Shown here in pieces: positions 1-64,000 of a stretch of DNA of 64,000 nucleotides. The notes beneath the pieces are model-generated. The model was not told where the DNA came from and did not search any database. It worked only from the letters and a program-made list of their open reading frames with translations. Position numbers and translations under genes: made by a program. Numbering within the stretch: the first letter of the stretch is position 1; every line of letters starts with the position of its first letter. Source of the stretch: Hyphococcus sp. (GTDB lineage: Bacteria; Pseudomonadota; Alphaproteobacteria; Caulobacterales; Parvularculaceae); the NCBI GenBank assembly GCA_021776335.1, contig JAJFGB010000001.1:365431-429430 (forward strand). Reading direction: 5' to 3'.

Positions 1-1253
1 GTCGCGATCAAATAATTGGGCCCTGATCCGTCTTTTGCATTTGCAGCAACAGCCTCAGCAAGGGCGCATGATGAGCGCGAGAAATTCTCCTCAGCGCTGG
101 CGCCCGGGGCGGTGTCGAGTTTTAGCCCGATGCGATCGGCGAGGAGGTTTTGGACCTTTGCCGCATCGCCATATTTTCCCGCGCCGCGACTGGCTTCCAT
201 CAGGCCAAGTTGTGACCAAAGGAGGCCGGGCTTTTGTTCAACGGCGCCTGCGCAAACATTCGCTGCGCGTGGATAGTCCTCCTGAAAAATCAGATACCAG
301 CAAAGATCCGCAGCGACATACCAGGACGCAGGGTCAAGTTCGACGGACCGCGCCGATGCGGCAACGGCTTCCGCTACCCTTCCTTCCGCCGCGAGGGCTG
401 CCGCTGACCAGGAATGCGCCAGCGCGTAACTGGGCGCTCGCCGCCGGGCATGGTCGAAGTCCTGGCGGGCAGCGGCGATATCCCATCGATCGTAAAGAGC
501 GATAAAGCCGCGGGCCAATCGCGCATCGACCGCATTTGGATTGATCGCGAGTGATCGCATCGCCAGATCATTGGCGCGCGCATAACTTGAGGCAACGGGA
601 AAATCCGCAGAGCCGGCAAGAACGGCGATGTTCAATGCTGCACCGCTCAATGCCGCCGGCTCTTCGGGGGCAATATTCAAAGCGTTTTCAAAATGCGCGA
701 GACTTTCGGTCATGGCGTCTACATCGCCAAATTCCCGTTGGCTGCGTCCGCGCAGCACGAGATCCTGGGCCGTAGGATTTTCCGCTTTCAACAACCCGGT
801 GTCGGCGGGCGTCTGGAGCGTTTGGTAGGCCACGAATGTGAGGATAACAGCGCCAGCCGCCAATGCCGCGCCGATGGCCCAATGACGCGGAGTTTTCGCT
901 TCTATCGTCGTAACAGGAGGCAATAGTCGATAGCCGATTTTCGGTTCGGTCTTGATATAGATTGGGTCACGGGCGGATTCGCCGAGAGCCACACGCAGTT
1001 GTCCAATACAGGTATTGAGGCTCTGCTCGAACTCCACCGTTGCTTTGTCGCCCCACAGATCCCTTTGCAGCGCATCGCGTGTGACAATTTCCGGGGCCCG
1101 AACCAGTAGCGCTTCCAACAACCGCGCTGGTTGAGGGTTAAGGTCAATCTTTCGTCCTTTAAGCGAAAGCGCGCCGCGATGCGCGTCGAAGATAAAATCT
1201 CCGAATGAGAACCTGCGGTTATTCGTATTATTGTGAGGTTCTGTGTCCGACAT
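1..1253 (-). CDS. Winged-helix (CadC/OmpR-type) TPR transcriptional regulator, 3' end cut by window edge
   Basis: Reading leftward from an ATG at 1253, the frame stays open to base 1 (about 417 codons), so the C-terminus lies outside the window. Residues about 14-112 form a CadC/ToxR-like winged helix: the segment LNPQPARLLEALL is the typical effector-domain helix and KIGYRLL closes the wing. A hydrophobic stretch at about 125-145 should be a membrane anchor. The rest is Ala-rich helical repeats with TPR-like spacing (for example ALNIAPEEPAAL and SLAINPNAVDARLARG). Known relatives are one-component regulators that bind DNA while membrane-tethered. Its target is unknown; it is divergent from the isochorismatase-like gene at 1394, separated by 140 bases, which makes that gene a possible target. 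A second regulator of the same architecture lies at 33691. Confidence 0.85.
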   Translation of the reverse strand, partial: MSDTEPHNNTNNRRFSFGDFIFDAHRGALSLKGRKIDLNPQPARLLEALLVRAPEIVTRDALQRDLWGDKATVEFEQSLNTCIGQLRVALGESARDPIYIKTEPKIGYRLLPPVTTIEAKTPRHWAIGAALAAGAVILTFVAYQTLQTPADTGLLKAENPTAQDLVLRGRSQREFGDVDAMTESLAHFENALNIAPEEPAALSGAALNIAVLAGSADFPVASSYARANDLAMRSLAINPNAVDARLARGFIALYDRWDIAAARQDFDHARRRAPSYALAHSWSAAALAAEGRVAEAVAASARSVELDPASWYVAADLCWYLIFQEDYPRAANVCAGAVEQKPGLLWSQLGLMEASRGAGKYGDAAKVQNLLADRIGLKLDTAPGASAEENFSRSSCALAEAVAANAKDGSGPNYLIA

Positions 1254-1393
1254 AGTCAGTATTCAAATCTCGGTTCGACGGCGCGTGATATGCGGCTTAT
1301 GCCAGAAAAACAAATTGACGTCATGTGTGATTTACGCGCAAGCCGTATGATGAGGGGCCGATATGGCCAGAAACGATCACCGGAAACAAAATT

Positions 1394-1939
1394 ATGAGCG
1401 CCGCACTGATAATGATTGATTGGCAACAGGGCTTTGACGATCATGCCTATTGGGGCGGCAATCGCAACAATCCCGACGCTGAGGCAAATGCGCTGGCTTT
1501 ACTCGGCCATTGGCGCAGCCAAAAGCATCCTGTGTTTCACTGCATCCATGACAGCCGGGATCCGGACAGTCTGTTGCGGTTGGAAAAAACCGGGGGGAGG
1601 TTGATTGCCGGGTTTGAACCACAGGACGGCGAGCCGCTCATCGTCAAACATGTGAACAGCTGTTTTATTGGCACCGATCTGGAGGCGCGTCTTCACGCCG
1701 CCAATATCACCGATCTTGTTATCTGCGGCCTGACGACCAATCACTGCGTATCAACGACGACGCGCATGGCAGGTAATTTAGGCTTCAATGTGAAACTTGT
1801 TGGCGACGCCTGCGCGACTTTTGATCGGCGCGGGGCTGACGGGATGTTGTATGAGGCGCAGCTGGTCCATGACATTAGCCTCGCCAATATCCACAACGAG
1901 TTTTGTGTCGTGACGAATACCGAAGATGAAATTCAGTAG
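1394..1939 (+). CDS. Isochorismatase-like cysteine hydrolase
   Basis: This 181-residue protein has the compact Rossmann-like fold of the isochorismatase/nicotinamidase superfamily. The expected Asp-Lys-Cys triad is visible: D9 in [11 protein letters not shown]85 in [10 protein letters not shown] and C118 in [12 protein letters not shown]. The cis-peptide region before the cysteine and the [10 protein letters not shown] helix are also typical. The length is normal for the family. These enzymes hydrolyse amide, imide or vinyl-ether bonds of small metabolites; the substrate cannot be told from sequence, and nicotinamidase or isochorismatase proper would be over-calls. It stands alone, divergent from the regulator at 1-1253 and convergent with the gene ending at 1987. 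Confidence 0.85.
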
Positions 1940-1986
1940 GACTGAAGATTTAAGTTGAGGCGGCCAAACGCTTGCCAGCTACTGCG

Positions 1987-3138
1987 TTAGGGATTGCATT
2001 CGTCGCTTTTGTACCATTTGGAGCTCGGTTCTCCGTCAAGTGGTGCGGCCAAACCGGCGGCAATGAACTTTTCACCGACGGTTTGGCCATCGCTTAAGCG
2101 CAGATCACCGAGCGCCGAGGGTGGGTTTTGCACAAGTGTGTATTTCTTTGTGCTGTCGGGCGGTAGGAAAACAAGTTCAGTCACCGCCGAAGAAACGCTT
2201 TGTTTTTTTAGACCTCTGGCGAGCTTGCGCATGGCCCCATTGGTTTTACGGGTTACTCTGCACGCTCTATTGTTCTGAAGCCCACGACGTGAGACGAATT
2301 CATGTGGCGTCGTCGCATCGAGAAAAAACACCGCTTTTTCCACCGGCGCCAGGGGAATTGGTTCGGCGAGTGCAACGGTAATCTGCGTTTTTTCGTCCGT
2401 CAGTAACTCGATTGCGCCGCTCACCGCATAGGCGTCCTCAAAAGAAATTGGGTATTTGTCACGATTATAAGGCGCTTCTCTCGGAAACAAATCCGCCGCG
2501 TTAATCTGGTCTTCGCGCTGATTTTCAGCGGCAAGCAAATCCTGGAGCGCATAAGTTAATGCTGTCTGATCGCGGGCTACGGCAGGCTGCCATTCGCGAA
2601 TAGCTTTGCTGTTTTGTGTTGCGCTCTTTGCCGCCTTCGAGCGTTCCTCCGGTGTTGATTTTGGGTTGTTCATCGTTGCGACGGCACGGTTGTAGTCACT
2701 AATGGAACTATCGAGAAGGAATTGTGATGCGTTCAAACTTCCTTCTGCGCTCTCTGCAGCTTTCAGTATGGGGTAGTATTGATTTCCAATCGTATAGGCC
2801 GTCAGAAAACGTTTTTCGAGCTCCGGTGGACAAATGCCGTGATATTTAAATCCATAAGAACCATAAGCAAGCCCAAAGGTCGTTGAACAATAGATTGGCG
2901 TTGCACGTTCTTCGCCACGCCGATACGCATCGACATCAACCACAAATTTTTTCTTCTCACAATCTGATTTGCGATCTTCGAATGTCGCGGCGTTTCGGCC
3001 TTCCAGCAGATCACTGAATCCGAGCACGTCCCATTTTGCTGCCGCGCATTGTTTTTTATTCATGGCGACAGCAGCATTCGGCGCTAGCAAGCAGGCTATT
3101 AGGACGCATGCTGCTAAAGCATTTGATTGAACTGACAT
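1987..3138 (-). CDS. Exported DUF2799-domain protein
   Basis: The open frame extends upstream to 3246, but the ATG at 3138 has a GGGGA ribosome site and starts directly with a signal peptide (hydrophobic core AACVLIACLLAP, cleavage after AVA), so I start there, giving 383 residues. The first third matches the DUF2799 pattern: Cys, then W.VLGFSDLLEGR, then a Cys about 20 residues on, then a Tyr-x-Arg-Gly-Glu block, IYCSTTFGLAYGSYGF and GICPPELEKRFLTAY. DUF2799 proteins are small envelope lipoproteins of unknown function, and this one has an extra C-terminal half of about 200 residues that I do not recognise. No lipobox is evident, so it is probably periplasmic. It is convergent with the isochorismatase-like gene, 47 bases away. 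Confidence 0.7.
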   Translation of the reverse strand: MSVQSNALAACVLIACLLAPNAAVAMNKKQCAAAKWDVLGFSDLLEGRNAATFEDRKSDCEKKKFVVDVDAYRRGEERATPIYCSTTFGLAYGSYGFKYHGICPPELEKRFLTAYTIGNQYYPILKAAESAEGSLNASQFLLDSSISDYNRAVATMNNPKSTPEERSKAAKSATQNSKAIREWQPAVARDQTALTYALQDLLAAENQREDQINAADLFPREAPYNRDKYPISFEDAYAVSGAIELLTDEKTQITVALAEPIPLAPVEKAVFFLDATTPHEFVSRRGLQNNRACRVTRKTNGAMRKLARGLKKQSVSSAVTELVFLPPDSTKKYTLVQNPPSALGDLRLSDGQTVGEKFIAAGLAAPLDGEPSSKWYKSDECNP

Positions 3139-3356
3139 ATTTCCCCGCTTAACCCCACAAATCGTCGCACGCGCCATTGGCGCATGCCAGAAATTATAGA
3201 GCAGCTTCCCTTGTTGGCAAGCATTTGCCTTGAGGGCGGTGTTCACTATACTGGAAATAATACACTGCTGCTCAAATTCTGGTTGTATTTCTTGAGATAA
3301 AATATTGTATTAGACTGACAAAGAATGGCGTTGAAGGTGCGAAAAACTGTGTCGCG

Positions 3357-4229
3357 CTAATTGTCACCGTTCGTGTGAAACAACCATTGCGCGCCGTTCG
3401 TGAAGCCGATGGGGAATGTCGTCACGTGAAGGGCGCCTTCGACGATATCATCTTTCAATCTTAAACTCGGGTAGTTCCGTGCGCGCAGGCGGCGCACAAA
3501 TTCAACCTGATCGCCGACCATGTCATTGCGCATGCCATTGCCTTTTCGCTCCATTGAGCCGACGGCGAAATAGACATTTGCAGTGAGATCATCATGGGCA
3601 GCGGCGTATCGCGCCTCGAGGTCGAAGATCTCATTGTCATTGAACCAGAGTGACGGGCTGGTCAGGATATAGTTTTTAAAAAGATCGGGCCGCGTTAAGA
3701 CTACCCAGGCGCCAAACGACCCGCCAAGGGACTGCCCGGCGAGCGTCCGGTTGGCAGGGTCCGCTCGATATTCCTCTTCGATGAGTGCGAAAACTTCCTG
3801 TTCAAGAAAGGTGAGATAAGCAGGCCCGCCGCCGGTTTCATATTTTTTCCAGCTCGCATCGCGGCTCGGCGTTAAATCCCGCACGCGGCTATCCATTCCC
3901 TTTTCACCTTGGGCAAACGAAATACCGACGAGAATGGCGGGCTCAAATGCGCCGGTGTTCATGGGCAGATGCGTGATCCCGGACGCAACCTGAAACGTAT
4001 AAGGTCCGTCATTGAGATAAATCACTGGATAGATTTTGTCGGCGTTTTCCGGCGACGCATAACCCGGTGGTGTTTTCACATAAATTTCATAGCTGCGATC
4101 AAGCGTGGCTGATGTGATCTGGTGAACCGCGGAGCGGGGGATTTCAAAACCCTCCGGACGCACGCCGTCATCAGCCCATGCGACCGATGATAAAACCATC
4201 CACGCCAAAATTAAAATATGCGGTTTCAT
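3357..4229 (-). CDS. Exported alpha/beta-hydrolase esterase (Fes/IroE-like putative esterase family)
   Basis: The frame is open to 4439, but the ATG at 4229 has an AAGGGCG ribosome site and begins a signal peptide (MKPHILILAWMVLSSVAWA), giving 290 residues. The sequence follows the bacterial putative-esterase family (esterase D, enterochelin esterase, IroE): RSYEIYVKTPPGY, YPVIYLNDG, and the nucleophile elbow GQSLGG with Ser167. His268 near the C-terminus (EGALHVTTFP) is the likely catalytic base. The family cleaves esters such as siderophore trilactones or acyl esters; the substrate here is not determined, and no siderophore genes adjoin it. It is divergent from the GNAT gene, 92 bases apart. 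Confidence 0.8.
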   Translation of the reverse strand: MKPHILILAWMVLSSVAWADDGVRPEGFEIPRSAVHQITSATLDRSYEIYVKTPPGYASPENADKIYPVIYLNDGPYTFQVASGITHLPMNTGAFEPAILVGISFAQGEKGMDSRVRDLTPSRDASWKKYETGGGPAYLTFLEQEVFALIEEEYRADPANRTLAGQSLGGSFGAWVVLTRPDLFKNYILTSPSLWFNDNEIFDLEARYAAAHDDLTANVYFAVGSMERKGNGMRNDMVGDQVEFVRRLRARNYPSLRLKDDIVEGALHVTTFPIGFTNGAQWLFHTNGDN

Positions 4230-4321
4230 ATTGACGCCCTTCAACAATACCAAGACCTGTGGTTTGTTGTCAGAATTCGGGCGTTTGCTCCAGCCGTAAA
4301 ATCCGTGATTTTCAGAATGTA

Positions 4322-4783
4322 ATGTTGAAAACCAGACACCTAAATCCCGCAGACATTGATCTGATCTGCGATCACCGTGCCAATATGTTCCTTGAGGCCG
4401 GGAAAGACGCTGATGCCGCATCAGCAATGGCGCCGCCATTTAGAAATTGGCTGCAAGGCCATCTGGCAGCCGAAACCTATTTTGGTTTTATCACTGAAGA
4501 GGATGGCAAACCCGCCGGGTCAGTCGGACTGATGTCGATTGACTGGCCGCCGCATCCTGAACATCCCGATGAGGCGCATCGCGGTTATGTCCTTAATCTC
4601 TATATCGAAAAACCGTACCGGAAGCAGGGCCTTGCCAGCATGCTGATGAAAAAATCAGAAGATGAATTTCGCCGCCGCAATATCAGCTATCTGATCCTGC
4701 ACCCCACAGCCATGGCGCGCCCATTATATGAAAGCATGGGGTGGCAAATATCCGGTGAAATGATCAAAAAACTGGTGCGCTAG
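4322..4783 (+). CDS. GNAT-family N-acetyltransferase
   Basis: The open frame begins at 4259, but the first ATG consistent with the family is at 4322, giving 153 residues. The acetyl-CoA binding segment is clear: LNLYIEKPYRKQGLASMLM carries the R/Q-x-x-G-x-A loop of motif A, followed by the helix KKSEDEFRR and the strand SYLILHPT, ending in the LYESMGW motif common in GNAT enzymes. The substrate is unknown. The gene is monocistronic, divergent from the esterase gene. The ribosome site is weak, so the start is the least certain part. Confidence 0.8.
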   Translation: MLKTRHLNPADIDLICDHRANMFLEAGKDADAASAMAPPFRNWLQGHLAAETYFGFITEEDGKPAGSVGLMSIDWPPHPEHPDEAHRGYVLNLYIEKPYRKQGLASMLMKKSEDEFRRRNISYLILHPTAMARPLYESMGWQISGEMIKKLVR

Positions 4784-4894
4784 AACAATATGAAAAGAGC
4801 ATACCGTCAAAACATCGCTGAGTGCAATTTGACCAAAATCGACACCTTGCCCGGAAGTTGATAGGGTGCACGGGCGCTGAATCGGGGATTCGCG

Positions 4895-7800
4895 ATGCCG
4901 GGATATGCACAAAATCATCACTGCACAGCATTTTTGCGCTGTGCCGTGCAGTTTGCCCAAAATGCACGCCATTTTTTTCTTTTATTGTTGCTTGCAGTCA
5001 TAACGGCGAATAGCGGCGCCAATGCCCAAACGGATCAGACGCAATATGTTCCGATCAAAGGACCGCCAAGCCCGTTGGAGTGGCAGGCAAATCCCGGGTT
5101 GTTTCTTGAAGGCAACTGGATTGTTGAATGGCAGGGCCATCCGAAATTCACGACCGCAAGAGTCTGGATGTCAAAGGGCTTGGTCCATGACATTCCCTGC
5201 GGCACGTCAGGCTTCTATGAAAATTGCCGGGATCCAAATGCAGCGTTGACTTCGTCGGGCGTGCGGCCGGGCATCCCCGCCATTGACGGCGTCATCGGCC
5301 CGGTTGGTCACTCGGTTTATGTCCTTAATGCTGGCCGAAATAATTTTCAGGTCAGACATGGCGCTGACACTGTCTCGACATTGCGGCGTTCCGGTGGGTC
5401 GGCTCAATTGATCGAAGGGACCTGGACAAACAATGATGGCGAGGCCGGAAAGGAAACCTGGCGCCGCGCAGCATCAACTGTCGCCCGTGTCGAATGCCGA
5501 AGAGGCGGGACTGAAGGTGTCAAAAATGCGAACGGAATTTGTGCCGTCACCGTTCCGTCCTATCCCGGAAAAAGCGCCGTGCGCGGCAACCTCCCGTCAG
5601 TGGCGATCGATGTGTTCGGGGCCAATCTTTATGGCGTCGGGCCGTTGCCGGTCTTTATTGATACGCAGGGACTGAAGCTGGAGATTGGCGCCTTTTGTTA
5701 TCTTTTTGACAATCCTTCCCATCAAGGCCCGGGCTATGGTTGCTACTCATGGGGCGCGCCGGGCGGCGGCTATGGTGAAATTATCGGTGTACGGGCGGTT
5801 ATCAATGTTGCTTATGGCGCGACGCCTGGCCTGAAAGAATTCACGATTGGCGGTCAAAAAGTTTCGTTTGAACTATTGCTGCCAACTTTGCCGGATGAAC
5901 TGGCGGTAAAGGAGAAAGTAAATCTCTACGCCAACGGTAATTTGCCGGTAGAATCCCTTCGCGATCCATTCACTTCCAGACTTCCAGCAACGTCGACAAC
6001 GAAGATTTTCCATATCGGAAATTCCGGGGAAGCCACGGCCTCAAATATCAGCATTTTAATATCGAGTAAGAAATCACTGTGCCCTTATGACGCCGGATGT
6101 GAAGGCCAAACAGACGGACTGTTGGATCGCACATCAATTTGCACTTCCAGTTGGACAAATGGCGGCGTGGAGGAAAGTTGCACGCCATGCCAGCTGCAGA
6201 GTGTGAATACCCAAGGCGATTTCAACGCTCAAATAAATTGTCCGGGATCCCGCATCGTTCGTGGTGACGGTGTGCGGGTGAATATTGCGTTTGATCCAAA
6301 ACCCAAAACTGGTGTGGCGCCAGACATTACTGATCACGATGCCTGTCTCGCCGCGCCCTTGCTTGATATTTTTGTTAAGGCGGATGAAGAAGACACAGAC
6401 GAGAGCGATAATCACACGAAGATTGCGCTCGAGATCGGACGCCCAAAAATTGAAGCGCTGCGGTTTCTCAGGGCGCGAGACGACAAGATGAGCCCCGACA
6501 CGGCATCTTCGGTTACAGAGATATTTGCCGGCGAAGAAGTAATCATCGAGGCGCGTCTCAATAAACCACTATGTGAACACGATCTTACCCCTGGCGAAAC
6601 ATCCTTTGAAACAAACGGGTTAAAAGAAGCAACAGCCTTGGTTGGAGTGAAGGTGAGTGAGGAGCTTCTGGCGACACGTGATATAGGGCATTTAGATAAC
6701 ATCGCACTTGCGGCCGTTCAAAGCTCGGATCACTATTTCCGCTCCGCTGCGATCAATCCCGCAATCTATTATACATCCGTCACCAAAATCGGTGATCCAT
6801 TTACCGCGAGTATGGGCGATCAATCGTCGGCGCTGACCATCAAACCGTATGCGGGCAAGTCGGAACTTACATTGACGGCGCTTGACGATTTTGACCGCTT
6901 GCTGCCTGACCGACAGATCCGAAGTGACGGGCAAATTCGAATCGATTTTAAGTTTGTGGATGGAAAGGGGCCGACGCCCGATCACGATAGCATCGATGTC
7001 AGTTTCGACGGCCTGTATGTTGTCAATTCTGACAATTATCACCTGCAAACGTCGCAAAACCTTGTGTTGAACAAAATTGCGCCGGGACATTATCAGCTTG
7101 ACTGGCGCAATAGATTGGAACTGCGTGGCGGCACTGTTGACGCGCATTGGAAGACCTTTTCAGTAGACCACCTTTATGCGCGGCCTTTTTACGACGGGCG
7201 CGAAAGATTGAATGTCGTAGCGCCGGGACTTGAGGCGACCCTGAAACTTGTGCCAGCGGAAGATGCCGCGAAGGCGTTGGCGCCAGGGCGCGACGTAGAG
7301 ATTGGATCGCGGGTTCGGTTTGAACTTGACGGGCAAAATGACATTGATCTTCCGGTCAGCTATAAAATTGATGTTGCTGCGCGTGATCGCACCGGAAAGA
7401 TTCGCAATCTAACAACGCAATTTGAAATCATTCCCGATGTGGACTCCGCCGTCGATGGGACGCCCTATGTCGCCTATTCCGATAGTTTTATTCTGGGGCC
7501 CGGCGGTCCGTTTCCGAATCTGAAACCTGGTGAGAAAATCAAAGGCCGTGTCGTTGGCCATGGGCGTAATTCTGCCTGGTATGATATTGCGGGCTCCAAG
7601 GCTGTGGCGCGATCGATTGAGATTTTACCCAATGGCAGCGCCAGAGACAAAACCGCAAACATCATTCGCATTGGTGAGACGTTCCAGGTCAAACTCACCT
7701 ATGACGCGGATAACGCGCCGGGCGCATCTGTTTTAAGAGCCCGGCTTATCCGGGAAACCAAAGGCCGGGCGGCTGCGGAAAGCGCAGTTTTGTTGACCGC

Positions 7801-10159
7801 CGAGAAAGAAACGCCGCACATCTATCTTTCAAATGTACGATCGGCCGTGCCGGACGCGTTTTATGGGAAACTTGAGCCGGGCGATGTGATCAAGGCGGTT
7901 TTCGAACCGCAGTCTGCAAACCTCATCGATAAAAAAGCTGCTGGGATCGAAGGGCGTGCTTATGTGGATGCGCCTGAACCGGTTGTTCGTTCTCTTGTAC
8001 TTGACACAGGCGCCGGGGGAGGCGCGCGCGACATCACAACGGACGGCGTCTTTAAGGCCAACGTAATTTTTGAGACGCCGCCCTTTGATGGTCCCGGACT
8101 GATCGAGTTACGCGTCGTCAGAAACGGTGCGCCGATCACAAATGCCGCTGCTGAACTCTCCTGGGAAAACTATCTGGATGATATTGCCGCGAGCGATGCG
8201 ATGACCATGGGCAGCGGCAGTCCTTTGGGACGATTGGAAGCCGGCGACCGGATTGAGGCGCGCTATGGTGATGGCGCCTGGGCGCCGATGCCGACAGCGG
8301 CCCTCAATGTCACCGGGGCTGCCGGCAAGGTCTCAAAGATCAGTTTTTTCGTTGACGGCGAAGTGGTTTCAGAATTTACCGCGGATGACATGCCGATTAT
8401 TGAAGTTGAGTTTGAGGCGCCGCCTAAGGGGCGAGCGGGCGGGGTGAAACTTACAACAGACAGTAATTTCAGCGATCCGTTTTTTGATGGCGACAGAAAC
8501 CAAAGTCGCGTGATGTCTCTTTCTGCTGTGCGCGGTGCGCCCGTTCGCTTTAGAACCCGTGCGTTAAAACTCGAAGGCGCTGTGCAGTCGACGGCTAAGC
8601 GATCTTTGGGCGGTTATCCCGACTTCCGTGTGATTCCCGGTTACAGAATTGAAGCGAGCATAAGCGGCGTCACAGCAGAGGTGGAGATTGCCGCACCGGA
8701 TGCAAAATCCGGTGAAGCAACATTAACGGTGAATGCCTTTGACGTTGCTGGTCGAATGGCGCGTGTGCGTATCGTTGCAGAAAACAACAACACCGGTCGC
8801 GAATATAACTTCGTGCCGGGCGCGTCGATTAATTTAGAGGCGGGGACATATGCTATCGACGTCAAATATCCTGTGCCCTACAAGACCGCGCTTACCTTAA
8901 CCGCCGGTGACGAGCAGGTTCACGACATTCCAAAACCCGATATTGGCGGGCTTCGTGTTGACATGCGCGATGGGGCCAACAAACGGCGAACGCCGGGTCA
9001 TATTTACGCCTGGCTGAAGAGCGGCGGCCCGAAAGGCTGGAGCGACAGCGGTGTAGCGTCTCGCGCAAATGAAATAATATTGCCGCGCGGAACCTATGAT
9101 ATAGACGTTGGTATAGGTGAAAAATCGGACCGGCGCTTTTCAAATATTCAAATAAGCGGCGGTCAAACGACTGATCTCAGCATCGGCCACAGGCAGGGGA
9201 AACTCAAAGTCGGTCTCGTCGACGCTGACAATGCGCCCATGAGTAAAGAGTTTACCGTTTCGGGCGCCGAGGGCGTAACCTCCGGCGCCTTTTCCGATGT
9301 ACCGTCAGGTTTGCAGGACGTCATCGTCAATTCGCCGTTTAAGCCGGTCATCAAAGACCTCAATATTATTGCCGCTAAAGAAAACACGACGTCGCTGAAG
9401 CTTGGCCGTCTCGATATTATCGGTTTTAGCGGCGCTTCAGCAAAACCGGCGAAAGTTGGCGTGGTTGTTGAGCGTCTGGACAAAATCGGCGCGCAGGAAA
9501 AAAGCTGGAGCGGTTATTCAGAGAAAGTGGACGTCCCCGCTGGCAATTATCGGGTTACGTTTTCCGATGTGAAGGAGACGCAGGCTGTCAGCGTTGCCGC
9601 TGGTCAAACGGTACCCGTGACCCAGCAACACGGGAAAGGGCGCGTGGTCCTTAAGCCTGGCCCGGGCATGGCGTCAAAAGTTAGCGCAAATTCTCATGGC
9701 TACTATTTTATCATTCGTCAAAACGGCAAACAAATTAAGTCCTATCGCTCAAATCACAGCTTTGATTTTGATCCCGTTGACCTTGAACCGGGGCTCTATG
9801 AGTTTCAGTTGATTGACGCGCGCATATGGGGCCCGGAAACCCCTTTTGCGATGACGCAAGAAATAAAGTCGCGCATGAAGAACACGGTCGTTATTGACAA
9901 TTATGGCAGCGCGGCAATTTCTGTTCCCGCCTCAACAGTTAAGCGGCGTCAACGGGATCTGGAAATTCGAAAACTCGGCGACAAACAATTTCGATTGATC
10001 CGGCGTCTTTATTATCCGGCACAGAAGACGGCAGACACATTCCATCTGCCGCCCGGGAAATATCAGTTACGGCGCAATGGATATAAAGAAGGCGTGACCT
10101 GGCAAAAGACAATCGATATCGTCAAAGGACAGGCGACGCCGGTAATTTTGCCGGATTAG
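4895..10159 (+). CDS. Giant exported beta-sandwich-repeat protein of unknown function (1754 aa)
   Basis: The start at 4895 has a CGGGGA ribosome site. A long signal peptide with an Arg-containing n-region and a Leu-rich core at 28-36 should be cleaved after GANA (residue about 44), so the mature protein is outside the cytoplasm. The N-terminal 600 residues are Cys-rich (about 14 Cys), suggesting disulphides. Around 905-1240 I see three diverged copies of an Ig-like unit of about 115-125 residues, each opening with a pattern like RSIEILPNG or RSLVLDTGA and a central F.VKLTYD / FKANVIFET / IEVEFEAPP strand. From about 1290 to the end, short units with the signature LEAGTY, LPRGTYDI, VPAGNYRV, LEPGLYEF and LPPGKYQL recur, typical of carboxypeptidase-regulatory or PEGA-like beta-sandwiches. 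No catalytic domain, von Willebrand A domain, autotransporter barrel or membrane anchor was recognised. Function unknown. Confidence 0.8.
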   Translation: MPGYAQNHHCTAFLRCAVQFAQNARHFFLLLLLAVITANSGANAQTDQTQYVPIKGPPSPLEWQANPGLFLEGNWIVEWQGHPKFTTARVWMSKGLVHDIPCGTSGFYENCRDPNAALTSSGVRPGIPAIDGVIGPVGHSVYVLNAGRNNFQVRHGADTVSTLRRSGGSAQLIEGTWTNNDGEAGKETWRRAASTVARVECRRGGTEGVKNANGICAVTVPSYPGKSAVRGNLPSVAIDVFGANLYGVGPLPVFIDTQGLKLEIGAFCYLFDNPSHQGPGYGCYSWGAPGGGYGEIIGVRAVINVAYGATPGLKEFTIGGQKVSFELLLPTLPDELAVKEKVNLYANGNLPVESLRDPFTSRLPATSTTKIFHIGNSGEATASNISILISSKKSLCPYDAGCEGQTDGLLDRTSICTSSWTNGGVEESCTPCQLQSVNTQGDFNAQINCPGSRIVRGDGVRVNIAFDPKPKTGVAPDITDHDACLAAPLLDIFVKADEEDTDESDNHTKIALEIGRPKIEALRFLRARDDKMSPDTASSVTEIFAGEEVIIEARLNKPLCEHDLTPGETSFETNGLKEATALVGVKVSEELLATRDIGHLDNIALAAVQSSDHYFRSAAINPAIYYTSVTKIGDPFTASMGDQSSALTIKPYAGKSELTLTALDDFDRLLPDRQIRSDGQIRIDFKFVDGKGPTPDHDSIDVSFDGLYVVNSDNYHLQTSQNLVLNKIAPGHYQLDWRNRLELRGGTVDAHWKTFSVDHLYARPFYDGRERLNVVAPGLEATLKLVPAEDAAKALAPGRDVEIGSRVRFELDGQNDIDLPVSYKIDVAARDRTGKIRNLTTQFEIIPDVDSAVDGTPYVAYSDSFILGPGGPFPNLKPGEKIKGRVVGHGRNSAWYDIAGSKAVARSIEILPNGSARDKTANIIRIGETFQVKLTYDADNAPGASVLRARLIRETKGRAAAESAVLLTAEKETPHIYLSNVRSAVPDAFYGKLEPGDVIKAVFEPQSANLIDKKAAGIEGRAYVDAPEPVVRSLVLDTGAGGGARDITTDGVFKANVIFETPPFDGPGLIELRVVRNGAPITNAAAELSWENYLDDIAASDAMTMGSGSPLGRLEAGDRIEARYGDGAWAPMPTAALNVTGAAGKVSKISFFVDGEVVSEFTADDMPIIEVEFEAPPKGRAGGVKLTTDSNFSDPFFDGDRNQSRVMSLSAVRGAPVRFRTRALKLEGAVQSTAKRSLGGYPDFRVIPGYRIEASISGVTAEVEIAAPDAKSGEATLTVNAFDVAGRMARVRIVAENNNTGREYNFVPGASINLEAGTYAIDVKYPVPYKTALTLTAGDEQVHDIPKPDIGGLRVDMRDGANKRRTPGHIYAWLKSGGPKGWSDSGVASRANEIILPRGTYDIDVGIGEKSDRRFSNIQISGGQTTDLSIGHRQGKLKVGLVDADNAPMSKEFTVSGAEGVTSGAFSDVPSGLQDVIVNSPFKPVIKDLNIIAAKENTTSLKLGRLDIIGFSGASAKPAKVGVVVERLDKIGAQEKSWSGYSEKVDVPAGNYRVTFSDVKETQAVSVAAGQTVPVTQQHGKGRVVLKPGPGMASKVSANSHGYYFIIRQNGKQIKSYRSNHSFDFDPVDLEPGLYEFQLIDARIWGPETPFAMTQEIKSRMKNTVVIDNYGSAAISVPASTVKRRQRDLEIRKLGDKQFRLIRRLYYPAQKTADTFHLPPGKYQLRRNGYKEGVTWQKTIDIVKGQATPVILPD

Positions 10160-10350
10160 CGCCTGGTTGCTTTAAAGCGGGGCCTATCTGCCTTCAGCCA
10201 TTGTCATTATCGCTCCAAGGCGGTTCCCGGCGCGCAACCCCTGTGATTAAGCCGTAGTCAATTCCATCTTTTGCATCAGATAAAATAAATTCAGTTTTTT
10301 ACTGAGGACCCACAGGCCTCATTCGTCTCTCCGTTATGGCAATCCTGCGG

Positions 10351-10369
10351 AGCCGTCATATTGACGGCT
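10351..10369 (+). promoter_or_regulatory. Perfect hairpin in the leader of the outer-membrane barrel gene
   Basis: An 8-base perfect inverted repeat (AGCCGTCA / TGACGGCT) with a 3-base loop lies 48 bases upstream of the ATG at 10417. No T-run follows it, so it is not an intrinsic terminator. It could be a leader RNA structure or a protein-binding dyad; which is not decidable from sequence. Confidence 0.35.
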
Positions 10370-10416
10370 TGAGCGGCTCTGGACGACAGAGCAAAATGAC
10401 CGAACCGGGAGACAAA

Positions 10417-11028
10417 ATGAGTAAAGAATACAGAAAATTTGTGATCGCGGCTCAAGTTGTTTTGGGACTTTCGTTTTCGAATGCGTGTGCGCAGGATCAC
10501 ACCTATGTCGGGTTGCGAGGTTCTTATGTAAACGCAGGCACGACGGATACGCAGTTTGACGCTGTCTCGCCATCCTTTACCCTGGATTATGGAAATGGTT
10601 TCGGCGTTGGCGCAGATATTGGAAGAACATTTGGCGCATTTCGTGCGGAATTGGAGATTGCACATCTTCGCGTTGGGCCAAATACAGACGCCACGACGTC
10701 GGGCGCCACATTTGAACTTAGCGATCGATATTGGATGGGCCTGCTCGGCGGCTATTATGACTTCGATGTTTCCCCCGTCGTTACGCTCTATTTAGGCGGC
10801 GGAGGCGGTGTTGTTGTGCGGAATGCGGATGTGGTTCAACTAACACCGCTTCCGCCTCGCACTGCAGCGCTTGACAAGACATCGTTTGGGGTTTTCGGTG
10901 AAGCAGGTGTGGATGTCGCTTTGTCTCAATCGGTGTCGCTTTTTGCTGCGTTTAGATACCTGGAGCACAATGACAGTCTCTCAACATCATCCAGCAATGT
11001 TTGGGCAGGCGTGCGCAAAAGATTCTAA
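10417..11028 (+). CDS. Outer-membrane beta-barrel protein (OmpA-barrel-like porin family)
   Basis: I start at the ATG at 10417, which has a GGGAGA ribosome site, rather than the open frame's 10336; this gives 203 residues. A signal peptide (VVLGLSFSNACAQ) is followed by amphipathic strands ending in a C-terminal aromatic (VRKRF), the usual outer-membrane sorting signal. Strands such as YVGLRGSYVNAG, FGVGADIGRTFG, FRAELEIAHLRV, LLGGYYDF and VFGEAGVDVALSQSVSLFAAFRYLE fit an eight-stranded OmpA/OmpX-type barrel. There is no peptidoglycan-binding OmpA C-terminal domain. It lies 257 bases after the giant exported protein and may be transcribed separately. Confidence 0.75.
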   Translation: MSKEYRKFVIAAQVVLGLSFSNACAQDHTYVGLRGSYVNAGTTDTQFDAVSPSFTLDYGNGFGVGADIGRTFGAFRAELEIAHLRVGPNTDATTSGATFELSDRYWMGLLGGYYDFDVSPVVTLYLGGGGGVVVRNADVVQLTPLPPRTAALDKTSFGVFGEAGVDVALSQSVSLFAAFRYLEHNDSLSTSSSNVWAGVRKRF

Positions 11029-11059
11029 ATTGTGTCCGGTTACCGAAAATTGGCTGGCG

Positions 11060-11431
11060 TCAAACATGCTGGTCGAGCAGCACTGGGTTACCGTCGGGGT
11101 CCATGACAATACAGCTTGCCGGCCCGCTGCTCGTTTCATCTGCCTCGCTGACAAATTCGATTCCATCCGATTTGAGTTTTTTCTGGATGTCCCGGACATC
11201 CGTGAAATTCTCGAGCTTGTTGCAGGAGGCGTCCCAGCCAGGATTGAACGTCAGGCTGTTTTTCTCAAACATACCTTGAAACAGACCAATGACGCAGCTC
11301 GGGGATTTCATGATCAGCCAGCCCTGATCGGCATCGCCGCCGAATTTTTCAAACCCCAGCTTTTCATAAAATGCGCGTGACGCCGACAAGTCCTTGACCG
11401 CAAGGCTGAGTGAGAAATTTCCGAGATCCAT
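11060..11431 (-). CDS. Glyoxalase/VOC-superfamily protein
   Basis: This 123-residue protein starts at an ATG at 11431 with GGAG seven bases upstream; an in-frame TTG at 11437 is less likely. It has the paired beta-alpha-beta-beta-beta modules of the vicinal oxygen chelate fold: FSLSLAVKDLSASRAFYEKLGFEKF opens the first half, and the second half ends in CIVMDPDGNPVLLDQHV, as in the bleomycin-resistance/dioxygenase group. VOC proteins of this size include lyases, antibiotic-binding proteins and dioxygenase-like enzymes; no specific reaction can be assigned. It is convergent with the barrel gene (31 bases). Confidence 0.8.
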   Translation of the reverse strand: MDLGNFSLSLAVKDLSASRAFYEKLGFEKFGGDADQGWLIMKSPSCVIGLFQGMFEKNSLTFNPGWDASCNKLENFTDVRDIQKKLKSDGIEFVSEADETSSGPASCIVMDPDGNPVLLDQHV

Positions 11432-11816
11432 CTTCAAGCTCCAATTTGTGTTGCACCCAAGCCCACTGATCGCAGATTAATGAGCGAAATCCAATCACCC
11501 TTTTGGGTGATTGTACCGTTTAAACCCGGTTTTTTGGGGTGGGTGAGAAGTAAGCAGCGACGATGGTCGTCTGGCATGGCCGGCTTTGTGGTCCGGGCCG
11601 CACGCTTTCTTTTATCTGAATCACTAACTTTAGTTAGGAGCGCCAGCATATCTCCTGTTTACGGAATTGCTGTCCGTAAGCGTATGATTCCTTTCTGGCG
11701 CAACTCCGGAGCGCTTTGGCGATTTTCTGTTGATGCAAGGGCGCCCGTATGATGTAAAAAAAAAGGCTTCGAGCGGCTGAGCGTGAAGCGCAAAATAATG
11801 AGAGGGGACGGCCATC
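11432..11816. other. 385-base divergent intergenic region with a small dyad
   Basis: No convincing gene is present; open frames of up to 90 codons on either strand lack a ribosome site and any familiar pattern. At 11624-11637 there is a perfect dyad CTAACT-TT-AGTTAG, a size and symmetry typical of one-component repressor operators. A purine run and a GCTTC/GAAGC pairing lie near 11755-11795, just before the membrane gene at 11817. Regulation of one or both flanking genes from here is an inference. Confidence 0.4.
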
Positions 11817-12485
11817 ATGGACTATACGCAATTAATGCCGGTGCATATCATTGGCGGCGCCGTGGGTTTGGTGTCCGGTTTCGCTGCGCTTGTCTTTCGT
11901 AAAGGGTCGCGCGCCCATCGCATGGCGGGAAATGTTTTTTTTATATCCATGCTGACGATGTCAGGAACCGGCGCTTTTATTGCTTATTTCAAACCGGCCG
12001 CAGCATCGGTGATCGCCGGATCGCTCACATTCTACATGGTTGCCACTGGATGGGCGACGGTGATGCGCAGCGAGAAAACAACTGGCTTTTTCGAGATCGG
12101 CGCCTTGCTGGTTGGCATTGCTGTCGCCAGCCTTGCCCTGTTCTGGGGGTTTGAAGCCGCAAACAGCGACAATGGCGTGAAAGACGGGTTTCCTGCCGGG
12201 ATATACTATGCGTTTGGGAGCGTTGCCGCGCTTGCAGCGCTATTGGATCTTAGCGCCATCATGCGCGGCGGCGTTGCTGGCGTACAGCGGATTGCGCGCC
12301 ATCTCTGGCGTATGTGCTACGCTTTATTCATGGCTGCAGCCTCTTTCTTTCTGGGGCAATCACAAATTATCCCGGAACCGCTTCGGGAAATCCAATTTCT
12401 CGCAACGCCGGTTTTGGCAGTAATCATTCTTATGTTTTTTTGGCTCATTCGCGTATTGTTTACTGGCTGGGGCAAGGCGGCATAA
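11817..12485 (+). CDS. Multi-pass membrane protein, DUF2306-like
   Basis: This 222-residue protein starts at an ATG with a GAGGGG ribosome site. Seven or so hydrophobic segments span the sequence, starting with HIIGGAVGLVSGFAALVFRKGSRAHRMAGNVFFISM. That His-Gly-rich opening, with a conserved His-Arg-Met-Ala-Gly-Asn after the first helix, resembles DUF2306-type inner-membrane proteins, in which the His residues have been suggested to bind haem or metal. No function is assigned. It is followed 59 bases later by a reductase-like gene in the same direction. Confidence 0.6.
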   Translation: MDYTQLMPVHIIGGAVGLVSGFAALVFRKGSRAHRMAGNVFFISMLTMSGTGAFIAYFKPAAASVIAGSLTFYMVATGWATVMRSEKTTGFFEIGALLVGIAVASLALFWGFEAANSDNGVKDGFPAGIYYAFGSVAALAALLDLSAIMRGGVAGVQRIARHLWRMCYALFMAAASFFLGQSQIIPEPLREIQFLATPVLAVIILMFFWLIRVLFTGWGKAA

Positions 12486-12544
12486 ACATTCCGCTGACAA
12501 AGCTGTAGGGTATCAGGCGAATTCGCCGGAATGGATGCAACGAA

Positions 12545-13126
12545 ATGAGAGAACTCGCAATTTTGACGTTTCAAACGCTGGACGGCGTGATGCAATCGCC
12601 GGGCCGGCCCGACGAAGATCCCTCCGGCGGGTTTAAGCAAGGGGGGTGGGGCGTCGATTGCTGGGAAGAGGTAATGGATCAGGTTATGCGGGAGGCGATG
12701 GCCGAACCCTATGATCTCTTACTTGGCCGGAAAACCTATGAGTTGTTTGCACCACACTGGTCCAGCGCCGCCAGCGATAATCCCGTTGCGGTTAAGCTGA
12801 ACAGTGCAACAAAATATGTCGCGACCTCCACCTTGAGCGAATTTACGTGGGAAAATTCCCGGCCGCTCACTGGAGACATCGCTTCGGCGGTTGCCAGGCT
12901 CAAAGAGCAGGATGGCCCGCTGCTGCAGGTGCACGGCAGCTGGCAGCTGATCCAGACCTTGCTGGCCAATCAGCTGATCGATGAGTACCGGTTATGGACT
13001 TTCCCTGTAATTGTCGGCGCCGGGAAACGGTTGTTCGCCGAAGGGGGGATGCCAGCGCATTTGAAGCTTATAAAATCTGACGTGTGTCCAAGCGGGGCGA
13101 CGATGGGGATCTATAGAACTGCGTAA
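12545..13126 (+). CDS. Dihydrofolate reductase-family protein (RibD C-terminal type)
   Basis: The 193 residues match single-domain RibD-C proteins: LAILTFQTLDGVMQSPG at the N-terminus, PYDLLLGRKTYELFAPHW in the nucleotide-binding region, then LLQVHGSWQLIQTLLANQLIDEYRLW and FPVIVGAGKRLF near the end. These conserved blocks bind NADPH in related reductases. The family is large and mostly uncharacterised; it is not folA and not the riboflavin enzyme. The ribosome site is weak. It is probably co-transcribed with the membrane protein upstream and converges on the TpsB gene. Confidence 0.8.
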   Translation: MRELAILTFQTLDGVMQSPGRPDEDPSGGFKQGGWGVDCWEEVMDQVMREAMAEPYDLLLGRKTYELFAPHWSSAASDNPVAVKLNSATKYVATSTLSEFTWENSRPLTGDIASAVARLKEQDGPLLQVHGSWQLIQTLLANQLIDEYRLWTFPVIVGAGKRLFAEGGMPAHLKLIKSDVCPSGATMGIYRTA

Positions 13127-13170
13127 GGCCTGCGGCGTTCAATGGGCAGGCGTAGCGTTTCGCGCTGGCT

Positions 13171-14949
13171 TTAAAAATCTTTCGATACCGAGAAAAAGCC
13201 ACGCCAGTCTCTGTCATCTTGTGTGAACGGCGTGCGATCAAGCGGGCGCGCTGCCTCAAAGGTCAGATAGAGAGATGTCGGCAGCGTCAGTCTTATGCCG
13301 GCGCCTGCCGATGAAAGGGTCAATGGTGAAAATGCCGCGCTGACATTGTCATTCCAGACGGCGCCATAATCATAGAACCCATAAATCTGATAGAAATCTA
13401 ACAGCGCAATGCCGGGATCGCGCCCATGGCGTAACTCGACAAGCACCGCCACGCCGTCATCGCCTGTGAGTTCGGCGTAATCATAAGCGCGGCCATAACG
13501 GGCGCCGCCGAGCGCGAATTCTTCTGACGCAAGGAGCGGATCGGTGGAAAACTGCCCGGATGCAGACGTATAAAGTCCGAACGTCTTACCGATGTTCTGG
13601 TAGCGGCTGATTTGCCCCTCAACTTTTGTAAACCCGCCATCCGCATCGGGGCGCGACAGGGGAACGCCTGTGGCGGAGGCGTCAAACATATCCACGCCAT
13701 GGCTCGCCCTTGCATAGATATTTGTGATGCCGCTCCAGTAATTTTGACGATAATTCACTGAAGCGTGGACGACGCGAATTCTGTCTTCAAACTGCGGCGC
13801 CCCGAGTTGTTCTTCCATGATGTTGCGGCCGTCAACGCCGATATTGCCCCAAAGAGAGAGTTTGCGACGTCGAATGATGGGATGAGAAAAACGAATGGAA
13901 ACGCGCTTCGTTCTGCTTTCAACGCCCAGCGCCGCAAGAGAGGCGCCGGCGTCGAATTTTGACACCATGCCGGACAGCGTCACATAAGTGCCTGCATCGG
14001 TTAACGGCATTTGGTAACTGACATCGCCGAGGATCAACTCGTCGGGGTCATCGGGAATGGTGAACAGGCCGATGCTCAGCTGGTCGCCGGTTCGGAAGAT
14101 CGAGTTCGCCGCCGCGCGAGCATAGGTTTGTACGGGGCCGGCATTGTCGGTCCCCCGGTTATCCGCATAGAGGCTCGCCTCGAATTGATCCATATCGACT
14201 TTAACAACGAGCCGGTGCGATGCGAGATCGTGAATATCCGGTTCGAGCTGCGACGATGCAATTGAGACGCCTTTGAGATCGCCGATAAGCGCGAGCGCAC
14301 GTTCGAGCGAGGCCAGTCGCAACGGACGTTGGGTTTTTAACGCATCCAGACGCCGTTTTACGGCGGATGGGGCGCCGCCTTTTACAGTGACGACAGAAAT
14401 ATAGCCTTCGACAATATCAATTTTGAGAATGCCGCCTGAAATATCCTGGGCCGGTGCGATCGCCCGCGACAGGAAATAACCTTCGCGGCGGTACATGGCG
14501 GTTATACGATCGGTTAGGGCAGTGATTTCCGTTAGCGATACGGCGCGCGCCAGCATGTCATCATAAAGAGTGGCGAATGTTTCGGGCGGGAATACGCTGG
14601 CGCCATTGATCTCAACGGCGAAGACAAGAAATGGCGCCGGTCCGTCATCGCGCAATGGCGGCGGGGGCAGCAAGGCCGGTTGATCGGTTTGCGTTTGGGG
14701 CGTCGGATCATCCCGTTTGGGCAAGCGCCGCTCAATATCTGAGGGCTGTGCGCTTGCGAGTAAGATACCGTCACGCAGAGAGGGTTTTGCGGGAAAAGCG
14801 TGGCTACCTTGGGTTGAGTCATCGGCGCCGGTGATGCCTTGCGGCAGCCGCGTTTCAACATCAGGCAGCGCTTGCGCATGAAGCGATGTGACGCCTGCAC
14901 ACAGTGCAGCGAACGTCGATACTAATATACAAGATGTACGAATAACCAT
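13171..14949 (-). CDS. ShlB/FhaC/HecB-family two-partner secretion outer-membrane transporter (TpsB-like)
   Basis: I start at the ATG at 14949 (592 residues); in-frame GTG codons at 14952 and further up to 15009 are alternatives. A signal peptide ends about residue 26 (SLHAQ). A Pro-rich linker follows (about 75-105), then a ShlB-type POTRA domain at about 107-183 (LVFAVEINGASVF ... ILKIDIVEGYI), and then an Omp85-type barrel closing on FFSVSKDF. The family exports large beta-helical TpsA partners across the outer membrane. No TpsA-sized gene with a filamentous-haemagglutinin secretion domain is nearby. Instead it diverges from a FecR-domain protein and a CHASE2 kinase, so the substrate may be that FecR protein or be encoded elsewhere. 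Confidence 0.85.
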   Translation of the reverse strand: MVIRTSCILVSTFAALCAGVTSLHAQALPDVETRLPQGITGADDSTQGSHAFPAKPSLRDGILLASAQPSDIERRLPKRDDPTPQTQTDQPALLPPPPLRDDGPAPFLVFAVEINGASVFPPETFATLYDDMLARAVSLTEITALTDRITAMYRREGYFLSRAIAPAQDISGGILKIDIVEGYISVVTVKGGAPSAVKRRLDALKTQRPLRLASLERALALIGDLKGVSIASSQLEPDIHDLASHRLVVKVDMDQFEASLYADNRGTDNAGPVQTYARAAANSIFRTGDQLSIGLFTIPDDPDELILGDVSYQMPLTDAGTYVTLSGMVSKFDAGASLAALGVESRTKRVSIRFSHPIIRRRKLSLWGNIGVDGRNIMEEQLGAPQFEDRIRVVHASVNYRQNYWSGITNIYARASHGVDMFDASATGVPLSRPDADGGFTKVEGQISRYQNIGKTFGLYTSASGQFSTDPLLASEEFALGGARYGRAYDYAELTGDDGVAVLVELRHGRDPGIALLDFYQIYGFYDYGAVWNDNVSAAFSPLTLSSAGAGIRLTLPTSLYLTFEAARPLDRTPFTQDDRDWRGFFSVSKDF

Positions 14950-15024
14950 CACCGCAGCCACAACTCCCCGAGCGGCATTTGAATTTTTCTGCCAACAATC
15001 TCCGTCCACCGAGAGACCTCGCGA

Positions 15025-15056
15025 GCATCATTGCTCAATGAAGCATTATTGCTCAA
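15025..15056. repeat. Pair of 14-base direct repeats between tpsB-like and fecR-like genes
   Basis: GCATCATTGCTCAA (15025-15038) and GCATTATTGCTCAA (15043-15056) differ at one base and start 18 bases apart. They lie in the 282-base divergent region between the TpsB-like and FecR-domain genes. Phased short direct repeats there suggest a regulator binding tandem sites, but no regulator is identified. Confidence 0.4.
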
Positions 15057-15231
15057 AAAAGGTTGAAAGTTTTTTATCTGATCATGCCTAAAAAAGTGTG
15101 ACCGTATACAAAGCATTAACCTATATGCAGAAAATTTTAACAATCTGGAAAGTGTGCAACCTGTAGTTTTAATACCGCTAGTGATTGAAAAATATTCAGC
15201 GGTGTCAGCCGTTGCCAGCGAGGTGTGTATA

Positions 15232-16380
15232 ATGAGTAAGTTCCTGAAATGCGTTGCGGTGATTTTGAGTGTAGTGACTCTCGCAATTACGCCATCACAT
15301 GCGGCCGCCGATAGCTGGCAGGTTGTTGAAATGGAGGGCGCCGTACGTATGGCGCAGCCCATGGCGACAGCGACCCCTGTTTCGACTGGAGGAGCTTTAA
15401 GCGCCGGCGCGATTTTATCGACCGGATATGACGGCCGCGCCGTTCTGGTGCGCGGCGATCAGCAAATTATTGTTGGACCCAACAGTCGCATGTCACTGCC
15501 GGCTGGCGAAGAGCCAGGCATGACACGTGTTCTTCAGGATCTTGGCACGCTGCTTTTCAAAGTGGATAAACGCGAAAAGCAACATTTCCGTGTGGAAACG
15601 CCGGTTATAGCCGCCGTCGTTAAAGGCACGACGTTCACAGTTACCGCCGGCGCCGACACTCATGCCGTTCATGTTGCGGAGGGTGCTGTCGAGGTTTCAT
15701 CGCGTAGCGGTCTTGCTCGTGAACTGGTCACAGCTGGTCGCACGGCGCACATATCCCGCAGCAATCCGGCGGTCATTGAGTTTATCGAAAGCGCCCCGCG
15801 TGGCGAGGATTCGACGCCCGGCAAAGGCGTGACGCCACTGAAAAAAGCTTCTTTTGAGCGTCCCGCAGGCGAACGGTCAGGTGATTTTGTAGTGCCCGCA
15901 GCGATTGGCGACGGACCGCTTGATTTTGCAACATTGACAGATGGACTTGTTGAGCCTTCTGACAATGGAGTGGGCAATTCCGGTGCGGTTAATTTTGCCC
16001 GGTCCAATAATGTAGAAACGATGAATGCAGGCGATGCGCGGTCGGCTATTGCGACAGTGGCTTCACAGCGATCGAATGCAAATAACAATGCGGCTCGACC
16101 TGTTGGCTTAGATAATGCCGCCACAGCACAGCTTGCCGATCATAACAAGGCCGCCGCTAATGCCAATGGAAATGGTAACAGCAATAGCGGCAATGCTAAT
16201 GCTAACTCGAACGGTAACAGCAATAGCGGCAACGCTAATGAGAACTCGAACAGCAACAGCGGCAAGGGCAGTGAGAACAGCAACAGCGGCAAGGGCAGTG
16301 AGAACAGCAATAATGGCAAAGCTCTCGGTAATGAAGGCAAAAACAGCAACAGGGGCAATGCCGCCAACGGAAATAAATAG
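15232..16380 (+). CDS. Exported FecR-domain protein with Asn/Ser/Gly repeat tail
   Basis: The ATG at 15232 has a GAGGTG ribosome site and starts a signal peptide (cleavage about residue 25, PSHAA), giving 382 residues. A FecR domain covers about 45-175: RAVLVRGDQQIIVGPNSRMSL, LGTLLFKVDKREKQHFRVETPVIAAVVKGTTFTV and VHVAEGAVEVSS are characteristic. Unlike classical FecR there is no N-terminal anti-sigma helix or inner-membrane segment. The last 55 residues are a low-complexity Asn-Ser-Gly-Lys-Glu tail encoded by DNA tandem repeats. Relatives are often found beside CHASE2 signalling proteins, as here. Plausible roles are an extracytoplasmic sensor or ligand for the CHASE2 kinase, or cargo of the divergent TpsB-like transporter; both are inference. 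Confidence 0.8.
   Translation: MSKFLKCVAVILSVVTLAITPSHAAADSWQVVEMEGAVRMAQPMATATPVSTGGALSAGAILSTGYDGRAVLVRGDQQIIVGPNSRMSLPAGEEPGMTRVLQDLGTLLFKVDKREKQHFRVETPVIAAVVKGTTFTVTAGADTHAVHVAEGAVEVSSRSGLARELVTAGRTAHISRSNPAVIEFIESAPRGEDSTPGKGVTPLKKASFERPAGERSGDFVVPAAIGDGPLDFATLTDGLVEPSDNGVGNSGAVNFARSNNVETMNAGDARSAIATVASQRSNANNNAARPVGLDNAATAQLADHNKAAANANGNGNSNSGNANANSNGNSNSGNANENSNSNSGKGSENSNSGKGSENSNNGKALGNEGKNSNRGNAANGNK
16174..16320 (+). repeat. In-frame tandem repeats in the FecR-protein tail
   Basis: Two repeat families are visible. A 39-base unit beginning GGTAACAGCAATAGCGGCAA occurs at 16174 and again at 16213 with few differences. A 27-base unit beginning AGCAACAGCGGCAAG occurs at 16252-16278 and 16279-16305, followed by a partial third copy. 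All periods are multiples of three, so copy-number change would lengthen or shorten the Asn/Ser/Gly tail without shifting the frame. Confidence 0.75.
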
Positions 16381-16411
16381 CGCCTGTCGGGCTGCGGAGC
16401 CCTGAAGGCGC
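16380..16411 (+). promoter_or_regulatory. Stem-loop directly after the FecR-protein stop codon
   Basis: A bipartite stem starts at the last base of the stop codon: outer arms GCGCCT / AGGCGC and inner arms GGGCT / AGCCC around a GCGG loop. No T-run follows, so full termination is unlikely. It may stabilise the upstream message or attenuate read-through into the kinase gene. Confidence 0.4.
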
Positions 16412-16482
16412 CGCGGTTTCAAACTTTGGGGATATCTTTGGGGACGACCGAGCAACGACGAATAGCTGAGAATGCGTGGCGG

Positions 16483-18723
16483 ATGTTGAAAAATGCGCCG
16501 CGTATTGTCACGTCCGCTGCTTTGTTTGCTGTGATTTGCATAGCGGCGCTTCTGGGCGCATTCGAGGCGCGCGATCTCGCCCTGATGGATATGCGCTTTC
16601 GCTTGCTGGAACGAGCGCCGAGTGACACATTGGTGATCGTCGAGATCGACCCTTACAGTCTGAAGGAAGAACAACGCTGGCCCTGGTCTCGCGACCGCTA
16701 CGCAACAGCAGTCGCAAATTTGCAGGATGCCGGCGCCGCACTGATCGCTTTTGATGTGGATTTTTCGTCTCTTTCAGAAAAATCAGGCGACGCTGCATTC
16801 GCCGCCTATCTCGCTGCGCGTCCTGGCGAGGTTATCTTGCCGGTTTTTTCCCAATGGTCATCACGTGCGGGTTCTGAGCCTGTGATCGTTCAGACGCCGC
16901 CTCATACCTATTTTCTAAACGACGCCGTTATAGCGAGCGTTAACCTGACGGCTGAAGACAATGGCTTTGTGCGGCGCGGATGGCGCGGTTTCGGTGAGGG
17001 CGTCGAGCGTCGGTCGACGCTTGCTGCAACACTGGCTGGCGCTTCGGCCGCGCATACCGAAGCATTTTACATAGATTATGGAATTGATCCTTCAAAAATC
17101 CAAAGGCTGTCTTTCAATGACGTATTAAAAAACGGCTTTCCAAAAGAAATCGTTGCTGGAAAAAATATCTTGATTGGCGCGACGGCGTTGGAACTCGGCG
17201 ATGAGTTCGTTGCCCCTGTTCACGGTGTCGTCCCTGGCGTCGATCTCCATGCTTTGAGCTATGAGAGCCTTCATCAAAATCGCGCACTGAAACGCCCCAA
17301 TGCAGCTATCCCCTTATTGCTTGCCCTCTTTATTATTTTGTATTTTTGCGGAGTCACCGGGAATGCGCGCACGCGCGCAACGGCGATACTGCACATCGCC
17401 GTCTTCACAGCGTCTATTGGCGCGCCGATTATACTGCAGGCGCTGGCGCCCATTAGTTTTGATGTCGCGCCGATAATCGCCGCACAGATTCTGTGCATCA
17501 TCTATGCCACCGCATGTGAATTGCATGAGCGTGCAATGCATCTTCTTCGTCACCGTCGGACCACTGCACGCTTCCAGGCGTTGACGGGTCTGGTCGTCAG
17601 CAATAATTCTGACGGCGTTATTGTTGCGACAGCAGACGGTGTGATTGAGTTATGTAACGACCGCGCAAAAGCCCTGCTGGGATACAAGACCGGCTTGCCT
17701 GCAAATGCCGCCATTGCTGATCTTGCGCCAGGCTTTCCTTTGTATAAGTCTGTTGAATGCATTGATGCCGACGGGTTGGCGTCCGCAGCCAGTGCGTTGC
17801 CGCAATATTCGGAGTATTATGTTGCCGGACCGCGCGATGGTGTACTGGAAATCGTCGCCGCCCGGGCGTCATATGATGATCGGGGCTCTGCTGATGCCGC
17901 GCAGGCAACGATGTCTCATGTATTTGTCTACACGCTGCGCGATATTTCGGCGCGCAAGCAACGCGAAGCGGATGAGAAAGCGGCGAAAGAAGCGGCCCTC
18001 GCTGCAAGTGCACTAAAGTCCCAAATAATCTCGAATATGAGCCATGAGTTAAGAACGCCGCTAAATGGCGTTATTGGCTTTGCCGACATCATGAATAAAG
18101 AATCCTTTGGACCGCTGGGTGTTCCTGAATACAAAGAATTCTCACAGAGCATCTATATCAGCGGAAAACGCCTCCTATGCGTCGTTAATGATATGCTCAA
18201 TATTGCAAAACTCGAAGCGGGAGATATCGAGTTGAGCAAGGACGCGGCGCCGCTCAGCGAAGTTATTGAGCAAATCCTGAACGCCGAAGAGACGCTATTT
18301 TCCATTGGGGAAAAATCGATTGAGATTGAGATGCCAGCGGACTTTCCGCCGCTCAAAATTGATTTCGTTATTTTTAGGGAGATGATTGCGCATCTCATTT
18401 CAAACGCGATTAAGTTCACTGGCGATTATGGGCGCATCACCATTCGCGCAGAGCTCCACGGTACTGATCTTATGATTGAAGTCGAGGACAATGGCTGCGG
18501 TGTTGACCCAAGCAGCTTGGCGAAGCTGACGAATGCTTTCTATCAAGCCGACGGCGCCCTTGACCGTAAACATGACGGCGCAGGGCTTGGCCTCTATCTC
18601 GTTTCAAAATTTGCCGAACTGCACGAAGGAACACTTGAGCTGGAGAGCGATGAAGGCGCGGGTTTCACAGCGAGGTTACAGTTCAAAAACATCAAACCCT
18701 ACAAACAACGGCAGGCTGCGTAG
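16483..18723 (+). CDS. CHASE2-domain membrane sensor histidine kinase
   Basis: I use the ATG at 16483 (746 residues). In-frame TTG codons at 16426 and 16438 are possible, and the second has GGGG upstream. After one N-terminal membrane helix comes a CHASE2 sensor domain (about 35-270: VIVEIDPYSLKEEQRWPW, AALIAFDVDFS, GKNILIGATALELGDEF), then two or three membrane helices, a PAS-like region, a HisKA dimerisation helix with the phospho-acceptor His521 (MSHELRTPLNG), and a HATPase_c domain with N box (NAIKFTGD), G1 (EDNGCGVD) and G2 (GAGLGLYLV). There is no receiver domain and no response-regulator gene next door, so its partner is encoded elsewhere. CHASE2 next to a FecR-domain protein is a recurrent pairing; the partner is more often an adenylate cyclase than a kinase. 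Confidence 0.88.
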   Translation: MLKNAPRIVTSAALFAVICIAALLGAFEARDLALMDMRFRLLERAPSDTLVIVEIDPYSLKEEQRWPWSRDRYATAVANLQDAGAALIAFDVDFSSLSEKSGDAAFAAYLAARPGEVILPVFSQWSSRAGSEPVIVQTPPHTYFLNDAVIASVNLTAEDNGFVRRGWRGFGEGVERRSTLAATLAGASAAHTEAFYIDYGIDPSKIQRLSFNDVLKNGFPKEIVAGKNILIGATALELGDEFVAPVHGVVPGVDLHALSYESLHQNRALKRPNAAIPLLLALFIILYFCGVTGNARTRATAILHIAVFTASIGAPIILQALAPISFDVAPIIAAQILCIIYATACELHERAMHLLRHRRTTARFQALTGLVVSNNSDGVIVATADGVIELCNDRAKALLGYKTGLPANAAIADLAPGFPLYKSVECIDADGLASAASALPQYSEYYVAGPRDGVLEIVAARASYDDRGSADAAQATMSHVFVYTLRDISARKQREADEKAAKEAALAASALKSQIISNMSHELRTPLNGVIGFADIMNKESFGPLGVPEYKEFSQSIYISGKRLLCVVNDMLNIAKLEAGDIELSKDAAPLSEVIEQILNAEETLFSIGEKSIEIEMPADFPPLKIDFVIFREMIAHLISNAIKFTGDYGRITIRAELHGTDLMIEVEDNGCGVDPSSLAKLTNAFYQADGALDRKHDGAGLGLYLVSKFAELHEGTLELESDEGAGFTARLQFKNIKPYKQRQAA

Positions 18724-18740
18724 CCCCTGTCATACACCAC

Positions 18741-19667
18741 CTATGACTGGTCCAGCATTGTAATCTCCGCATCGGCCATGACATGGCGCGCATAGCGGTA
18801 GTCCCGGATGAGTGATATTTTTCCGTGGTCCCAGCAAAGAAAAACGAAATAGATGATTTCAGAGGATTCATCGCCATCCGATATCAGAATGGCTGGACGA
18901 GATTCAACAAACCCCAGGGCCAAATGCACATGTTCGAGTTTGCTGTAATTGCGAAAATATCTACCGACATTGCCCGCACCTTCCGCCTTGGCGCGCTCCA
19001 CAAGGTCCAGCCTGACATCGTCAGCGAGCATCGCTCTAACGGCCTCGAAGTCACCGGCATTGAAGCGTTCAACATAGGCCGATAGCAGGCTGGCTTCAGG
19101 TTCTTGTAATATTGGCGGTGTTTCACGGTCGACCGTCTTGGAGAGCATGCGCAAATTCGCGCGTCCGCGATGCAAGGCTGCTTTGACGGCGCCGACGCTG
19201 GCGTCAAGCATCTCGGAAATTTCCGCCAGAGAGTAACCGATGACGTCCATCAAAATCACACAGCTGCGCTGCATGGGCGTCAGTTGCAGAAATATCGAGA
19301 GGGCAAGCGTCGCCAGTTCTTTATTTTCCAGCGGCGGATCAATTTCAGCCTGAAGCGGATATTCGTCTATGGGATCAGCCAAGTCGTTCTTCTTTTTTCG
19401 AAGATAGTCAATCGACTTGTTGTGGGCGATTTTGAGCAGCCAGCCTTGCAGATTTGATACTTCCGTTGTTGGCAGCAGGTAGAACGCTTTCGCCAGCACA
19501 TCCTGAACTACATCTTCCGCATCGACGACAGACCCCGTCATCCTTGCGCAATAGCGGTGGAGATTAGGCCGGAAGCTTTCAATCAGCTCGTTGAACTCCT
19601 CGCGGGCCTCGGCGAGATGCGGCGGGGTAGGTCGGGTCATTTCTTTATGCTCTTTTCCTGCAGCCAT
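18741..19667 (-). CDS. ECF sigma factor with C-terminal NTF2/SnoaL-like domain
   Basis: The 308-residue product starts at an ATG at 19667 with GGCGG upstream; ATG 19640 is the alternative. Sigma region 2 spans about 25-93 (RYCARMTGSVVDAEDVVQDVLAKAF, LQGWLLKIAHNKSIDYLR) and region 4 about 117-177 (LTPMQRSCVILMDVIGYSLAEI, VKAALHRGRANLR). From about 190 a SnoaL/NTF2-like domain follows (YVERFNAGDFEAVRAMLADDVRLDL). This layout is shared with the SigJ and ECF41-type groups, in which the C-terminal domain modulates activity in place of a separate anti-sigma factor. It is the last gene of a three-gene operon and converges on the CHASE2 kinase gene, 17 bases away. Confidence 0.9.
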   Translation of the reverse strand: MAAGKEHKEMTRPTPPHLAEAREEFNELIESFRPNLHRYCARMTGSVVDAEDVVQDVLAKAFYLLPTTEVSNLQGWLLKIAHNKSIDYLRKKKNDLADPIDEYPLQAEIDPPLENKELATLALSIFLQLTPMQRSCVILMDVIGYSLAEISEMLDASVGAVKAALHRGRANLRMLSKTVDRETPPILQEPEASLLSAYVERFNAGDFEAVRAMLADDVRLDLVERAKAEGAGNVGRYFRNYSKLEHVHLALGFVESRPAILISDGDESSEIIYFVFLCWDHGKISLIRDYRYARHVMADAEITMLDQS

Positions 19668-19713
19668 ATTCGCCGCCTAAAAACCGACGCCGTCCAATGG
19701 TTCACAGGCGTGA

Positions 19714-20034
19714 TCAGTTGAACATCTTATAGGCGCCAAGGGTAGTGAGGGATGAAATTGAAGGCGGTTCCTCGCATCGTTCTGATATTTCCGCAGTGAA
19801 CGCTTTAAACTCCTCAAATGCGAGCAGCGGGTTTTCGCCATCTTCGGTTTCCACGCTGACAAGGTGCATAAAGCTGACGCCGTCTTCCAGTTGGAACGAT
19901 GTATACCGGAATCCTTCCGGCGCCGCTTTTTCGAGGGCGCGGAATACCGATTTTATATAATCGATATTTTCCTGTGCTCTGTCGGCTTTAACTTTGTATC
20001 TGACCAGTTTTTTATAGGGGCCCGTGTCGGTCAT
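19714..20034 (-). CDS. Small ABM-like (dimeric alpha-beta barrel) protein in ECF operon
   Basis: This 106-residue protein starts at an ATG at 20034 with a near-consensus GGAGGA site. The pattern KKLVRYKVKADRAQENIDYIKSVFRALEKAAPEGFRYTSFQLEDGVSFMHLVSVE resembles antibiotic-biosynthesis-monooxygenase-like dimeric alpha-beta barrels. Proteins of this type often accompany sigma factors with SnoaL-like tails, where an enzymatic or redox-sensing role is suspected. No catalytic residues can be assigned. It lies 46 bases upstream of the sigma gene and 22 bases downstream of the exported protein gene, so the three form one operon. Confidence 0.65.
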   Translation of the reverse strand: MTDTGPYKKLVRYKVKADRAQENIDYIKSVFRALEKAAPEGFRYTSFQLEDGVSFMHLVSVETEDGENPLLAFEEFKAFTAEISERCEEPPSISSLTTLGAYKMFN

Positions 20035-20056
20035 AAGTCCTCCGATTGTTTGTTGA

Positions 20057-20857
20057 TCAGTTTGAGGGAAGGGCGTTGAGCGCCGCGTTCAATTGGTCAC
20101 GAAGACCAGCATTGATGGCAGCGAAGTCGAGACAATAGGCGCCGTCGGCGCGGGCCTCGCACAGCCGCCCCAACATCGCATCATATTCAGCGTTGATCGC
20201 GGCTCTCTCAGCAGCGCCCAACATCTGGATCATGTAAGCGGCTTTGCCATCGGCGCCACCTCTGTTGCGTGCGAAGGGATAGGTGAGGCTGAAGGGTATC
20301 TCGCCCAAATCTTCAAAAACACTGTTTGATGCATAAAACATAAAGTGGGGAACATTGAGCGTTGCGACATCACCGCCTGGCGTATAGGCGCGCAGGAACG
20401 GCGAGATCATTGTCGAAACGCCGGGTTTTTTCGGCGCGACGGTTTTCGACTTCAACGCCTCAACGAGATCGTCCACGCTCATCCCCCCGGCGCGTTGCGC
20501 TTCGGCATAAAACCATGCGGGCGCGAGCGTTCGCGATCCTTCAGCGTCGAAACATATGGGGATCAGGAGGTCGTCTCGATATTCGCGATAATTTGGCAGC
20601 TCTTCGATGTCAGTCCGCGCGACAAAGCAGGTATAGCCATTATCGCCGATACGCGACTGGCGCAGTCCGGCTTCCGGATCATAGAGATAAACGCTTGCCG
20701 CATCACGCAGATGTGACGGCGCAGCGCTGAGTGCCAGTTCTGTTTCCAGGTCCGGGGCCAAAACAGGCGCTGGTGATTGGGCGCCAGCTGCGCCGCAGCC
20801 CATGAACAAAAGCCCTGTGGATATCGCGGCGAGTTTAAGGTGAACTGACTGGCGCAT
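20057..20857 (-). CDS. Exported protein of unknown function, first gene of ECF-sigma operon
   Basis: The ATG at 20857 has a GGAGGGC site. The 266-residue product has a signal peptide with MGCGAAGAQ near the cleavage site; the Cys gives a possible but imperfect lipobox, so it is either a lipoprotein or a periplasmic protein. Four more Cys and many aromatics follow; CFVARTDIEELPNYREYRDDLLIPICFD suggests a folded domain, but I do not recognise the family. It leads the operon with an ABM-like protein and an ECF sigma factor, so a role in sensing or responding to the same stress is plausible. Confidence 0.7.
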   Translation of the reverse strand: MRQSVHLKLAAISTGLLFMGCGAAGAQSPAPVLAPDLETELALSAAPSHLRDAASVYLYDPEAGLRQSRIGDNGYTCFVARTDIEELPNYREYRDDLLIPICFDAEGSRTLAPAWFYAEAQRAGGMSVDDLVEALKSKTVAPKKPGVSTMISPFLRAYTPGGDVATLNVPHFMFYASNSVFEDLGEIPFSLTYPFARNRGGADGKAAYMIQMLGAAERAAINAEYDAMLGRLCEARADGAYCLDFAAINAGLRDQLNAALNALPSN

Positions 20858-21061
20858 AAGGCCCTCCTGTGATGTCGGTTATCTGGAAGACGAATGGGGA
20901 AGTCCAAAAGATACGGGGGATGAAGAAAAAATTACCGGGCGAGGAAACCGGGACATCTCCTGCAATGCTGATGTGTCATTTGCGGGGTTCCCGGTTGGTC
21001 CCGATTGGCATTGTCCCGGCGATAGGTCTAAGCTTCGGACGCATCAAAAGGAGATAGGGCT

Positions 21062-21592
21062 ATGCGGTTCTTCGTTTTCCTGTTTTTTGTTGTGTTATCC
21101 ACCGGCGCGGCGGCGCAGATGTCGGTGACGACCATCGGTTCCACCGACGGCGCTGAATGTTATGACAATGCGCGTAGTGATTTTTCAACGGATACCGGGC
21201 CGTGTGATCGCGCGCTTAAGGATGGCGGCACCACGCGACGCGATAAAATGAAAACCCATGTCAATCGCGGCATCATTCATAATCGTAATGGCGATCTGAC
21301 GGCGGCGGTTGCAGATTTTAACGCTGCACTCGCAATGGATGACCAGGTCGCCGAGGCGTACCTCAATCGTGGTAATTCACACTACATAGCGCAACGCCAT
21401 GATGCAGCGCTCGCAGATTATGAGCTCTCTCTGGCGCTTGGCGTTCAAAAGCCCTGGGCCGCCTGGTATAATATCGGCCTTGTTTATGATGCGAAAAAAG
21501 ACGCGGGCAAAGCGCGAGAAGCTTATGAAAAGGCGCTCGAGTTAAATGCGAATTTCTCGCTGGCGCGCGAAAAGCTGGAGGAGCGTCAATAG
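21062..21592 (+). CDS. Exported TPR protein
   Basis: The ATG at 21062 follows an AAGGAGA site. The 176-residue product begins with a signal peptide (MRFFVFLFFVVLSTGAAAQ), then carries about three TPR units from residue 60 on: KTHVNRGIIHNRNGDLTAAVADFNAALAMD, AEAYLNRGNSHYIAQRHDAALADYELSL and AAWYNIGLVYDAKKDAGKAREAYEKALEL. It should act as a periplasmic scaffold; the partner is unknown. The gap to the threonine synthase gene is 54 bases and the two could be co-transcribed, although their functions are unrelated. Confidence 0.82.
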   Translation: MRFFVFLFFVVLSTGAAAQMSVTTIGSTDGAECYDNARSDFSTDTGPCDRALKDGGTTRRDKMKTHVNRGIIHNRNGDLTAAVADFNAALAMDDQVAEAYLNRGNSHYIAQRHDAALADYELSLALGVQKPWAAWYNIGLVYDAKKDAGKAREAYEKALELNANFSLAREKLEERQ

Positions 21593-21646
21593 GTTTCGAC
21601 CTTCGCCCATTGACGCCGCGCCGGATGCACGGTTAATCGACAAAGA

Positions 21647-22861
21647 ATGAGCTTTGTCACCCATCTTGAATGTTCCTATACCGGCGAGCGCTATGAGGCG
21701 GGTCGCGTTCACAATTTATCGGAAGCCGGCAAGCCGCTTCTGGTGCGTTATGACCTTAAGGCGCTCGCGAAAGCCGTCAGTAAAGACGATTTGGCCACGC
21801 GCCGTGAAGGCTTTTGGCGTTATAGCGAATTCCTGCCCGTTGAAAAAGCCGAAAACCGCATCTCGCTGGGCGAGGTTGTCACGCCCTTGATGCGGCTAAC
21901 GCACAGCGAACAACGATTGGGGCTTTCCGGTGAGCTGATCGTCAAGGATGAGGGACGGTTGCCAACGGGATCGTTCAAGGCGCGGGGTCTCGCCCTTGCG
22001 GTTTCGATGGCGAAGGAACTGGGGCTCTCCCATCTGGCGATCCCGACAAACGGTAATGCGGGGGCGGCGATGGCGGCTTATGCGAGCGCTGCGGGTATGA
22101 AGACCACGGTCTTCTGCCCCGATGATACGCCGAAAGTAAATGTCGATGAAATCGCGATGCAGGGCGGCGATGTTTATTGCGTCAATGGTCTCATCAATGA
22201 CTGCGGAAGAATCGTCGGGGAGGGCAAGGAAAAAGCCGGCTGGTTCGATGTTTCGACCCTGAAAGAGCCTTATCGGATTGAAGGTAAGAAGACGATGGGT
22301 CTCGAACTTGCCGAGCAATTGGGCTGGGAACTTCCCGACGCGATCTTTTATCCAACCGGCGGCGGCACCGGCCTCATCGGCATGTGGAAAGCCTTTGAAG
22401 AACTTGAAGCGATCGGCTGGATCGGCTCGAAACGCCCGAAAATGATTGCGGTGCAGGCGGCAGGCTGCGCGCCGATTGTCAAAGCCTGGGAGGAGGGCGC
22501 TGAACACGCGCCGCTCTGGGAGAACGCTCAGACGGCGGCGGCAGGCATTCGCGTGCCGATTGCGGTGGGCGATTTTTTAATTCTGCGCGCCGTCCGAGAG
22601 TCCGACGGATTCGCGATTGCTATCGAAGAAGAAGTGATCTTCGACGCCTGGTCGAAAATTGGCCGTTCCGAAGGTGTGATGTTATGCCCCGAAGGCGCCG
22701 CTACTTACGCCGCTTACGAACAATCGCTCGCTGATGGCCGCGTCTCGGCGTCGGACCGCGTTGTTCTCTTTAATTGCGCCACCGGGCTAAAATACCCTTT
22801 GCCGCCGGCCACGCAATCTATCGATCAGACCAAGGAAATTGATTACACGCGCTTTATGTGA
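21647..22861 (+). CDS. thrC: Threonine synthase (PLP-dependent, fold type II)
   Basis: This 404-residue enzyme should convert O-phosphohomoserine to threonine and phosphate in the last step of threonine synthesis. The fold-type-II pattern is clear: the PLP lysine sits in GSFKARGLALAVS, the phosphate-binding loop is NGNAGAAMAAYA, and the PTGGGTGLIGMWK loop holds the PLP phosphate. The N-terminal block (LECSYTGERYEAGR) and the length match the threonine synthase group rather than cysteine synthase or threonine dehydratase. The symbol is by family; a related beta-elimination activity cannot be excluded. No other amino-acid genes adjoin it. Confidence 0.75.
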   Translation: MSFVTHLECSYTGERYEAGRVHNLSEAGKPLLVRYDLKALAKAVSKDDLATRREGFWRYSEFLPVEKAENRISLGEVVTPLMRLTHSEQRLGLSGELIVKDEGRLPTGSFKARGLALAVSMAKELGLSHLAIPTNGNAGAAMAAYASAAGMKTTVFCPDDTPKVNVDEIAMQGGDVYCVNGLINDCGRIVGEGKEKAGWFDVSTLKEPYRIEGKKTMGLELAEQLGWELPDAIFYPTGGGTGLIGMWKAFEELEAIGWIGSKRPKMIAVQAAGCAPIVKAWEEGAEHAPLWENAQTAAAGIRVPIAVGDFLILRAVRESDGFAIAIEEEVIFDAWSKIGRSEGVMLCPEGAATYAAYEQSLADGRVSASDRVVLFNCATGLKYPLPPATQSIDQTKEIDYTRFM

Positions 22862-22989
22862 ACGGGCGTAAAGTGCGAAAAGATCTGTGATCAAATCATT
22901 AAATTGAGTAGCGTTGTTACGACGTGTACAGTTTGATGGTTGAAAACTAAAAAATAATCACCATATACACTTCAATAGAGGGGGCTCTG

Positions 22990-23544
22990 ATGAATCCTGT
23001 TCACGCCATTCTTGTGTTGATCATCCGCCTTTGGGCCGCTGGCGTGATGCTGTCATCGGCGACGGCATTGTCACTTTGGCCGCTTGAATTCTGGGACGAA
23101 CAAACTGCAACAAGTTCGTTTGCTATACGAAATTATGTCAGCACGGGCATCTGGTTTGTGATCGGCGTATCGGCGTGGATTCTGGGGCCAAGAGTGGCCA
23201 GGGCGACGTATTCCGGAAAGAACGTGGGCGGCATAAACATTCACGTTAATGCTGATAATTTGGTGGCGATTGGTTGCTTTCTGATCGGCGCATTTTATCT
23301 CGCGCAGTACGTCCCCAGCTCCATTATGAACGCTTTATACATTTTCGTAGACACCGCTCATCATGACAGCAGCATGACACGCGCCTTGGGAAATCTGCAA
23401 TTAAATCCGATAAATGTTGAGGCGTTTTTGAACAGTTCAGTGTCGATCATCATTGCATCATGGATGGCTTTCCGGCCGCGCGATTTTGCCACTATGTTTT
23501 CGAAACTCCGCAGCGCGGGCCTGGCGAAAGTTGAAACAAAATAA
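22990..23544 (+). CDS. Four-helix membrane protein of unknown function
   Basis: The ATG at 22990 has a GAGGGGG site. The 184-residue product has four predicted membrane segments (about 5-30, 50-70, 92-118 and 145-160). I do not recognise a family. It lies 24 bases upstream of another unknown membrane protein with which it probably forms an operon. Confidence 0.6.
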   Translation: MNPVHAILVLIIRLWAAGVMLSSATALSLWPLEFWDEQTATSSFAIRNYVSTGIWFVIGVSAWILGPRVARATYSGKNVGGINIHVNADNLVAIGCFLIGAFYLAQYVPSSIMNALYIFVDTAHHDSSMTRALGNLQLNPINVEAFLNSSVSIIIASWMAFRPRDFATMFSKLRSAGLAKVETK

Positions 23545-23568
23545 TACGATTCAAATGAGGAGAACTTG

Positions 23569-24423
23569 ATGACAACGGTAACGAACGTACACAAGCCGAC
23601 GGCAAAAATGCTGCTCGGTGATGCGTTGCGTTATACGCGGTCGAATTTCAAAATATTCTTCATCTTTGGCGGGATATTGATCCTCGCTCCAAAACTGATC
23701 CGCATTTTATTGTTATGGTCTCAAGATGATCCGGAATTATTCGGGCTCGGGGCGTTGGAATGGCCAGTTTATTTTGTGGGCGTTATTCTGAATGCAATTT
23801 TCGCTTATAATGTTCATCGTTTTGTTTTGTGCGGCCAGCGCACGTTTTCGTTCGCGCTCGGCAAAACTTTCTGGCTGTTTTTCGCGGCAGTTCTGATAAT
23901 CGCACTGGTCTTTTTGATTCCCCATGAAATCATCGAAAATTACTCTGCAGCCGACCGGCTTTATGGGTCAGCTGGAGAGATCCAATTTGTTTCAATGGTG
24001 AGCTGGTTCATTATAGTTCTTGGCGTTCAAACTATGGTTAGCATCCTGATCCTTGCCCTGTTCGCAAGGTTCTTGACGATACCACCGCACATAGCTGCGC
24101 AGGGAAAAATCGCCTGGGGTGCAAATCTGGCAATCGGACGGGCGCTGTATTGGCAGATTGTCTTGGGCCTGCTCTTTTTGCATGTGTTCCTGAATCTCTA
24201 TGCATTCTTGGTGGGTATGGGCCTTTGGCCGATTCAGGAGAGTTTTATGAGCGTGGAGGATGATCACTATGCTCTTGTCTCACTGACGCTTCGCGAAGTT
24301 TTTTTTGCCCCGATAAGTTTCTTTTCTGTGCTCCTTGGCGCCACATTTACGTCTGCTGCGCTGATCCGTGGGTCGGAGTATCTGGGTTATCCTGATCCAC
24401 GTGTGGAGGGTGTGTCGGCATAG
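23569..24423 (+). CDS. Multi-pass membrane protein of unknown function
   Basis: I start at the ATG at 23569 (284 residues), preceded by GAGGA; an overlapping TTG at 23566 is less likely. Six hydrophobic segments are visible. The first 25 residues, with LLGDALRYTRSNFKIFFIFGG, resemble the entry of DUF-type bacterial membrane proteins in which an amphipathic N-terminus precedes paired helices, but I cannot name the family. It is likely co-transcribed with the membrane gene upstream and perhaps with the DUF1304 gene downstream (88-base gap). Confidence 0.6.
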   Translation: MTTVTNVHKPTAKMLLGDALRYTRSNFKIFFIFGGILILAPKLIRILLLWSQDDPELFGLGALEWPVYFVGVILNAIFAYNVHRFVLCGQRTFSFALGKTFWLFFAAVLIIALVFLIPHEIIENYSAADRLYGSAGEIQFVSMVSWFIIVLGVQTMVSILILALFARFLTIPPHIAAQGKIAWGANLAIGRALYWQIVLGLLFLHVFLNLYAFLVGMGLWPIQESFMSVEDDHYALVSLTLREVFFAPISFFSVLLGATFTSAALIRGSEYLGYPDPRVEGVSA

Positions 24424-24511
24424 TGCTTTTGTGCGCTGCCGCACTGGCGGCGGGTACTGCTGGCCCCACAAACCCCTTTCCCAAATCGCCAATTCAGGGC
24501 AGGATCAACCC

Positions 24512-24874
24512 ATGAAAATACTCTCTTTCCTCGCAGTTCTTATCGTTGCCGGCCTCCATCTGGGGTTTTTGACCCTGGAAATGTTCTTCTGGGATCATGA
24601 GATCGGGCGCCGTGTGTTTTCCATGACGCCGGAGCTCTCGGCGGAAACCGCAGTGCTTGCGGCCAATCAGGGGCTCTATAACGGGTTTCTGGCTGCCGGT
24701 TTGGTTTGGGGATTGCTTGCTCAAAAACGTGACGTGATTTTCTTTTTTCTCGGTTGCGTCATTGTCGCCGGCATCTTCGGCGCAGTGACAGCAAAGCCGA
24801 CCATTTTGTTTACGCAAAGCCTGCCCGCCATCGTTGCTTTCGTCTTCACCTTGCTGGCGCGACCGGAGAAATAG
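24512..24874 (+). CDS. DUF1304-family small membrane protein
   Basis: The open frame begins at 24368 inside the previous gene, but the ATG at 24512 with upstream AGGA begins the conserved part, giving 120 residues. It has four short helices, and the first carries the DUF1304 signature HLGFLTLEMFFWDHEIGRRVF. The NQGLYNGFLAAGLVWGLL block is also typical. DUF1304 proteins are inner-membrane proteins of unknown function. Next comes a 27-residue single-helix ORF, three bases after its stop. Confidence 0.78.
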   Translation: MKILSFLAVLIVAGLHLGFLTLEMFFWDHEIGRRVFSMTPELSAETAVLAANQGLYNGFLAAGLVWGLLAQKRDVIFFFLGCVIVAGIFGAVTAKPTILFTQSLPAIVAFVFTLLARPEK

Positions 24875-24877
24875 ATC

Positions 24878-24961
24878 ATGACGTCGAAGCACTGGCTGAT
24901 GCTGGCCCTGTTTATTTTTCTGGCGATTGCCGGCACGATTCTCATCGTGGCCTATACATAA
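24878..24961 (+). CDS. Putative 27-residue single-helix membrane protein
   Basis: An ATG three bases after the DUF1304 stop opens a 27-codon frame ending in TAA. The translation is almost entirely one hydrophobic helix (LMLALFIFLAIAGTILIVAY) with a short Thr-Ser-Lys-His-Trp N-terminus. A GGAG lies 6-9 bases upstream, inside the end of the DUF1304 gene, consistent with translational coupling. Only conservation would establish that it is real. Confidence 0.45.
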   Translation: MTSKHWLMLALFIFLAIAGTILIVAYT

Positions 24962-24994
24962 AACGCTGTTTTAGCCACGCCGAGGAATTCAGCG

Positions 24995-25576
24995 ATGACC
25001 AAACGTTATTGGTTTATATCTTCTTTCGTCGCTGTGCTGCTCATCGGCGGGGGCGTTTTTTTTGCCGCCAAGAAAAATTATGAATACAGGTTTACCGAAC
25101 TGCAGCTGCAGGAAAAACTCGGCCAGCGGCTGCCCTTCAACAAAACATATCTATACGTCTTTGATGTGACGCTGGATGGGCCGCGTGTCGACCTGATCGA
25201 AGGCAGCGACCGCGTCGCCGCCGGAATTGATATTGTGTTGAACATCAAGATTGGCGGCGGTGCAGTACCCCTGACCGGCGCCGTCGATCTATCCGGCGCC
25301 ATTGATTATCAGTCTGAAACAGGCGAATTTTTTCTGATTGATCCGATTATTGAATCTCTGGCCATTGATGGCGTGCCGGAACGCTATGCGGATCAAAGCC
25401 GCAGCGTCATCGAAAGTGCACTGGCGGCCTATTACGAGACGCGGCCGATTTATACGCTGGAAGGAACGGATGCTGCGAAAGTCGCCGGGCGTTTACTCCT
25501 CAAAGACGTGACGGTCAGGAATGAAGAACTGGTTGTCACGCTTGGCCTCGATAAAAACAAAAATCCTGCGCACTGA
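24995..25576 (+). CDS. Envelope DUF1439 (YceB-like) protein
   Basis: The ATG at 24995 has a GAGGAA site. An uncleaved or signal-anchor helix at about 7-25 is followed by the DUF1439 pattern: EYRFTELQLQEKLGQRLPFNK, then alternating strands such as VTLDGPRVDLIEGSDRVAAGIDIVLN and a C-terminal helix IESALAAYYETRPIYTLEG. E. coli YceB belongs to this lipid-binding-like family. This one lacks a lipobox, so it is membrane-anchored by its N-terminus. Its stop overlaps the ATG of the acyltransferase gene by one base, so the pair is translationally coupled and probably works on lipids. Confidence 0.7.
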   Translation: MTKRYWFISSFVAVLLIGGGVFFAAKKNYEYRFTELQLQEKLGQRLPFNKTYLYVFDVTLDGPRVDLIEGSDRVAAGIDIVLNIKIGGGAVPLTGAVDLSGAIDYQSETGEFFLIDPIIESLAIDGVPERYADQSRSVIESALAAYYETRPIYTLEGTDAAKVAGRLLLKDVTVRNEELVVTLGLDKNKNPAH

Positions 25577-26157
25577 TGGATTTTATTTTTCGCCCCATCG
25601 GCAAGCTGCTGTTTGAACTGTTCCGGGCGATTGGCCTTTTTGCGTATCGCCTTTCGGGCTGGAAGGTGGAGGGCGCCCTACCGCCCACAGACAAGTTCGT
25701 GGTCATCGCGGCGCCTCATACATCGAATTGGGACTTGCCTTTCATGCTGGGCGTTGCGCTTTTTTTCAGGGTGCATCTTAAATGGATGGGCAAAGCGGAA
25801 TTATTCAAGCCGCCCTTTGGCTGGTTCATGCGCGCCCTTGGCGGCATCGCCATTGACCGGTCAAAAGCCAATGATGTCGTTTCGCAGATGGTTGATATTT
25901 ATAATGCCGCTGACCGGCTGGCTGTGGCGATCCCGCCTGAGGGGACGCGCGCCAAAGTCCGCTACTGGAAGACCGGATTTTACAATATCGCGCATGTTGC
26001 AGGCGTGCCGATTGCGCTTGGCTTTCTTGATTACAAACGCAAAGTTGGCGGCATCGGCATGACGTTTTATACAACCGGCGACTATGATGCAGATCTTGCG
26101 GTCATTAAGAAATTTTACAGCGGTGTGACCGGCAAGTTTCCACCCGACGCTGCGTAA
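25576..26157 (+). CDS. PlsC-type 1-acylglycerol-3-phosphate acyltransferase-like protein
   Basis: This 193-residue protein carries both acyltransferase motifs: HTSNWD (the HX4D catalytic block) near residue 48 and PEGTR near residue 117, with KAELFKPPFGWFMRALGGIAIDR between them. It is shorter than PlsC and lacks a clear membrane anchor apart from the hydrophobic N-terminus. Members of this small acyltransferase family include lyso-ornithine lipid and other lysophospholipid acylating enzymes, and the acceptor is not known here. It starts in the stop codon of the DUF1439 gene. Confidence 0.8.
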   Translation: MDFIFRPIGKLLFELFRAIGLFAYRLSGWKVEGALPPTDKFVVIAAPHTSNWDLPFMLGVALFFRVHLKWMGKAELFKPPFGWFMRALGGIAIDRSKANDVVSQMVDIYNAADRLAVAIPPEGTRAKVRYWKTGFYNIAHVAGVPIALGFLDYKRKVGGIGMTFYTTGDYDADLAVIKKFYSGVTGKFPPDAA

Positions 26158-26212
26158 AATTCATCGTCGTCAACAGGGTAAAATTTCTCGCGCGAAGAAC
26201 GGCGCCATTGGG

Positions 26213-26761
26213 CTAATCAATCCGCTCATAATAGATTTCCATGTATAATTTCCACTCGTCGCCTTCTTTGAGGTAACTGTCATAGTCTCGAGTGTTCTCG
26301 TCTTCGTAGACCATCACATTCTTGCGCTCTTCCAATTCACCATTCTTTCCCAGCGTTGTGTAAAAGAGTGTCAGGGTGGAGGATTTGTCGTCATAATTTC
26401 CATGCATTTCGAGGATCTGCGGGGACAATGAATCTACCCAGGTGCCGACATATTTTTCCTTGGATGGATCATAGCCCAATGTTGCGAAGCCAACATACGG
26501 CGCTTCGGCGCCCGGGAGCTCCAGCTTTCCAATCGACCATAAGTCACCGATCATTGTGTTTGTTTCTACCCCAATGATCTGCTCCACCGCTTGATCTGCT
26601 CCTCTGTGCATGGAAAGCGTCGCTTGCCATGTTCCCTCATCCATCTTGAGCATCTCATGTTCTTTTAATGCCGAGGAAAGGGCCGAGGGTGAGATGCCGA
26701 AGCTGGTCAGCAATATAATTGCCGCTAGGATGAATTTCTGGGCGATGAATTTGTGGGGCAC
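26213..26761 (-). CDS. Exported DUF1579-like protein
   Basis: There is no ATG near the start. I choose a GTG at 26761, preceded by AAGG at good spacing, which puts a signal peptide right at the N-terminus (FILAAIILLTSFGISPSALS); a GTG at 26785 is the alternative. The 182-residue product has the DUF1579 pattern: EHEMLKMDEGTWQATLSMHRG, then GYDPSKEKYVGTWVDSLSPQILEMHGNYDD, typical of a lipocalin-like beta barrel. Function unknown. It is downstream of the S41 peptidase on the same strand, with a 206-base gap. Confidence 0.65.
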   Translation of the reverse strand: MPHKFIAQKFILAAIILLTSFGISPSALSSALKEHEMLKMDEGTWQATLSMHRGADQAVEQIIGVETNTMIGDLWSIGKLELPGAEAPYVGFATLGYDPSKEKYVGTWVDSLSPQILEMHGNYDDKSSTLTLFYTTLGKNGELEERKNVMVYEDENTRDYDSYLKEGDEWKLYMEIYYERID

Positions 26762-26967
26762 AAAATAGCCTTTCTGCAGGGTCACGCCTGTAACGTTAAA
26801 ACATTGACGTGCAGCTTTCTCGAACCTCCAAAGAAAGTCAATTGCCTTTTCTCTAGCGCATTCGTTATATCAGATTCCCGGGCGTCAGCGGCCGGGTCCA
26901 ACAGCAATGTGAACCTTGCAATTATTAAGAAACACGATGTTGGCGTGGCGCGTAAGTTTCCAGACAG

Positions 26968-28278
26968 CTATAGGTCTTTACGCGGAAATTCCTCCACGTG
27001 ACCATCCTGCCAGGTCATCGTCATTTGCGTGACGTCACCGTCTTTGTTGCGCGACAGTTCGATTTTGATGCCGGGGAAATTTTCAAGAAAAAAGACGTCA
27101 TCGGGCGCCGCGATTAAAACTTCCGGTGCGCGACGGCCGCGCTCATAGATCAACACGCCATCACGCAAGACAATCTGGCGGTCGCCAAAATCGCCCAATG
27201 CGGCGCGCTTGTCTTCGTCGCTTAAGGGCAGGGGATCAATTTCCGCGCTGAGCCGCGCCTGCGCCCAGTTGATCGCATTGATCTGAAGCGGGTCTTTCGC
27301 GGTTTTGAGGATTTCATCCCAGGCGAGCAGCAACGTACGAGACAGCTCTTCACCAGCAGCAGTTTCGATGTTGGGCGCCACACCAATGCCGTCATAGACA
27401 TCTTGCGGGCGTACAGGGCCGCCATTGGAAATAAATATTTCAAACTCGTCCGAGGGCTCGAAGGTCTCGCCAGCATTGCCCGCACCATAGGTGGTTTGGC
27501 CGATCAACTGGCCGCGCTTATGATTTTTGATTTGGAGCATGAACATTTCAGCCGCCGACGCCGTAGCGGCGCCGCCGAGCACATAGACGGGCTTATCGAG
27601 ATAACGCTCACCGGGAACGAATGGCAGCGTCCAATATTGCTGCAACCGGTCGTCTTTACGCCAATATAAACCGCCCACATGTTTAGGATCCGGGCCCAGC
27701 AAATAGCTGAGCATCAACTGCACCATGTCGGGTTCGCCACCGCCATTATTAGTAAGGTCCAGGATCAGCGCGTCACTGTTGGCGACCATACCCATCGCCG
27801 CAACGGCGGTGTCCGCAGCAATCTTTGGCGCTTCGAACGACGTCATCCGGATATAGCCGACATTGCCGGAAAGAATTTCAACTTTTTCAAATCCAAAATT
27901 AGTGCGCCGGGCGACTTTATCCCAATCAGCGTCATGATGGTCTGGCGTATGTTCGCCATTGGTCCAGATGACGGCGAAATGGCCATCATGGGGGTGGAGG
28001 ATTTCCGTCAGCGCGGCGGCGAATTGAACTTTGGTGGCGGCGTCGCTGAATGTGCCTGCAGCGTGCTCGCGGCGCAGCGCGTTCGCGATTGAATTGGCTT
28101 TCTCAACATCGAAGTAATTATCTTCAATCAGTTCCGCGATGGTCTCGGTGATTTTGTTTCGCTCGCGCGCCGAGATTTTCTCATCGTCTTTCGCCATCGC
28201 TGGCGCGGCGCCCATAGACACAAAAACCATGAAAAGCGCAGCGCTAAAGGCCGCAGCCTGGCGGGCAAAATTATCCAT
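26968..28278 (-). CDS. Exported S41-family (tail-specific/IRBP-type) serine peptidase
   Basis: The ATG at 28278 has an AAGGAG site and opens a signal peptide ending at PAMA, giving 436 residues. The N-terminal helical domain (about 35-125) matches IRBP-type S41 peptidases: ETIAELIEDNYFD and HPHDGHFAVIW. The catalytic domain has VGYIRMTSFEAP, ALILDLTNNGGGEPDMVQLMLSYLLG, and the serine-bearing TASAAEMFMLQIK, then GQTTYGAGNAGE, which should supply the general base. No PDZ domain is seen. The fold fits a periplasmic or surface C-terminal-processing-like peptidase. The AraC gene lies 96 bases upstream on the same strand. Confidence 0.87.
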   Translation of the reverse strand: MDNFARQAAAFSAALFMVFVSMGAAPAMAKDDEKISARERNKITETIAELIEDNYFDVEKANSIANALRREHAAGTFSDAATKVQFAAALTEILHPHDGHFAVIWTNGEHTPDHHDADWDKVARRTNFGFEKVEILSGNVGYIRMTSFEAPKIAADTAVAAMGMVANSDALILDLTNNGGGEPDMVQLMLSYLLGPDPKHVGGLYWRKDDRLQQYWTLPFVPGERYLDKPVYVLGGAATASAAEMFMLQIKNHKRGQLIGQTTYGAGNAGETFEPSDEFEIFISNGGPVRPQDVYDGIGVAPNIETAAGEELSRTLLLAWDEILKTAKDPLQINAINWAQARLSAEIDPLPLSDEDKRAALGDFGDRQIVLRDGVLIYERGRRAPEVLIAAPDDVFFLENFPGIKIELSRNKDGDVTQMTMTWQDGHVEEFPRKDL

Positions 28279-28374
28279 TGAGGAACTCCTTGAAACCAAT
28301 ATCGAACTGATGAGCTATATAGATTGGCGCGCCGGGCTTCGCGAGAACAAATGTAACATCCCCTCAAAATGGGG

Positions 28375-29130
28375 TCAGGTCGCGAACAGGCTTTTCAGCG
28401 CGCTGGGCGATAGACCAGCCCTTTTGCGCATTTCCCGGGCAAAGTGCGAGGCGTCGGCAAAGCCAGCGCGCGCCGCAACAGAGCTGATGTCATCTGTGCC
28501 GCTTTGCAGGAGCCCTGCCGCCCTTATAGTCATTGCCTGTAACCGGTACTCTGTCGGCGTCATGCCGAGAAATTCTCTGAACACGCGCACGAGGTGAACG
28601 CCGCATGCATCGGCGACATAGCTGACGCGCGCTGAACAGGGATCGTCATCGAAAAAGTCTCTGGCGCGCGAAAACCAGCTTGGCGGCGACCGGTCCTGTT
28701 TTTCATCCGTACTGAGCGCGAGCGTCAGTAGATCCATGAACCCGTCCTCGCGCCACGCCACCGGCTTGTTGATCAGCGTGGTGACGAGCGCCGCAACACG
28801 TGCGCTGTTGATGCGATGCGCCTTTCGGCCGGCGCCGCGAAGCTCGAATTGATTTTCAAGCATCTCGGGCTCGAAATCGAAAACAAGATCAAGGGCGCCG
28901 TGACGGCCATAGATATTCGCATGATCAAAACCCGGCGGCATCAATGCGCAATGGGGCGAGAGATATTCTTCATCGCCATATTGATTGTGTTCCTGCATGG
29001 AGCCGAGCAGCATGATCGAAACATAGAAAGTTGAATGAGAATGACGATCAAACGTTGCATCCGGCCCATAGGAGGCAAGCCGTCCTCGAATGCCGTTTGC
29101 CTTTAATATCTCACGCACCGCAAACGTCAA
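28375..29130 (-). CDS. AraC-family transcriptional regulator
   Basis: The 251-residue product starts at a TTG at 29130 with AAGGGTGA upstream; no in-frame ATG is available near the start, and a GTG at 29118 is the alternative. The N-terminal half is a cupin sensor (YGPDATFDRHSHSTFYVSIMLLG, CALMPPGFDHANIY). Two helix-turn-helix units form the C-terminal 100 residues, ending with ISSVAARAGFADASHFAREMRKRAGLSPS. The effector and targets are unknown; the S41 peptidase gene just downstream is a candidate, being on the same strand. Confidence 0.87.
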   Translation of the reverse strand: MTFAVREILKANGIRGRLASYGPDATFDRHSHSTFYVSIMLLGSMQEHNQYGDEEYLSPHCALMPPGFDHANIYGRHGALDLVFDFEPEMLENQFELRGAGRKAHRINSARVAALVTTLINKPVAWREDGFMDLLTLALSTDEKQDRSPPSWFSRARDFFDDDPCSARVSYVADACGVHLVRVFREFLGMTPTEYRLQAMTIRAAGLLQSGTDDISSVAARAGFADASHFAREMRKRAGLSPSALKSLFAT

Positions 29131-29215
29131 AAAATCACCCTTAAGCGTTACATTGTCCCCACTGTCTCAAATGGATTGCGTCATGTCCAATTACAACGGG
29201 GCAGGTGGGCGCCGC

Positions 29216-31177
29216 CTATTGCGAGGTGTCATCAGCGAGGGCGGCGCAGCGCTCTTTCGTGGCGTCGAACGGGTCGTTATCATTTTTTATACCGTCACTG
29301 AAGTCTTTCCAGGGGTCTCTGTTGTTGCTCGCAAATTGAGCGCATTCCCATTGGCTGTACCAGGTCTCACTTTCCCCTTTGCCGCAGACGGGAATAGCGA
29401 GGGGAGTTCCATTGAGGCCAATTGCGGGCGCCCCTTCATGGGCGCAAGCAATTTGAGGCAACGCCAATAGCAAGGCGTCTGACATGACTGCCGGCGGCAG
29501 GCCTTGTTCGGGCGCCCAATTTGGAGGGAACCAGGATGGCGGCGACGCCTGCAATTGTGCAATAGCCGTGTTGAGTTCATTGGCTGATAACAGCTCATCG
29601 CAGCTACTTGTTTTAAGCGGTTGGTCCCAAGGGGCGCCGGCAAATGACGCTCTGGAGAGAACCAGGCGTTTTGTCTTTTCGAGATCGGGCGCGAAGTGCG
29701 CGCCAGCGAAGTTAGCGCAGGTTGGAACAACGTCGGATAGGTTAGCGTTTAAAAGATTCACGCTGATCAGATTGGCATCCCAAAGCCCAGCGCCGGATAG
29801 GTTGGCGAGAGTTAGGTCGGCATTCGTTAGATTCGCTCTTGTCAGACCGGCGCGCCTGAGATTCGCCCCACTCAGATCGGCATCGGCAAGCTGCACTTCT
29901 GTTAGGGTTGCAGAAACCAGCCTCGCGTCGATGAGCTTAGATTTTTGGAGGTTTGCTCTGGTTAGATTCGCGCGTTCAAGATCCGCGCGCGTCAAATCGG
30001 CTTGGAAAAGGATTGCGTCGGTCAGAGTCGCATGACGAATGTCGGCAAACAGGAGTTCAGCATTACTTAGATTGGCGCCGTCAAGCCGGCGGCTGCTCAG
30101 ACTAACGGGTTTTAGATAACCGCTAAGGCCCTGTATCGTTAGTGGGTTTTTTCCCCCTTCAATTCGTTCGATGTTTTGCTGGAAATAGACAGCTAGTATT
30201 TCAGTCGGCGCCTCCCCCTCCAATAGGCGCGCCCCAGCCGCATCAAAACGACGCAGACCTGCGAGTAATTGGTGTATGCTCTTATCTTTTTCGTCCGCAC
30301 TACGATAGTACCACCGCGAAGGCGCCGCGATGATATGGATGATATCGTTAGCGCTGAAATTTCTTTCTTCTGATGTTTCATTCAAATCCGGTGTTGATGA
30401 AGAGCCCTCTGGTTCGACTGGTAATTCTCCCCGCGCCAGAACTTCCGGGTCGGCGAACATCACATAAGCGGGCCAAAAGACCGCAAGGGAGACAAAAAGA
30501 CTAAACGTAATCGGCAGCAGAGGCTTGGGTCGGCGGCGTGGAAAGTCCTTCCACCCCTTTGGAAATTCCCACAAGCCTTGAGGAAGAATACCATGAAAAA
30601 AAACAGCCAGCATCAAGAAATCAAGCGTAACGAGGATGCGATGATATTCTGTCATCCAAGGGTGATGATCAGCGAGAAATTTTGCTTGAGTAAATAGTAA
30701 CAGAAGCATTGGGCCAACAAACACTGCGATGGCGATAATGAGGACGAGCATCTTTTTTGTATGCGGCGCATTGTCGGCGCCTGCGGCCAGCAGACTGAAA
30801 TGAAATGGAAAGAGTTGGGCGCGATAGGCAGTGCGTGCGGTTTCGGGCGGCCCTGGCAGCGCGGCCTCAAGCCCCAATAACTTGCTCCGCAACAGCCATA
30901 GTTGCAGCAGCAAATTGAAATGGAAGACGACAAATATTGCCGGCGCAACAGCAAAAAAGAACACCAATGGTACATCGACATTAAGGATCGGGAGCGTCGC
31001 CGGACTTCGCAGGATCAGATCAACATCGCTGGTGCTGCTGACGATGACGCCGATGTAAAGCCCAAGTACGAGAAAATAGGTAAAGAGCCCGCGGCTTAAC
31101 GCCGAAGCTTTGTCAGCGGTTGCGACTGCCTTGGCGACTGCGTCTGTGTGATCATCTGTTAGATCAAAACTGGTCAA
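29216..31177 (-). CDS. Membrane protein with C-terminal pentapeptide repeats
   Basis: The start is uncertain. A TTG at 31177 has GGAG six bases upstream and is preferred; a GTG at 31189 has no ribosome site. About 650 residues. Five membrane helices fall in the first 245 residues (about 32-48, 70-96, 143-162, 182-200 and 222-242). A soluble segment then leads to some 28 pentapeptide units at about 357-495 (ADLTRADLERANLTRANLQ and so on), which form a right-handed quadrilateral beta-helix. The last 155 residues have Cys pairs and no recognised fold. Membrane-bound pentapeptide proteins of this type exist widely without assigned function; the repeat part could be a binding scaffold. No resistance role is implied. 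Confidence 0.78.
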   Translation of the reverse strand: MTSFDLTDDHTDAVAKAVATADKASALSRGLFTYFLVLGLYIGVIVSSTSDVDLILRSPATLPILNVDVPLVFFFAVAPAIFVVFHFNLLLQLWLLRSKLLGLEAALPGPPETARTAYRAQLFPFHFSLLAAGADNAPHTKKMLVLIIAIAVFVGPMLLLLFTQAKFLADHHPWMTEYHRILVTLDFLMLAVFFHGILPQGLWEFPKGWKDFPRRRPKPLLPITFSLFVSLAVFWPAYVMFADPEVLARGELPVEPEGSSSTPDLNETSEERNFSANDIIHIIAAPSRWYYRSADEKDKSIHQLLAGLRRFDAAGARLLEGEAPTEILAVYFQQNIERIEGGKNPLTIQGLSGYLKPVSLSSRRLDGANLSNAELLFADIRHATLTDAILFQADLTRADLERANLTRANLQKSKLIDARLVSATLTEVQLADADLSGANLRRAGLTRANLTNADLTLANLSGAGLWDANLISVNLLNANLSDVVPTCANFAGAHFAPDLEKTKRLVLSRASFAGAPWDQPLKTSSCDELLSANELNTAIAQLQASPPSWFPPNWAPEQGLPPAVMSDALLLALPQIACAHEGAPAIGLNGTPLAIPVCGKGESETWYSQWECAQFASNNRDPWKDFSDGIKNDNDPFDATKERCAALADDTSQ

Positions 31178-31294
31178 TACCGTCTCCACAAAGTGACGCT
31201 GAAACGAAGAACAATACTCAGGAAATTTCGGATCAGGTACGTAAAGTCATTACGTCTGGAATCAGCCTTATTATCGTAAAAGGGGCGGTTTTTA

Positions 31295-31317
31295 CAGCTG
31301 TGACTAAATCACAGCTG
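31295..31317. promoter_or_regulatory. Perfect 9-base-arm palindrome, CRP/FNR-like half-sites
   Basis: CAGCTGTGA and TCACAGCTG are exact inverted arms around the spacer CTAAA. The inner halves TGTGA/TCACA resemble CRP-type sites, but the spacer is five bases, not the usual six. The site lies about 120 bases upstream of the pentapeptide gene start and 77 bases beyond the TonB-receptor stop. No T-run follows on either strand, so it is more likely an operator than a terminator. Confidence 0.45.
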
Positions 31318-31393
31318 CAATTCTGTTGTGAGCGTTCTTTTGCTCTTAAATGATAAAGCAGCGCTAGGCGTGCGCTTGTGTGTTTAATAAACG

Positions 31394-33538
31394 TCAAAAA
31401 TTCCCGCGCAGGCCGATATTATAAACCCGACCCTCGCGTTTTTCGAGCAGCTCTCGTGAGGTGACGATGCCGCCAGCGACACCATTGGCGAAAAGCAGTC
31501 GGTCACGGCCGCGATCGAAGTTGCTGAGATCGTTGGCCTCAAGCCTTAAGGTGACGCCTTTGAATATCTGATATTCGGCAAAGACGGACATGAAGAGCAC
31601 ATCATTAAGCAGCGACGTCTCATCAATATCATTGCGAGCGCGTTTATCGCCATAGGCAAAGACGCCGCCATAAGAGAGGCCCCAATCGGTCAGATCATGC
31701 CGGGCTTCGGTTCGAAAATAGACGTTGCGTTGATTGTTCAATTCGCGCTTCTGGCCGGTGAACGGATCGGTGACGCTTGATTTTGTCAGCGTCAGGCGCG
31801 GCTCAATCAAAACATTCGGCATGCCGAATTGCTTGAGGCGCATGGCGCCTTCGATTTCCAGTTCGAGAATACTTGCCTTGCCGACATTGCCGACGGCGGA
31901 AATGACGCCGCCGCCGGGGTCAGTCAAAGGGATCAGTTCGATGCGGTCCTGAATGTTTTGATAGGTTCCGGTGATCAGAATGCGGCCGGCATCATCTTTG
32001 AAACGCCTTTCATAGCTTGCCAGAATTTTCCATTCTTTTTCCGGCACAAGTTCACTATTGCCGCCAAAAGTGTTCGCGTCATCATTGGCGGAAGCGGCAA
32101 AATCGGCAAAGCTCAATTGTTTGATATTGCGCATGGCCGAGATTTGAATTTGCTGGTTCGCCGTCAGATCATAGCGAAATTCAATGCTTGGTTTTAGAAA
32201 GAAGAAATCGCGCGTTAGCGAGATGTCACCGGTTTGTTCGATTTTTGAATATTCCGCCGTCAGTTTGGTTTCCAGCGTCGCTTTGGCATCCGGTTTTAAG
32301 CTGTGCAGTATGTAGCTCTCGTCGCGGGTTTCCTTGACCATCGTATTGGCGCCGGGAACATTGACGGGTGTCAACACGCCGCCCATCCGTTGAAAAAAGG
32401 CAAGCGTAGAATCCAGTCTGTTGACCGCAAATTCCGATCCGAATTCCAACTCATGCTTGCCGCTGACTTTCCATTTGAGGGAAGGGCGGGCAATCGCTTC
32501 GGTTGCGTGTTGAGACCTTGTAAATTGGAAATCATCTTCCGGCGCGGCGCCGGTGACGACCAGATCTTCACCGAACAGCATGTCCCAGTCGGTGACCGAA
32601 TAGAGCCCCAGCAATTTGAACGTCACGTTGTCGGAAACAGCACCCTCATAATCGCCGCCGACTTCCCATTCGGCCTGGTCTTCTACCGTAAACCGCTCAG
32701 AAGCGCCGGTGATCAAACCAGTTGGATCAAACAACGTTCCCGGCGCGCGAGTTTCTACGTCCCAGTCGAGAAAAAGACCGTTCAAGGCAATGCGGTGACC
32801 GTCGCTTAGTTGATAGGTTAGATTGGCGGCATATTTATCCTGGGCGTTGATGATGCCATCGCGTTCGCGTTTGACCTGGTCGAGCATATCGGTTCCGGTG
32901 AACTGGAATTCTGTCAGCATAAATGTGCGGCGCTGATCTGTGCGCTTTGCGGATAGTTGATAGTCGAGCTTGCCAATCGTACCGCCATAAGAAAGGAGAC
33001 CGCCGAGCGCGGCGTCGCCCTTGACGATTTCGCCGTCAAGTTTCCATGTACCGGATCCCTTTTTCTTTCCTTTCTTCAAGATGATGTTGATCAGCGATGT
33101 CTTGCCGCTGGTTTTGATGTCGGGAGAGGTTCCGCGGATGATTTCTACGCAAGCGACTTGCTCGAGGGTGATGCGTTCAAGGGCGGCTTCCGAGTCGTTT
33201 GATTTTCCAGTCAGCCGTTTGCCGTCGATCAGGATGCGATCGTCATTGGTTGCAAACCCTCTGGCGCCGCTGCTGCTCGACTGGATGATGCGCTGGCCAG
33301 CCGGGATGCGGCGGATGATATCGAGCACGGATGTGGCGTTTGGATATTGCGCGAAAAAATCCTGGCAATAGCTGATGGTCGTTCCATCGGATGTGTCCTG
33401 GCTAATAACGGCCGGATCAGCGGTTTGTGCGTGCGCTTGTGGCGCCACAGCCCCCAAGAAGGCGAGGCAACAAAGAGCCGCAATGTCTGTACGGTCGAAC
33501 TTTACGCTATTGTCCTGATTTGCTGGCGCTTCTCTCAT
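31394..33538 (-). CDS. TonB-dependent outer-membrane receptor
   Basis: The ATG at 33538 begins a 714-residue product whose signal peptide ends near AHAQ (residue 38). A plug domain spans about 60-160: DILRRIPAGQRI-like, ARGFATNDDRILIDGKRLTGKSN and ERITLEQVACVEIIRGTSPDIKTSG. A 22-strand barrel follows, ending in aromatic YNIGLRGNF, the outer-membrane sorting signal. The plug region lacks the duplicated STN signalling domain. The substrate is unknown; no siderophore or B12 genes adjoin it. It is divergent, by 152 bases, from a CadC-type regulator that probably controls it. Confidence 0.88.
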   Translation of the reverse strand: MREAPANQDNSVKFDRTDIAALCCLAFLGAVAPQAHAQTADPAVISQDTSDGTTISYCQDFFAQYPNATSVLDIIRRIPAGQRIIQSSSSGARGFATNDDRILIDGKRLTGKSNDSEAALERITLEQVACVEIIRGTSPDIKTSGKTSLINIILKKGKKKGSGTWKLDGEIVKGDAALGGLLSYGGTIGKLDYQLSAKRTDQRRTFMLTEFQFTGTDMLDQVKRERDGIINAQDKYAANLTYQLSDGHRIALNGLFLDWDVETRAPGTLFDPTGLITGASERFTVEDQAEWEVGGDYEGAVSDNVTFKLLGLYSVTDWDMLFGEDLVVTGAAPEDDFQFTRSQHATEAIARPSLKWKVSGKHELEFGSEFAVNRLDSTLAFFQRMGGVLTPVNVPGANTMVKETRDESYILHSLKPDAKATLETKLTAEYSKIEQTGDISLTRDFFFLKPSIEFRYDLTANQQIQISAMRNIKQLSFADFAASANDDANTFGGNSELVPEKEWKILASYERRFKDDAGRILITGTYQNIQDRIELIPLTDPGGGVISAVGNVGKASILELEIEGAMRLKQFGMPNVLIEPRLTLTKSSVTDPFTGQKRELNNQRNVYFRTEARHDLTDWGLSYGGVFAYGDKRARNDIDETSLLNDVLFMSVFAEYQIFKGVTLRLEANDLSNFDRGRDRLLFANGVAGGIVTSRELLEKREGRVYNIGLRGNF

Positions 33539-33690
33539 CTGTCGCTCTCGCTCTCATGGTGAGCAGGCCCTTTCGCCAAAGCTCTTGCCGCGCTAAATTA
33601 GGGGTGTGGCGGTGCCAAAAGCCTCATTTTGAGGTAAAGAACAGATCAAGAAGCGGTAATCCGGGACGGGGGGGCAAAGCGACGCGTGGA

Positions 33691-35235
33691 ATGATGAACC
33701 GGCCTCAATCTTTTTATGTCGATGATTGGCAAGTCTGTCCGGACGCCAATGAATTGCGCCGCGATGGTGAGATCCAAAAGCTCGAATCGCGGGTCATGGA
33801 TCTGCTGGTCTATTTGCACCAAAACAAAGGCGAAGTTGTCGGCCGCGACGAGATCATCAATGAGGTCTGGGGCAAGGAAGCGCTCAGTGATCATTCGATC
33901 AGCGTCGCCATCGCCGCCCTGCGCCGCGCGCTTGGGGATAGCGCCGCTGAGCCGCGCTATATCGAGACGGTTCGTAAAAAAGGTTATCGTTTGATTGCGG
34001 TGTGCGATGTCGTTCACGCCGCCACAAATCCGCTGCCGCAATTCACAACCATGCGCCGGGTTGGCGCCGCTGCGCTCGCTGCAACAATGGCGGCGATGGC
34101 ATATATCGTTTTTGCGCCGACTGCGGCGACAGTCAGCAATGCAACGCCTGTGCTCAGTGTGCCCGCGCCGGAAATTGCAACAGGCGATCAAAGCGAAACC
34201 CGGTTGGCAGAATTATACCAGCTCGCTTTGGAGCTCGAGGGCGTTCGAAGCGATGCGACAACCCGGACAGCGCATAGTCTGGCGCTTGAAGCGTTGGAGA
34301 TTGATCCGGAATATGGGCCGGCGCATTCATTGCTCGCTTTTCTCTATGCTGAATCCAGCCCTGAATATTGGGGCATGGAAGGCGAACGCTACGAGCGCGC
34401 GACAAATGAATTGGTGCTCGCCCGCAAATACGGGTCGAATGAAGCGCACAATCTGGTGACCGAAGCTTATTTGCGCCGGGCGCGGGACGGCCGTCCGGAT
34501 TTTGCGGCGCATTTGCTCGATCGCGCGATTGGGCTTGCGCCTGATGATCCGTGGGTTTTGCGTATGAGCGTTTTGACCGGCGTCATCATGGGTGAGTTTG
34601 ATCAGGCGTTATCGAACAATATCAGCGCCGTCGAGCATTCTCTTGACCCCGGTTCGATATTGGCCGAGCGCACTTTCCCATTATATTTTCTTGGCCGCTA
34701 TGACGAGACCGTCGAGATTTACGATGCGACGCGGGAACTCGGTTTGCTGCCGGTCTATTATGGTCCGCAGGCGGCAATTCTTGGCGGCGACCACGCGAAA
34801 GGGTTTCGACTGTGGATTGATCTTCTGCGCGAGCATGATGTGAAAATTGATGATGAGACGGCGCCAATGGAACGGATCGCCAATGGCGATATCGCCGCCG
34901 CCTATGCCTGGCTGCAGCCACAATTACCGGACGATCTCAGCCGTAAAAATGTCCCGTTGATACGGGCGAGCTGGCATATGACTGCCGGCGACAGTGACGC
35001 TGCTATGGAAACATTGCTCGGTGCGGCGCAGGATATATATGGCGGAAGCGGCGCCAAACCGACGCCGACAATGCTGTGGTCGGTCATTCAATATGATCCC
35101 ATCTATAAAGAGCTGCGCCATGACCCGCGCATGGCGGAAGTCCTTGATCTCGTCGGTATTCGAGACATCGTCCAGGACTACAAGACGCGCAGCAAAGGCG
35201 GACCCAGCGCCGTGGCGGCGACGGCGAGTAAATAG
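33691..35235 (+). CDS. CadC-type winged-helix TPR transcriptional regulator
   Basis: The open frame begins at 33427 inside the divergent receptor gene, but the paired ATGs at 33691/33694 open the recognisable domain, giving 515 residues. The OmpR/CadC winged helix spans about 8-104 (KLESRVMDLLVYLHQNKGEVV, INEVWGKEALSDHSISVAIAALRRAL, YIETVRKKGYRLIA). A membrane helix at about 123-142 follows and then a TPR-like helical C-terminal region of about 350 residues (ALEIDPEYGPAHSLLAFLYAE, AHLLDRAIGLAPDDPWV). It has the same architecture as the truncated gene at 1-1253. Its position divergent from the TonB receptor suggests it regulates that receptor. The last 45 bases recur at 37175-37220. Confidence 0.88.
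   Translation: MMNRPQSFYVDDWQVCPDANELRRDGEIQKLESRVMDLLVYLHQNKGEVVGRDEIINEVWGKEALSDHSISVAIAALRRALGDSAAEPRYIETVRKKGYRLIAVCDVVHAATNPLPQFTTMRRVGAAALAATMAAMAYIVFAPTAATVSNATPVLSVPAPEIATGDQSETRLAELYQLALELEGVRSDATTRTAHSLALEALEIDPEYGPAHSLLAFLYAESSPEYWGMEGERYERATNELVLARKYGSNEAHNLVTEAYLRRARDGRPDFAAHLLDRAIGLAPDDPWVLRMSVLTGVIMGEFDQALSNNISAVEHSLDPGSILAERTFPLYFLGRYDETVEIYDATRELGLLPVYYGPQAAILGGDHAKGFRLWIDLLREHDVKIDDETAPMERIANGDIAAAYAWLQPQLPDDLSRKNVPLIRASWHMTAGDSDAAMETLLGAAQDIYGGSGAKPTPTMLWSVIQYDPIYKELRHDPRMAEVLDLVGIRDIVQDYKTRSKGGPSAVAATASK
35189..35235 (+). repeat. Regulator 3'-end sequence, left copy of a near-repeat
   Basis: The final codons of the CadC-type regulator (residues RSKGGPSAVAATASK) recur with a handful of substitutions and one missing base at 37175-37220. 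Both copies are in the same orientation and flank the DUF1963 gene. Confidence 0.5.
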
Positions 35236-35346
35236 CGTTCAACGGATTGTATTAGAAGCTTTAGAGCGTGATGCCGTTCGTCTGACACTCGTTTGCGAGC
35301 ACAACTGCTATCAGCTTGTGTGCGCGCATTGATTGGTGCACGGCAA

Positions 35347-36978
35347 TTAGCCGCCATTCATGATCGCCCATGCTCTGTCAAATCGTTTGTTTTCGAGATC
35401 ATCCGGCCGAATAAAGAACTGGATTTCGCCGACATCGCCAAAACTGAACTCTATGCCGTCATCCGAATGCAGGTGAAGCAAGCCCACGGTGTCGTCCGTC
35501 ACTGATTTCGGATATTGAGAAGAAGGAAAATGGCCGAGCATTTGATGGCTATAGGGGTAATAGGACGCAACTTTGCTCTCGTGAAACTGGCCTAGGCGGT
35601 GATTGCCGCTGAAAAAGTGATAGTAATATTCATCGGAAATATTCTCGGATCGCGAACCTGACGCCGTCCAATATGCGACGACGCGAATCATAGCATGTCT
35701 TACATAGGTTGTGAGAGAGTTATCCAGACCCGCTTCGCCGTTTAGTTTGGTCAGCCATTGGCAAAATTCCTTGCGGTCATCTTCATCGGGAGCGGAATTA
35801 AGATTCATTGCCTCCGCCCGGATGACCCACTCCAGCGCTTCGGACGATATTTTGTGTTTTGACGCGGAATTCGTCGGCTCCACCTTTTTTAAACGCTCAA
35901 AATCCGATACATCGCCGCGTTTCAATCTTTCCAGGATTGCTTTTTTTTCTTCGACCTTTTCCCAGTCCTCTTCAGCTTGTGCGTCGTCGATGGCGTAAAG
36001 TGTATATTGCTTTTGGCGTTCGATTCTAAGCCGGAATTCTTCAAGAGAATTTTGGGCAGCATGGCCGATATAAAGAGAGACTTCATTTATAACGCGCCAG
36101 GAGTCAGGAAAGCTGTCCGCACCAGGATATTCTACCAGCCGAGAATAAAATCCGTTTTTTCCCCTAAAGCGATCACGCCAGCTTGATTGCGCTTCCAGAT
36201 CGCGTTGGATGCCGGATAATTCCAGTAAATGCTCTGACATTTTTTCCAAGCTTACTTTTTTATAAGCTTCAAAAAACGCGTCTACGACCCTGTAGTCGTC
36301 ATCGACAAATACTTGTGCGTCATATAACGCGCTGCTCGCCGGATAAGACATCACGTCAAATAATTCGATCGGCCAAACCGGATAGATTTTTCCATCGGAA
36401 TCCTGACGTCGCCACCGGCCAATTCCCATGTAACCGTATTCGCTATATTCATGCTTGCCCTCTATCGGCTTGAGGTCGGCGGGTGCTGAGCGTGTTGGCT
36501 GATCCATTGGGACATTTTCGGCGTAAATTACGCGAAATTGTTCACGGTCTCCGCCATCAGCCCATTCCATCGTTTCATCTATATTGGCGAAGAAAAATAG
36601 CATTCCCTTTTTCGGGAGAAGGGTTTGGCTCTCTGGCAGATCCGCACAATCGATCTGCGCGAGGAAATGCAGTGGGGTTTTTCGGAATTGGGGCTTTCCA
36701 TCTTTTGATGGGAGGTCATATGCCTCGACCGTGCCGCGCGGCCATTCCACATCCGCCGGCAGTTGCGGCAAACCACCTAAATGGCTACGCGTTTTAAGGT
36801 CGCTCGGAACCGGGTAGGGCCGATGCAGGAGTATCGCTGGTTCCTCATAGCGCTCGATGACGGCGCGAGCAGATTGTTCGAAATTTGTAGTTTCTGGCTC
36901 ACTCTTCGCGATTAGATAAACACCCATGATCACCACGACGCCGATAGCGCAGGCTAATATTAAGTTGAAAGAGTTCAT
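35347..36978 (-). CDS. DUF1963 (YwqG-like) protein with N-terminal membrane anchor
   Basis: The ATG at 36978 gives 543 residues. A membrane helix at about 5-24 is followed by the DUF1963 N-terminal block at about 67-140: LGGLPQLPADVEWPR, PLHFLAQIDCADLPES, LLPKKGMLFFFANID. The domain's C-terminal block closes the protein (HQMLGHFPSSQYP, LLHLHSDDGIEFSFGDVGEIQFFIRPDDL). A long helical, charged insert separates them, making the protein about twice the length of YwqG. The family is uncharacterised. It is flanked by the 45-base near-repeat (35189 and 37175), suggesting this segment was inserted or duplicated. Confidence 0.75.
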   Translation of the reverse strand: MNSFNLILACAIGVVVIMGVYLIAKSEPETTNFEQSARAVIERYEEPAILLHRPYPVPSDLKTRSHLGGLPQLPADVEWPRGTVEAYDLPSKDGKPQFRKTPLHFLAQIDCADLPESQTLLPKKGMLFFFANIDETMEWADGGDREQFRVIYAENVPMDQPTRSAPADLKPIEGKHEYSEYGYMGIGRWRRQDSDGKIYPVWPIELFDVMSYPASSALYDAQVFVDDDYRVVDAFFEAYKKVSLEKMSEHLLELSGIQRDLEAQSSWRDRFRGKNGFYSRLVEYPGADSFPDSWRVINEVSLYIGHAAQNSLEEFRLRIERQKQYTLYAIDDAQAEEDWEKVEEKKAILERLKRGDVSDFERLKKVEPTNSASKHKISSEALEWVIRAEAMNLNSAPDEDDRKEFCQWLTKLNGEAGLDNSLTTYVRHAMIRVVAYWTASGSRSENISDEYYYHFFSGNHRLGQFHESKVASYYPYSHQMLGHFPSSQYPKSVTDDTVGLLHLHSDDGIEFSFGDVGEIQFFIRPDDLENKRFDRAWAIMNGG

Positions 36979-37287
36979 CTTCTAATCCCCGGCGCCCATT
37001 CATTATTTGAGCAATGTTGATTGCACACCATAGCATAGCCGAAAGCGAATTGCTCAAGGCCAGGGTCGTGCATTGTGTGTTTTTGGCTTTGTTGTGCTTG
37101 TCTGCAAGACGGGCTTGAAACGCGATGGGCGATACGCCTCAGTTACTCGCCACATCGCCATTGGATTCGCCGACGCAGCAAAGGCGGCCCCAGCGCAGCG
37201 GCGCCGACGGCGAGCAATAGCCGCGCGTCATGTCTGTGTGGCTATGATTTGTGCATAAGCATTGGTTGGAGTTGACGCGATGCGCTC
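36979..37287. other. 309-base intergenic region containing a gene-end remnant
   Basis: No gene is apparent; the short open frames lack a ribosome site. At 37175-37220 it holds the right copy of the regulator 3'-end sequence, including a translation like RSKGGPSAAAPTAS. The bases before it show no clear extension of the similarity, so only the tail of a paralogous gene survives, or the copy arose by local duplication. Confidence 0.5.
37175..37220 (+). repeat. Right copy of regulator 3'-end near-repeat
   Basis: GCAGCAAAGGCGG begins both copies. The rest differs at about six positions plus a one-base deletion near the stop codon. It lies in otherwise non-coding DNA and is probably the remnant of a decayed paralogue or a duplication scar beside the DUF1963 gene. 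Confidence 0.5.
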
Positions 37288-37968
37288 CTAACGCTGCTGT
37301 TTTGTCTTTGCAAAGACGCTCAACAGTAACCAGCCGGGAAAATCACGCATGAGGTTGGTGTCGCCTTCAAGGCGGATGGCGCCATTCGCAATTTCCGGCT
37401 GAAGTGGACGCAGGCCGCGCCAGATCTCTGCAAAAATGCGTACGCTGGTCGAGACACGCAAGTCGACGTCAAAGCCCGTTGGCTTCACACAGACCTCAAC
37501 ATTGTTGTTCTCACACACAAGCCAAAAGAAACGCTGATCTTTTGGCGCGTCGGTAAAGGCGATTTCCAAAACTGTTCGGCCCGCGGGCATTTTGGAAAGG
37601 TCGAGGCGTCGGTGCATCGCCCAGACAAGCCAGCCGGGATCGAGATCGCCATCGTCAATTTCGCGCGCCCAGCGCTGGCCCCATTCCCCGATCGGCGCCA
37701 AGACGGATTTCAATTCTCGTCCGGCTTCGGTGAGCAGATAATCATCGCCGCCATTGTCATGCGGTTGCCGAATGATCACGCCCGCGTGTTCTAGCTGGTT
37801 GAGCCTTTGCTTGAGGAGCGTTGCAGATATTCTGGGCACGCCGCGCCGGATGTCGTTGAACCGCGTACTGCCTGCATTGAGCTCACGAATAATCAGCAAC
37901 ATCCATTTTTGGGTCAAAACCTCTGACGCCAAGGCGATGGGGCAAAATTGCCCGAAGTCTGATGTCAT
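37288..37968 (-). CDS. HxlR-family winged-helix transcriptional regulator
   Basis: I use the ATG at 37968 (226 residues) with GGGCGGG upstream; GTG 37980 is an alternative. The N-terminal 100 residues are a clear HxlR domain: CPIALASEVLTQKWMLLIIRELNAGSTRFNDIRRGVPRIS, ATLLKQRLNQLEHAGVI and YLLTEAGRELKSVL. The first Cys (in FCPIALA) is at the position used for thiol or aldehyde sensing in several HxlR proteins. The C-terminal 120 residues look like an SCP-2-like sterol-carrier fold, a known extension. It is divergent from the cupin gene by 133 bases, which it likely controls. Confidence 0.85.
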   Translation of the reverse strand: MTSDFGQFCPIALASEVLTQKWMLLIIRELNAGSTRFNDIRRGVPRISATLLKQRLNQLEHAGVIIRQPHDNGGDDYLLTEAGRELKSVLAPIGEWGQRWAREIDDGDLDPGWLVWAMHRRLDLSKMPAGRTVLEIAFTDAPKDQRFFWLVCENNNVEVCVKPTGFDVDLRVSTSVRIFAEIWRGLRPLQPEIANGAIRLEGDTNLMRDFPGWLLLSVFAKTKQQR

Positions 37969-38101
37969 ACCCGCCCGCACTCTGTGTTGTTGCCTGAACG
38001 AGCTATCCCATGAAGGGCGTCAGGTCCAGATTATTGACTGGATCGCGGGCGCGGTTTTCATCAGTTTCCAGCTTGAAAAGCAATTGAGGGGAGCGGCGAC
38101 G

Positions 38102-38794
38102 ATGAATTTTGCGCCAACGAAGTTTAAGGTCTCACGTCGTGATGTCTTGATTGGAGGGACTGCCGCCATGACGTCAACATCCTCGAGCGCTGGTGCGCCG
38201 CCGGACAAAATCCGTTTGACGCCGGGGCGTGACGCTAGGCCGTTCGACCGGGATCGTTTTGTCGAGAATTGCATTAAGGCGCATATGGAAAGCGATGCTG
38301 TGCCAGCTGTTCGAGAAGTGCTGGCGCGCGCCGTCTCGGACCATCGTTCAGTGTTGGCTGGTCTCGGCGAAGCGACGCAGGCAGGGCTGGATGTTCTCCT
38401 TAGTTCGCCAACGCTGACGATTTTTGCCGCTAGCTGGACACCGCAAATGAACTTGCTGCCGCATGATCATATGATGTGGGCGTTGATTGGCATTTACACC
38501 GGTCGTGAAGACAACATTCTTTGGCGCCGAGGCGATGACGGCATTGACGCCTATGCCGCCAATTGCCTTTTCGAAGGCGATGTCGCAACGCTGCCGGCGG
38601 ACGCTATTCATTCCGTTACAAATCCGCTGCTGCGTTTTACCGGCGGTATCCATATTTATGGCGGCGATTTTTTTGATACCTCCCGGCATCAATGGGACCC
38701 GGACACGCTGGCGGAAGAACCATCAGATGGTGATGCTATTCGCGCGATGTTCGCCCGGGAAAATGAGCGTTATCGGCGTGTATGCGAGGAGTGA
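38102..38794 (+). CDS. Cupin protein related to cysteine dioxygenase, with Tat-like leader
   Basis: The open frame begins upstream at 37754, but the ATG at 38102 has GGGGAG upstream and gives 230 residues. The N-terminus KVSRRDVLIGGTAAM looks like a twin-arginine signal. The rest fits the double-stranded beta-helix metal enzymes related to cysteine dioxygenase: H121 and H123 in LPHDHMMWALIGIYTGRED and H170 in LPADAIHSVTNPLL are the predicted metal ligands. The substrate is not known and may not be cysteine. The export signal is unusual for this family, and a short leader with no real function cannot be excluded. Confidence 0.7.
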   Translation: MNFAPTKFKVSRRDVLIGGTAAMTSTSSSAGAPPDKIRLTPGRDARPFDRDRFVENCIKAHMESDAVPAVREVLARAVSDHRSVLAGLGEATQAGLDVLLSSPTLTIFAASWTPQMNLLPHDHMMWALIGIYTGREDNILWRRGDDGIDAYAANCLFEGDVATLPADAIHSVTNPLLRFTGGIHIYGGDFFDTSRHQWDPDTLAEEPSDGDAIRAMFARENERYRRVCEE

Positions 38795-38815
38795 TTGGTG
38801 CGATCAGCTTGCCGC

Positions 38816-39784
38816 TCAGCCAATCTCCACATCGCCATCGAAATCGCCGACACGCAACAGCCGCAACAATCGGTCGCCCTGTTCCTTGCCGAGCATGCCG
38901 TAAAAACCGCGCAGGCATTTTGGATGCAGCGGGTCGCGTTTCAGCCATTGCCAGCGTTCAAACGAGGCGTCCCCTTTGACGAGTTCTTTGTCGATTGTCT
39001 CCAGCGCATCAAGCCATTTTGTATCGCCAATCAAGACGCCGTCTTCGATGCGCGCTGACTTTCCATTTTTGAAGAAGATTTTATAGACAACCGATCCGCC
39101 GTCGCTTGTCTGGTTGCAACCGAGTTCGACCCGTTCGGCTGTGCTCCATTCCGTGAGGGTCTCTTCTGCCCAGGGAAATAAAGGCGCACGATAATATCCT
39201 TCTACGGAATAAACTGAAAAGCTCGCTATTTCACGCGTGAGGATGAAAGCGCCAAGAGCGCCAAGGGGCAGGGCATATTTCAGGGCGGATCCGATATAGC
39301 GAACGGCCCAGGCGTTTAAGAGATCGCTGGCGCTGCCGGTCTCACCCACTTCCCTCTTTGCGCCTTGAAGGGCTTGCTTATTGAATGGCTCTGCGCCGCT
39401 ATCGCCCATCAGGCCAATAAACAATGCGCCCTTTAAAGGCATGGGCAGGGTCAGGATCAAAAACCCGGCGACGCTGGCGGATGTAATGATCCAAGCAAAA
39501 AGCCAGACCAACATGGCGAACCCGAAATTGGTCTCATACATCAGCGCGTTCATGTCGATTGCCTGCGCTTGCGCGGTCTGCGTATTGAGGCCGTCGAGAT
39601 AGGGCCAGATCTCAAGCCAGCCAACGACAAATCCGCCGATCATGATCAGCCATGCCGCCCAGCCGCCAAACCAGCGCGCCCAGTTAATATGCCAGGCAGG
39701 TGCGAGCTCGTTGGCAATATCGGCGGGCAATCCCCAAAGGGTCACCGGCACTTCGTCTTCAAGGTCGTTTTCGAAATCGGTCAT
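38816..39784 (-). CDS. Membrane protein of unknown function (322 aa)
   Basis: The ATG at 39784 gives 322 residues. An acidic cytoplasmic start (MTDFENDLEDEVP) is followed by three or four membrane helices at about 38-60, 85-115 and 163-182. The C-terminal 120 residues are soluble (ELGCNQTSDGGSVVYKIFFKNGKSARIEDGVLIGDTKWLDALETID), resembling a small beta-rich domain. I do not recognise the family. It is convergent with the cupin gene, 21 bases apart. Confidence 0.65.
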   Translation of the reverse strand: MTDFENDLEDEVPVTLWGLPADIANELAPAWHINWARWFGGWAAWLIMIGGFVVGWLEIWPYLDGLNTQTAQAQAIDMNALMYETNFGFAMLVWLFAWIITSASVAGFLILTLPMPLKGALFIGLMGDSGAEPFNKQALQGAKREVGETGSASDLLNAWAVRYIGSALKYALPLGALGAFILTREIASFSVYSVEGYYRAPLFPWAEETLTEWSTAERVELGCNQTSDGGSVVYKIFFKNGKSARIEDGVLIGDTKWLDALETIDKELVKGDASFERWQWLKRDPLHPKCLRGFYGMLGKEQGDRLLRLLRVGDFDGDVEIG

Positions 39785-39979
39785 AAGGTGATGCGGCTGA
39801 CGATGATTGTGATGATATCGCCGGGTTTGTGAATATAGCGTTCGACCGATGCCAGATCGGCGCGATCATGCCTTCCAGCACCTAAACCTCGTTCCTAAAA
39901 ACCCTCGGAGATTATTCACTTGCCATGAGAACAAAACAGGAATATAGAACAAAGGACGAACACACGAAAGGAAAAGACT

Positions 39980-40075
39980 ATGGAAAACGAAACCTTGCGC
40001 GATGTCGTCGGACTCGGCGTACTCATCATGGTAGTTGGCGCGGCGCAAATGTGGGGCGCGCTGTTAGGGGCGTGA
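39980..40075 (+). CDS. Putative 31-residue membrane microprotein upstream of dnaE
   Basis: An ATG at 39980, preceded by AAAGGA at good spacing, opens 31 codons. The translation, starting MENETLRDVVGLGVLIMVVG, is an acidic N-terminus then a single helix. The ribosome site is the best evidence. It precedes the nested inverted repeats upstream of dnaE. Conservation would be needed to establish it. Confidence 0.5.
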   Translation: MENETLRDVVGLGVLIMVVGAAQMWGALLGA

Positions 40076-40089
40076 GCGCGGTAAACCCT

Positions 40090-40147
40090 TTGGATCAATG
40101 AAGCTTTTGATCGAACCCGTCTTGGTTCGATAACATCTTTGATCCAA
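40090..40147 (+). promoter_or_regulatory. Nested inverted repeats in the dnaE upstream region
   Basis: An outer pair TTGGATCAA (40090-40098) / TTGATCCAA (40139-40147) encloses an inner hairpin ATCGAACC (40110-40117) / GGTTCGAT (40124-40131) with a six-base loop. All arms are exact. No T-run follows, so a simple terminator is unlikely. It ends 43 bases before the dnaE start. It could be a leader structure or a pair of protein-binding dyads. Confidence 0.5.
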
Positions 40148-40190
40148 TGATTTGCCTGTTCCGGATGCTCACATGAGGAGTCTGCTTTAA

Positions 40191-43100
40191 GTGCCAGCGC
40201 CCTTTATCCATCTCCATCTTCATTCGGCTTATTCGCTCTCCGAAGGAGCGATCCCGGTGGACCGCCTGAAGGATCTTTGCCTCAGGCACAAGATGCCCGC
40301 GGTGGCGGTCACCGACACCAACAACCTGTTTGGCGCGTTAGAAGTCTCGACCACGCTGGCTGGCGCCGGCGTCCAGCCGATCATCGGCATCGAGCAGGCT
40401 TTTGCAGCAGAGGATTTCGGCCAGAAGCTGGCGCGCGGCATCCATCCGCCGTCGCTTGTCCTGCTGGCGCAATCAGAAGCTGGCTATGAAAATCTTTTAA
40501 AGCTTACGAGTGAAGCGTTTTTGAACTCGGCCTCGGATGAGGGGCCATGTGCATTGCTTGCCGGGCTTGAAGGGCAAAGCGATGGCCTGATTTGCCTCAC
40601 CGGCGGTTATGACGGACCGGTGGATCGACTGCTGCGTGAAGGTCGCTGTGATGAAGCGCGTGCAACGCTTGAAAAACTCAGCGTTCTTTTTCCGGATCGG
40701 CTTTATATTGAATTACAGCGCCACGAGATGCGCGACCGCGAAAGCGTCGAAGTCGATATTATCGACCTCGCCTATGAACTCGAACTGCCGCTTGTTGCAA
40801 CCAACGAGCCTTTCTATCCAACGCCAAACGATTACGAGGCTCATGATGCGCTGCTCTGCATCGCCGAGGGCGCCTATGTGCACCAGGACGAACGCCGCAA
40901 GGTAACGTCCGACCATTATTTTAAATCAACCGCCGAGATGATTGAGCTTTTCAGCGATCTGCCTGAGGCGCTGGAAAATACGATCGAGGTTGCGCGTCGC
41001 TGTGCTTTCCGGCCGCGTTTTCATGACCCGATCCTGCCGCGCTTTGTTGAGGCGGGCGCTGAAGCCGACATGGAAGAAAGCATCAAGGCCGAAGCGATGG
41101 AACTTGAGCGCCAGGCGCGCGAAGGTTTGAAAGAGCGCCTGCGGACGATTGAGCTTGCCGAGCCTGAGGAAGCCTATTGGGCGCGGCTCAAAACCGAACT
41201 CGACATTATCAACCGCATGGGTTTTCCCGGTTACTTTTTAATCGTTGCCGATTTTATCAAATGGTCGAAGGGCGAGGGTATTCCCGTGGGGCCGGGCAGG
41301 GGCTCGGGCGCCGGTTCCGTCGTCGCCTGGTCGTTGACGATTACCGATCTTGATCCATTGCGGTTCGGTCTGTTGTTTGAACGGTTTTTGAATCCCGAAC
41401 GTGTCTCGATGCCGGATTTCGATATCGATTTCTGTCAGGACAGGCGCGACGAAGTGATCCGCTATGTGCAGGAGAAATATGGCCGCGATCGCGTCGCGCA
41501 AATCATCACCTTCGGTAAGTTACAGGCGCGGGCGGTGTTGCGCGATGTTGGCCGCGTTCTGAACATGTCCTTTGGCCATGTTGATCGCGTCTGTAAATTG
41601 GTGCCGAATAATCCGGCAAACCCGGTAACGCTCGCTGAGGCGCTTCAGACAGAACCGCGCATTAAAGAACTTCAAAAGGAAGATGAAGCGGTTGCGGCGC
41701 TGCTTGAAAAGGCGCTGAAACTCGAAGGGCTTTATCGCCACGCCTCGACCCATGCGGCGGGCGTCGTAATTGGCGACCGGCCCTTGCAGGAGCTCGTGCC
41801 CCTGTATCGCGACCCGCGCTCCGATATGCCAGCGACCCAGTTCAACATGAAATGGGTGGAGCCCGCCGGGCTCGTGAAATTTGACTTCCTCGGGCTTAAA
41901 ACCCTGACGGTTATTGAGCGTGCGGTTGGTTTTGTACGCGAGCGGGGCGTGACGCTCGATATGAGCAAGGTTCCTGTTGATGACGCTAAAACCTTCGAAA
42001 TGCTTGGTGAGGGCAGTGCGGTTGGCGTCTTTCAGTTGGAAAGCAGCGGCATGCGCTCGACCCTGCGCTCCATGAAGCCTGACACGCTTGAAGATATTAT
42101 CGCGCTGGTCTCGCTCTATCGGCCGGGCCCGATGGAAAACATTCCAACCTATATCGAACGTAAGCAAGGTCACGAGCAGCCTGACTATCTTCACCCTATG
42201 CTGGAAGAGGTTTTGAAAGAAACCTACGGCGTCATCATCTATCAGGAACAGGTGATGCAGATTGCGCAGATCCTGTCCGGCTATTCCCTTGGCGAAGCGG
42301 ACCTTTTGCGCCGGGCTATGGGCAAGAAGAAAAAAGAGGAGATGGATAAACAGCGCAAGCGGTTTATCGACGGCGCTAAGGAAAACAATGTTGATCCAGC
42401 GAAAGCGTCGTCAATCTTTGATCTTGTCCAGAAATTCGCAGGCTATGGTTTTAATAAGTCCCACGCCGCCGCTTATGCCTATATCGCCTATCAGACCGCC
42501 TGGTTGAAAGCTAACTATTCAGCGGAGTTTCTGGCCGCGTCGATGTCGCTTGATCGCGCTAACACCGATAAACTTTCGGTCTTTCTAAAAGATGCGCGGC
42601 GCACTGACGTTGAAATCATGCCGCCCCATATCAATCATTCTGAGGCCGACTTTTCGGTTAAGGATGGCGCTATTTTTTATGCGTTGTCTGCAGTCAAAAA
42701 TGTCGGTGAGGCGGCGATGCTGCACATCGCTGATGTGCGGCACAAAACCGGGCCGTTCACGGATCTTTTTGATTTTGCCGAACGGGTGGATTTGAAATCT
42801 GTCGGCAAGCGGGCCATCGAAAATCTTGCGCGCGCCGGGGCTTTTGACGGGCTGTGCGCATCGCGAGCGCAGGCGCTTGCCTCGGCAGAATTTTTGATCC
42901 GCACCTCCGCCGCCATTGCCGAAGAGCGTGACAGCAACCAGGGCGGACTTTTTGCGCTTGAGGCGGCGCCGGCGCTCAGCAAACCAAAGCTTGTCGACGC
43001 TGAGGACTGGATTTCGCAAGTCCGCCTTGACGAAGAACGCGTTGCCGTCGGATTTTATTTCTCCGGCCATCCGCTTGATGATTATGATCGCGAATTGAAG

Positions 43101-43655
43101 CGCTTGAATGTCGTTACCTATCTTGAAGCGCTTGAGCGCGTGAAATCACTTGGCCGTGTAGGCTTTCAAATGGCGGGCGTTATTCGCACCGTACGCATGC
43201 GCCGGTCAAAAGCCGGCAAGCCGTTCGCCTGGATTGAGATTTCTGACGCCACCGGCGAATTTGAGGTGACCGCGTTTTCTGAAACCCTCAATACCGCCCG
43301 TGATCTCCTGGAACCGGGGACGCTGATCGTTGCGTCGGTCTCGGCCGAGGACCGTGACGGTGATGTCCGGTTTACCTGTGAGGGCGCCCGCAGCCTCGAG
43401 CTCGCCGCCGCTGCTGCGGCGACCCAGTTGCGGGTCTCGATCATCGCACCGATGGCGCTGGAGGGCGTCAAACGCCGCCTCGCCGGGGTCAAACCAGCCA
43501 CAGCCAAAGAGGGTGGCGCGGTCGTTATTGCCATGCGTCTGCCTGAAACCGGCCGTGAGGTCGAAGTAACGCTGCCCGGTGTCGCCGCCTGTACGCCCGC
43601 CATGCGTGGTGCGCTTAAAGGGGTTGAGGGCGTCGCCGACGTGGAACTTGTCTAA
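40191..43655 (+). CDS. dnaE: DNA polymerase III alpha subunit
   Basis: The GTG at 40191 has GAGGAG upstream and starts MPAPFIHLHLHSAYSLSEG, the usual alphaproteobacterial DnaE start; 1154 residues is normal. The PHP domain is at about 1-280 (HLHLHSAYS, TNNLFGALE). The polymerase domain has the metal-binding Asp residues D409, D411 and D413 in MPDFDIDFCQDRR and the GPGRGSGAGSVVAW loop. Fingers and beta-binding regions follow (GYSLGEADLLRRAMGKKKK, YGFNKSHAAAYA), then the OB domain (GVIRTVRMRRSKAGKPFAWIEISD). It catalyses replicative chain elongation. It starts after the nested inverted repeats and is 163 bases before rpsB. Confidence 0.97.
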   Translation: MPAPFIHLHLHSAYSLSEGAIPVDRLKDLCLRHKMPAVAVTDTNNLFGALEVSTTLAGAGVQPIIGIEQAFAAEDFGQKLARGIHPPSLVLLAQSEAGYENLLKLTSEAFLNSASDEGPCALLAGLEGQSDGLICLTGGYDGPVDRLLREGRCDEARATLEKLSVLFPDRLYIELQRHEMRDRESVEVDIIDLAYELELPLVATNEPFYPTPNDYEAHDALLCIAEGAYVHQDERRKVTSDHYFKSTAEMIELFSDLPEALENTIEVARRCAFRPRFHDPILPRFVEAGAEADMEESIKAEAMELERQAREGLKERLRTIELAEPEEAYWARLKTELDIINRMGFPGYFLIVADFIKWSKGEGIPVGPGRGSGAGSVVAWSLTITDLDPLRFGLLFERFLNPERVSMPDFDIDFCQDRRDEVIRYVQEKYGRDRVAQIITFGKLQARAVLRDVGRVLNMSFGHVDRVCKLVPNNPANPVTLAEALQTEPRIKELQKEDEAVAALLEKALKLEGLYRHASTHAAGVVIGDRPLQELVPLYRDPRSDMPATQFNMKWVEPAGLVKFDFLGLKTLTVIERAVGFVRERGVTLDMSKVPVDDAKTFEMLGEGSAVGVFQLESSGMRSTLRSMKPDTLEDIIALVSLYRPGPMENIPTYIERKQGHEQPDYLHPMLEEVLKETYGVIIYQEQVMQIAQILSGYSLGEADLLRRAMGKKKKEEMDKQRKRFIDGAKENNVDPAKASSIFDLVQKFAGYGFNKSHAAAYAYIAYQTAWLKANYSAEFLAASMSLDRANTDKLSVFLKDARRTDVEIMPPHINHSEADFSVKDGAIFYALSAVKNVGEAAMLHIADVRHKTGPFTDLFDFAERVDLKSVGKRAIENLARAGAFDGLCASRAQALASAEFLIRTSAAIAEERDSNQGGLFALEAAPALSKPKLVDAEDWISQVRLDEERVAVGFYFSGHPLDDYDRELKRLNVVTYLEALERVKSLGRVGFQMAGVIRTVRMRRSKAGKPFAWIEISDATGEFEVTAFSETLNTARDLLEPGTLIVASVSAEDRDGDVRFTCEGARSLELAAAAAATQLRVSIIAPMALEGVKRRLAGVKPATAKEGGAVVIAMRLPETGREVEVTLPGVAACTPAMRGALKGVEGVADVELV

Positions 43656-43818
43656 AGGACGGCAGCCGGCCTGGGCCCCTTTGCTGCGGTTGCACAATCG
43701 CCAAAGAGAGCGTATACGGCCCGCCATCTCACACGCGGCGCAATCCTCAGTGGTCCACCGGGCTGATTTAAGCTCATCGGGCATATAGCGCGCCGCGGCG
43801 GAAAAACTGAAGGAGACT

Positions 43819-44661
43819 ATGCAGATGGCGCTGCCAGAATTTTCTATGCGCCAGCTTCTGGAAGCTGGCGTGCATTTCGGACACCAAACCCATCGCTGGG
43901 ACCCAAAGATGAAGTCTTATATCTTTGGCGACCGCAACGGGATTCACATTGTAGATTTATCGCAGACGGTGCCGTTGTTGCACCAGGCGCTGGTTAAGGT
44001 TCGCGACGTTGTTGCGGGCGGCGGCCGGGTTCTGTTTGTCGGCACCAAACGCCAAGCGCAGGCGCCTGTCGCCGACGCCGCGACACGTTGCGCGCAATAT
44101 TACATGAATGTGCGCTGGCTTGGCGGTACGCTGACGAATTGGCAAACGATTTCCAATTCGATCCGCAAGCTGAAAGAGATGGAAGAACGTCTCGCAGGCG
44201 GTGGCATGGGCTTGACTAAAAAAGAGCAATTGCAGCTGACGCGTGAGCGTAACAAGCTTGAAGCGTCTCTTGGCGGCATTCGCGAAATGGGCGGCCTTCC
44301 CAGCCTGATTTTTGTGATCGATGTTAAAAAAGAAGCAATTGCAATTCAGGAAGCCAAAAAACTTGGCATTCCCGTCATCGCGGTTGTTGATACAAATTGT
44401 AGCCCGGATAATGTTGATATCGTGATCCCCGGCAATGATGATGCTTCGCGCGCGATTGCACTTTATTGCGATCTTGTCGCTGATGCGGTGATCGACGGCA
44501 TTGGTGAAAGCCAGGCCGCCGATGGTGTTGATATTGGCGCCGCAGAAGTAGCGCCGGCAGAACCAGCGCTTGCCGAAGAAGCGCCTGCGACGGAGGCTGC
44601 ACCAACCGAAGCGGCCGCTGCCGAAACACCGGCAGTCGAGGCGGCGCCCGCGTCGGCCTAA
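43819..44661 (+). CDS. rpsB: 30S ribosomal protein S2
   Basis: The ATG at 43819 has an AGGAG site; a second ATG at 43825 is possible. The 280 residues include the S2 signatures [30 protein letters not shown] and [11 protein letters not shown], and the central [34 protein letters not shown] low-complexity Ala/Glu/Pro tail of about 45 residues at the C-terminus is an extension common in alphaproteobacteria. S2 is one of the last proteins to join the 30S subunit. It leads the rpsB-tsf pair, with a hairpin in the 132-base gap to tsf. Confidence 0.97.
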
Positions 44662-44680
44662 GTTCAACGCCTTCACAATG

Positions 44681-44715
44681 GTCATGAAGCGGGCAAGTCG
44701 GCCCCGTTTCATGAC
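44681..44715 (+). promoter_or_regulatory. Hairpin in the rpsB-tsf intergenic region
   Basis: GTCATGAAGCGGGC (44681-44694) pairs with GCCCCGTTTCATGAC (44701-44715), one G-T wobble included. The following bases are not a T-run, so it is not a canonical intrinsic terminator. It may attenuate tsf relative to rpsB or protect the rpsB message end. Confidence 0.55.
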
Positions 44716-44793
44716 GATTTGAAAATCAGAATTTACGACTTTCAGCGCCCGCTATTTGTGGCGCGATTTGACAAAAGATAAAGGAGCAACCCA

Positions 44794-45702
44794 ATGGCTG
44801 GGATTACCGCAGCAATGGTAAAGGAACTGCGCGACGCAACGGGCGCAGGCATGATGGACTGTAAAGCCGCGCTTAATGAAACAAGCGGCGATATGGAAGC
44901 GGCGGTGGACTGGCTGCGTAAAAAGGGCCTTTCAAAAGCGGCAAAGAAAGCCGGCCGGACAGCAGCAGAAGGTCTTGTCGCGATCGCCGTTGAGCCGAGC
45001 GCAAAAGGCGCCGCTGGCGTTCTCGTTGAAGTGAATTCCGAGACCGACTTTGTCGCGCGCAATGATATTTTTCAGGGCATGGTTCGCGATGTCGCGCAAA
45101 CCGCGATCAGCGCAGGCGGCGACCTTGATAAGCTCCGGGCGGAAACGTTTCCGGGCGCCGGCAAGTCTGTTGATGAGCACATTGCCGAAATGGTCGGAAA
45201 AATCGGTGAAAATATGAATTTACGCCGATCCGCGGGGATCAATGTCGAAGAAGGCGTTGTCGCCTCTTATGTTCATGGTCAGGTCACCGAAGGCGCAGGC
45301 AAAATTGGCGTCATCGTCGGTCTTAACTCTTCCGGCGACAAAGATAAGCTTGCGGCCCTTGGCAAACAGATCGCCATGCATGTCGCAGCGGCGCGCCCGC
45401 TGGCGGCGCGGGTTGCTGATCTTGATCCGGTGGTGGTTGAACGAGAAAAAGTGATTCTCGCCGAACAAGCGCGTGCTTCAGGCAAGCCGGAAAATATCAT
45501 CGAAAAGATGGTTGAGGGCCGATTGCGCAAATTTTACGAAGAGGCTGTTCTTTTGGAACAGGTCTTTGTCATCGACGGCGAAACCAAAATTGCCAATGTG
45601 CTGGAAAATGCAGCGAAAGACGTCGGTGCTCCGGTTGAACTGGCCGGCTTCGAACGGCTGGAGCTTGGCGAAGGCGTTGAGAAGAGCGACGAAGAAGATT
45701 GA
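44794..45702 (+). CDS. tsf: Elongation factor Ts
   Basis: The ATG at 44794 has AAAGGAG upstream. The 302 residues begin with the UBA-like N-terminus [27 protein letters not shown], followed by [23 protein letters not shown] and [13 protein letters not shown], the EF-Tu contact region. It exchanges GDP for GTP on EF-Tu. A perfect intrinsic terminator lies at 45744-45776, so rpsB-tsf end as a transcription unit before pyrH. Confidence 0.97.
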
Positions 45703-45743
45703 GCTGGCCGGACCAGGGGGGCTGGGCATTGCGACCGGCTATC

Positions 45744-45776
45744 AGCGCCGCATGGCGACCATGCGGCGCTTTTTTT
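45744..45776 (+). terminator. Intrinsic terminator after tsf
   Basis: A perfect 12-base stem AGCGCCGCATGG / CCATGCGGCGCT with a CGA loop, followed by seven T bases. It lies 41 bases past the tsf stop, so it should end rpsB-tsf transcription and imply a separate promoter for pyrH. Confidence 0.9.
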
Positions 45777-45893
45777 GAGCGCTGATTTCTTGTGCAGCCC
45801 ACAGGATCGGCGCGGCAAAATTGACAAGCGCTGAGGTTTAATTTTTGCCGGCTTGGCCTAAGGTGGCGCTGGCGTGACCGGAAAGTCTGGCGA

Positions 45894-46640
45894 ATGAGCA
45901 AACCATCTCAATCAACCGAAGCGGCAAAATCAAAATACAAGCGTGTTTTGTTGAAAATCAGCGGCGAAGCGCTGATGGGGCCCGGCCAATACGGCATCGA
46001 TAATGATACGGTTGACCGAATCGCCGGCGAGGTCAGGGATGCAAAAGAGCTCGGCGTTCAGCTCGGCCTGGTGATCGGCGGCGGCAATATCTTCCGCGGT
46101 ATGTCCGCTGAAGCACAAGGCATGGAGCGCGCCAGCGCCGACTATATGGGCATGCTCGCGACCGTGATGAATGCGCTGGCTGTCCAGAATGCGCTGGAGC
46201 GGATTGGCGTTTACACCCGCGTGCTCTCGGCGATTGAAATGACCGCTATTTGTGAGCCCTATATTCGCCGTCGCGCCCTGCGCCACATGCAAAAAGGCCG
46301 GATCGTTATCTTTGCCGCAGGCACCGGCAATCCGTTCTTTACGACAGATACGGCCGCCGCCCTGCGCTCCGCTGAAATGGGATGCGACGCCTTGTTGAAA
46401 GGTACTCAGGTCGACGGGGTCTATTCTGCTGATCCAAAAAAAGACCCCACTGCTGAGCGGTTCGACAAGCTCACTTATCATGAGGTGCTGATGCGTGATC
46501 TCCAGGTCATGGATCAGGCGGCGATCTCTTTGACGCGAGAAAGCGGCGTTCCCATTGTTGTTTTCCCCATCGGCGAACCCGGCGGCATCGTCGGCGCACT
46601 GACCGGGACGGGGGCGTCGACAATTATTAGCGACCAATAA
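45894..46640 (+). CDS. pyrH: UMP kinase
   Basis: This 248-residue bacterial-type UMP kinase has the amino-acid-kinase-fold signatures [16 protein letters not shown] near the N-terminus, [12 protein letters not shown] and [21 protein letters not shown], then [20 protein letters not shown]. It phosphorylates UMP to UDP in pyrimidine nucleotide synthesis and is hexameric and allosterically regulated in relatives. It sits directly before frr, the usual arrangement. Confidence 0.97.
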
Positions 46641-46714
46641 AGCGGCGCTGGTAAGATACGACCTGTTTTTCGCCGTAAAATCAGGGAATAAGAACAAACA
46701 GGAGACATAACGGC

Positions 46715-47263
46715 ATGAGCGATGATGATCTGAAAACGTTGCGCAAGCGCATGGAAGGCGCAATCACGGCGCTCAAAACAGAATTCGGCGGTCTGCGCAC
46801 GGGCCGGGCCAGCGCCAGCCTTGTTGAGCCCATTGAGGTTGTCGCCTATGGCTCGAAAATGCCCATGGTTCAGGTCGGCACCGTGAGTGTTCCGGAACCG
46901 CGGATGATTACCATCAATGTGTGGGACAAGACCCTTATCGGCGCTGTTGAAAAAGCGATTCGCGAATCCGGTCTCGGCATCAATCCAGTGGTGGACGGCC
47001 AAAATGTTCGTGTGCCGATCCCGGCATTGACCGAGGAGCGACGGATTGAGCTGACCAAAGTGGCGGCCAAATATGCCGAGCAAGCAAAAGTGGCGATCCG
47101 CAACGTCCGGCGTGAAGGCATGGAAGCGATCAAAAAAGCCAGCGGCGTCAGTGAAGACGATCAGAAAAAACAATCAGAGGAAGTGCAAAAGCTGACCGAT
47201 GAACTGGTGAAGCTTGTGGACGAATCTTTGACGGCCAAAGACGCCGAGATCATGCAGGTGTGA
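46715..47263 (+). CDS. frr: Ribosome recycling factor
   Basis: The 182 residues show the RRF pattern: [54 protein letters not shown] and [26 protein letters not shown]. The long helices form the tRNA-shaped domain that splits post-termination ribosomes with EF-G. The ATG at 46715 follows AGGAGA. The gap to uppS is 90 bases. Confidence 0.97.
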
Positions 47264-47353
47264 ACAGGTGAGTGACGTAGCGGCATTTTCGGAGAGTGGG
47301 CGTGGAGCGCATTCCGCAGCGCGCGCGTTTTATTGCCAGGCCGGAAACGCACA

Positions 47354-48121
47354 ATGACGGTTTCTGCGGCAACTCCGTCCAAGACCGTGCTGGCCGGCGG
47401 CGGTGAAGGGACTGTTCCGGCTCATGTTGCAATTATCATGGACGGTAATGGTCGCTGGGCGAAGGCGCGGGGCCTTACCCGCACGGACGGCCACAAAGAG
47501 GGCGTGGACGCGGCGCGTCGCGCAGTGGAGGCTGCTCGTGATCTCGGCGTTACCTGTTTGACGCTGTATTCATTTTCGACAGAAAACTGGCGCCGCCCGG
47601 CAGGCGAAGTGCGCGATTTGATGGGGCTTTTAAAGCAATTCATCGTTGATGATCTGCCGCGTCTAAAACGTGAAAAGGTTCGCGTAAGAATTATTGGCGA
47701 CCGAGAAAATCTCACGCCTGATATTAAAGCGCTAATTCGCCGTGCTGAAGGCGAAACCAAAATGAATTCTGCCTTTACGTTGCAGATCGCGTTTAACTAT
47801 GGCGGACGCGATGAAATTGCACGCGCCGCACGCGCTGTGGCAAAAAGAGTGCAGGACGGTGTGTTGAAAATCGATGACATCACTGAAGCGCAATTGTCTG
47901 AATTTCTCGACGCGAGCGACGTTCCAGACCCTGATCTCGTTATTCGAACAAGCGGTGAAATGCGCATTTCAAATTTTCTTATTTGGCAGGCCGCTTATGC
48001 AGAATATGTTTTCATAGACGTCTTGTGGCCGGATTTTTCCGCCGACATTTTTAACAAGGCAATCGAAGAATATTACGGTCGTGAGCGCCGCTATGGCGGC
48101 GTCGGCGGAAAGGCCGAGTGA
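47354..48121 (+). CDS. uppS: Isoprenyl (undecaprenyl) diphosphate synthase
   Basis: I start at the ATG at 47354 (255 residues); the frame's TTG at 47333 is less likely. The cis-prenyltransferase signatures are clear: HVAIIMDGNGRWAKARGLTRTDGHKEGV (with the essential Asp in MDGNGRW), LTLYSFSTENWRRP and PDLVIRTSGEMRISNFLIWQAAYAEYVF. It makes the C55 carrier lipid precursor for peptidoglycan and O-antigen. Its 3' end overlaps the start of cdsA. Confidence 0.95.
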   Translation: MTVSAATPSKTVLAGGGEGTVPAHVAIIMDGNGRWAKARGLTRTDGHKEGVDAARRAVEAARDLGVTCLTLYSFSTENWRRPAGEVRDLMGLLKQFIVDDLPRLKREKVRVRIIGDRENLTPDIKALIRRAEGETKMNSAFTLQIAFNYGGRDEIARAARAVAKRVQDGVLKIDDITEAQLSEFLDASDVPDPDLVIRTSGEMRISNFLIWQAAYAEYVFIDVLWPDFSADIFNKAIEEYYGRERRYGGVGGKAE

Positions 48122-48959
48122 CGTTTTGAGCCCGGCGATCGACAAACTCGACACCGGCAAGCCGGCGTCTTCATCCCCGCTCTTGCAGCGTATTGCATCG
48201 GCGTTGTTTTTAATTCCGATTATTGTCGCTGCAATTTATGCTGGCGGGCTTTATTTCGCGGCAGCGGTCGCGTTCGCCACGATTGTCATGATTTTCGAGT
48301 GGACGCGCATGGTTGAGCGGCGCGATTTCACCGGGAGTTTTTACGCATTGGCGCTAGGTGGCGGGGTTTGCCTTATTGCAGCGGTGCTCGGCGCCTATGA
48401 GTTGGCTTTTGTGTTTGGTGCGCTTTCGGGCCTTGCTGCATTTTATTTGGGAAAGCGAAGTCGGAGCGGTCTCGGATTCTGGCCGGCAATAGCCGCGCCT
48501 TATATTCTTTTTCCATCGATTGCCCTGATCTGGCTTCGCATGGAGGTAGACAATGCGCGCGGGCTGACTTTCTTTTTGTTTTTGGCGGTTTGGGCGGCTG
48601 ACAGCGGCGCATTTTTCTTTGGGAAATTTCTTGGCGGCCCGAAAATCAGCTACGCCCTGTCGCCGTCGAAAACATGGGCGGGGATTGCCGGCGGCATCAT
48701 CGGGGGCGGCGTTATCGCCGTCGTGGCGCGACCGCTGACCGGGGTCGATGAATTGTGGTCCTCACTTGCCCTGGGCGGTGTGCTGGGCGCCATGTCGGTC
48801 CTGGGCGACCTTGCTGAATCCGGCTTGAAACGGAATTTCGGCTTGAAGGACATTTCCGGCTTCATACCCGGCCATGGGGGAGCACTTGACCGCCTCGACG
48901 GGATGATTTTCGCGACGATAGCGATGACGGGCCTCCTGTTCTTCGATATAATGCCGTAA
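48093..48959 (+). CDS. cdsA: Phosphatidate cytidylyltransferase
   Basis: The start is uncertain among GTG 48081, ATG 48093 and TTG 48126; I choose the ATG (288 residues), which overlaps uppS by 29 bases. The product is a multi-pass membrane protein, with about eight helices starting at LFLIPIIVAAIYAGG. The CdsA signature near the C-terminus is present: SPSKTWAGIAGGIIGG, GVLGAMSVLGDLAESGLKRNFGLKDIS and IPGHGGALDRLDGMIF. It makes CDP-diacylglycerol for phospholipid synthesis. Confidence 0.95.
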   Translation: MAASAERPSDVLSPAIDKLDTGKPASSSPLLQRIASALFLIPIIVAAIYAGGLYFAAAVAFATIVMIFEWTRMVERRDFTGSFYALALGGGVCLIAAVLGAYELAFVFGALSGLAAFYLGKRSRSGLGFWPAIAAPYILFPSIALIWLRMEVDNARGLTFFLFLAVWAADSGAFFFGKFLGGPKISYALSPSKTWAGIAGGIIGGGVIAVVARPLTGVDELWSSLALGGVLGAMSVLGDLAESGLKRNFGLKDISGFIPGHGGALDRLDGMIFATIAMTGLLFFDIMP

Positions 48960-48975
48960 ACTTGCAGGGGTAGAG

Positions 48976-50205
48976 ATGGGTTCGGACCAGTCGATGGCGC
49001 GTGGCGCAAATGGCGCGCGCGCGCGGAAAATTACGATATTAGGGTCAACTGGCTCGGTCGGTGTTTCGACGCTCGACCTGCTCGAATTTGCGGCTTCTCG
49101 CGGCGAGGCGGAAATCGAAATAGAAGCTTTGACGGCAAACACCAATGTCGAGGCGCTTGCCGAGCAGGCGAAGAAATTCAGACCGAAATTTGTCGCCGTC
49201 GCCGACGAGACAATGGGTGACGCGTTGCGCGCCGCCGTCGCCGGTCTCGATATTGAAACCGGCGCAGGGCCTGCGGCGATTGAAGAAGCGGCGAGCCGCG
49301 ACGCTGATTGGGTAATGGCCGCCATTGTCGGCGCTGCGGGGTTGAAACCCACCCTGAAGGCAGCGATGCGCGGCGCCGATATCGCCCTCGCCAACAAAGA
49401 ATGTCTGGTTTGCGCCGGCGATGTCGTTACCGCAGCGATTCGCAAAGCCGGCGGTGCGCTCCTGCCTGTGGACAGCGAGCATAATGCGATCTTTCAAGTC
49501 TTTGACTATGAACGGCCGGAGCGCGTTTCGCGGTTGATCCTCACCGCATCGGGCGGGCCGTTTAGGACCTGGACACGAGATCAAATGGTCGAGGTAACGC
49601 CGGCACAAGCCGTGGCGCATCCAAATTGGGATATGGGCGCCAAGATCTCTGTTGATTCCGCCACCATGATGAACAAGGGATTAGAGTTGATCGAAGCGGC
49701 GCATCTCTTTCCGGTCGATCATGAGATGATTGAAATCCTGGTGCATCCGCAGTCCGTAATTCACTCCATGGTTGAATATGTGGATGGTTCGGTGCTTGCC
49801 CAACTCGGTACGCCGGATATGCGCACGCCGATCGCGTCGACCCTTGCCTGGCCCGACCGGACGCCAAGCCCCAGCGCCAAGCTGAACTTTGCAGAAGTAG
49901 CGAAATTGACCTTTGAAGCACCTGATTTAGATAGGTTTCCTGCTCTTCGACTTGCCCGTGAAGCCGTGCGTGCTGGTGGCATAATCCCTGCTTCTCTTAA
50001 TGCGGCTAATGAGGTGGCTGTCGCTGCTTTTCTTGGTGGGGCGATCAAATTTCTTGATATTGCCGCAATTACCGAGCAGGTACTGGATAGGGTGGGTAGG
50101 CATAACGGACCGGCATCGCTTACGACGCTCGAAGAAGCCGTCAACGCGGATTTGCAGGCGCGCCGGATGGCCGAAGAATACGTCGCTTCGAAAGCGGCGG
50201 CTTAA
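48976..50205 (+). CDS. dxr: 1-deoxy-D-xylulose 5-phosphate reductoisomerase
   Basis: The ATG at 48976 gives 409 residues. NADPH binding is shown by ILGSTGSVGVSTLDLL; the metal and substrate region by LPVDSEHNAIFQ, ASGGPFRTW and NKGLELIEAAHLF. It converts DXP to methylerythritol phosphate, the first committed step of the MEP isoprenoid pathway, and supplies precursor to UppS, encoded two genes upstream. It is separated from cdsA by 16 bases and from rseP by 18. Confidence 0.97.
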   Translation: MGSDQSMARGANGARARKITILGSTGSVGVSTLDLLEFAASRGEAEIEIEALTANTNVEALAEQAKKFRPKFVAVADETMGDALRAAVAGLDIETGAGPAAIEEAASRDADWVMAAIVGAAGLKPTLKAAMRGADIALANKECLVCAGDVVTAAIRKAGGALLPVDSEHNAIFQVFDYERPERVSRLILTASGGPFRTWTRDQMVEVTPAQAVAHPNWDMGAKISVDSATMMNKGLELIEAAHLFPVDHEMIEILVHPQSVIHSMVEYVDGSVLAQLGTPDMRTPIASTLAWPDRTPSPSAKLNFAEVAKLTFEAPDLDRFPALRLAREAVRAGGIIPASLNAANEVAVAAFLGGAIKFLDIAAITEQVLDRVGRHNGPASLTTLEEAVNADLQARRMAEEYVASKAAA

Positions 50206-50223
50206 CAGGGCGGAATATAATTG

Positions 50224-51480
50224 ATGTCGGTTGCCGGAATACCGCTTGAGTCGTTTGTGATTTTGCCCATTGCGGTGGCGGCTTTCCTCGTTCTTTTAAC
50301 GATCATCGTTTTCTTTCACGAATATGGCCATTTTTCTGTCGCCAGAATGCTGGGCATCAGGGTTGACGTTTTCTCTTTGGGATTTGGCAAACCTCTGCTG
50401 CGGTGGATCGACAAAAAGGGCACGGAATGGCGGATCGCTGCACTGCCACTGGGCGGTTACGTGAAGTTTTTTGGCGATCTAAACGCTGCGTCTCAGGCCT
50501 CGCCTGCAGTGGAAGAAAAACCAGCGACGACGCAGTTTCCGGCGCCCGGCCAAGAAGACGAAATCGGGCACGGCATGACGCCGGAAGAACGTAAAGTCTG
50601 TTTTCATTTCAAGCCGGTCTGGGCGCGCGCTGCAGTGGTTGCCGCCGGGCCGATCGCAAATTTTATCCTGGCGGTCGTGATTTTCGCGGGCATGTTTATG
50701 GCGCTTGGGCGCGGATCACTCGAGCCGGTTGTCGGCGAGGTGACACCTGATTCCGCTGCCGCGGAAGCGGGCATCGAGCCGGGCGATCGGATTGTTTCCG
50801 TTGATGGCCGCGAGATTGGCGAATTCAATCAACTCTATGATTTGGTGCTGTTGAGCGGCGGCGATGAAATGCGGGTCGAAATCGACCGCAGCGGTCAGTC
50901 AGCTGAAGTTTTAATTACGCCGCGCCGGATCGATGATGTTGACCGATATGGTAACAAAATTGAACGCTGGCTGCTTGGCATCGGACCTGATAGAAAATCC
51001 TATTCTTTCAAAAGATTCGGGCCCTTAGAGGCATTACGAGAGGGCGTTGGTGAGCTTTACAGGATTCTAAGCCTGACCATCAAGTTCATCGGCAAGATCA
51101 TTGTCGGCAAGGAGGACGTCAAACAGCTCGGCGGCCCCATTAAAATGGCGCAATATGCCGGGCAATCGGTGATGTCTGGATTTGACCAGTCACGGTACGC
51201 AGAGCCCCCAAGTTTCTTGATCATGCTCAAAGTGAGCCTGGTCGATTTTATCTCATTGGCGGCGATGGTTTCCGTCTCTATCGGTTTTCTCAATCTTTTA
51301 CCTGTGCCGGTTCTCGACGGCGGCCATCTGTTGTATTACGCCTATGAGGGTGTTGTGGGTAAACCCTTGGGGGCGCGGGTACAGGCCATTGGTTTTCGTG
51401 TGGGTATCGTCATGTTGGCGTCACTCATGATTTTTGTGACGTGGAATGACATTGGCCATCTTCTGTCACTATTTAGCTAG
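50224..51480 (+). CDS. rseP: Site-2 intramembrane zinc metalloprotease RseP
   Basis: The ATG at 50224 (TTG at 50221 also in frame) gives 418 residues. The zinc-binding motif HEYGH has His32, Glu33 and His36 in the first membrane helix. A periplasmic PDZ domain follows at about 165-245 (VVGEVTPDSAAAEAGIEPGDRIVSVDGREIG), and the third metal ligand is in NLLPVPVLDGGHLLYY near the C-terminus. It cleaves membrane-anchored regulators such as anti-sigma factors in the envelope stress response. It is 9 bases upstream of bamA. Confidence 0.95.
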   Translation: MSVAGIPLESFVILPIAVAAFLVLLTIIVFFHEYGHFSVARMLGIRVDVFSLGFGKPLLRWIDKKGTEWRIAALPLGGYVKFFGDLNAASQASPAVEEKPATTQFPAPGQEDEIGHGMTPEERKVCFHFKPVWARAAVVAAGPIANFILAVVIFAGMFMALGRGSLEPVVGEVTPDSAAAEAGIEPGDRIVSVDGREIGEFNQLYDLVLLSGGDEMRVEIDRSGQSAEVLITPRRIDDVDRYGNKIERWLLGIGPDRKSYSFKRFGPLEALREGVGELYRILSLTIKFIGKIIVGKEDVKQLGGPIKMAQYAGQSVMSGFDQSRYAEPPSFLIMLKVSLVDFISLAAMVSVSIGFLNLLPVPVLDGGHLLYYAYEGVVGKPLGARVQAIGFRVGIVMLASLMIFVTWNDIGHLLSLFS

Positions 51481-51489
51481 GGCGTCGGC

Positions 51490-54135
51490 ATGAGTTTGAT
51501 TAAGTCGGGGGACGGCGCCAAAGGCGCTCTTTTGCTTATAAGTGTTGCGTTATGCGCAGCTTTTTCTATTGGGTTGGCGCACGCGCAACAATCAGCGCCC
51601 ATTACGCCGAAGCTGTTCTCGAGTGAGCCGGCGCCGGTCATCCAAAATATCGTTGTGCGCGGCAATCAACGGATCGAACCTGAGACCATCGGGTCCTATC
51701 TGCCAATTCAGCCCGGCATGCGCGCGGAAGATGAATTCCTCGATCTTGCGTTGAAGACGCTGTTCAACACCGGTCTGTTTGCCGATATCAGTCTGGAGAT
51801 GGGCGCAGGCGATATTCTCGTGATCACGGTTAAAGAAAATCCGATCGTCAACCGGGTTATTCTTGAGGGCAACAAGCGCATCAAAGACGATAAGCTGACC
51901 GAAGAAATCCAACTGGCGCCGCGATCAGTCTATACGCGCGCGCGAGTCCAAAGCGACGTCCAAAGAATGATCGAACTTTACCGTGCCAAGGGCCGGTTTG
52001 CTGCGATCGTTACGCCGAAAGTCACGCCACTCGAACAGAACCGCATCGACGTTATTTATGAGATTGACGAAGGTCCGCGCACGGGTGTGGCGAAGGTCAA
52101 TTTCATCGGCAATGATATTTTTACGGATAATGAACTTCGGGGCGTCGTCCTGACCAAGGAAAGCCGTTGGTGGAAGTTTTTCTCCAGCAGCGACAATTAC
52201 GACCCTGATCGGCTTGAATATGAGCGCGAGCTGTTGCGTCAGCATTATGGGCGCAACGGATATGCTGATTTTGCCGTCGTTTCCGCGGTTGCCGAGCTGA
52301 CGCCGGATCGCAAGGACTTTTTTATTACCTTCACCGTTGACGAAGGACCAAAATACACGGTCGGTGAAGTTCGTGTCAAAACAACATTAGCCAAACTTGA
52401 TGATGAGGTGCTGGCACGCTTTGTGCCCGTCAGGGAGGGGCAGACCTTTGACGGCGAGCGCATGGAAAAAGCCGTCGAGGCCATCACATTTGCGACGGGC
52501 GCCTCGGGTTATGCGTTTGTCGATGTCAATCCGCGGCTCAACCGCCACCCCGAAAGCAAAACCATCGACATCACTTTTGAGGTCAATGAAGGACCGCGCG
52601 TTTACGTTGAGCGTGTCAATATCAAAGGTAATACGAGGACGCTCGATAAGATTATCCGGCGTGAAATCCGGATTGCCGAGGGCGACGCGTTTAACCGAAT
52701 CCTCGTCGACCGCTCACGCGCACGCGTACGCTCGCTCGGTTTCTTCGGTGAAGTGGAAATTGAAGAAAAGCCGGGATCGGCGCCGGATCGCACTGAACTG
52801 GATGTAAGTGTCGAAGAGCAATCGACCGGTTCGTTCAGTATTGGCGTCGGCATATCGTCAACGGAAAACTTTATTCTCGATTTGTCAGTGGAAGAACGCA
52901 ATTTGATGGGGCGCGGGCAGTTCTTGCGCTTTCGCGTTCAGGCAAGCTCGCGCACGCGGCAAGTCGATGTCCGGTTTACGCAACCCTATTTCCTCGGCCG
53001 CAATTTGGCGGCGGGCGCGTCGCTATTTAATCAGCGCACGAACTTCCGTGAGTCGGGTTTTATTCGCAATCGAACGGGGTTTGGTCTGAATGCCGGCTTT
53101 CAGGTTTCCGAATATGGCCGCGGCGGGCTCAACTATCTTCTGACCTATGACGACGTGACGATCGAAAACGTTATTCCGCAAACCTTTGGCAGTACGTTAC
53201 CCCTGTCATCTATTCTTGTGCCTGGCGCCACGGCGAACGAGATATTCTATCTGAATGCATTAGGCGGCATCGTCACTAACAACGACCCCAATGATCCGAA
53301 CGTCGTCACGCAGCGGGTCTCCGCTAATCTGTGCGATTTCGTTAATCAGGTTTTGACCCCTACATGCGATTCGCGCGGTACATTTTTGACTTCTCTGATT
53401 GGCGCCAGCCTGTCATTTGATAAGCGCGACGACCCAATCACGCCGCGCCGTGGCTGGCGCGCAACGGCGAGTGTGGGGCTTGCGGGGCTTGGCGGCGATG
53501 TAAATTACTATCAGACGGAATTTTCCGGCGCCATTTACCACCCGCTCATCGGAGACTTTATTGCTTCTTTGAAAGGTCGCGCCGGCTATATTAGCGGGTA
53601 TGCGGGCGATGATGTGCGTCTCTCGGACCGGTTTTTCGAGGGCGCCTCGACATTCAGGGGCTTTGAGGTTGCTGGCGTTGGCCCGCGATTCCTGCAGTCG
53701 AACACCTTCATAGACCCGTCGAACCCTGCTTTGGGGAGGGTCGCTGTTAATGACAGTTTCGGCAATATCGCCGGCCAGGCTATCGGCGCCAAGGCCTATG
53801 CGATTGGCACCTTTGAAATCCTCATCCCCTTGCCGCTGCCCGCAGAATATGGCATTCGGGCGTCGTTATTCAGCGATTTCGGCACCGTCGGGCTGGTTGA
53901 CGACAATACAAAGGCATTGAACAATAATTCGTCTTTCTTTCTGGACACTGACGGTGATGGAATCGCCGATCTGGCGCCGATACAGGATGACTTGTCTATT
54001 CGCGTGACAGCAGGTGTATCGGTAAGCTGGGATTCACCGTTCGGACCGGTGCGGTTTGATTTCGCCGAAATATTAATGAAAGAAGATTACGACCGGACAG
54101 AAGGCTTCCGTTTCAGCGCGGGGACAAACTTTTAG
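51490..54135 (+). CDS. bamA: Outer-membrane protein assembly factor BamA
   Basis: The 881-residue product has a signal peptide (SVALCAAFSIGLAHAQ), then five POTRA domains between about 50 and 450 (for example IVVRGNQRIEPETIGSYL, RVILEGNKRIKDDKLTEEI and RVNIKGNTRTLDKIIRREI), and an Omp85 barrel with the family DKRDDPITPRRGW and RFFEGASTFRGFEVAGVGPR segments, ending in the aromatic beta-signal FRFSAGTNF. It inserts beta-barrel proteins into the outer membrane. It is followed 18 bases on by ompH/skp. Confidence 0.97.
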   Translation: MSLIKSGDGAKGALLLISVALCAAFSIGLAHAQQSAPITPKLFSSEPAPVIQNIVVRGNQRIEPETIGSYLPIQPGMRAEDEFLDLALKTLFNTGLFADISLEMGAGDILVITVKENPIVNRVILEGNKRIKDDKLTEEIQLAPRSVYTRARVQSDVQRMIELYRAKGRFAAIVTPKVTPLEQNRIDVIYEIDEGPRTGVAKVNFIGNDIFTDNELRGVVLTKESRWWKFFSSSDNYDPDRLEYERELLRQHYGRNGYADFAVVSAVAELTPDRKDFFITFTVDEGPKYTVGEVRVKTTLAKLDDEVLARFVPVREGQTFDGERMEKAVEAITFATGASGYAFVDVNPRLNRHPESKTIDITFEVNEGPRVYVERVNIKGNTRTLDKIIRREIRIAEGDAFNRILVDRSRARVRSLGFFGEVEIEEKPGSAPDRTELDVSVEEQSTGSFSIGVGISSTENFILDLSVEERNLMGRGQFLRFRVQASSRTRQVDVRFTQPYFLGRNLAAGASLFNQRTNFRESGFIRNRTGFGLNAGFQVSEYGRGGLNYLLTYDDVTIENVIPQTFGSTLPLSSILVPGATANEIFYLNALGGIVTNNDPNDPNVVTQRVSANLCDFVNQVLTPTCDSRGTFLTSLIGASLSFDKRDDPITPRRGWRATASVGLAGLGGDVNYYQTEFSGAIYHPLIGDFIASLKGRAGYISGYAGDDVRLSDRFFEGASTFRGFEVAGVGPRFLQSNTFIDPSNPALGRVAVNDSFGNIAGQAIGAKAYAIGTFEILIPLPLPAEYGIRASLFSDFGTVGLVDDNTKALNNNSSFFLDTDGDGIADLAPIQDDLSIRVTAGVSVSWDSPFGPVRFDFAEILMKEDYDRTEGFRFSAGTNF

Positions 54136-54153
54136 GAAAGTATGAGGTGTACC

Positions 54154-54792
54154 ATGAATAAACAATTTTCAGTGATGGCAGGCGCAGCGGTGCTTGCGGT
54201 CGCAGGGTTTGTCGGCGGTTCTGCACTTAACGGCGCTGAGGCCCAGGGCGCGCAAAAAGCGCCGGTCATTTTGATCGTCGATCGCGAACAACTGGTCGCA
54301 CAGTCGGCGGCAGGCAAGACAATTCCGGGCCAGGCAGAAGCTGTTAAAGCGACTGTCGAAAAGGAGCTTGAGGCCGAGGCCGCAAAGCTCCAGAAGGATA
54401 TTGAAAATTATCAAAAGAACGCGTCATTGATGTCTGACGAAGTTCGTCAAAAAACCGAACAAGAGCTTCAGGTTCGTCAGCAATATGCCCTGCCGCAGCG
54501 TGCACAGATAATGGAGCAGGCTTTCATGGCGGCGATTCAAAACGCCCAGACACAGATCCTGAATGAAAGCCGTCCGATCTTGAAGGAAATCGTGGACGCA
54601 CGCGGCGCCACGGTGTTGCTTGACCGTTCAGCGGTTATGTATGCGGCCCCTGAAACCGACATAACGCAAGAAGTGCTTGCTGCCCTGGATAAAAAAATGA
54701 AATCCGTAGAGGTGGAGAAAATTTCCCTCGCGGTAATTGAAAAAAGGCTTCAGGAAGCTGCAGCGGCGCAAGCGGCGGCGCAAAACCAATAA
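54154..54792 (+). CDS. skp: OmpH/Skp-family periplasmic chaperone
   Basis: I start at the ATG at 54154 with a GAGGTG site; ATG 54142 in the same frame has AGGAAAG and is also possible. The 212-residue product has a signal peptide ending near NGAEAQ and a long coiled coil from about 70 to 150 (EKELEAEAAKLQKDIENYQKNASLMSDEVRQKTEQELQ), the Skp tentacle. It shields unfolded outer-membrane proteins for BamA, encoded just upstream. A strong terminator follows at 54827-54856. The family is often written ompH in alphaproteobacteria. Confidence 0.88.
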   Translation: MNKQFSVMAGAAVLAVAGFVGGSALNGAEAQGAQKAPVILIVDREQLVAQSAAGKTIPGQAEAVKATVEKELEAEAAKLQKDIENYQKNASLMSDEVRQKTEQELQVRQQYALPQRAQIMEQAFMAAIQNAQTQILNESRPILKEIVDARGATVLLDRSAVMYAAPETDITQEVLAALDKKMKSVEVEKISLAVIEKRLQEAAAAQAAAQNQ

Positions 54793-54826
54793 AAAAACGA
54801 CGTTGAATATCGGGACAATATCAACA

Positions 54827-54856
54827 CGGCCGGCGCATCTTGCGCCGGCCGTTTTT
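54827..54856 (+). terminator. Intrinsic terminator after ompH/skp
   Basis: A perfect 11-base GC-rich stem CGGCCGGCGCA / TGCGCCGGCCG with a TCT loop, followed by five T bases, lies 34 bases past the ompH stop. It separates the rseP-bamA-ompH messages from lpxD and the genes after it, which must start at least partly from their own promoter in 54857-54929. Confidence 0.9.
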
Positions 54857-54929
54857 CGTCTGATGAAGGCGTAACAGGAGTTGAAAGCAAAGCCCTTATC
54901 GGCCCATCATGCTTTAAGGGAAGAACAAG

Positions 54930-55946
54930 ATGCCGGATCCGAGATTCTTTGAAACACAGGCGCCGCTGAGCGTTAAAGACGCTGTGTCGCTGGCTGGCGG
55001 CGCCATGGTTGCCGGTGATGAGACAGCGATGCTGAGCCATGTGGCGGCGCCTGATGAAGCCAGCCTGACCAATGCCGTTGTTTATTGTGCGGATGCAGCG
55101 TTTCTTGAGGCGTTGAGTGACCGCGAGTTCGGACTGTGCCTGTTAAGCGAGAAATTGGCGGACGAGAAACTTGCAGAGGGCGCGTCGGTACGCGGCGCGA
55201 TTGCGCGCATAGCGTCGCCGCGGCTCGGTTTCGCGCTGATTGGTGACCGGTTGCATCGTTCAATCGAGAAGTCCGAGCCCGGGCTTCGATCTGATATGCC
55301 GGATGGAGCAGATATTGACGAAACTGCGGTGATCTCCCGAAGCGCTGATCTTGGGGCCGGGCTGCGCATCGGCGCTCATGTCACGATTGGCCCCGGCGTC
55401 GTACTGGGGGATGGGTGCGTCATCGAAGCGGGTGTTTCCATCACCCATGCGCTCATAGGAGAGGAAACCCGGATCCTGGCGGGTGCGCGCATCGGACAAG
55501 CCGGTTTTGGCTTTGTCGAGAGCGCTGGCGGCCTTGTCCGTGTGCCGCAGCTTGGGCGTGTGGTGATTGAGGGCAAAGTCGAAATTGGGGCCAACACATG
55601 TATTGATCGCGGCGCGCTTGGAGACACGATTATCGGGCGCGGGACCAAGATCGACAATCTTGTGCAAATCGGTCACAACACGCGAATAGGTAAGTATTGC
55701 GTAATCGCCGGGCAAACCGGTATTGCCGGCAGTTGCATCATTGGCGACGGCGTTTTTATGGGCGGCCGGGTTGGCCTTGTGGATCATTTGACGATCGGCG
55801 ATGGCGTTCAGATCGCTGCCGGTTCGGGTTTGATGCGCAATGTTCCGGCCGGAGAGAAACTGGCCGGCAGTCCAGCCAAACCGGTGAAAGACTGGCTAAG
55901 AGAAATCGCGACGCTCGCAAAGCTTGCAAGAAAAAAGAATGGTTAG
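54930..55946 (+). CDS. lpxD: UDP-3-O-(3-hydroxyacyl)glucosamine N-acyltransferase
   Basis: The 338-residue product has the N-terminal uridine-binding domain (about 1-110) and a left-handed hexapeptide beta-helix from about 120. The catalytic His is in [27 protein letters not shown]. It adds the second 3-hydroxyacyl chain to UDP-GlcN in lipid A synthesis. The next gene, fabZ, starts two bases after its stop. Confidence 0.96.
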
Positions 55947-55948
55947 CA

Positions 55949-56413
55949 ATGACGACAATAGAACCCGGTAAGTCCGTCCTCGAAATTGATGAGTTGATGC
56001 AATTATTGCCGCATCGCTATCCAATGCTGCTTGTTGACAGGCTTGTTGATATCAGGCCCGGAGAAGGGGCCGTCGGCATAAAGAATGTTTCTTATGGCGA
56101 TCCGTATTTTCAGGGTCATTTTCCACAAAAGCCGGTGATGCCCGGCGTTTTGATCATTGAGGCGATGGCGCAGGCAGCGGCAGCTTATACGTCCTATACT
56201 GAAGAGCTGGATGTTGAAGGTAAGTTGGTATTATTCATGGGTGTTGACCGGGCGCGGTTTCGACGGCCCGTTGTTCCAGGCGATCAGCTGCGCATAAATG
56301 TGCGCACTGTGCAGCGCCGTGCGCCGGTATGGCGCTTTGCTGGCGAGGCCATCGTTGATGGAAAGCGCGTCGCCGAGGCGCAATATTCAGCCATGCTGGC
56401 TCACGCGACCTGA
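55949..56413 (+). CDS. fabZ: 3-hydroxyacyl-[ACP] dehydratase
   Basis: The frame is open upstream to 55697, but the ATG at 55949 begins the conserved sequence, giving 154 residues. The hot-dog fold motif is LLPHRYPMLLVDRL, the catalytic His is in QGHFPQKPVMPGVLIIEAMAQ and the catalytic Glu in that last block. It dehydrates 3-hydroxyacyl-ACP in fatty acid elongation and balances supply of the hydroxyacyl chains used by LpxA and LpxD. Its stop overlaps the lpxA start by one base. Confidence 0.97.
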   Translation: MTTIEPGKSVLEIDELMQLLPHRYPMLLVDRLVDIRPGEGAVGIKNVSYGDPYFQGHFPQKPVMPGVLIIEAMAQAAAAYTSYTEELDVEGKLVLFMGVDRARFRRPVVPGDQLRINVRTVQRRAPVWRFAGEAIVDGKRVAEAQYSAMLAHAT

Positions 56414-57213
56414 TGGCCGACGCGCGTATGAGCATTCATCCGACGGCAATTATTGAAGCTGGCGCGGAGCTCGGCGCGGATGTCGAGATCGGATCATTTT
56501 GTCACGTCAGCGCCGGTGCAAGATTGCATGATGGCGTCGTTCTAAAAAACCATGTCGTTATAAGCGGTGCGACGGAAATCGGCGCCCGGACGATTGTTCA
56601 TCCTTTTGCAGCGCTTGGCGGGGCGCCGCAACATCTCGGTTATAAGGGTGAAGATACAAAACTGATCATCGGCGCTGACAACATCATTCGCGAACATGCG
56701 ACCATGAATCTCGGGACTGTTGCGGGCGGCGGCGTGACCAGAGTGGGCGCGCGCGGATTTTTTATGATTGGCGTCCATGTGGCCCATGACTGTAAAATCG
56801 GCGATAATGTCATCTTCGCAAATAACGCGGCCGTGGCCGGCCATGTGGAAGTTGGCGACGGTGTATTTATCGGCGCGCTATGCGGCGTTCACCAACAATG
56901 TCGGATTGGTTCATTTTCTTATGTCGGCGGCTGCGCGGCAGTGGTCAGTGATGTTATTCCTTATGCGTCGGCCATCGGTAATCACGCGGGCCTTGCCGGG
57001 TTGAATATCATCGGGCTGAAGCGTCGCGGCATCCCCCGGGCGGTGATTCATGATCTGCGCAATGCCTATAAAATGCTGTTTTCTGACGTGGATACATTCA
57101 AGGAACGCTATGGGCGGGTGCGCGAACAATATAGCGATTGCCCGGAAGTGATGCGAATAGTGGATTTTATTGGCTCAGACGCGCCGCGATCATTGATGAC
57201 GCCCAGGCGTTAG
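56413..57213 (+). CDS. lpxA: UDP-N-acetylglucosamine acyltransferase
   Basis: The ATG at 56413 overlaps the fabZ stop. The 266 residues form a hexapeptide beta-helix with the catalytic His region FFMIGVHVAHDCKIGDNVIFANN, and the C-terminal helical domain INIIGLKRRG and RNAYKMLFSD. It adds the first 3-hydroxyacyl chain to UDP-GlcNAc, the first step of lipid A synthesis. Confidence 0.97.
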   Translation: MADARMSIHPTAIIEAGAELGADVEIGSFCHVSAGARLHDGVVLKNHVVISGATEIGARTIVHPFAALGGAPQHLGYKGEDTKLIIGADNIIREHATMNLGTVAGGGVTRVGARGFFMIGVHVAHDCKIGDNVIFANNAAVAGHVEVGDGVFIGALCGVHQQCRIGSFSYVGGCAAVVSDVIPYASAIGNHAGLAGLNIIGLKRRGIPRAVIHDLRNAYKMLFSDVDTFKERYGRVREQYSDCPEVMRIVDFIGSDAPRSLMTPRR

Positions 57214-57218
57214 GCGCA

Positions 57219-58070
57219 ATGGTTCGCTGGACAAAACTTGGCATTATCGCAGGCGGCGGCGCATTGCCCGTGCGTATAGCCACCTCTTGCCGGGCGTGTG
57301 GCGACACGTTTCATATTATTCGCCTTGCCGGGGCGGCGGACCCAAGTCTCGTCGCATTGCCGGGGCATGATTGCGCCATGGGCGAGGTGGGTAAAATTCT
57401 CCGCACCCTGAAAGACGAATGTTGTGACGCCGTTGTGTTTGCCGGCACGGTTGGGCGGCCGGATTTTCGAAACCTTAAGGTGGATTGGCGCGGTGCGGCA
57501 TTACTGCCGAAAATCATCGCCGCTGCGGCAAGGGGCGACGGCCCGCTTTTGAATGTCCTGGTGGAAACGGTTGAAGCTGAGGGCATGTTGGTGATCGGCG
57601 CGGAGGAAGTGACACAAGACCTCGCTGCGACAGCTGGCGCGTTTGGTGCGCTGGCGCCGTCGACGGAAAATTTTGCTGATATCAAAAAGGCTGCAGCGGT
57701 CATCAAGGCGCTTGGCGCCTTTGACATCGGGCAGGGCGCAGTCGTGGCAAACGGTCTCGTCCTGGCGGTGGAGGCGGCGGAAGGCACAGATGCGATGCTG
57801 CAACGCTGCGCGGATCTGGCCGCCGCGACAAGGGGCGGTGAGCGCAGCGGCGTCCTCGTTAAGCGCCCAAAACCGGGTCAGGAACTTCGTATTGATTTGC
57901 CGGCGATTGGCCCTGAGACGGTGCGGCGGGCCATTACCGCGGGGCTGGCGGGCATCGCCGTTGAAGCTGACGTTGCATTGGTCATTGACCGCGATGAGAT
58001 GGTAAGGCTTGCCGATGAAGCCGGGCTTTTCGTTTATGGTTTTGAGGCGTCGGAAGTGCGCGTGTCGTGA
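57219..58070 (+). CDS. lpxI: UDP-2,3-diacylglucosamine pyrophosphatase LpxI
   Basis: The open frame begins at 57138 inside lpxA, but the ATG at 57219, six bases after the lpxA stop, opens the conserved MVRWTKLGIIAGGGALPVRIA, giving 283 residues. The DUF1009/LpxI core follows: GEVGKILRTLKDECCDAVVFAGTVGRPDFRNL, GDGPLLNVLVETVEAEG and RIDLPAIGPETVRRA. It hydrolyses UDP-diacylglucosamine to lipid X and UMP, replacing LpxH; LpxI is the form typical of alphaproteobacteria. Its stop overlaps the lpxB start. Confidence 0.95.
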   Translation: MVRWTKLGIIAGGGALPVRIATSCRACGDTFHIIRLAGAADPSLVALPGHDCAMGEVGKILRTLKDECCDAVVFAGTVGRPDFRNLKVDWRGAALLPKIIAAAARGDGPLLNVLVETVEAEGMLVIGAEEVTQDLAATAGAFGALAPSTENFADIKKAAAVIKALGAFDIGQGAVVANGLVLAVEAAEGTDAMLQRCADLAAATRGGERSGVLVKRPKPGQELRIDLPAIGPETVRRAITAGLAGIAVEADVALVIDRDEMVRLADEAGLFVYGFEASEVRVS

Positions 58071-59248
58071 GTGCTGGCGCCACCCACGTGACTGCTGAGC
58101 CTTTGCGAATTTTATTGAGTGCTGTTGAGCCCTCTGCTGACGCCATCGGCGCCGCATTGATGGCGGTGCTAAAAGCGAAATTGCCTGATGTCAGCTTTAT
58201 CGGCTGTGGTGGGCCGTTGATGGCGGCGGAAGGCCTTCAAAGCCTTTTTCCCATCGACAAATTTGCAGTCATCGGCCCGGTTGGCGCGCTCATAGCATTG
58301 CCGGCTGCTTTGCGCGGCGCGGCGATGCTCGCCGATGCAGCGTCTGCGGAAGATATTGGCGCCGCAATCCTGATCGACAGCTGGTCGTTCTCGCAGATCG
58401 CCGCCGAAAAGATCAGGAAAGTCGCGCCAAACGCGAAACTCATTAAATATGTGGCGCCGCAGGTCTGGGCGTCGCGGCCGAAACGCGCGCAAACCGTTGC
58501 ACGCCTCTTTGACGGCGTCATCACGCTTTTTGATTTTGAAAACCCTTATTTTGAACGCGTGGGCGCGCCGGTGACCGCCGTTGGCAGTTCACTATTTGCG
58601 GCGGCGGCAAGCGAAAAGGGCGACGGAGACGTGTTCCGGGCGCAACACGGGCTGGGCGCAACGCCTCTACTCGCTGTTTTGCCGGGTAGTCGCGACAGCG
58701 AGATCAATCGGCTTGCGCCGCTATTTGGCGAGACACTCCGCTTGCTGCCCGAAATACAGCCTGACCTGTGCATTCTGATTGTCACGGCGCCGGGCAAATC
58801 AGTGAAGGTTCGCGCGGCAACGGCGGACTGGCCGGGCGTGCCGATCTATGTCGATCACGCGAGCCGCTTTGACGGATTTGCAGCGGCGGATGCGGCGCTT
58901 GCCGCCTCGGGGACGGTGACGACGGAACTGGCGATCAGCGGCACGCCCATGGTCGTGGGCTATCGCGTGGATCCGCTATCAGCCATGTGGATTAAAAGCG
59001 TTCTGACGATCAAATATGCGGCGATGATCAATATCGCCGCTGACCGCGAGATCATCCCGGAATTCATTCAGGAAAACTGCCGGCCTGACGCCATGGCGGC
59101 GGCGCTTGCGCCCTTATTGCAACCGACACCGGAAAGGGCGGCGCAATTGCAGGCATTTCCGGAAATCCTCGAAGGTCTCGGTATTGGCGGCCCGCCGCCC
59201 GCAGAACTGGCTGCTGACGCGGTTTTGCGCTGGGTCCAGCGGGATTAA
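58067..59248 (+). CDS. lpxB: Lipid-A-disaccharide synthase
   Basis: The GTG at 58067 overlaps the lpxI stop; the 393-residue product begins its domain at LRILLSAVEPSADAIGAALMAVL. Signatures include FIGCGGPLMAAEGL, KYVAPQVWASRPKRAQTVARLFDGVITLFDFENPYFERVG and LLAVLPGSRDSEI. This GT19 glycosyltransferase joins UDP-diacylglucosamine and lipid X. It closes the lpxD-fabZ-lpxA-lpxI-lpxB cluster; tRNA-Trp follows 53 bases later. Confidence 0.96.
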   Translation: MSAGATHVTAEPLRILLSAVEPSADAIGAALMAVLKAKLPDVSFIGCGGPLMAAEGLQSLFPIDKFAVIGPVGALIALPAALRGAAMLADAASAEDIGAAILIDSWSFSQIAAEKIRKVAPNAKLIKYVAPQVWASRPKRAQTVARLFDGVITLFDFENPYFERVGAPVTAVGSSLFAAAASEKGDGDVFRAQHGLGATPLLAVLPGSRDSEINRLAPLFGETLRLLPEIQPDLCILIVTAPGKSVKVRAATADWPGVPIYVDHASRFDGFAAADAALAASGTVTTELAISGTPMVVGYRVDPLSAMWIKSVLTIKYAAMINIAADREIIPEFIQENCRPDAMAAALAPLLQPTPERAAQLQAFPEILEGLGIGGPPPAELAADAVLRWVQRD

Positions 59249-59259
59249 CGTATTTCCTA

Positions 59260-59288
59260 TTGAAAGCCGGACCTGCGCGGACTAAGCC
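59260..59288 (+). promoter_or_regulatory. Candidate promoter for tRNA-Trp
   Basis: TTGAAA at 59260-59265 and TAAGCC at 59283-59288 are separated by 17 bases and lie at the right distance before the tRNA at 59302. The -35 matches consensus well and the -10 only partly. The same bases also form an imperfect hairpin (GCCGGACCT / AGGTCTGGC), so the assignment is tentative. Confidence 0.4.
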
Positions 59289-59301
59289 AAGGTCTGGCCT
59301 T

Positions 59302-59377
59302 AGGGGTGTAGCTCAGTTGGTAGAGCATCGGTCTCCAAAACCGAGGGTCGCGGGTTCGAGTCCCTCCGCCCCTGCCA
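59302..59377 (+). tRNA. tRNA-Trp (anticodon CCA)
   Basis: 76 bases with all arms intact: acceptor AGGGGTG pairs with CGCCCCT (one T-G wobble); the anticodon stem TCGGT/ACCGA encloses CTCCAAA with anticodon CCA at 59335-59337; the T arm contains GGTTCGAGTCC; and the CCA end is encoded (59375-59377). Its 3' part from 59333 on is the left copy of a 47-base exact repeat and so the integration target of the downstream islet. The mature tRNA is regenerated intact by the insertion. Confidence 0.97.
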
Positions 59378-59379
59378 GG
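59333..59379 (+). repeat. attL-like copy of 47-base direct repeat (3' half of tRNA-Trp)
   Basis: Runs from the first base of the anticodon loop through the CCA end plus two bases (GG). Identical to 62331-62377, with different bases just outside on both sides (T before, C after here; G before, T after there). This is the classic crossover footprint of site-specific integration into a tRNA. Confidence 0.93.
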
Positions 59380-59674
59380 CTAGAGTACTGTGATGGCACC
59401 TACAGCCGACCCAGTTTTCCAATTCAAATCCACCAACCCAAAACATTACGGCGAACACTAGGGAAAATCGCAGTCACTGACCTTGAATATACTGAGGGTA
59501 GAACTTATATTCATGCTTACACATAGGCTCCACTTTATTTGCTCCTTCCACAGGGGTGCAAAAATTTGGGGGGAGCCTGAGATTTGGCGCTGTGGACGGC
59601 AATCTCGATGTCTTCGAAAGAAGAGGTCGAGATGCTGCGTTGAAATCGCAAATCGGCCTCGGAAAGGGGTCGAT
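59380..59674. other. Left end of islet, no gene recognised
   Basis: From the left att site to the small ORF at 59675 there is no gene I can support. The open frame that extends through it has no ribosome site and no familiar pattern. An integrase remnant is not recognisable. Confidence 0.4.
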
Positions 59675-59866
59675 ATGATCTTTCTGGAAATCCTGCAAGC
59701 TTTGGGTGCGATCGTTGTTATTTCAGGTGCAGCGGTTCCTGCTGTACGCGCGTTCAATAGGCGTTACCGGCTAAGGTCGCCGTTTGAGCGACGGCAGTCG
59801 GGCACGTGTGCAACACATACGCAAGTCGAGAATCGGGCGACCAAATCCGAGCGCTCACCACGCTGA
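59675..59866 (+). CDS. Putative 63-residue membrane protein in islet
   Basis: The ATG at 59675 has an AAAGGGG ribosome site. The translation starts MIFLEILQALGAIVVISGAA, one membrane helix, followed by an Arg-rich cytoplasmic tail (RAFNRRYRLRSPFERRQSG). The frame is open upstream to 59483 without a better start. It could be a real islet gene or an accident of a decayed region. Confidence 0.4.
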   Translation: MIFLEILQALGAIVVISGAAVPAVRAFNRRYRLRSPFERRQSGTCATHTQVENRATKSERSPR

Positions 59867-60331
59867 TGGATTATGATCTCAAGGCGACGCATGCTAGGTA
59901 TTACTGCTCTGTTCTGTTTAAGGTGTCTGCAGAACCGGCGGTAGGGGGAGATGGCCAGCTTTCCATCCGCATTTAGAATTGATGTAGATCTGTTTTTTGT
60001 GGCGGTTATCGGTTCCTGTACGCGTGTTCATCACATTATCACGGGCCTGAAGTATTGATTTCTATTCGCTGTACTCACACCTCAGCTCACAAACAACAAC
60101 GCCTCCATCGGATAGACGCTACCCGCGACGCTGATGCCCGTAATGATGACAACCAAAAAGTTTCTGAATAGGAGGTGATTGGCGGCGCTCCGTTTCTTCG
60201 GTGAGCCCGATCTGCGTGAAGCGGTCAGCCATGATAACCATCGTCGGGTCTCACGTTGCATCAGAACAGTTTGTAGACACAGACCGTATAGGCCAGAATA
60301 TCCGGGAGAACTTACTACTGGAGAGAGAGCC
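59867..60331. other. 465-base non-coding stretch before the HEPN gene
   Basis: I see no gene here. The frame of the HEPN protein stays open back to 60179 but the product before its ATG shows no conserved pattern. The region should hold the promoter of the HEPN operon; no convincing -35/-10 pair stands out. Confidence 0.4.
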
Positions 60332-61312
60332 ATGAGCTTCTGTTTTCGTGTGAAAGCCCAATTCAAAACAGTGCTGAAGCTTTCTGAAGAACTGGAGTTT
60401 GTCAAACTTCCTGGCATGTCCGCGATCGAAATAAGACACGAGAAAGCTAACAAGATTTCCTGTGTGCAGGATACAGATACGCATTGCCCTGATCGGGAAT
60501 ACCCGCGTGTGACTGGTGAGACATATACGTTTATTTGTCGTAATTTTGAGTCGAAAGACGATGCACAAACCGCCGGTTCTCAATTTTATGACGCGCTTAA
60601 CCTGTGCGGCGCTGTAAACAGTCTCGGAATCGACTTCGCTACTGGCAAGCCGACCGGTAGCTTTAGCAACATCGCAAGAAAGGCCATTGAAAAGGAAATC
60701 GGCTGTGAATTGATGTCTGATCAATATGGTTTGATGGTATATGAAGAGGGAAAGATCAAGATTGTTGGTATGAGTGTGCGTGGATACACGAGTGTAAGAA
60801 TTTCACCATTCGAAGATCATTTGACCAAATCACTTGCCGAAATTCAATTTTTGAATGCACGCCATAAAAACTGCACTAATCTTATCAATGCTGCTGCTTA
60901 TTCTTTGCGCAGTGAGGCTCAGCTAATCTTGTACGTCTCGGCCGTTGAGGCACTTTGCGAAGACAAAAGGGTCGGCAAAGAGTATGAAAACATAATTGGC
61001 AAGCTTGTCGACTACGTCGACAAAATGAAAGGTCAAGGCAGCGATGGTGCTCCTGCCGACGCTTGGGAATCCGTTGAACGCGTTTTATTTTGGGCGCGGA
61101 AAACATCAATTAGACAATCATACTTGCACCTAATTCGATCAAGGCTTGATAACGATAGGGCAAAGCGATTCGACGAACTATATCGCTTGAGAAGCGAATA
61201 TCTTCACGTCGGGATTCGGGGGGATGAGATGGCGCAATCTGCAGGGGAAGCAAGGATAATTGCAGTTGATTTACTGAAAGCAGATTTAGCGGCGGCAAAA
61301 AATGAGCGCTAG
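60332..61312 (+). CDS. HEPN-domain protein (ApeA-like C-terminus), candidate antiphage RNase
   Basis: The ATG at 60332 follows GGAGAGAG; the product is 326 residues. The N-terminal 160 residues form a mixed alpha/beta domain (FKTVLKLSEELEFVKLPG, FICRNFESKDDAQTAGSQFYDALNL) that I do not recognise. The C-terminal about 160 residues look like the ApeA-type HEPN family: helices around LILYVSAVEALCEDKR, then FDELYRLRSEYLHVGIRG carrying the HEPN RNase signature R-x4-H (R287-H292). HEPN domains of this class cleave RNA, often tRNA, in abortive antiphage systems. The role here is inferred from this motif and the islet context. A single-stranded 47-base gap separates it from the next gene, suggesting one operon. 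Confidence 0.7.
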   Translation: MSFCFRVKAQFKTVLKLSEELEFVKLPGMSAIEIRHEKANKISCVQDTDTHCPDREYPRVTGETYTFICRNFESKDDAQTAGSQFYDALNLCGAVNSLGIDFATGKPTGSFSNIARKAIEKEIGCELMSDQYGLMVYEEGKIKIVGMSVRGYTSVRISPFEDHLTKSLAEIQFLNARHKNCTNLINAAAYSLRSEAQLILYVSAVEALCEDKRVGKEYENIIGKLVDYVDKMKGQGSDGAPADAWESVERVLFWARKTSIRQSYLHLIRSRLDNDRAKRFDELYRLRSEYLHVGIRGDEMAQSAGEARIIAVDLLKADLAAAKNER

Positions 61313-61359
61313 TGATTGTTGAAATTTGAGTGAGTAGCGTGAATTGAGGGAGCAAAGCT

Positions 61360-62181
61360 ATGAAAAACCAAGGGCTAATCATTCCGGTTCCAATGGTGAT
61401 AGGCAGAGGCGGCAACACATCAATTCCTGATCAAGATGATGTTCTCAAACAAACCATAATTAAGGGAATGCTTTTTTGGGATGAAATCCAAGTCCCATCA
61501 ACCTCCGCCATTTATGTGGGGATTGAGGACGAAGCTCTATTGCTTGACGCCGGAATTATTTCGAGGCCGATTCTGTCCACACCGGGTTCGAGGGAGATTC
61601 CAAACGTCCATTTCGAATATCTAGAGTTCTTAAGATCAAAAGAGTCTGAATTGTGGAGTATGGATAACACATTAGAGTTCCCAGTAGCTCCGGACTGCGT
61701 AAGCGATGAGCATCGAGCGGTATTGATCAATCTTTATGATGCCCTTCCAATACCGTCGATTAATGTTTCGTATGACGACCTGTTGGCCCTTAAGAGAAAG
61801 CGATATGACGAGCTGTTGGCCTTAAGAAATTGCCTCAATGATTGCTATCAAAGAGTTCTGTCTGCTGGCGATGGTGAAATGCAGTTCGATGCTGAACGCC
61901 ATAGGCTGGTAGCAGCAATTGAGGACTACACAAAGTCACTGAAGGAATTGTCTTTTCCGACGATTATATCGAGCATCAGGGCTGACTTTGTGAGTGCTGC
62001 GGCCACAGCTGCGATTACCTATTCCGCTTCATTTGGAAATGTGTCTGCGTCGCTTTTGGCCGCAGGCGTGGCCGGGATTAAACTTACGGTGGAAACAGAA
62101 GATTTGAGATTTAGCAGTGGCGATGAAAAGCACCCATTTCAGTATGTCTCAAGATACGGTAGAGAGCTTAAATGGACCTAG
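61360..62181 (+). CDS. Unrecognised protein paired with the HEPN gene
   Basis: The ATG at 61360 (preceded by GGGAG at somewhat long spacing) opens 273 residues. It begins with a hydrophobic strand and loop (LIIPVPMVIGRGG), followed by IIKGMLFWDEIQVPSTSAIYVG and EALLLDAGIISRPIL, a layout seen in a set of uncharacterised proteins of genomic islands. A charged helical middle section (DLLALKRKRYDELLALRNCL) leads to a C-terminal Ala/Ser-rich hydrophobic segment (VSAAATAAITYSAS, SASLLAAGVAG) that might contact the membrane. It is transcribed after the HEPN gene and lies wholly inside the att repeats. It could be a sensor, an inhibitor or a second effector. Confidence 0.6.
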   Translation: MKNQGLIIPVPMVIGRGGNTSIPDQDDVLKQTIIKGMLFWDEIQVPSTSAIYVGIEDEALLLDAGIISRPILSTPGSREIPNVHFEYLEFLRSKESELWSMDNTLEFPVAPDCVSDEHRAVLINLYDALPIPSINVSYDDLLALKRKRYDELLALRNCLNDCYQRVLSAGDGEMQFDAERHRLVAAIEDYTKSLKELSFPTIISSIRADFVSAAATAAITYSASFGNVSASLLAAGVAGIKLTVETEDLRFSSGDEKHPFQYVSRYGRELKWT

Positions 62182-62513
62182 CGCCGAAGATGCTACCCGA
62201 GCAAAAAGCTCATTCGTGCAATTTTGCTGGAAAAATGAATATGACTGGATGACAACAAAATCCTGTTTATGCCATGATTAAAGGGGCTAAATGCGATTAG
62301 GCGAGATTGGACTTAACCGAACACGCAGAGCTCCAAAACCGAGGGTCGCGGGTTCGAGTCCCTCCGCCCCTGCCAGGTCCAATTATCTGTTTCCGGAAAA
62401 CATCGACAATGTTTAGCGGCGTGGTGAGGTTGCCACCTAGTTGGGCCTCATAGGCTACTTGTTTTCTACTTGATCAAGGGTGCGCTAAGCGCAGTAGAGG
62501 AGGGAAGCGACAA
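62182..62513. other. 332-base gap holding the right att repeat
   Basis: No gene is seen. The notable content is the 47-base tRNA-Trp repeat at 62331-62377. The tRNA 5' half is missing there, so no second functional tRNA exists. The rest is AT-rich and may hold the promoter of the gene at 62514, which has a strong GAGGAGGGA ribosome site. Confidence 0.6.
62331..62377 (+). repeat. attR-like copy of 47-base tRNA-Trp repeat
   Basis: Exact copy of 59333-59379, in the same orientation, lacking the 5' part of the tRNA. It marks the right end of the 3-kb islet, or an internal junction if a second element lies to its right. Confidence 0.93.
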
Positions 62514-63011
62514 ATGGAATCGGAAATAGCTGGAGCTTGGGGGGTTTTTGTTGGCGCCATTATTACTCTCGGTGGCACAATCTTTGTGGCCGAGCGTTAT
62601 ACTTCCCACAAAAAACAACAAATCAGAGATGATCGGTATCTCGACGGGTGTGAGCGATTACTAACACGCGTTAACGACTCAATAGATCGAATAATCGCGG
62701 CGTCTTTCTACGTCGGTTCGTACAGTTTGAATCCGAATGCTCCTTTTGACAGTATGATTGCAGATATTAGATTCGTTGAGATCGGTGCGTTGCAAGGAAT
62801 ATACGCTCGCGCGTCAAAAAACTCCTTCGACGCGCTGTCAAATTGTTATCGAGAGTGGATAGTTGTTCTACGAACGGTTCAAACTGCAAACAGCGGAGAT
62901 TTAAGTGCGGCAAAAACTGCTTACAAATCGAAAACTCGCGATCTTTTGGCGAAGATAAGAGAATTCTCTAATGAGATAGTCACATCCGTTAACAATCGTG
63001 GCCTTGTTTGA
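62514..63011 (+). CDS. Membrane-anchored protein of unknown function
   Basis: The ATG at 62514 follows a near-consensus GAGGAGGGA site. The 165-residue product has a single N-terminal membrane helix (AWGVFVGAIITLGGTIFVAERY), then a Lys/Arg-rich boundary (TSHKKQQIRDDR) and a helical soluble domain. Short membrane-tethered proteins with this layout are frequent in defence and mobile islands. I do not recognise a family. It is immediately outside the islet's right repeat. Confidence 0.6.
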   Translation: MESEIAGAWGVFVGAIITLGGTIFVAERYTSHKKQQIRDDRYLDGCERLLTRVNDSIDRIIAASFYVGSYSLNPNAPFDSMIADIRFVEIGALQGIYARASKNSFDALSNCYREWIVVLRTVQTANSGDLSAAKTAYKSKTRDLLAKIREFSNEIVTSVNNRGLV

Positions 63012-63053
63012 TAGCGCCTTATGCGGTTCCGCCCGAGTTCGCCCAAGGCGCCG

Positions 63054-63392
63054 CTATTTGCCCACCGCCGCCTTCCCGGTGTTTCGCCGAGCCACAGCCA
63101 AGGCGAGAATGTCAGCCTTGATGCCGCCGAACCACATGAGTTCCCGGCAATCGGAAAAGGAGATGTTGCTGTCGATACGGAGCGCTTCGCTTTCAAAGAC
63201 CGCAAGTTTAGCCTGCAGGGCCCATGGGGACGTCGCCGGCGTACTCAAAACCGCGTCGCGCGCTTGATCCAGTTCGTGATATAGACGATCTGTTTCCGCC
63301 GCGCGGGTTTTTTCTGCGCCGTCCAGTTCGGCGCAGCGCCCTTGCGCGATTTTGAAGGTTTCGAGGGCGTCGAAGAAGCTGTCCGTGGCCAT
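63054..63392 (-). CDS. Small coiled-coil protein, divergent from XRE regulator
   Basis: The ATG at 63392 has AAAGGA upstream. The 112-residue product is a helical protein with charged coiled-coil content (ALETFKIAQGRCAELDGAEKTRAAETDRLYHELDQA) followed by a more hydrophobic end (LMWFGGIKADILALAVARR). Proteins of this kind occur in alphaproteobacterial mobile regions without an assigned function. It is divergent from the XRE gene across a perfect palindrome, so its expression is probably controlled by that regulator. Confidence 0.6.
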   Translation of the reverse strand: MATDSFFDALETFKIAQGRCAELDGAEKTRAAETDRLYHELDQARDAVLSTPATSPWALQAKLAVFESEALRIDSNISFSDCRELMWFGGIKADILALAVARRNTGKAAVGK

Positions 63393-63413
63393 CTTGGATT
63401 CCTTTGCCGGTTG

Positions 63414-63440
63414 CTAATTGATACGAAAAGTATCAATTAG
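63414..63440. promoter_or_regulatory. Perfect 11-base-arm palindromic operator
   Basis: CTAATTGATAC and GTATCAATTAG are exact inverted arms around GAAAA. The site lies between the divergent starts at 63392 and 63475, 21 and 34 bases from them. An XRE-type repressor binding here would control both genes, most likely its own as well. Confidence 0.75.
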
Positions 63441-63474
63441 AGTGCACATGTGACAATGGCACAACCGGGTAATT

Positions 63475-63699
63475 ATGACAAGCGCACAAGTGAGGGCAGC
63501 GCGCGGGCTGCTGAATTGGACCGTCCGGAACCTCGCTGATAAGGCGGGCATTCACAGAAACACGGTCACCAATATTGAAACCGAACGTTACAACGGTGAC
63601 GTCGAGACATTAAAAGCAATACGCAAAGCGCTCGAAAGGGCCGGCGTGCAATTTATTACCGAAAAAGGCGTAGGCGTTGGCGTAAAATTGAAACAATAA
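63475..63699 (+). CDS. Small XRE-family helix-turn-helix regulator
   Basis: The ATG at 63475 gives 74 residues. It is a single Cro/CI-type HTH: QVRAARGLLNWTVRNLADKAGIHRNTVTNIE, with the recognition helix in the last part, followed by LKAIRKALERAGVQFI. Such proteins are common repressors of mobile elements and addiction modules. It sits next to the perfect palindrome at 63414-63440. The downstream open frame at 63719 may be in the same transcription unit. Confidence 0.85.
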   Translation: MTSAQVRAARGLLNWTVRNLADKAGIHRNTVTNIETERYNGDVETLKAIRKALERAGVQFITEKGVGVGVKLKQ

Positions 63700-63718
63700 A
63701 CGCGAACGGGTGCACGAA

Positions 63719-64000
63719 ATGCGAATTGTTGTTCAAGCTGAAACCGAAAATGATGCGTTCACCGTTCGGGAAAACTCGAGCAAATCAGAAACTGTGTTTC
63801 GCAAAGATACAACAAGTGGCCGTCATGTGAGCAATGGGCAGAGATTCTTCCGGCCTGGTTCGTGAAATATTTTGGGCCTGAGTTAAATCAACAGGAAGCG
63901 GAAGACTATGTAGAGCGCTGGCGTAAGCTTACGCCGCAAGAACGGCAAGAAGCGGAAGAGATTCGAGTGTGGTCTTTGTGTGACTGGATATACTGGTTTG
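63719..64000 (+). pseudogene. Partial and apparently frameshifted gene at window edge
   Basis: An ATG at 63719 opens a frame (MRIVVQAETENDAFTVRENS) that ends at 63865. In another frame, open without a start codon from 63754 to the window edge, the translation looks protein-like: CEQWAEILPAWFVKYFGP followed by ERWRKLTPQERQEAEEIRVW, a pattern I associate with small uncharacterised proteins of alphaproteobacterial mobile regions. The two frames overlap, suggesting a frameshift or a start codon not recognised here. The right end is outside the window, so intactness cannot be judged. Confidence 0.4.

Follow-up and report, generated by a model that had tools for sequence, protein, structure and literature searches.

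A 3.0-kb islet at a tRNA-Trp gene, located in the window (the whole stretch of 64,000 nucleotides of Hyphococcus sp. DNA analyzed here), is enclosed by exact repeats of the tRNA 3' end and contains two accessory genes, ORF1 and ORF2, as well as a dead cydB fragment. It is probably a stranded remnant, now devoid of an integrase, of an element that a tyrosine recombinase inserted into tRNA-Trp.

The tRNA-Trp gene (59302..59377, + strand) is intact and includes its CCA (ARAGORN; Rfam tRNA, 66.3 bits). It is the integration target, and its 3' part forms one boundary of the island. The 47-bp direct repeat is exact at 59333..59379 (+ strand, tRNA-side att) and 62331..62377 (+ strand, distal att), while the bases flanking the two copies differ on both sides. 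Position 59333 is tRNA nucleotide 32, where the 7-nt anticodon loop (59333-59339; anticodon at position 34) begins, and the repeat extends from this loop to the CCA end of the tRNA and a further GG. At the second copy, 45/45 bases of the tRNA 3' part match, compared to 8/31 for the 5' part. These comparisons bear out a preliminary description of the locus, which had reported exact 47-base repeats differing in their outside bases, had read them as tRNA-Trp from the anticodon loop through CCA plus GG, and had noted a second copy devoid of the tRNA 5' half. ARAGORN detects a single tRNA in the window, with none at the second copy. The displaced fragment is correctly oriented and the tRNA is intact, as in an island in the Islander sense. 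A search of the whole 4.18-Mb genome, allowing up to three mismatches, located the repeat at exactly these two places and gave no match for a reversed control pattern. No RNA besides the tRNA exceeds the Rfam thresholds; a tmRNA match that falls below threshold (62300-62375; 14.1 bits vs 47, E 0.016) was attributed to the tRNA 3' end. No 9-mer that could represent an arm-type repeat is shared between the two islet ends (300 bp at each).

The same site was compared across 28 genus members, consisting of the window's genome and 27 congeners (genus Marinicaulis by NusG), several of which are incomplete. At least 11 orphan copies of the tRNA-Trp 3' end are present in 10 of the 28 genomes; at most five candidates were scored per genome, and some copies may have been missed. 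The whole anticodon loop lies inside all 11: seven begin at its first base, four reach 2-7 nt further 5', and none starts inside the loop or 3' of it. A tyrosine-integrase gene lies on the 5' (island) side of five of the copies, at a distance of 30-161 bp. No integrase was found alongside the other six, three of which are on small contigs or at a contig end, so that its absence is weak evidence either way. Seven congeners have an unoccupied tRNA-Trp: ORF591 follows 167-277 bp 3' of the tRNA in G004, G005 (partial, contig end), G009, G017, G025 and G027, and secE is 127 bp downstream in G008. In eight others (G002, G006, G007, G014, G015, G016, G021 and G023), neither ORF591 nor secE follows the tRNA in the stretch examined, indicating that the order tRNA-ORF591-secE is not universal. 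Mobile DNA has repeatedly landed at the tRNA-Trp gene in this genus. Site-specific integration, as proposed in the preliminary description, is supported by the seven unoccupied sites, the orphan copies and the integrases next to five of them. Two patterns had been named there as contrary to it, an interior conserved throughout the clade and a tRNA 5' half at the displaced copy, and neither turned up: no congener of the 27 (seven of these genomes being 83-88% complete) gave a match to ORF1 or ORF2, and the 5' half is found beside none of the 11 orphan copies.

The interior of the islet is AT-richer than the neighboring lpx genes, as noted earlier, with a G+C content of 45-46% for ORF1 and ORF2 vs 58%. 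Its left flank (59380..60331) consists of gene debris and contains no recognized intact gene. The debris includes a pseudogene fragment (60087..60299, - strand) with a premature stop and a broken frame, which corresponds to the end of cydB and the small gene after cydB. An ORF at 59483-59866 has a PHROG match to a "tail assembly chaperone" (21.4 bits, E 3.1e-4) that we take as chance. The numbers of promoter-like sites (5 vs 3.8 in shuffles) and terminator-like sites (3 vs 3.0) are about at shuffle level.

ORF1 (60332..61312, + strand) encodes 326 residues with a HEPN-like helical C-terminal part. At E 0.1, searches of Pfam, NCBIfam, PADLOC and PHROG gave no match to it. Residues R287 and H292 of an R-x4-H motif are identical in all four aligned sequences. 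In the predicted structure (mean pLDDT 65.4, compared to 49-61 in the other four models), the motif ends a helix (residues 274-293) that is followed by another (299-325). This position agrees with the published description of the HEPN superfamily, where R-x4-6-H is placed at the end of helix 3, ahead of helix 4 (PMC3710099). ORF1 is perhaps a HEPN RNase, an RNA-cutting defense gene, judging from its sequence and model. A profile of ORF1 had no match among solved structures; three matches of ORF1 itself to solved structures (E 0.29-0.65) were taken as chance. No relatives were found in plasmids or viral contigs, nor in the genome contigs searched, where records close to the window's genome may be absent. 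ORF2 (61360..62181, + strand; 273 residues) starts 47 bp after the end of ORF1 and belongs to DUF6236 (PF19749, E 1.8e-20), with 73.8 bits over residues 31-271 against a curated cut-off of 26.2. An NCBIfam match of ORF2 (14.2 bits vs 1312) to an enzyme of trehalose synthesis was taken as chance. DUF6236 occurs in eight of 72,556 plasmid records, and no relatives were found in viral contigs or among solved structures; no paper in the literature searched names this family. A structure predicted for the DUF6236 protein had low confidence (mean pLDDT 56.5) and was set aside. Within the order, ORF1 is present in 4/398 genomes and DUF6236 in 6/398. Only the window's genome has both, and we reject, for this sample, a conserved pairing of the two.

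No recombinase was found in the islet. ORF1 and ORF2 have no integrase, relaxase or transfer-gene match in Pfam, NCBIfam or PHROG, nor does the ORF at 59483-59866 in Pfam or PHROGs. All five PF00589 matches of the genome are on contigs other than that of the window, and a tyrosine integrase was not detected at the tRNA-Trp of this genome. A relic was not detected either: tblastn with five recombinases over 59000-69000 gave nothing significant (best E 0.11), and eight integrases found nothing over 59000-68000. The earlier statement that no integrase is visible at this locus thus stands. The islet lacks the integrase of its own that marks an autonomous tRNA genomic island in the Islander sense.

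We propose that a tyrosine recombinase, exchanging strands in the anticodon loop, inserted an element into tRNA-Trp. This element would have supplied its own tRNA 3' end, leaving tRNA-Trp intact, and the displaced 3' end would have become the far boundary. Subsequent loss of the recombinase-bearing part would have left two accessory genes between both att sites. Such a remainder, of the cis-mobilizable element (CIME) type, would be immobile alone, but could excise once a neighbor carrying a matching tRNA-Trp integrase had landed alongside; the islet may be mobilizable in this sense. Its cargo would probably be protective for the host, with ORF1 as a candidate HEPN RNase. By its sequence, the islet fits a CIME: attL and attR flanks are present (the exact 47-bp repeats, with the loop in 11/11 orphan copies), and integrase, relaxase and transfer genes are absent. 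The genus has two more segments between such repeats with no integrase detected, of 2.1 kb in G024 and 5.5 kb in G018, which favor this reading; the one in G018 adjoins an integrase-bearing unit, in the layout of a CIME tandem. Signs of decay are mixed, with gene debris in 59380-60331, yet no integrase relic by tblastn. Because no relic was found, the original integrase and its loss are inferred from relatives. The dead cydB fragment makes decay likelier than a purpose-built non-autonomous element.

Compared to the seven congeners with an unoccupied site, the insert after tRNA-Trp amounts to 8.2 kb of extra DNA, the 3.0-kb islet being followed by a further 5.2 kb. This outer segment starts at 62378 (62378..64000 within the window) and extends as far as ~67.5 kb, counted in window coordinates. 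It contains ORFs at 62514-63011 and 63054-63392 (- strand), a lone XRE-type regulator (63475-63699), and then, beyond the window, cydBA and a DUF1330 gene. The preliminary description had expected secE/nusG to come next, but they do not adjoin the second repeat: they begin at ~69.5 kb, beyond both the 5.2-kb segment and one more gene, whose function is unknown. It had also suggested a search for the empty site. Seven congeners are unoccupied, but none is empty for the islet alone, since the sequence 3' of the second repeat was found in no relative (62 family genomes, at most five candidates scored per genome). No outer repeat that would close the 5.2-kb segment is recognizable before ORF591, and the best 47-mer alignment (~67487-67516) is not claimed as one because 86 of 100 shuffles score equally or better. 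The earlier suggestion of a small non-autonomous element or a cargo module of a tandem array is supported, with reservations: the islet fits a CIME, while decay is the likelier origin and a tandem array in this genome is only inferred, as the outer segment has no outer repeat.

It is possible, though less likely than not, that everything from 59380 to ~67.5 kb (8.2 kb) entered as one composite island, the second repeat being an internal boundary from older accretion. This reading, compatible with a stranded remainder, would account for the whole insert being extra relative to the seven congeners, for the cydB 3' end common to both parts (the pseudogene is 74% identical to 64182-64405 of the outer segment, in the same orientation), and for the G+C content of the first 0.6 kb of the outer segment, which at 45% equals that of the islet. 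The missing outer repeat argues against it, as does the rise in G+C to 58% in cyd. With no outer repeat and a shared G+C of 45%, the islet may not be independent of the outer segment. That the tRNA 3' half was duplicated or recombined locally, with no mobile element involved, is disfavored and very unlikely. Short duplications of the tRNA-Trp 3' end do exist, as in G003 (27 nt plus flank, about 90 bp from the tRNA), but such an event would not explain the differing flanks beyond 47 bp, the 3-kb interior of lower G+C with genes missing from congeners, the whole anticodon loop at the edge of every orphan copy, or the integrases beside five of them.

We also consider it improbable that the islet is a naturally integrase-less passenger of a class recurrent in the genus, spread in trans or in cis by tRNA-Trp integrases that other elements encode. 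In three segments of the genus that lie between repeats, no integrase was detected: the islet, a 2.1-kb segment in G024 and a 5.5-kb segment in G018. The two smallest carry defense-like cargo, that of G024 being one large gene for a fused PARIS AriAB, and congeners have tyrosine integrases next to tRNA-Trp copies. However, the three segments share no DNA similarity, ORF1 and ORF2 match neither of the other two, four tested G018 genes have no defense-family match, the islet contains the dead cydB fragment, and no tyrosine integrase was detected at tRNA-Trp in the window's genome. A more specific proposal is similarly doubtful, namely that the Marinicaulis tRNA-Trp hosts 2-3 kb integrase-less "defense islets" shuttled by passing integrases, with ORF1/DUF6236 as an undescribed HEPN-based defense pair. 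Every such islet would consist of two tRNA 3' ends enclosing a single anti-phage gene or a pair of them.

The islet clearly exemplifies an element that lacks an integrase and sits at a tRNA gene, and integrase-based island finders would be expected to miss it. PARIS in G024, as a second example, suggests that small islets are places to look for single defense genes. Since congeners, G016, G018, G020 and G023 among them, have several distinct integrases beside tRNA-Trp copies, mobility of the islet is directly testable.

The islet resembles Islander-type islands in its regenerated tRNA, displaced 3' fragment and anticodon-loop crossover. It differs in having no integrase gene, the presence of which the Islander filter checks (PMC4383910); the method is thus expected to pass over it. 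Island CGI48 of Shewanella putrefaciens also has tRNA-Trp as a recurrent island site and a composite structure, but measures 48 kb and is described as excised upon expression of integrase and excisionase (PMC8978831). The ssrA islands of Dehalococcoides are similarly arranged in tandem and bounded by repeats of an RNA gene 3' end, and 15 are described as lacking integration modules and as possibly cis-mobilizable; they differ by their target (ssrA), serine recombinase, 20-bp repeats and reductive dehalogenase cargo (PMC3146451). The CIMEs of streptococci, whose formation has been described (PMC5704250), differ from the islet in that no integrase-bearing neighbor was found in the window's genome, and in its target, tRNA-Trp of an alphaproteobacterium. 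The likeness to them is one of architecture, and a conjugative or mobilizable ancestry of the islet is only putative. As in the published accounts of these elements, the islet is flanked by att sites on either side, lacks recombination genes, carries a cargo, occupies the 3' terminus of a conserved gene, putatively forms a tandem with other elements, and falls within the 1.2-13 kb reported (PMC5704250, PMC7563491). The islet is a further case of a known, ordinary architecture.

The window holds a single tRNA gene, tRNA-Trp (59302–59377), whose 3' part begins the first of the two 47-bp repeats that bound the ~3.0-kb islet. Both the exactness of these repeats (59333–59379 and 62331–62377) and the lack of a tRNA 5' half at the second copy were confirmed: the repeat occurs at only these two places in the genome (4,178,611 bases, up to 3 mismatches allowed), and at the second copy the 3' part of the tRNA is matched at 45 of 45 bases and the 5' part at 8 of 31. 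The anticodon loop opens at tRNA nucleotide 32, and the repeat extends from this base through CCA and a further GG.

The preliminary description reported no visible integrase, and this holds, as all five matches to the tyrosine integrase family (PF00589) in this genome lie off this contig. Those on contigs C6 and C11 we take to be XerC/XerD, by score and length. Three PF00589 genes were examined; one is beside tRNA-Leu, another is beside tRNA-Lys, and for the third no tRNA occurs in the 13 kb fetched. Two of the three match tRNA-Trp-linked integrases at 20–32% identity, and the remaining one matches none of them.

Profile searches place lpxI-like and lpxB genes upstream of tRNA-Trp, the former scoring 319.9 bits, below the curated cut-off of 400. 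Downstream of the second repeat, with contig C1 followed past the end of the window, lie in order one ORF, a second ORF in reverse orientation, a solitary XRE-type regulator, a small ORF, cydB, cydA, a DUF1330 gene, ORF591 (591 aa, no Pfam match), secE and nusG, the last identified by our own reading. In a search with NusG, a Marinicaulis assembly gave the best named hit (96% identity), which places this genome in Marinicaulis or next to it, within the family Parvularculaceae. The 8.2 kb from tRNA-Trp to ORF591 contain two stretches of extra DNA, the 3.0-kb islet and a 5.2-kb outer segment (62378–64000 and on to ~67.5 kb). The outer segment, which separates the distal repeat from ORF591, carries a full cydBA and the XRE-type regulator; no outer repeat was found for it. 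For region 62182–64000, the matches listed for 62 genomes of the family are, outside this genome, limited to 3' ends of tRNA-Trp and similar pieces of tRNA. The most similar cydAB genes in the genus are in genomes G004, G009 and G012, where none of the region's other tested genes is nearby in the stretches fetched.

The tRNA-Trp site is unoccupied in seven congeners (G004, G005, G008, G009, G017, G025 and G027). By distances measured between BLAST matches, ORF591 starts 167–277 bp past tRNA-Trp in six of these (partial in G005, at a contig end) and secE 127 bp past it in G008. The view from the nusG side, across 26 named loci, agrees for four loci that we take to be those of G009, G017, G025 and G027. 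In several congeners, ORF591 (locus L003, 6019–7794) separates tRNA-Trp from secE. Neither gene follows tRNA-Trp within the stretch fetched in G002, G006, G007, G014, G015, G016, G021 and G023.

As judged from sequence, the tRNA-Trp site is an integration hotspot in the genus. At least 11 orphan copies (the tRNA-Trp 3' part without its 5' half) are present in at least 10 of the 28 members, this genome included, a count that omits complete second tRNA-Trp genes (G001, G009, G024) and very short local duplications (G003 and, outside the genus, G225 and G061). All 11 orphan copies found include the entire anticodon loop, starting at its first base in seven and 2–7 nt further 5' in four, and are identical to the tRNA of the window at 35–45 positions of the 45-nt 3' part, ungapped. 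A tyrosine recombinase gene is located 30–161 bp to the 5' side of five of the 11 (G016, G017, G018, G020 and G023); that of G017 scores below the PF00589 cut-off (22.3 versus 27.1 bits) and passes the cut-off for the arm-binding domain (33.9 versus 27). The G016 and G020 recombinases are 57% identical, those of G017 and G018 are 22–24% identical to these two, and that of G023 matches none of the other four. This low or absent similarity indicates that several different recombinases use the site.

Several smaller irregularities were also observed. G017 has a degenerate tRNA-Trp-like copy (nt 4–46; L043, 16957–16999) with a hairpin-like insert, ~150 bp upstream of a good tRNA-Trp. In G003, a duplicate of the 3'-terminal 27 nt of tRNA-Trp and ~20 nt of flank lies ~90 bp downstream (L053, 16785–16811), and short second matches are seen in G225 and G061 too. 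The lpxB-linked tRNA-Trp of G024 (L074, 13087–13171) is 85 nt long, compared to 76, with what looks like a short insertion following the anticodon stem; a second, complete tRNA-Trp is on another contig.

The cargo comprises two genes on the forward strand, neither matched in any of the 27 congeners. ORF1 (60332–61312, 326 aa) has no family match and is rare, with homologues in four of 398 genomes of the order, this one counted. R287, S288 and H292 are invariant in the alignment of the four homologues. The best structural model (mean pLDDT 65.4, pTM 0.66; 49–61 for the other four models) has a helical C-terminal half, in which R287–H292 lie where one helix ends, before the next helix begins. 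An excerpt of PMC3710099 describes the HEPN active motif at the corresponding position, and ORF1 is probably a HEPN RNase, as predicted from the alignment and the model. ORF2 (61360–62181, 273 aa) was assigned to DUF6236 by profile search, a family found in six of the 398 genomes and in eight of 72,556 plasmid records. We considered whether ORF1 and DUF6236 form a conserved pair; the only genome of the 398 with both is that of the window, and they are therefore not a conserved pair in this sample. Their other homologues are single genes with unrelated-looking neighbors, judged by eye from mechanically called ORFs in neighborhoods of 19–20 kb for ORF1 and ~3.5–3.8 kb for ORF2.

The islet also contains, on the reverse strand, a dead fragment (60087–60299) that matches the end of cydB together with the small gene that follows. 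It is 74% identical to the intact counterpart behind the second repeat (64182–64405), in the same orientation, and its reading frame is broken and contains a premature stop; over 86 bp, its closest relative is in G012 (83%). Most simply, the fragment may be a trace of an earlier islet that carried cyd, or of recombination with such an islet.

Congeners yielded two further segments that are bounded by repeats and in which no integrase was detected. The 2.1-kb segment of G024 (L054, 9912–12128; also L142) contains a single large gene, which encodes a fused PARIS AriAB (PADLOC E-value 1.5e-87), and is bounded on one side by the second, complete tRNA-Trp, whose 3' half is variant, and on the other by a 3' copy of tRNA-Trp. 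The 5.5-kb segment of G018 encodes, by our reading, transporter-like, amidohydrolase-like and other proteins; its four tested ORFs have no PADLOC match. These two segments and the islet share no similarity. The G018 segment lies directly behind an integrase-bearing unit; we infer the full array, since the tRNA-Trp 5' half ends another contig. This tandem in a relative is of the kind that would allow cis-mobilization.

The islet is best read, from its sequence, as a remnant resembling a cis-mobilizable element (CIME), because att sites flank it, neither a recombinase nor a transfer gene was found in it, the cargo is small and the tRNA site is crowded. Excerpts of earlier reports describe streptococcal CIMEs of 1.2–13 kb (PMC7563491), repeat-bounded islands without integration modules at ssrA in Dehalococcoides (PMC3146451), and tRNA-Trp as an island site in Shewanella (PMC8978831). 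The architecture of the islet is already known in kind, and the islet itself is a further case.
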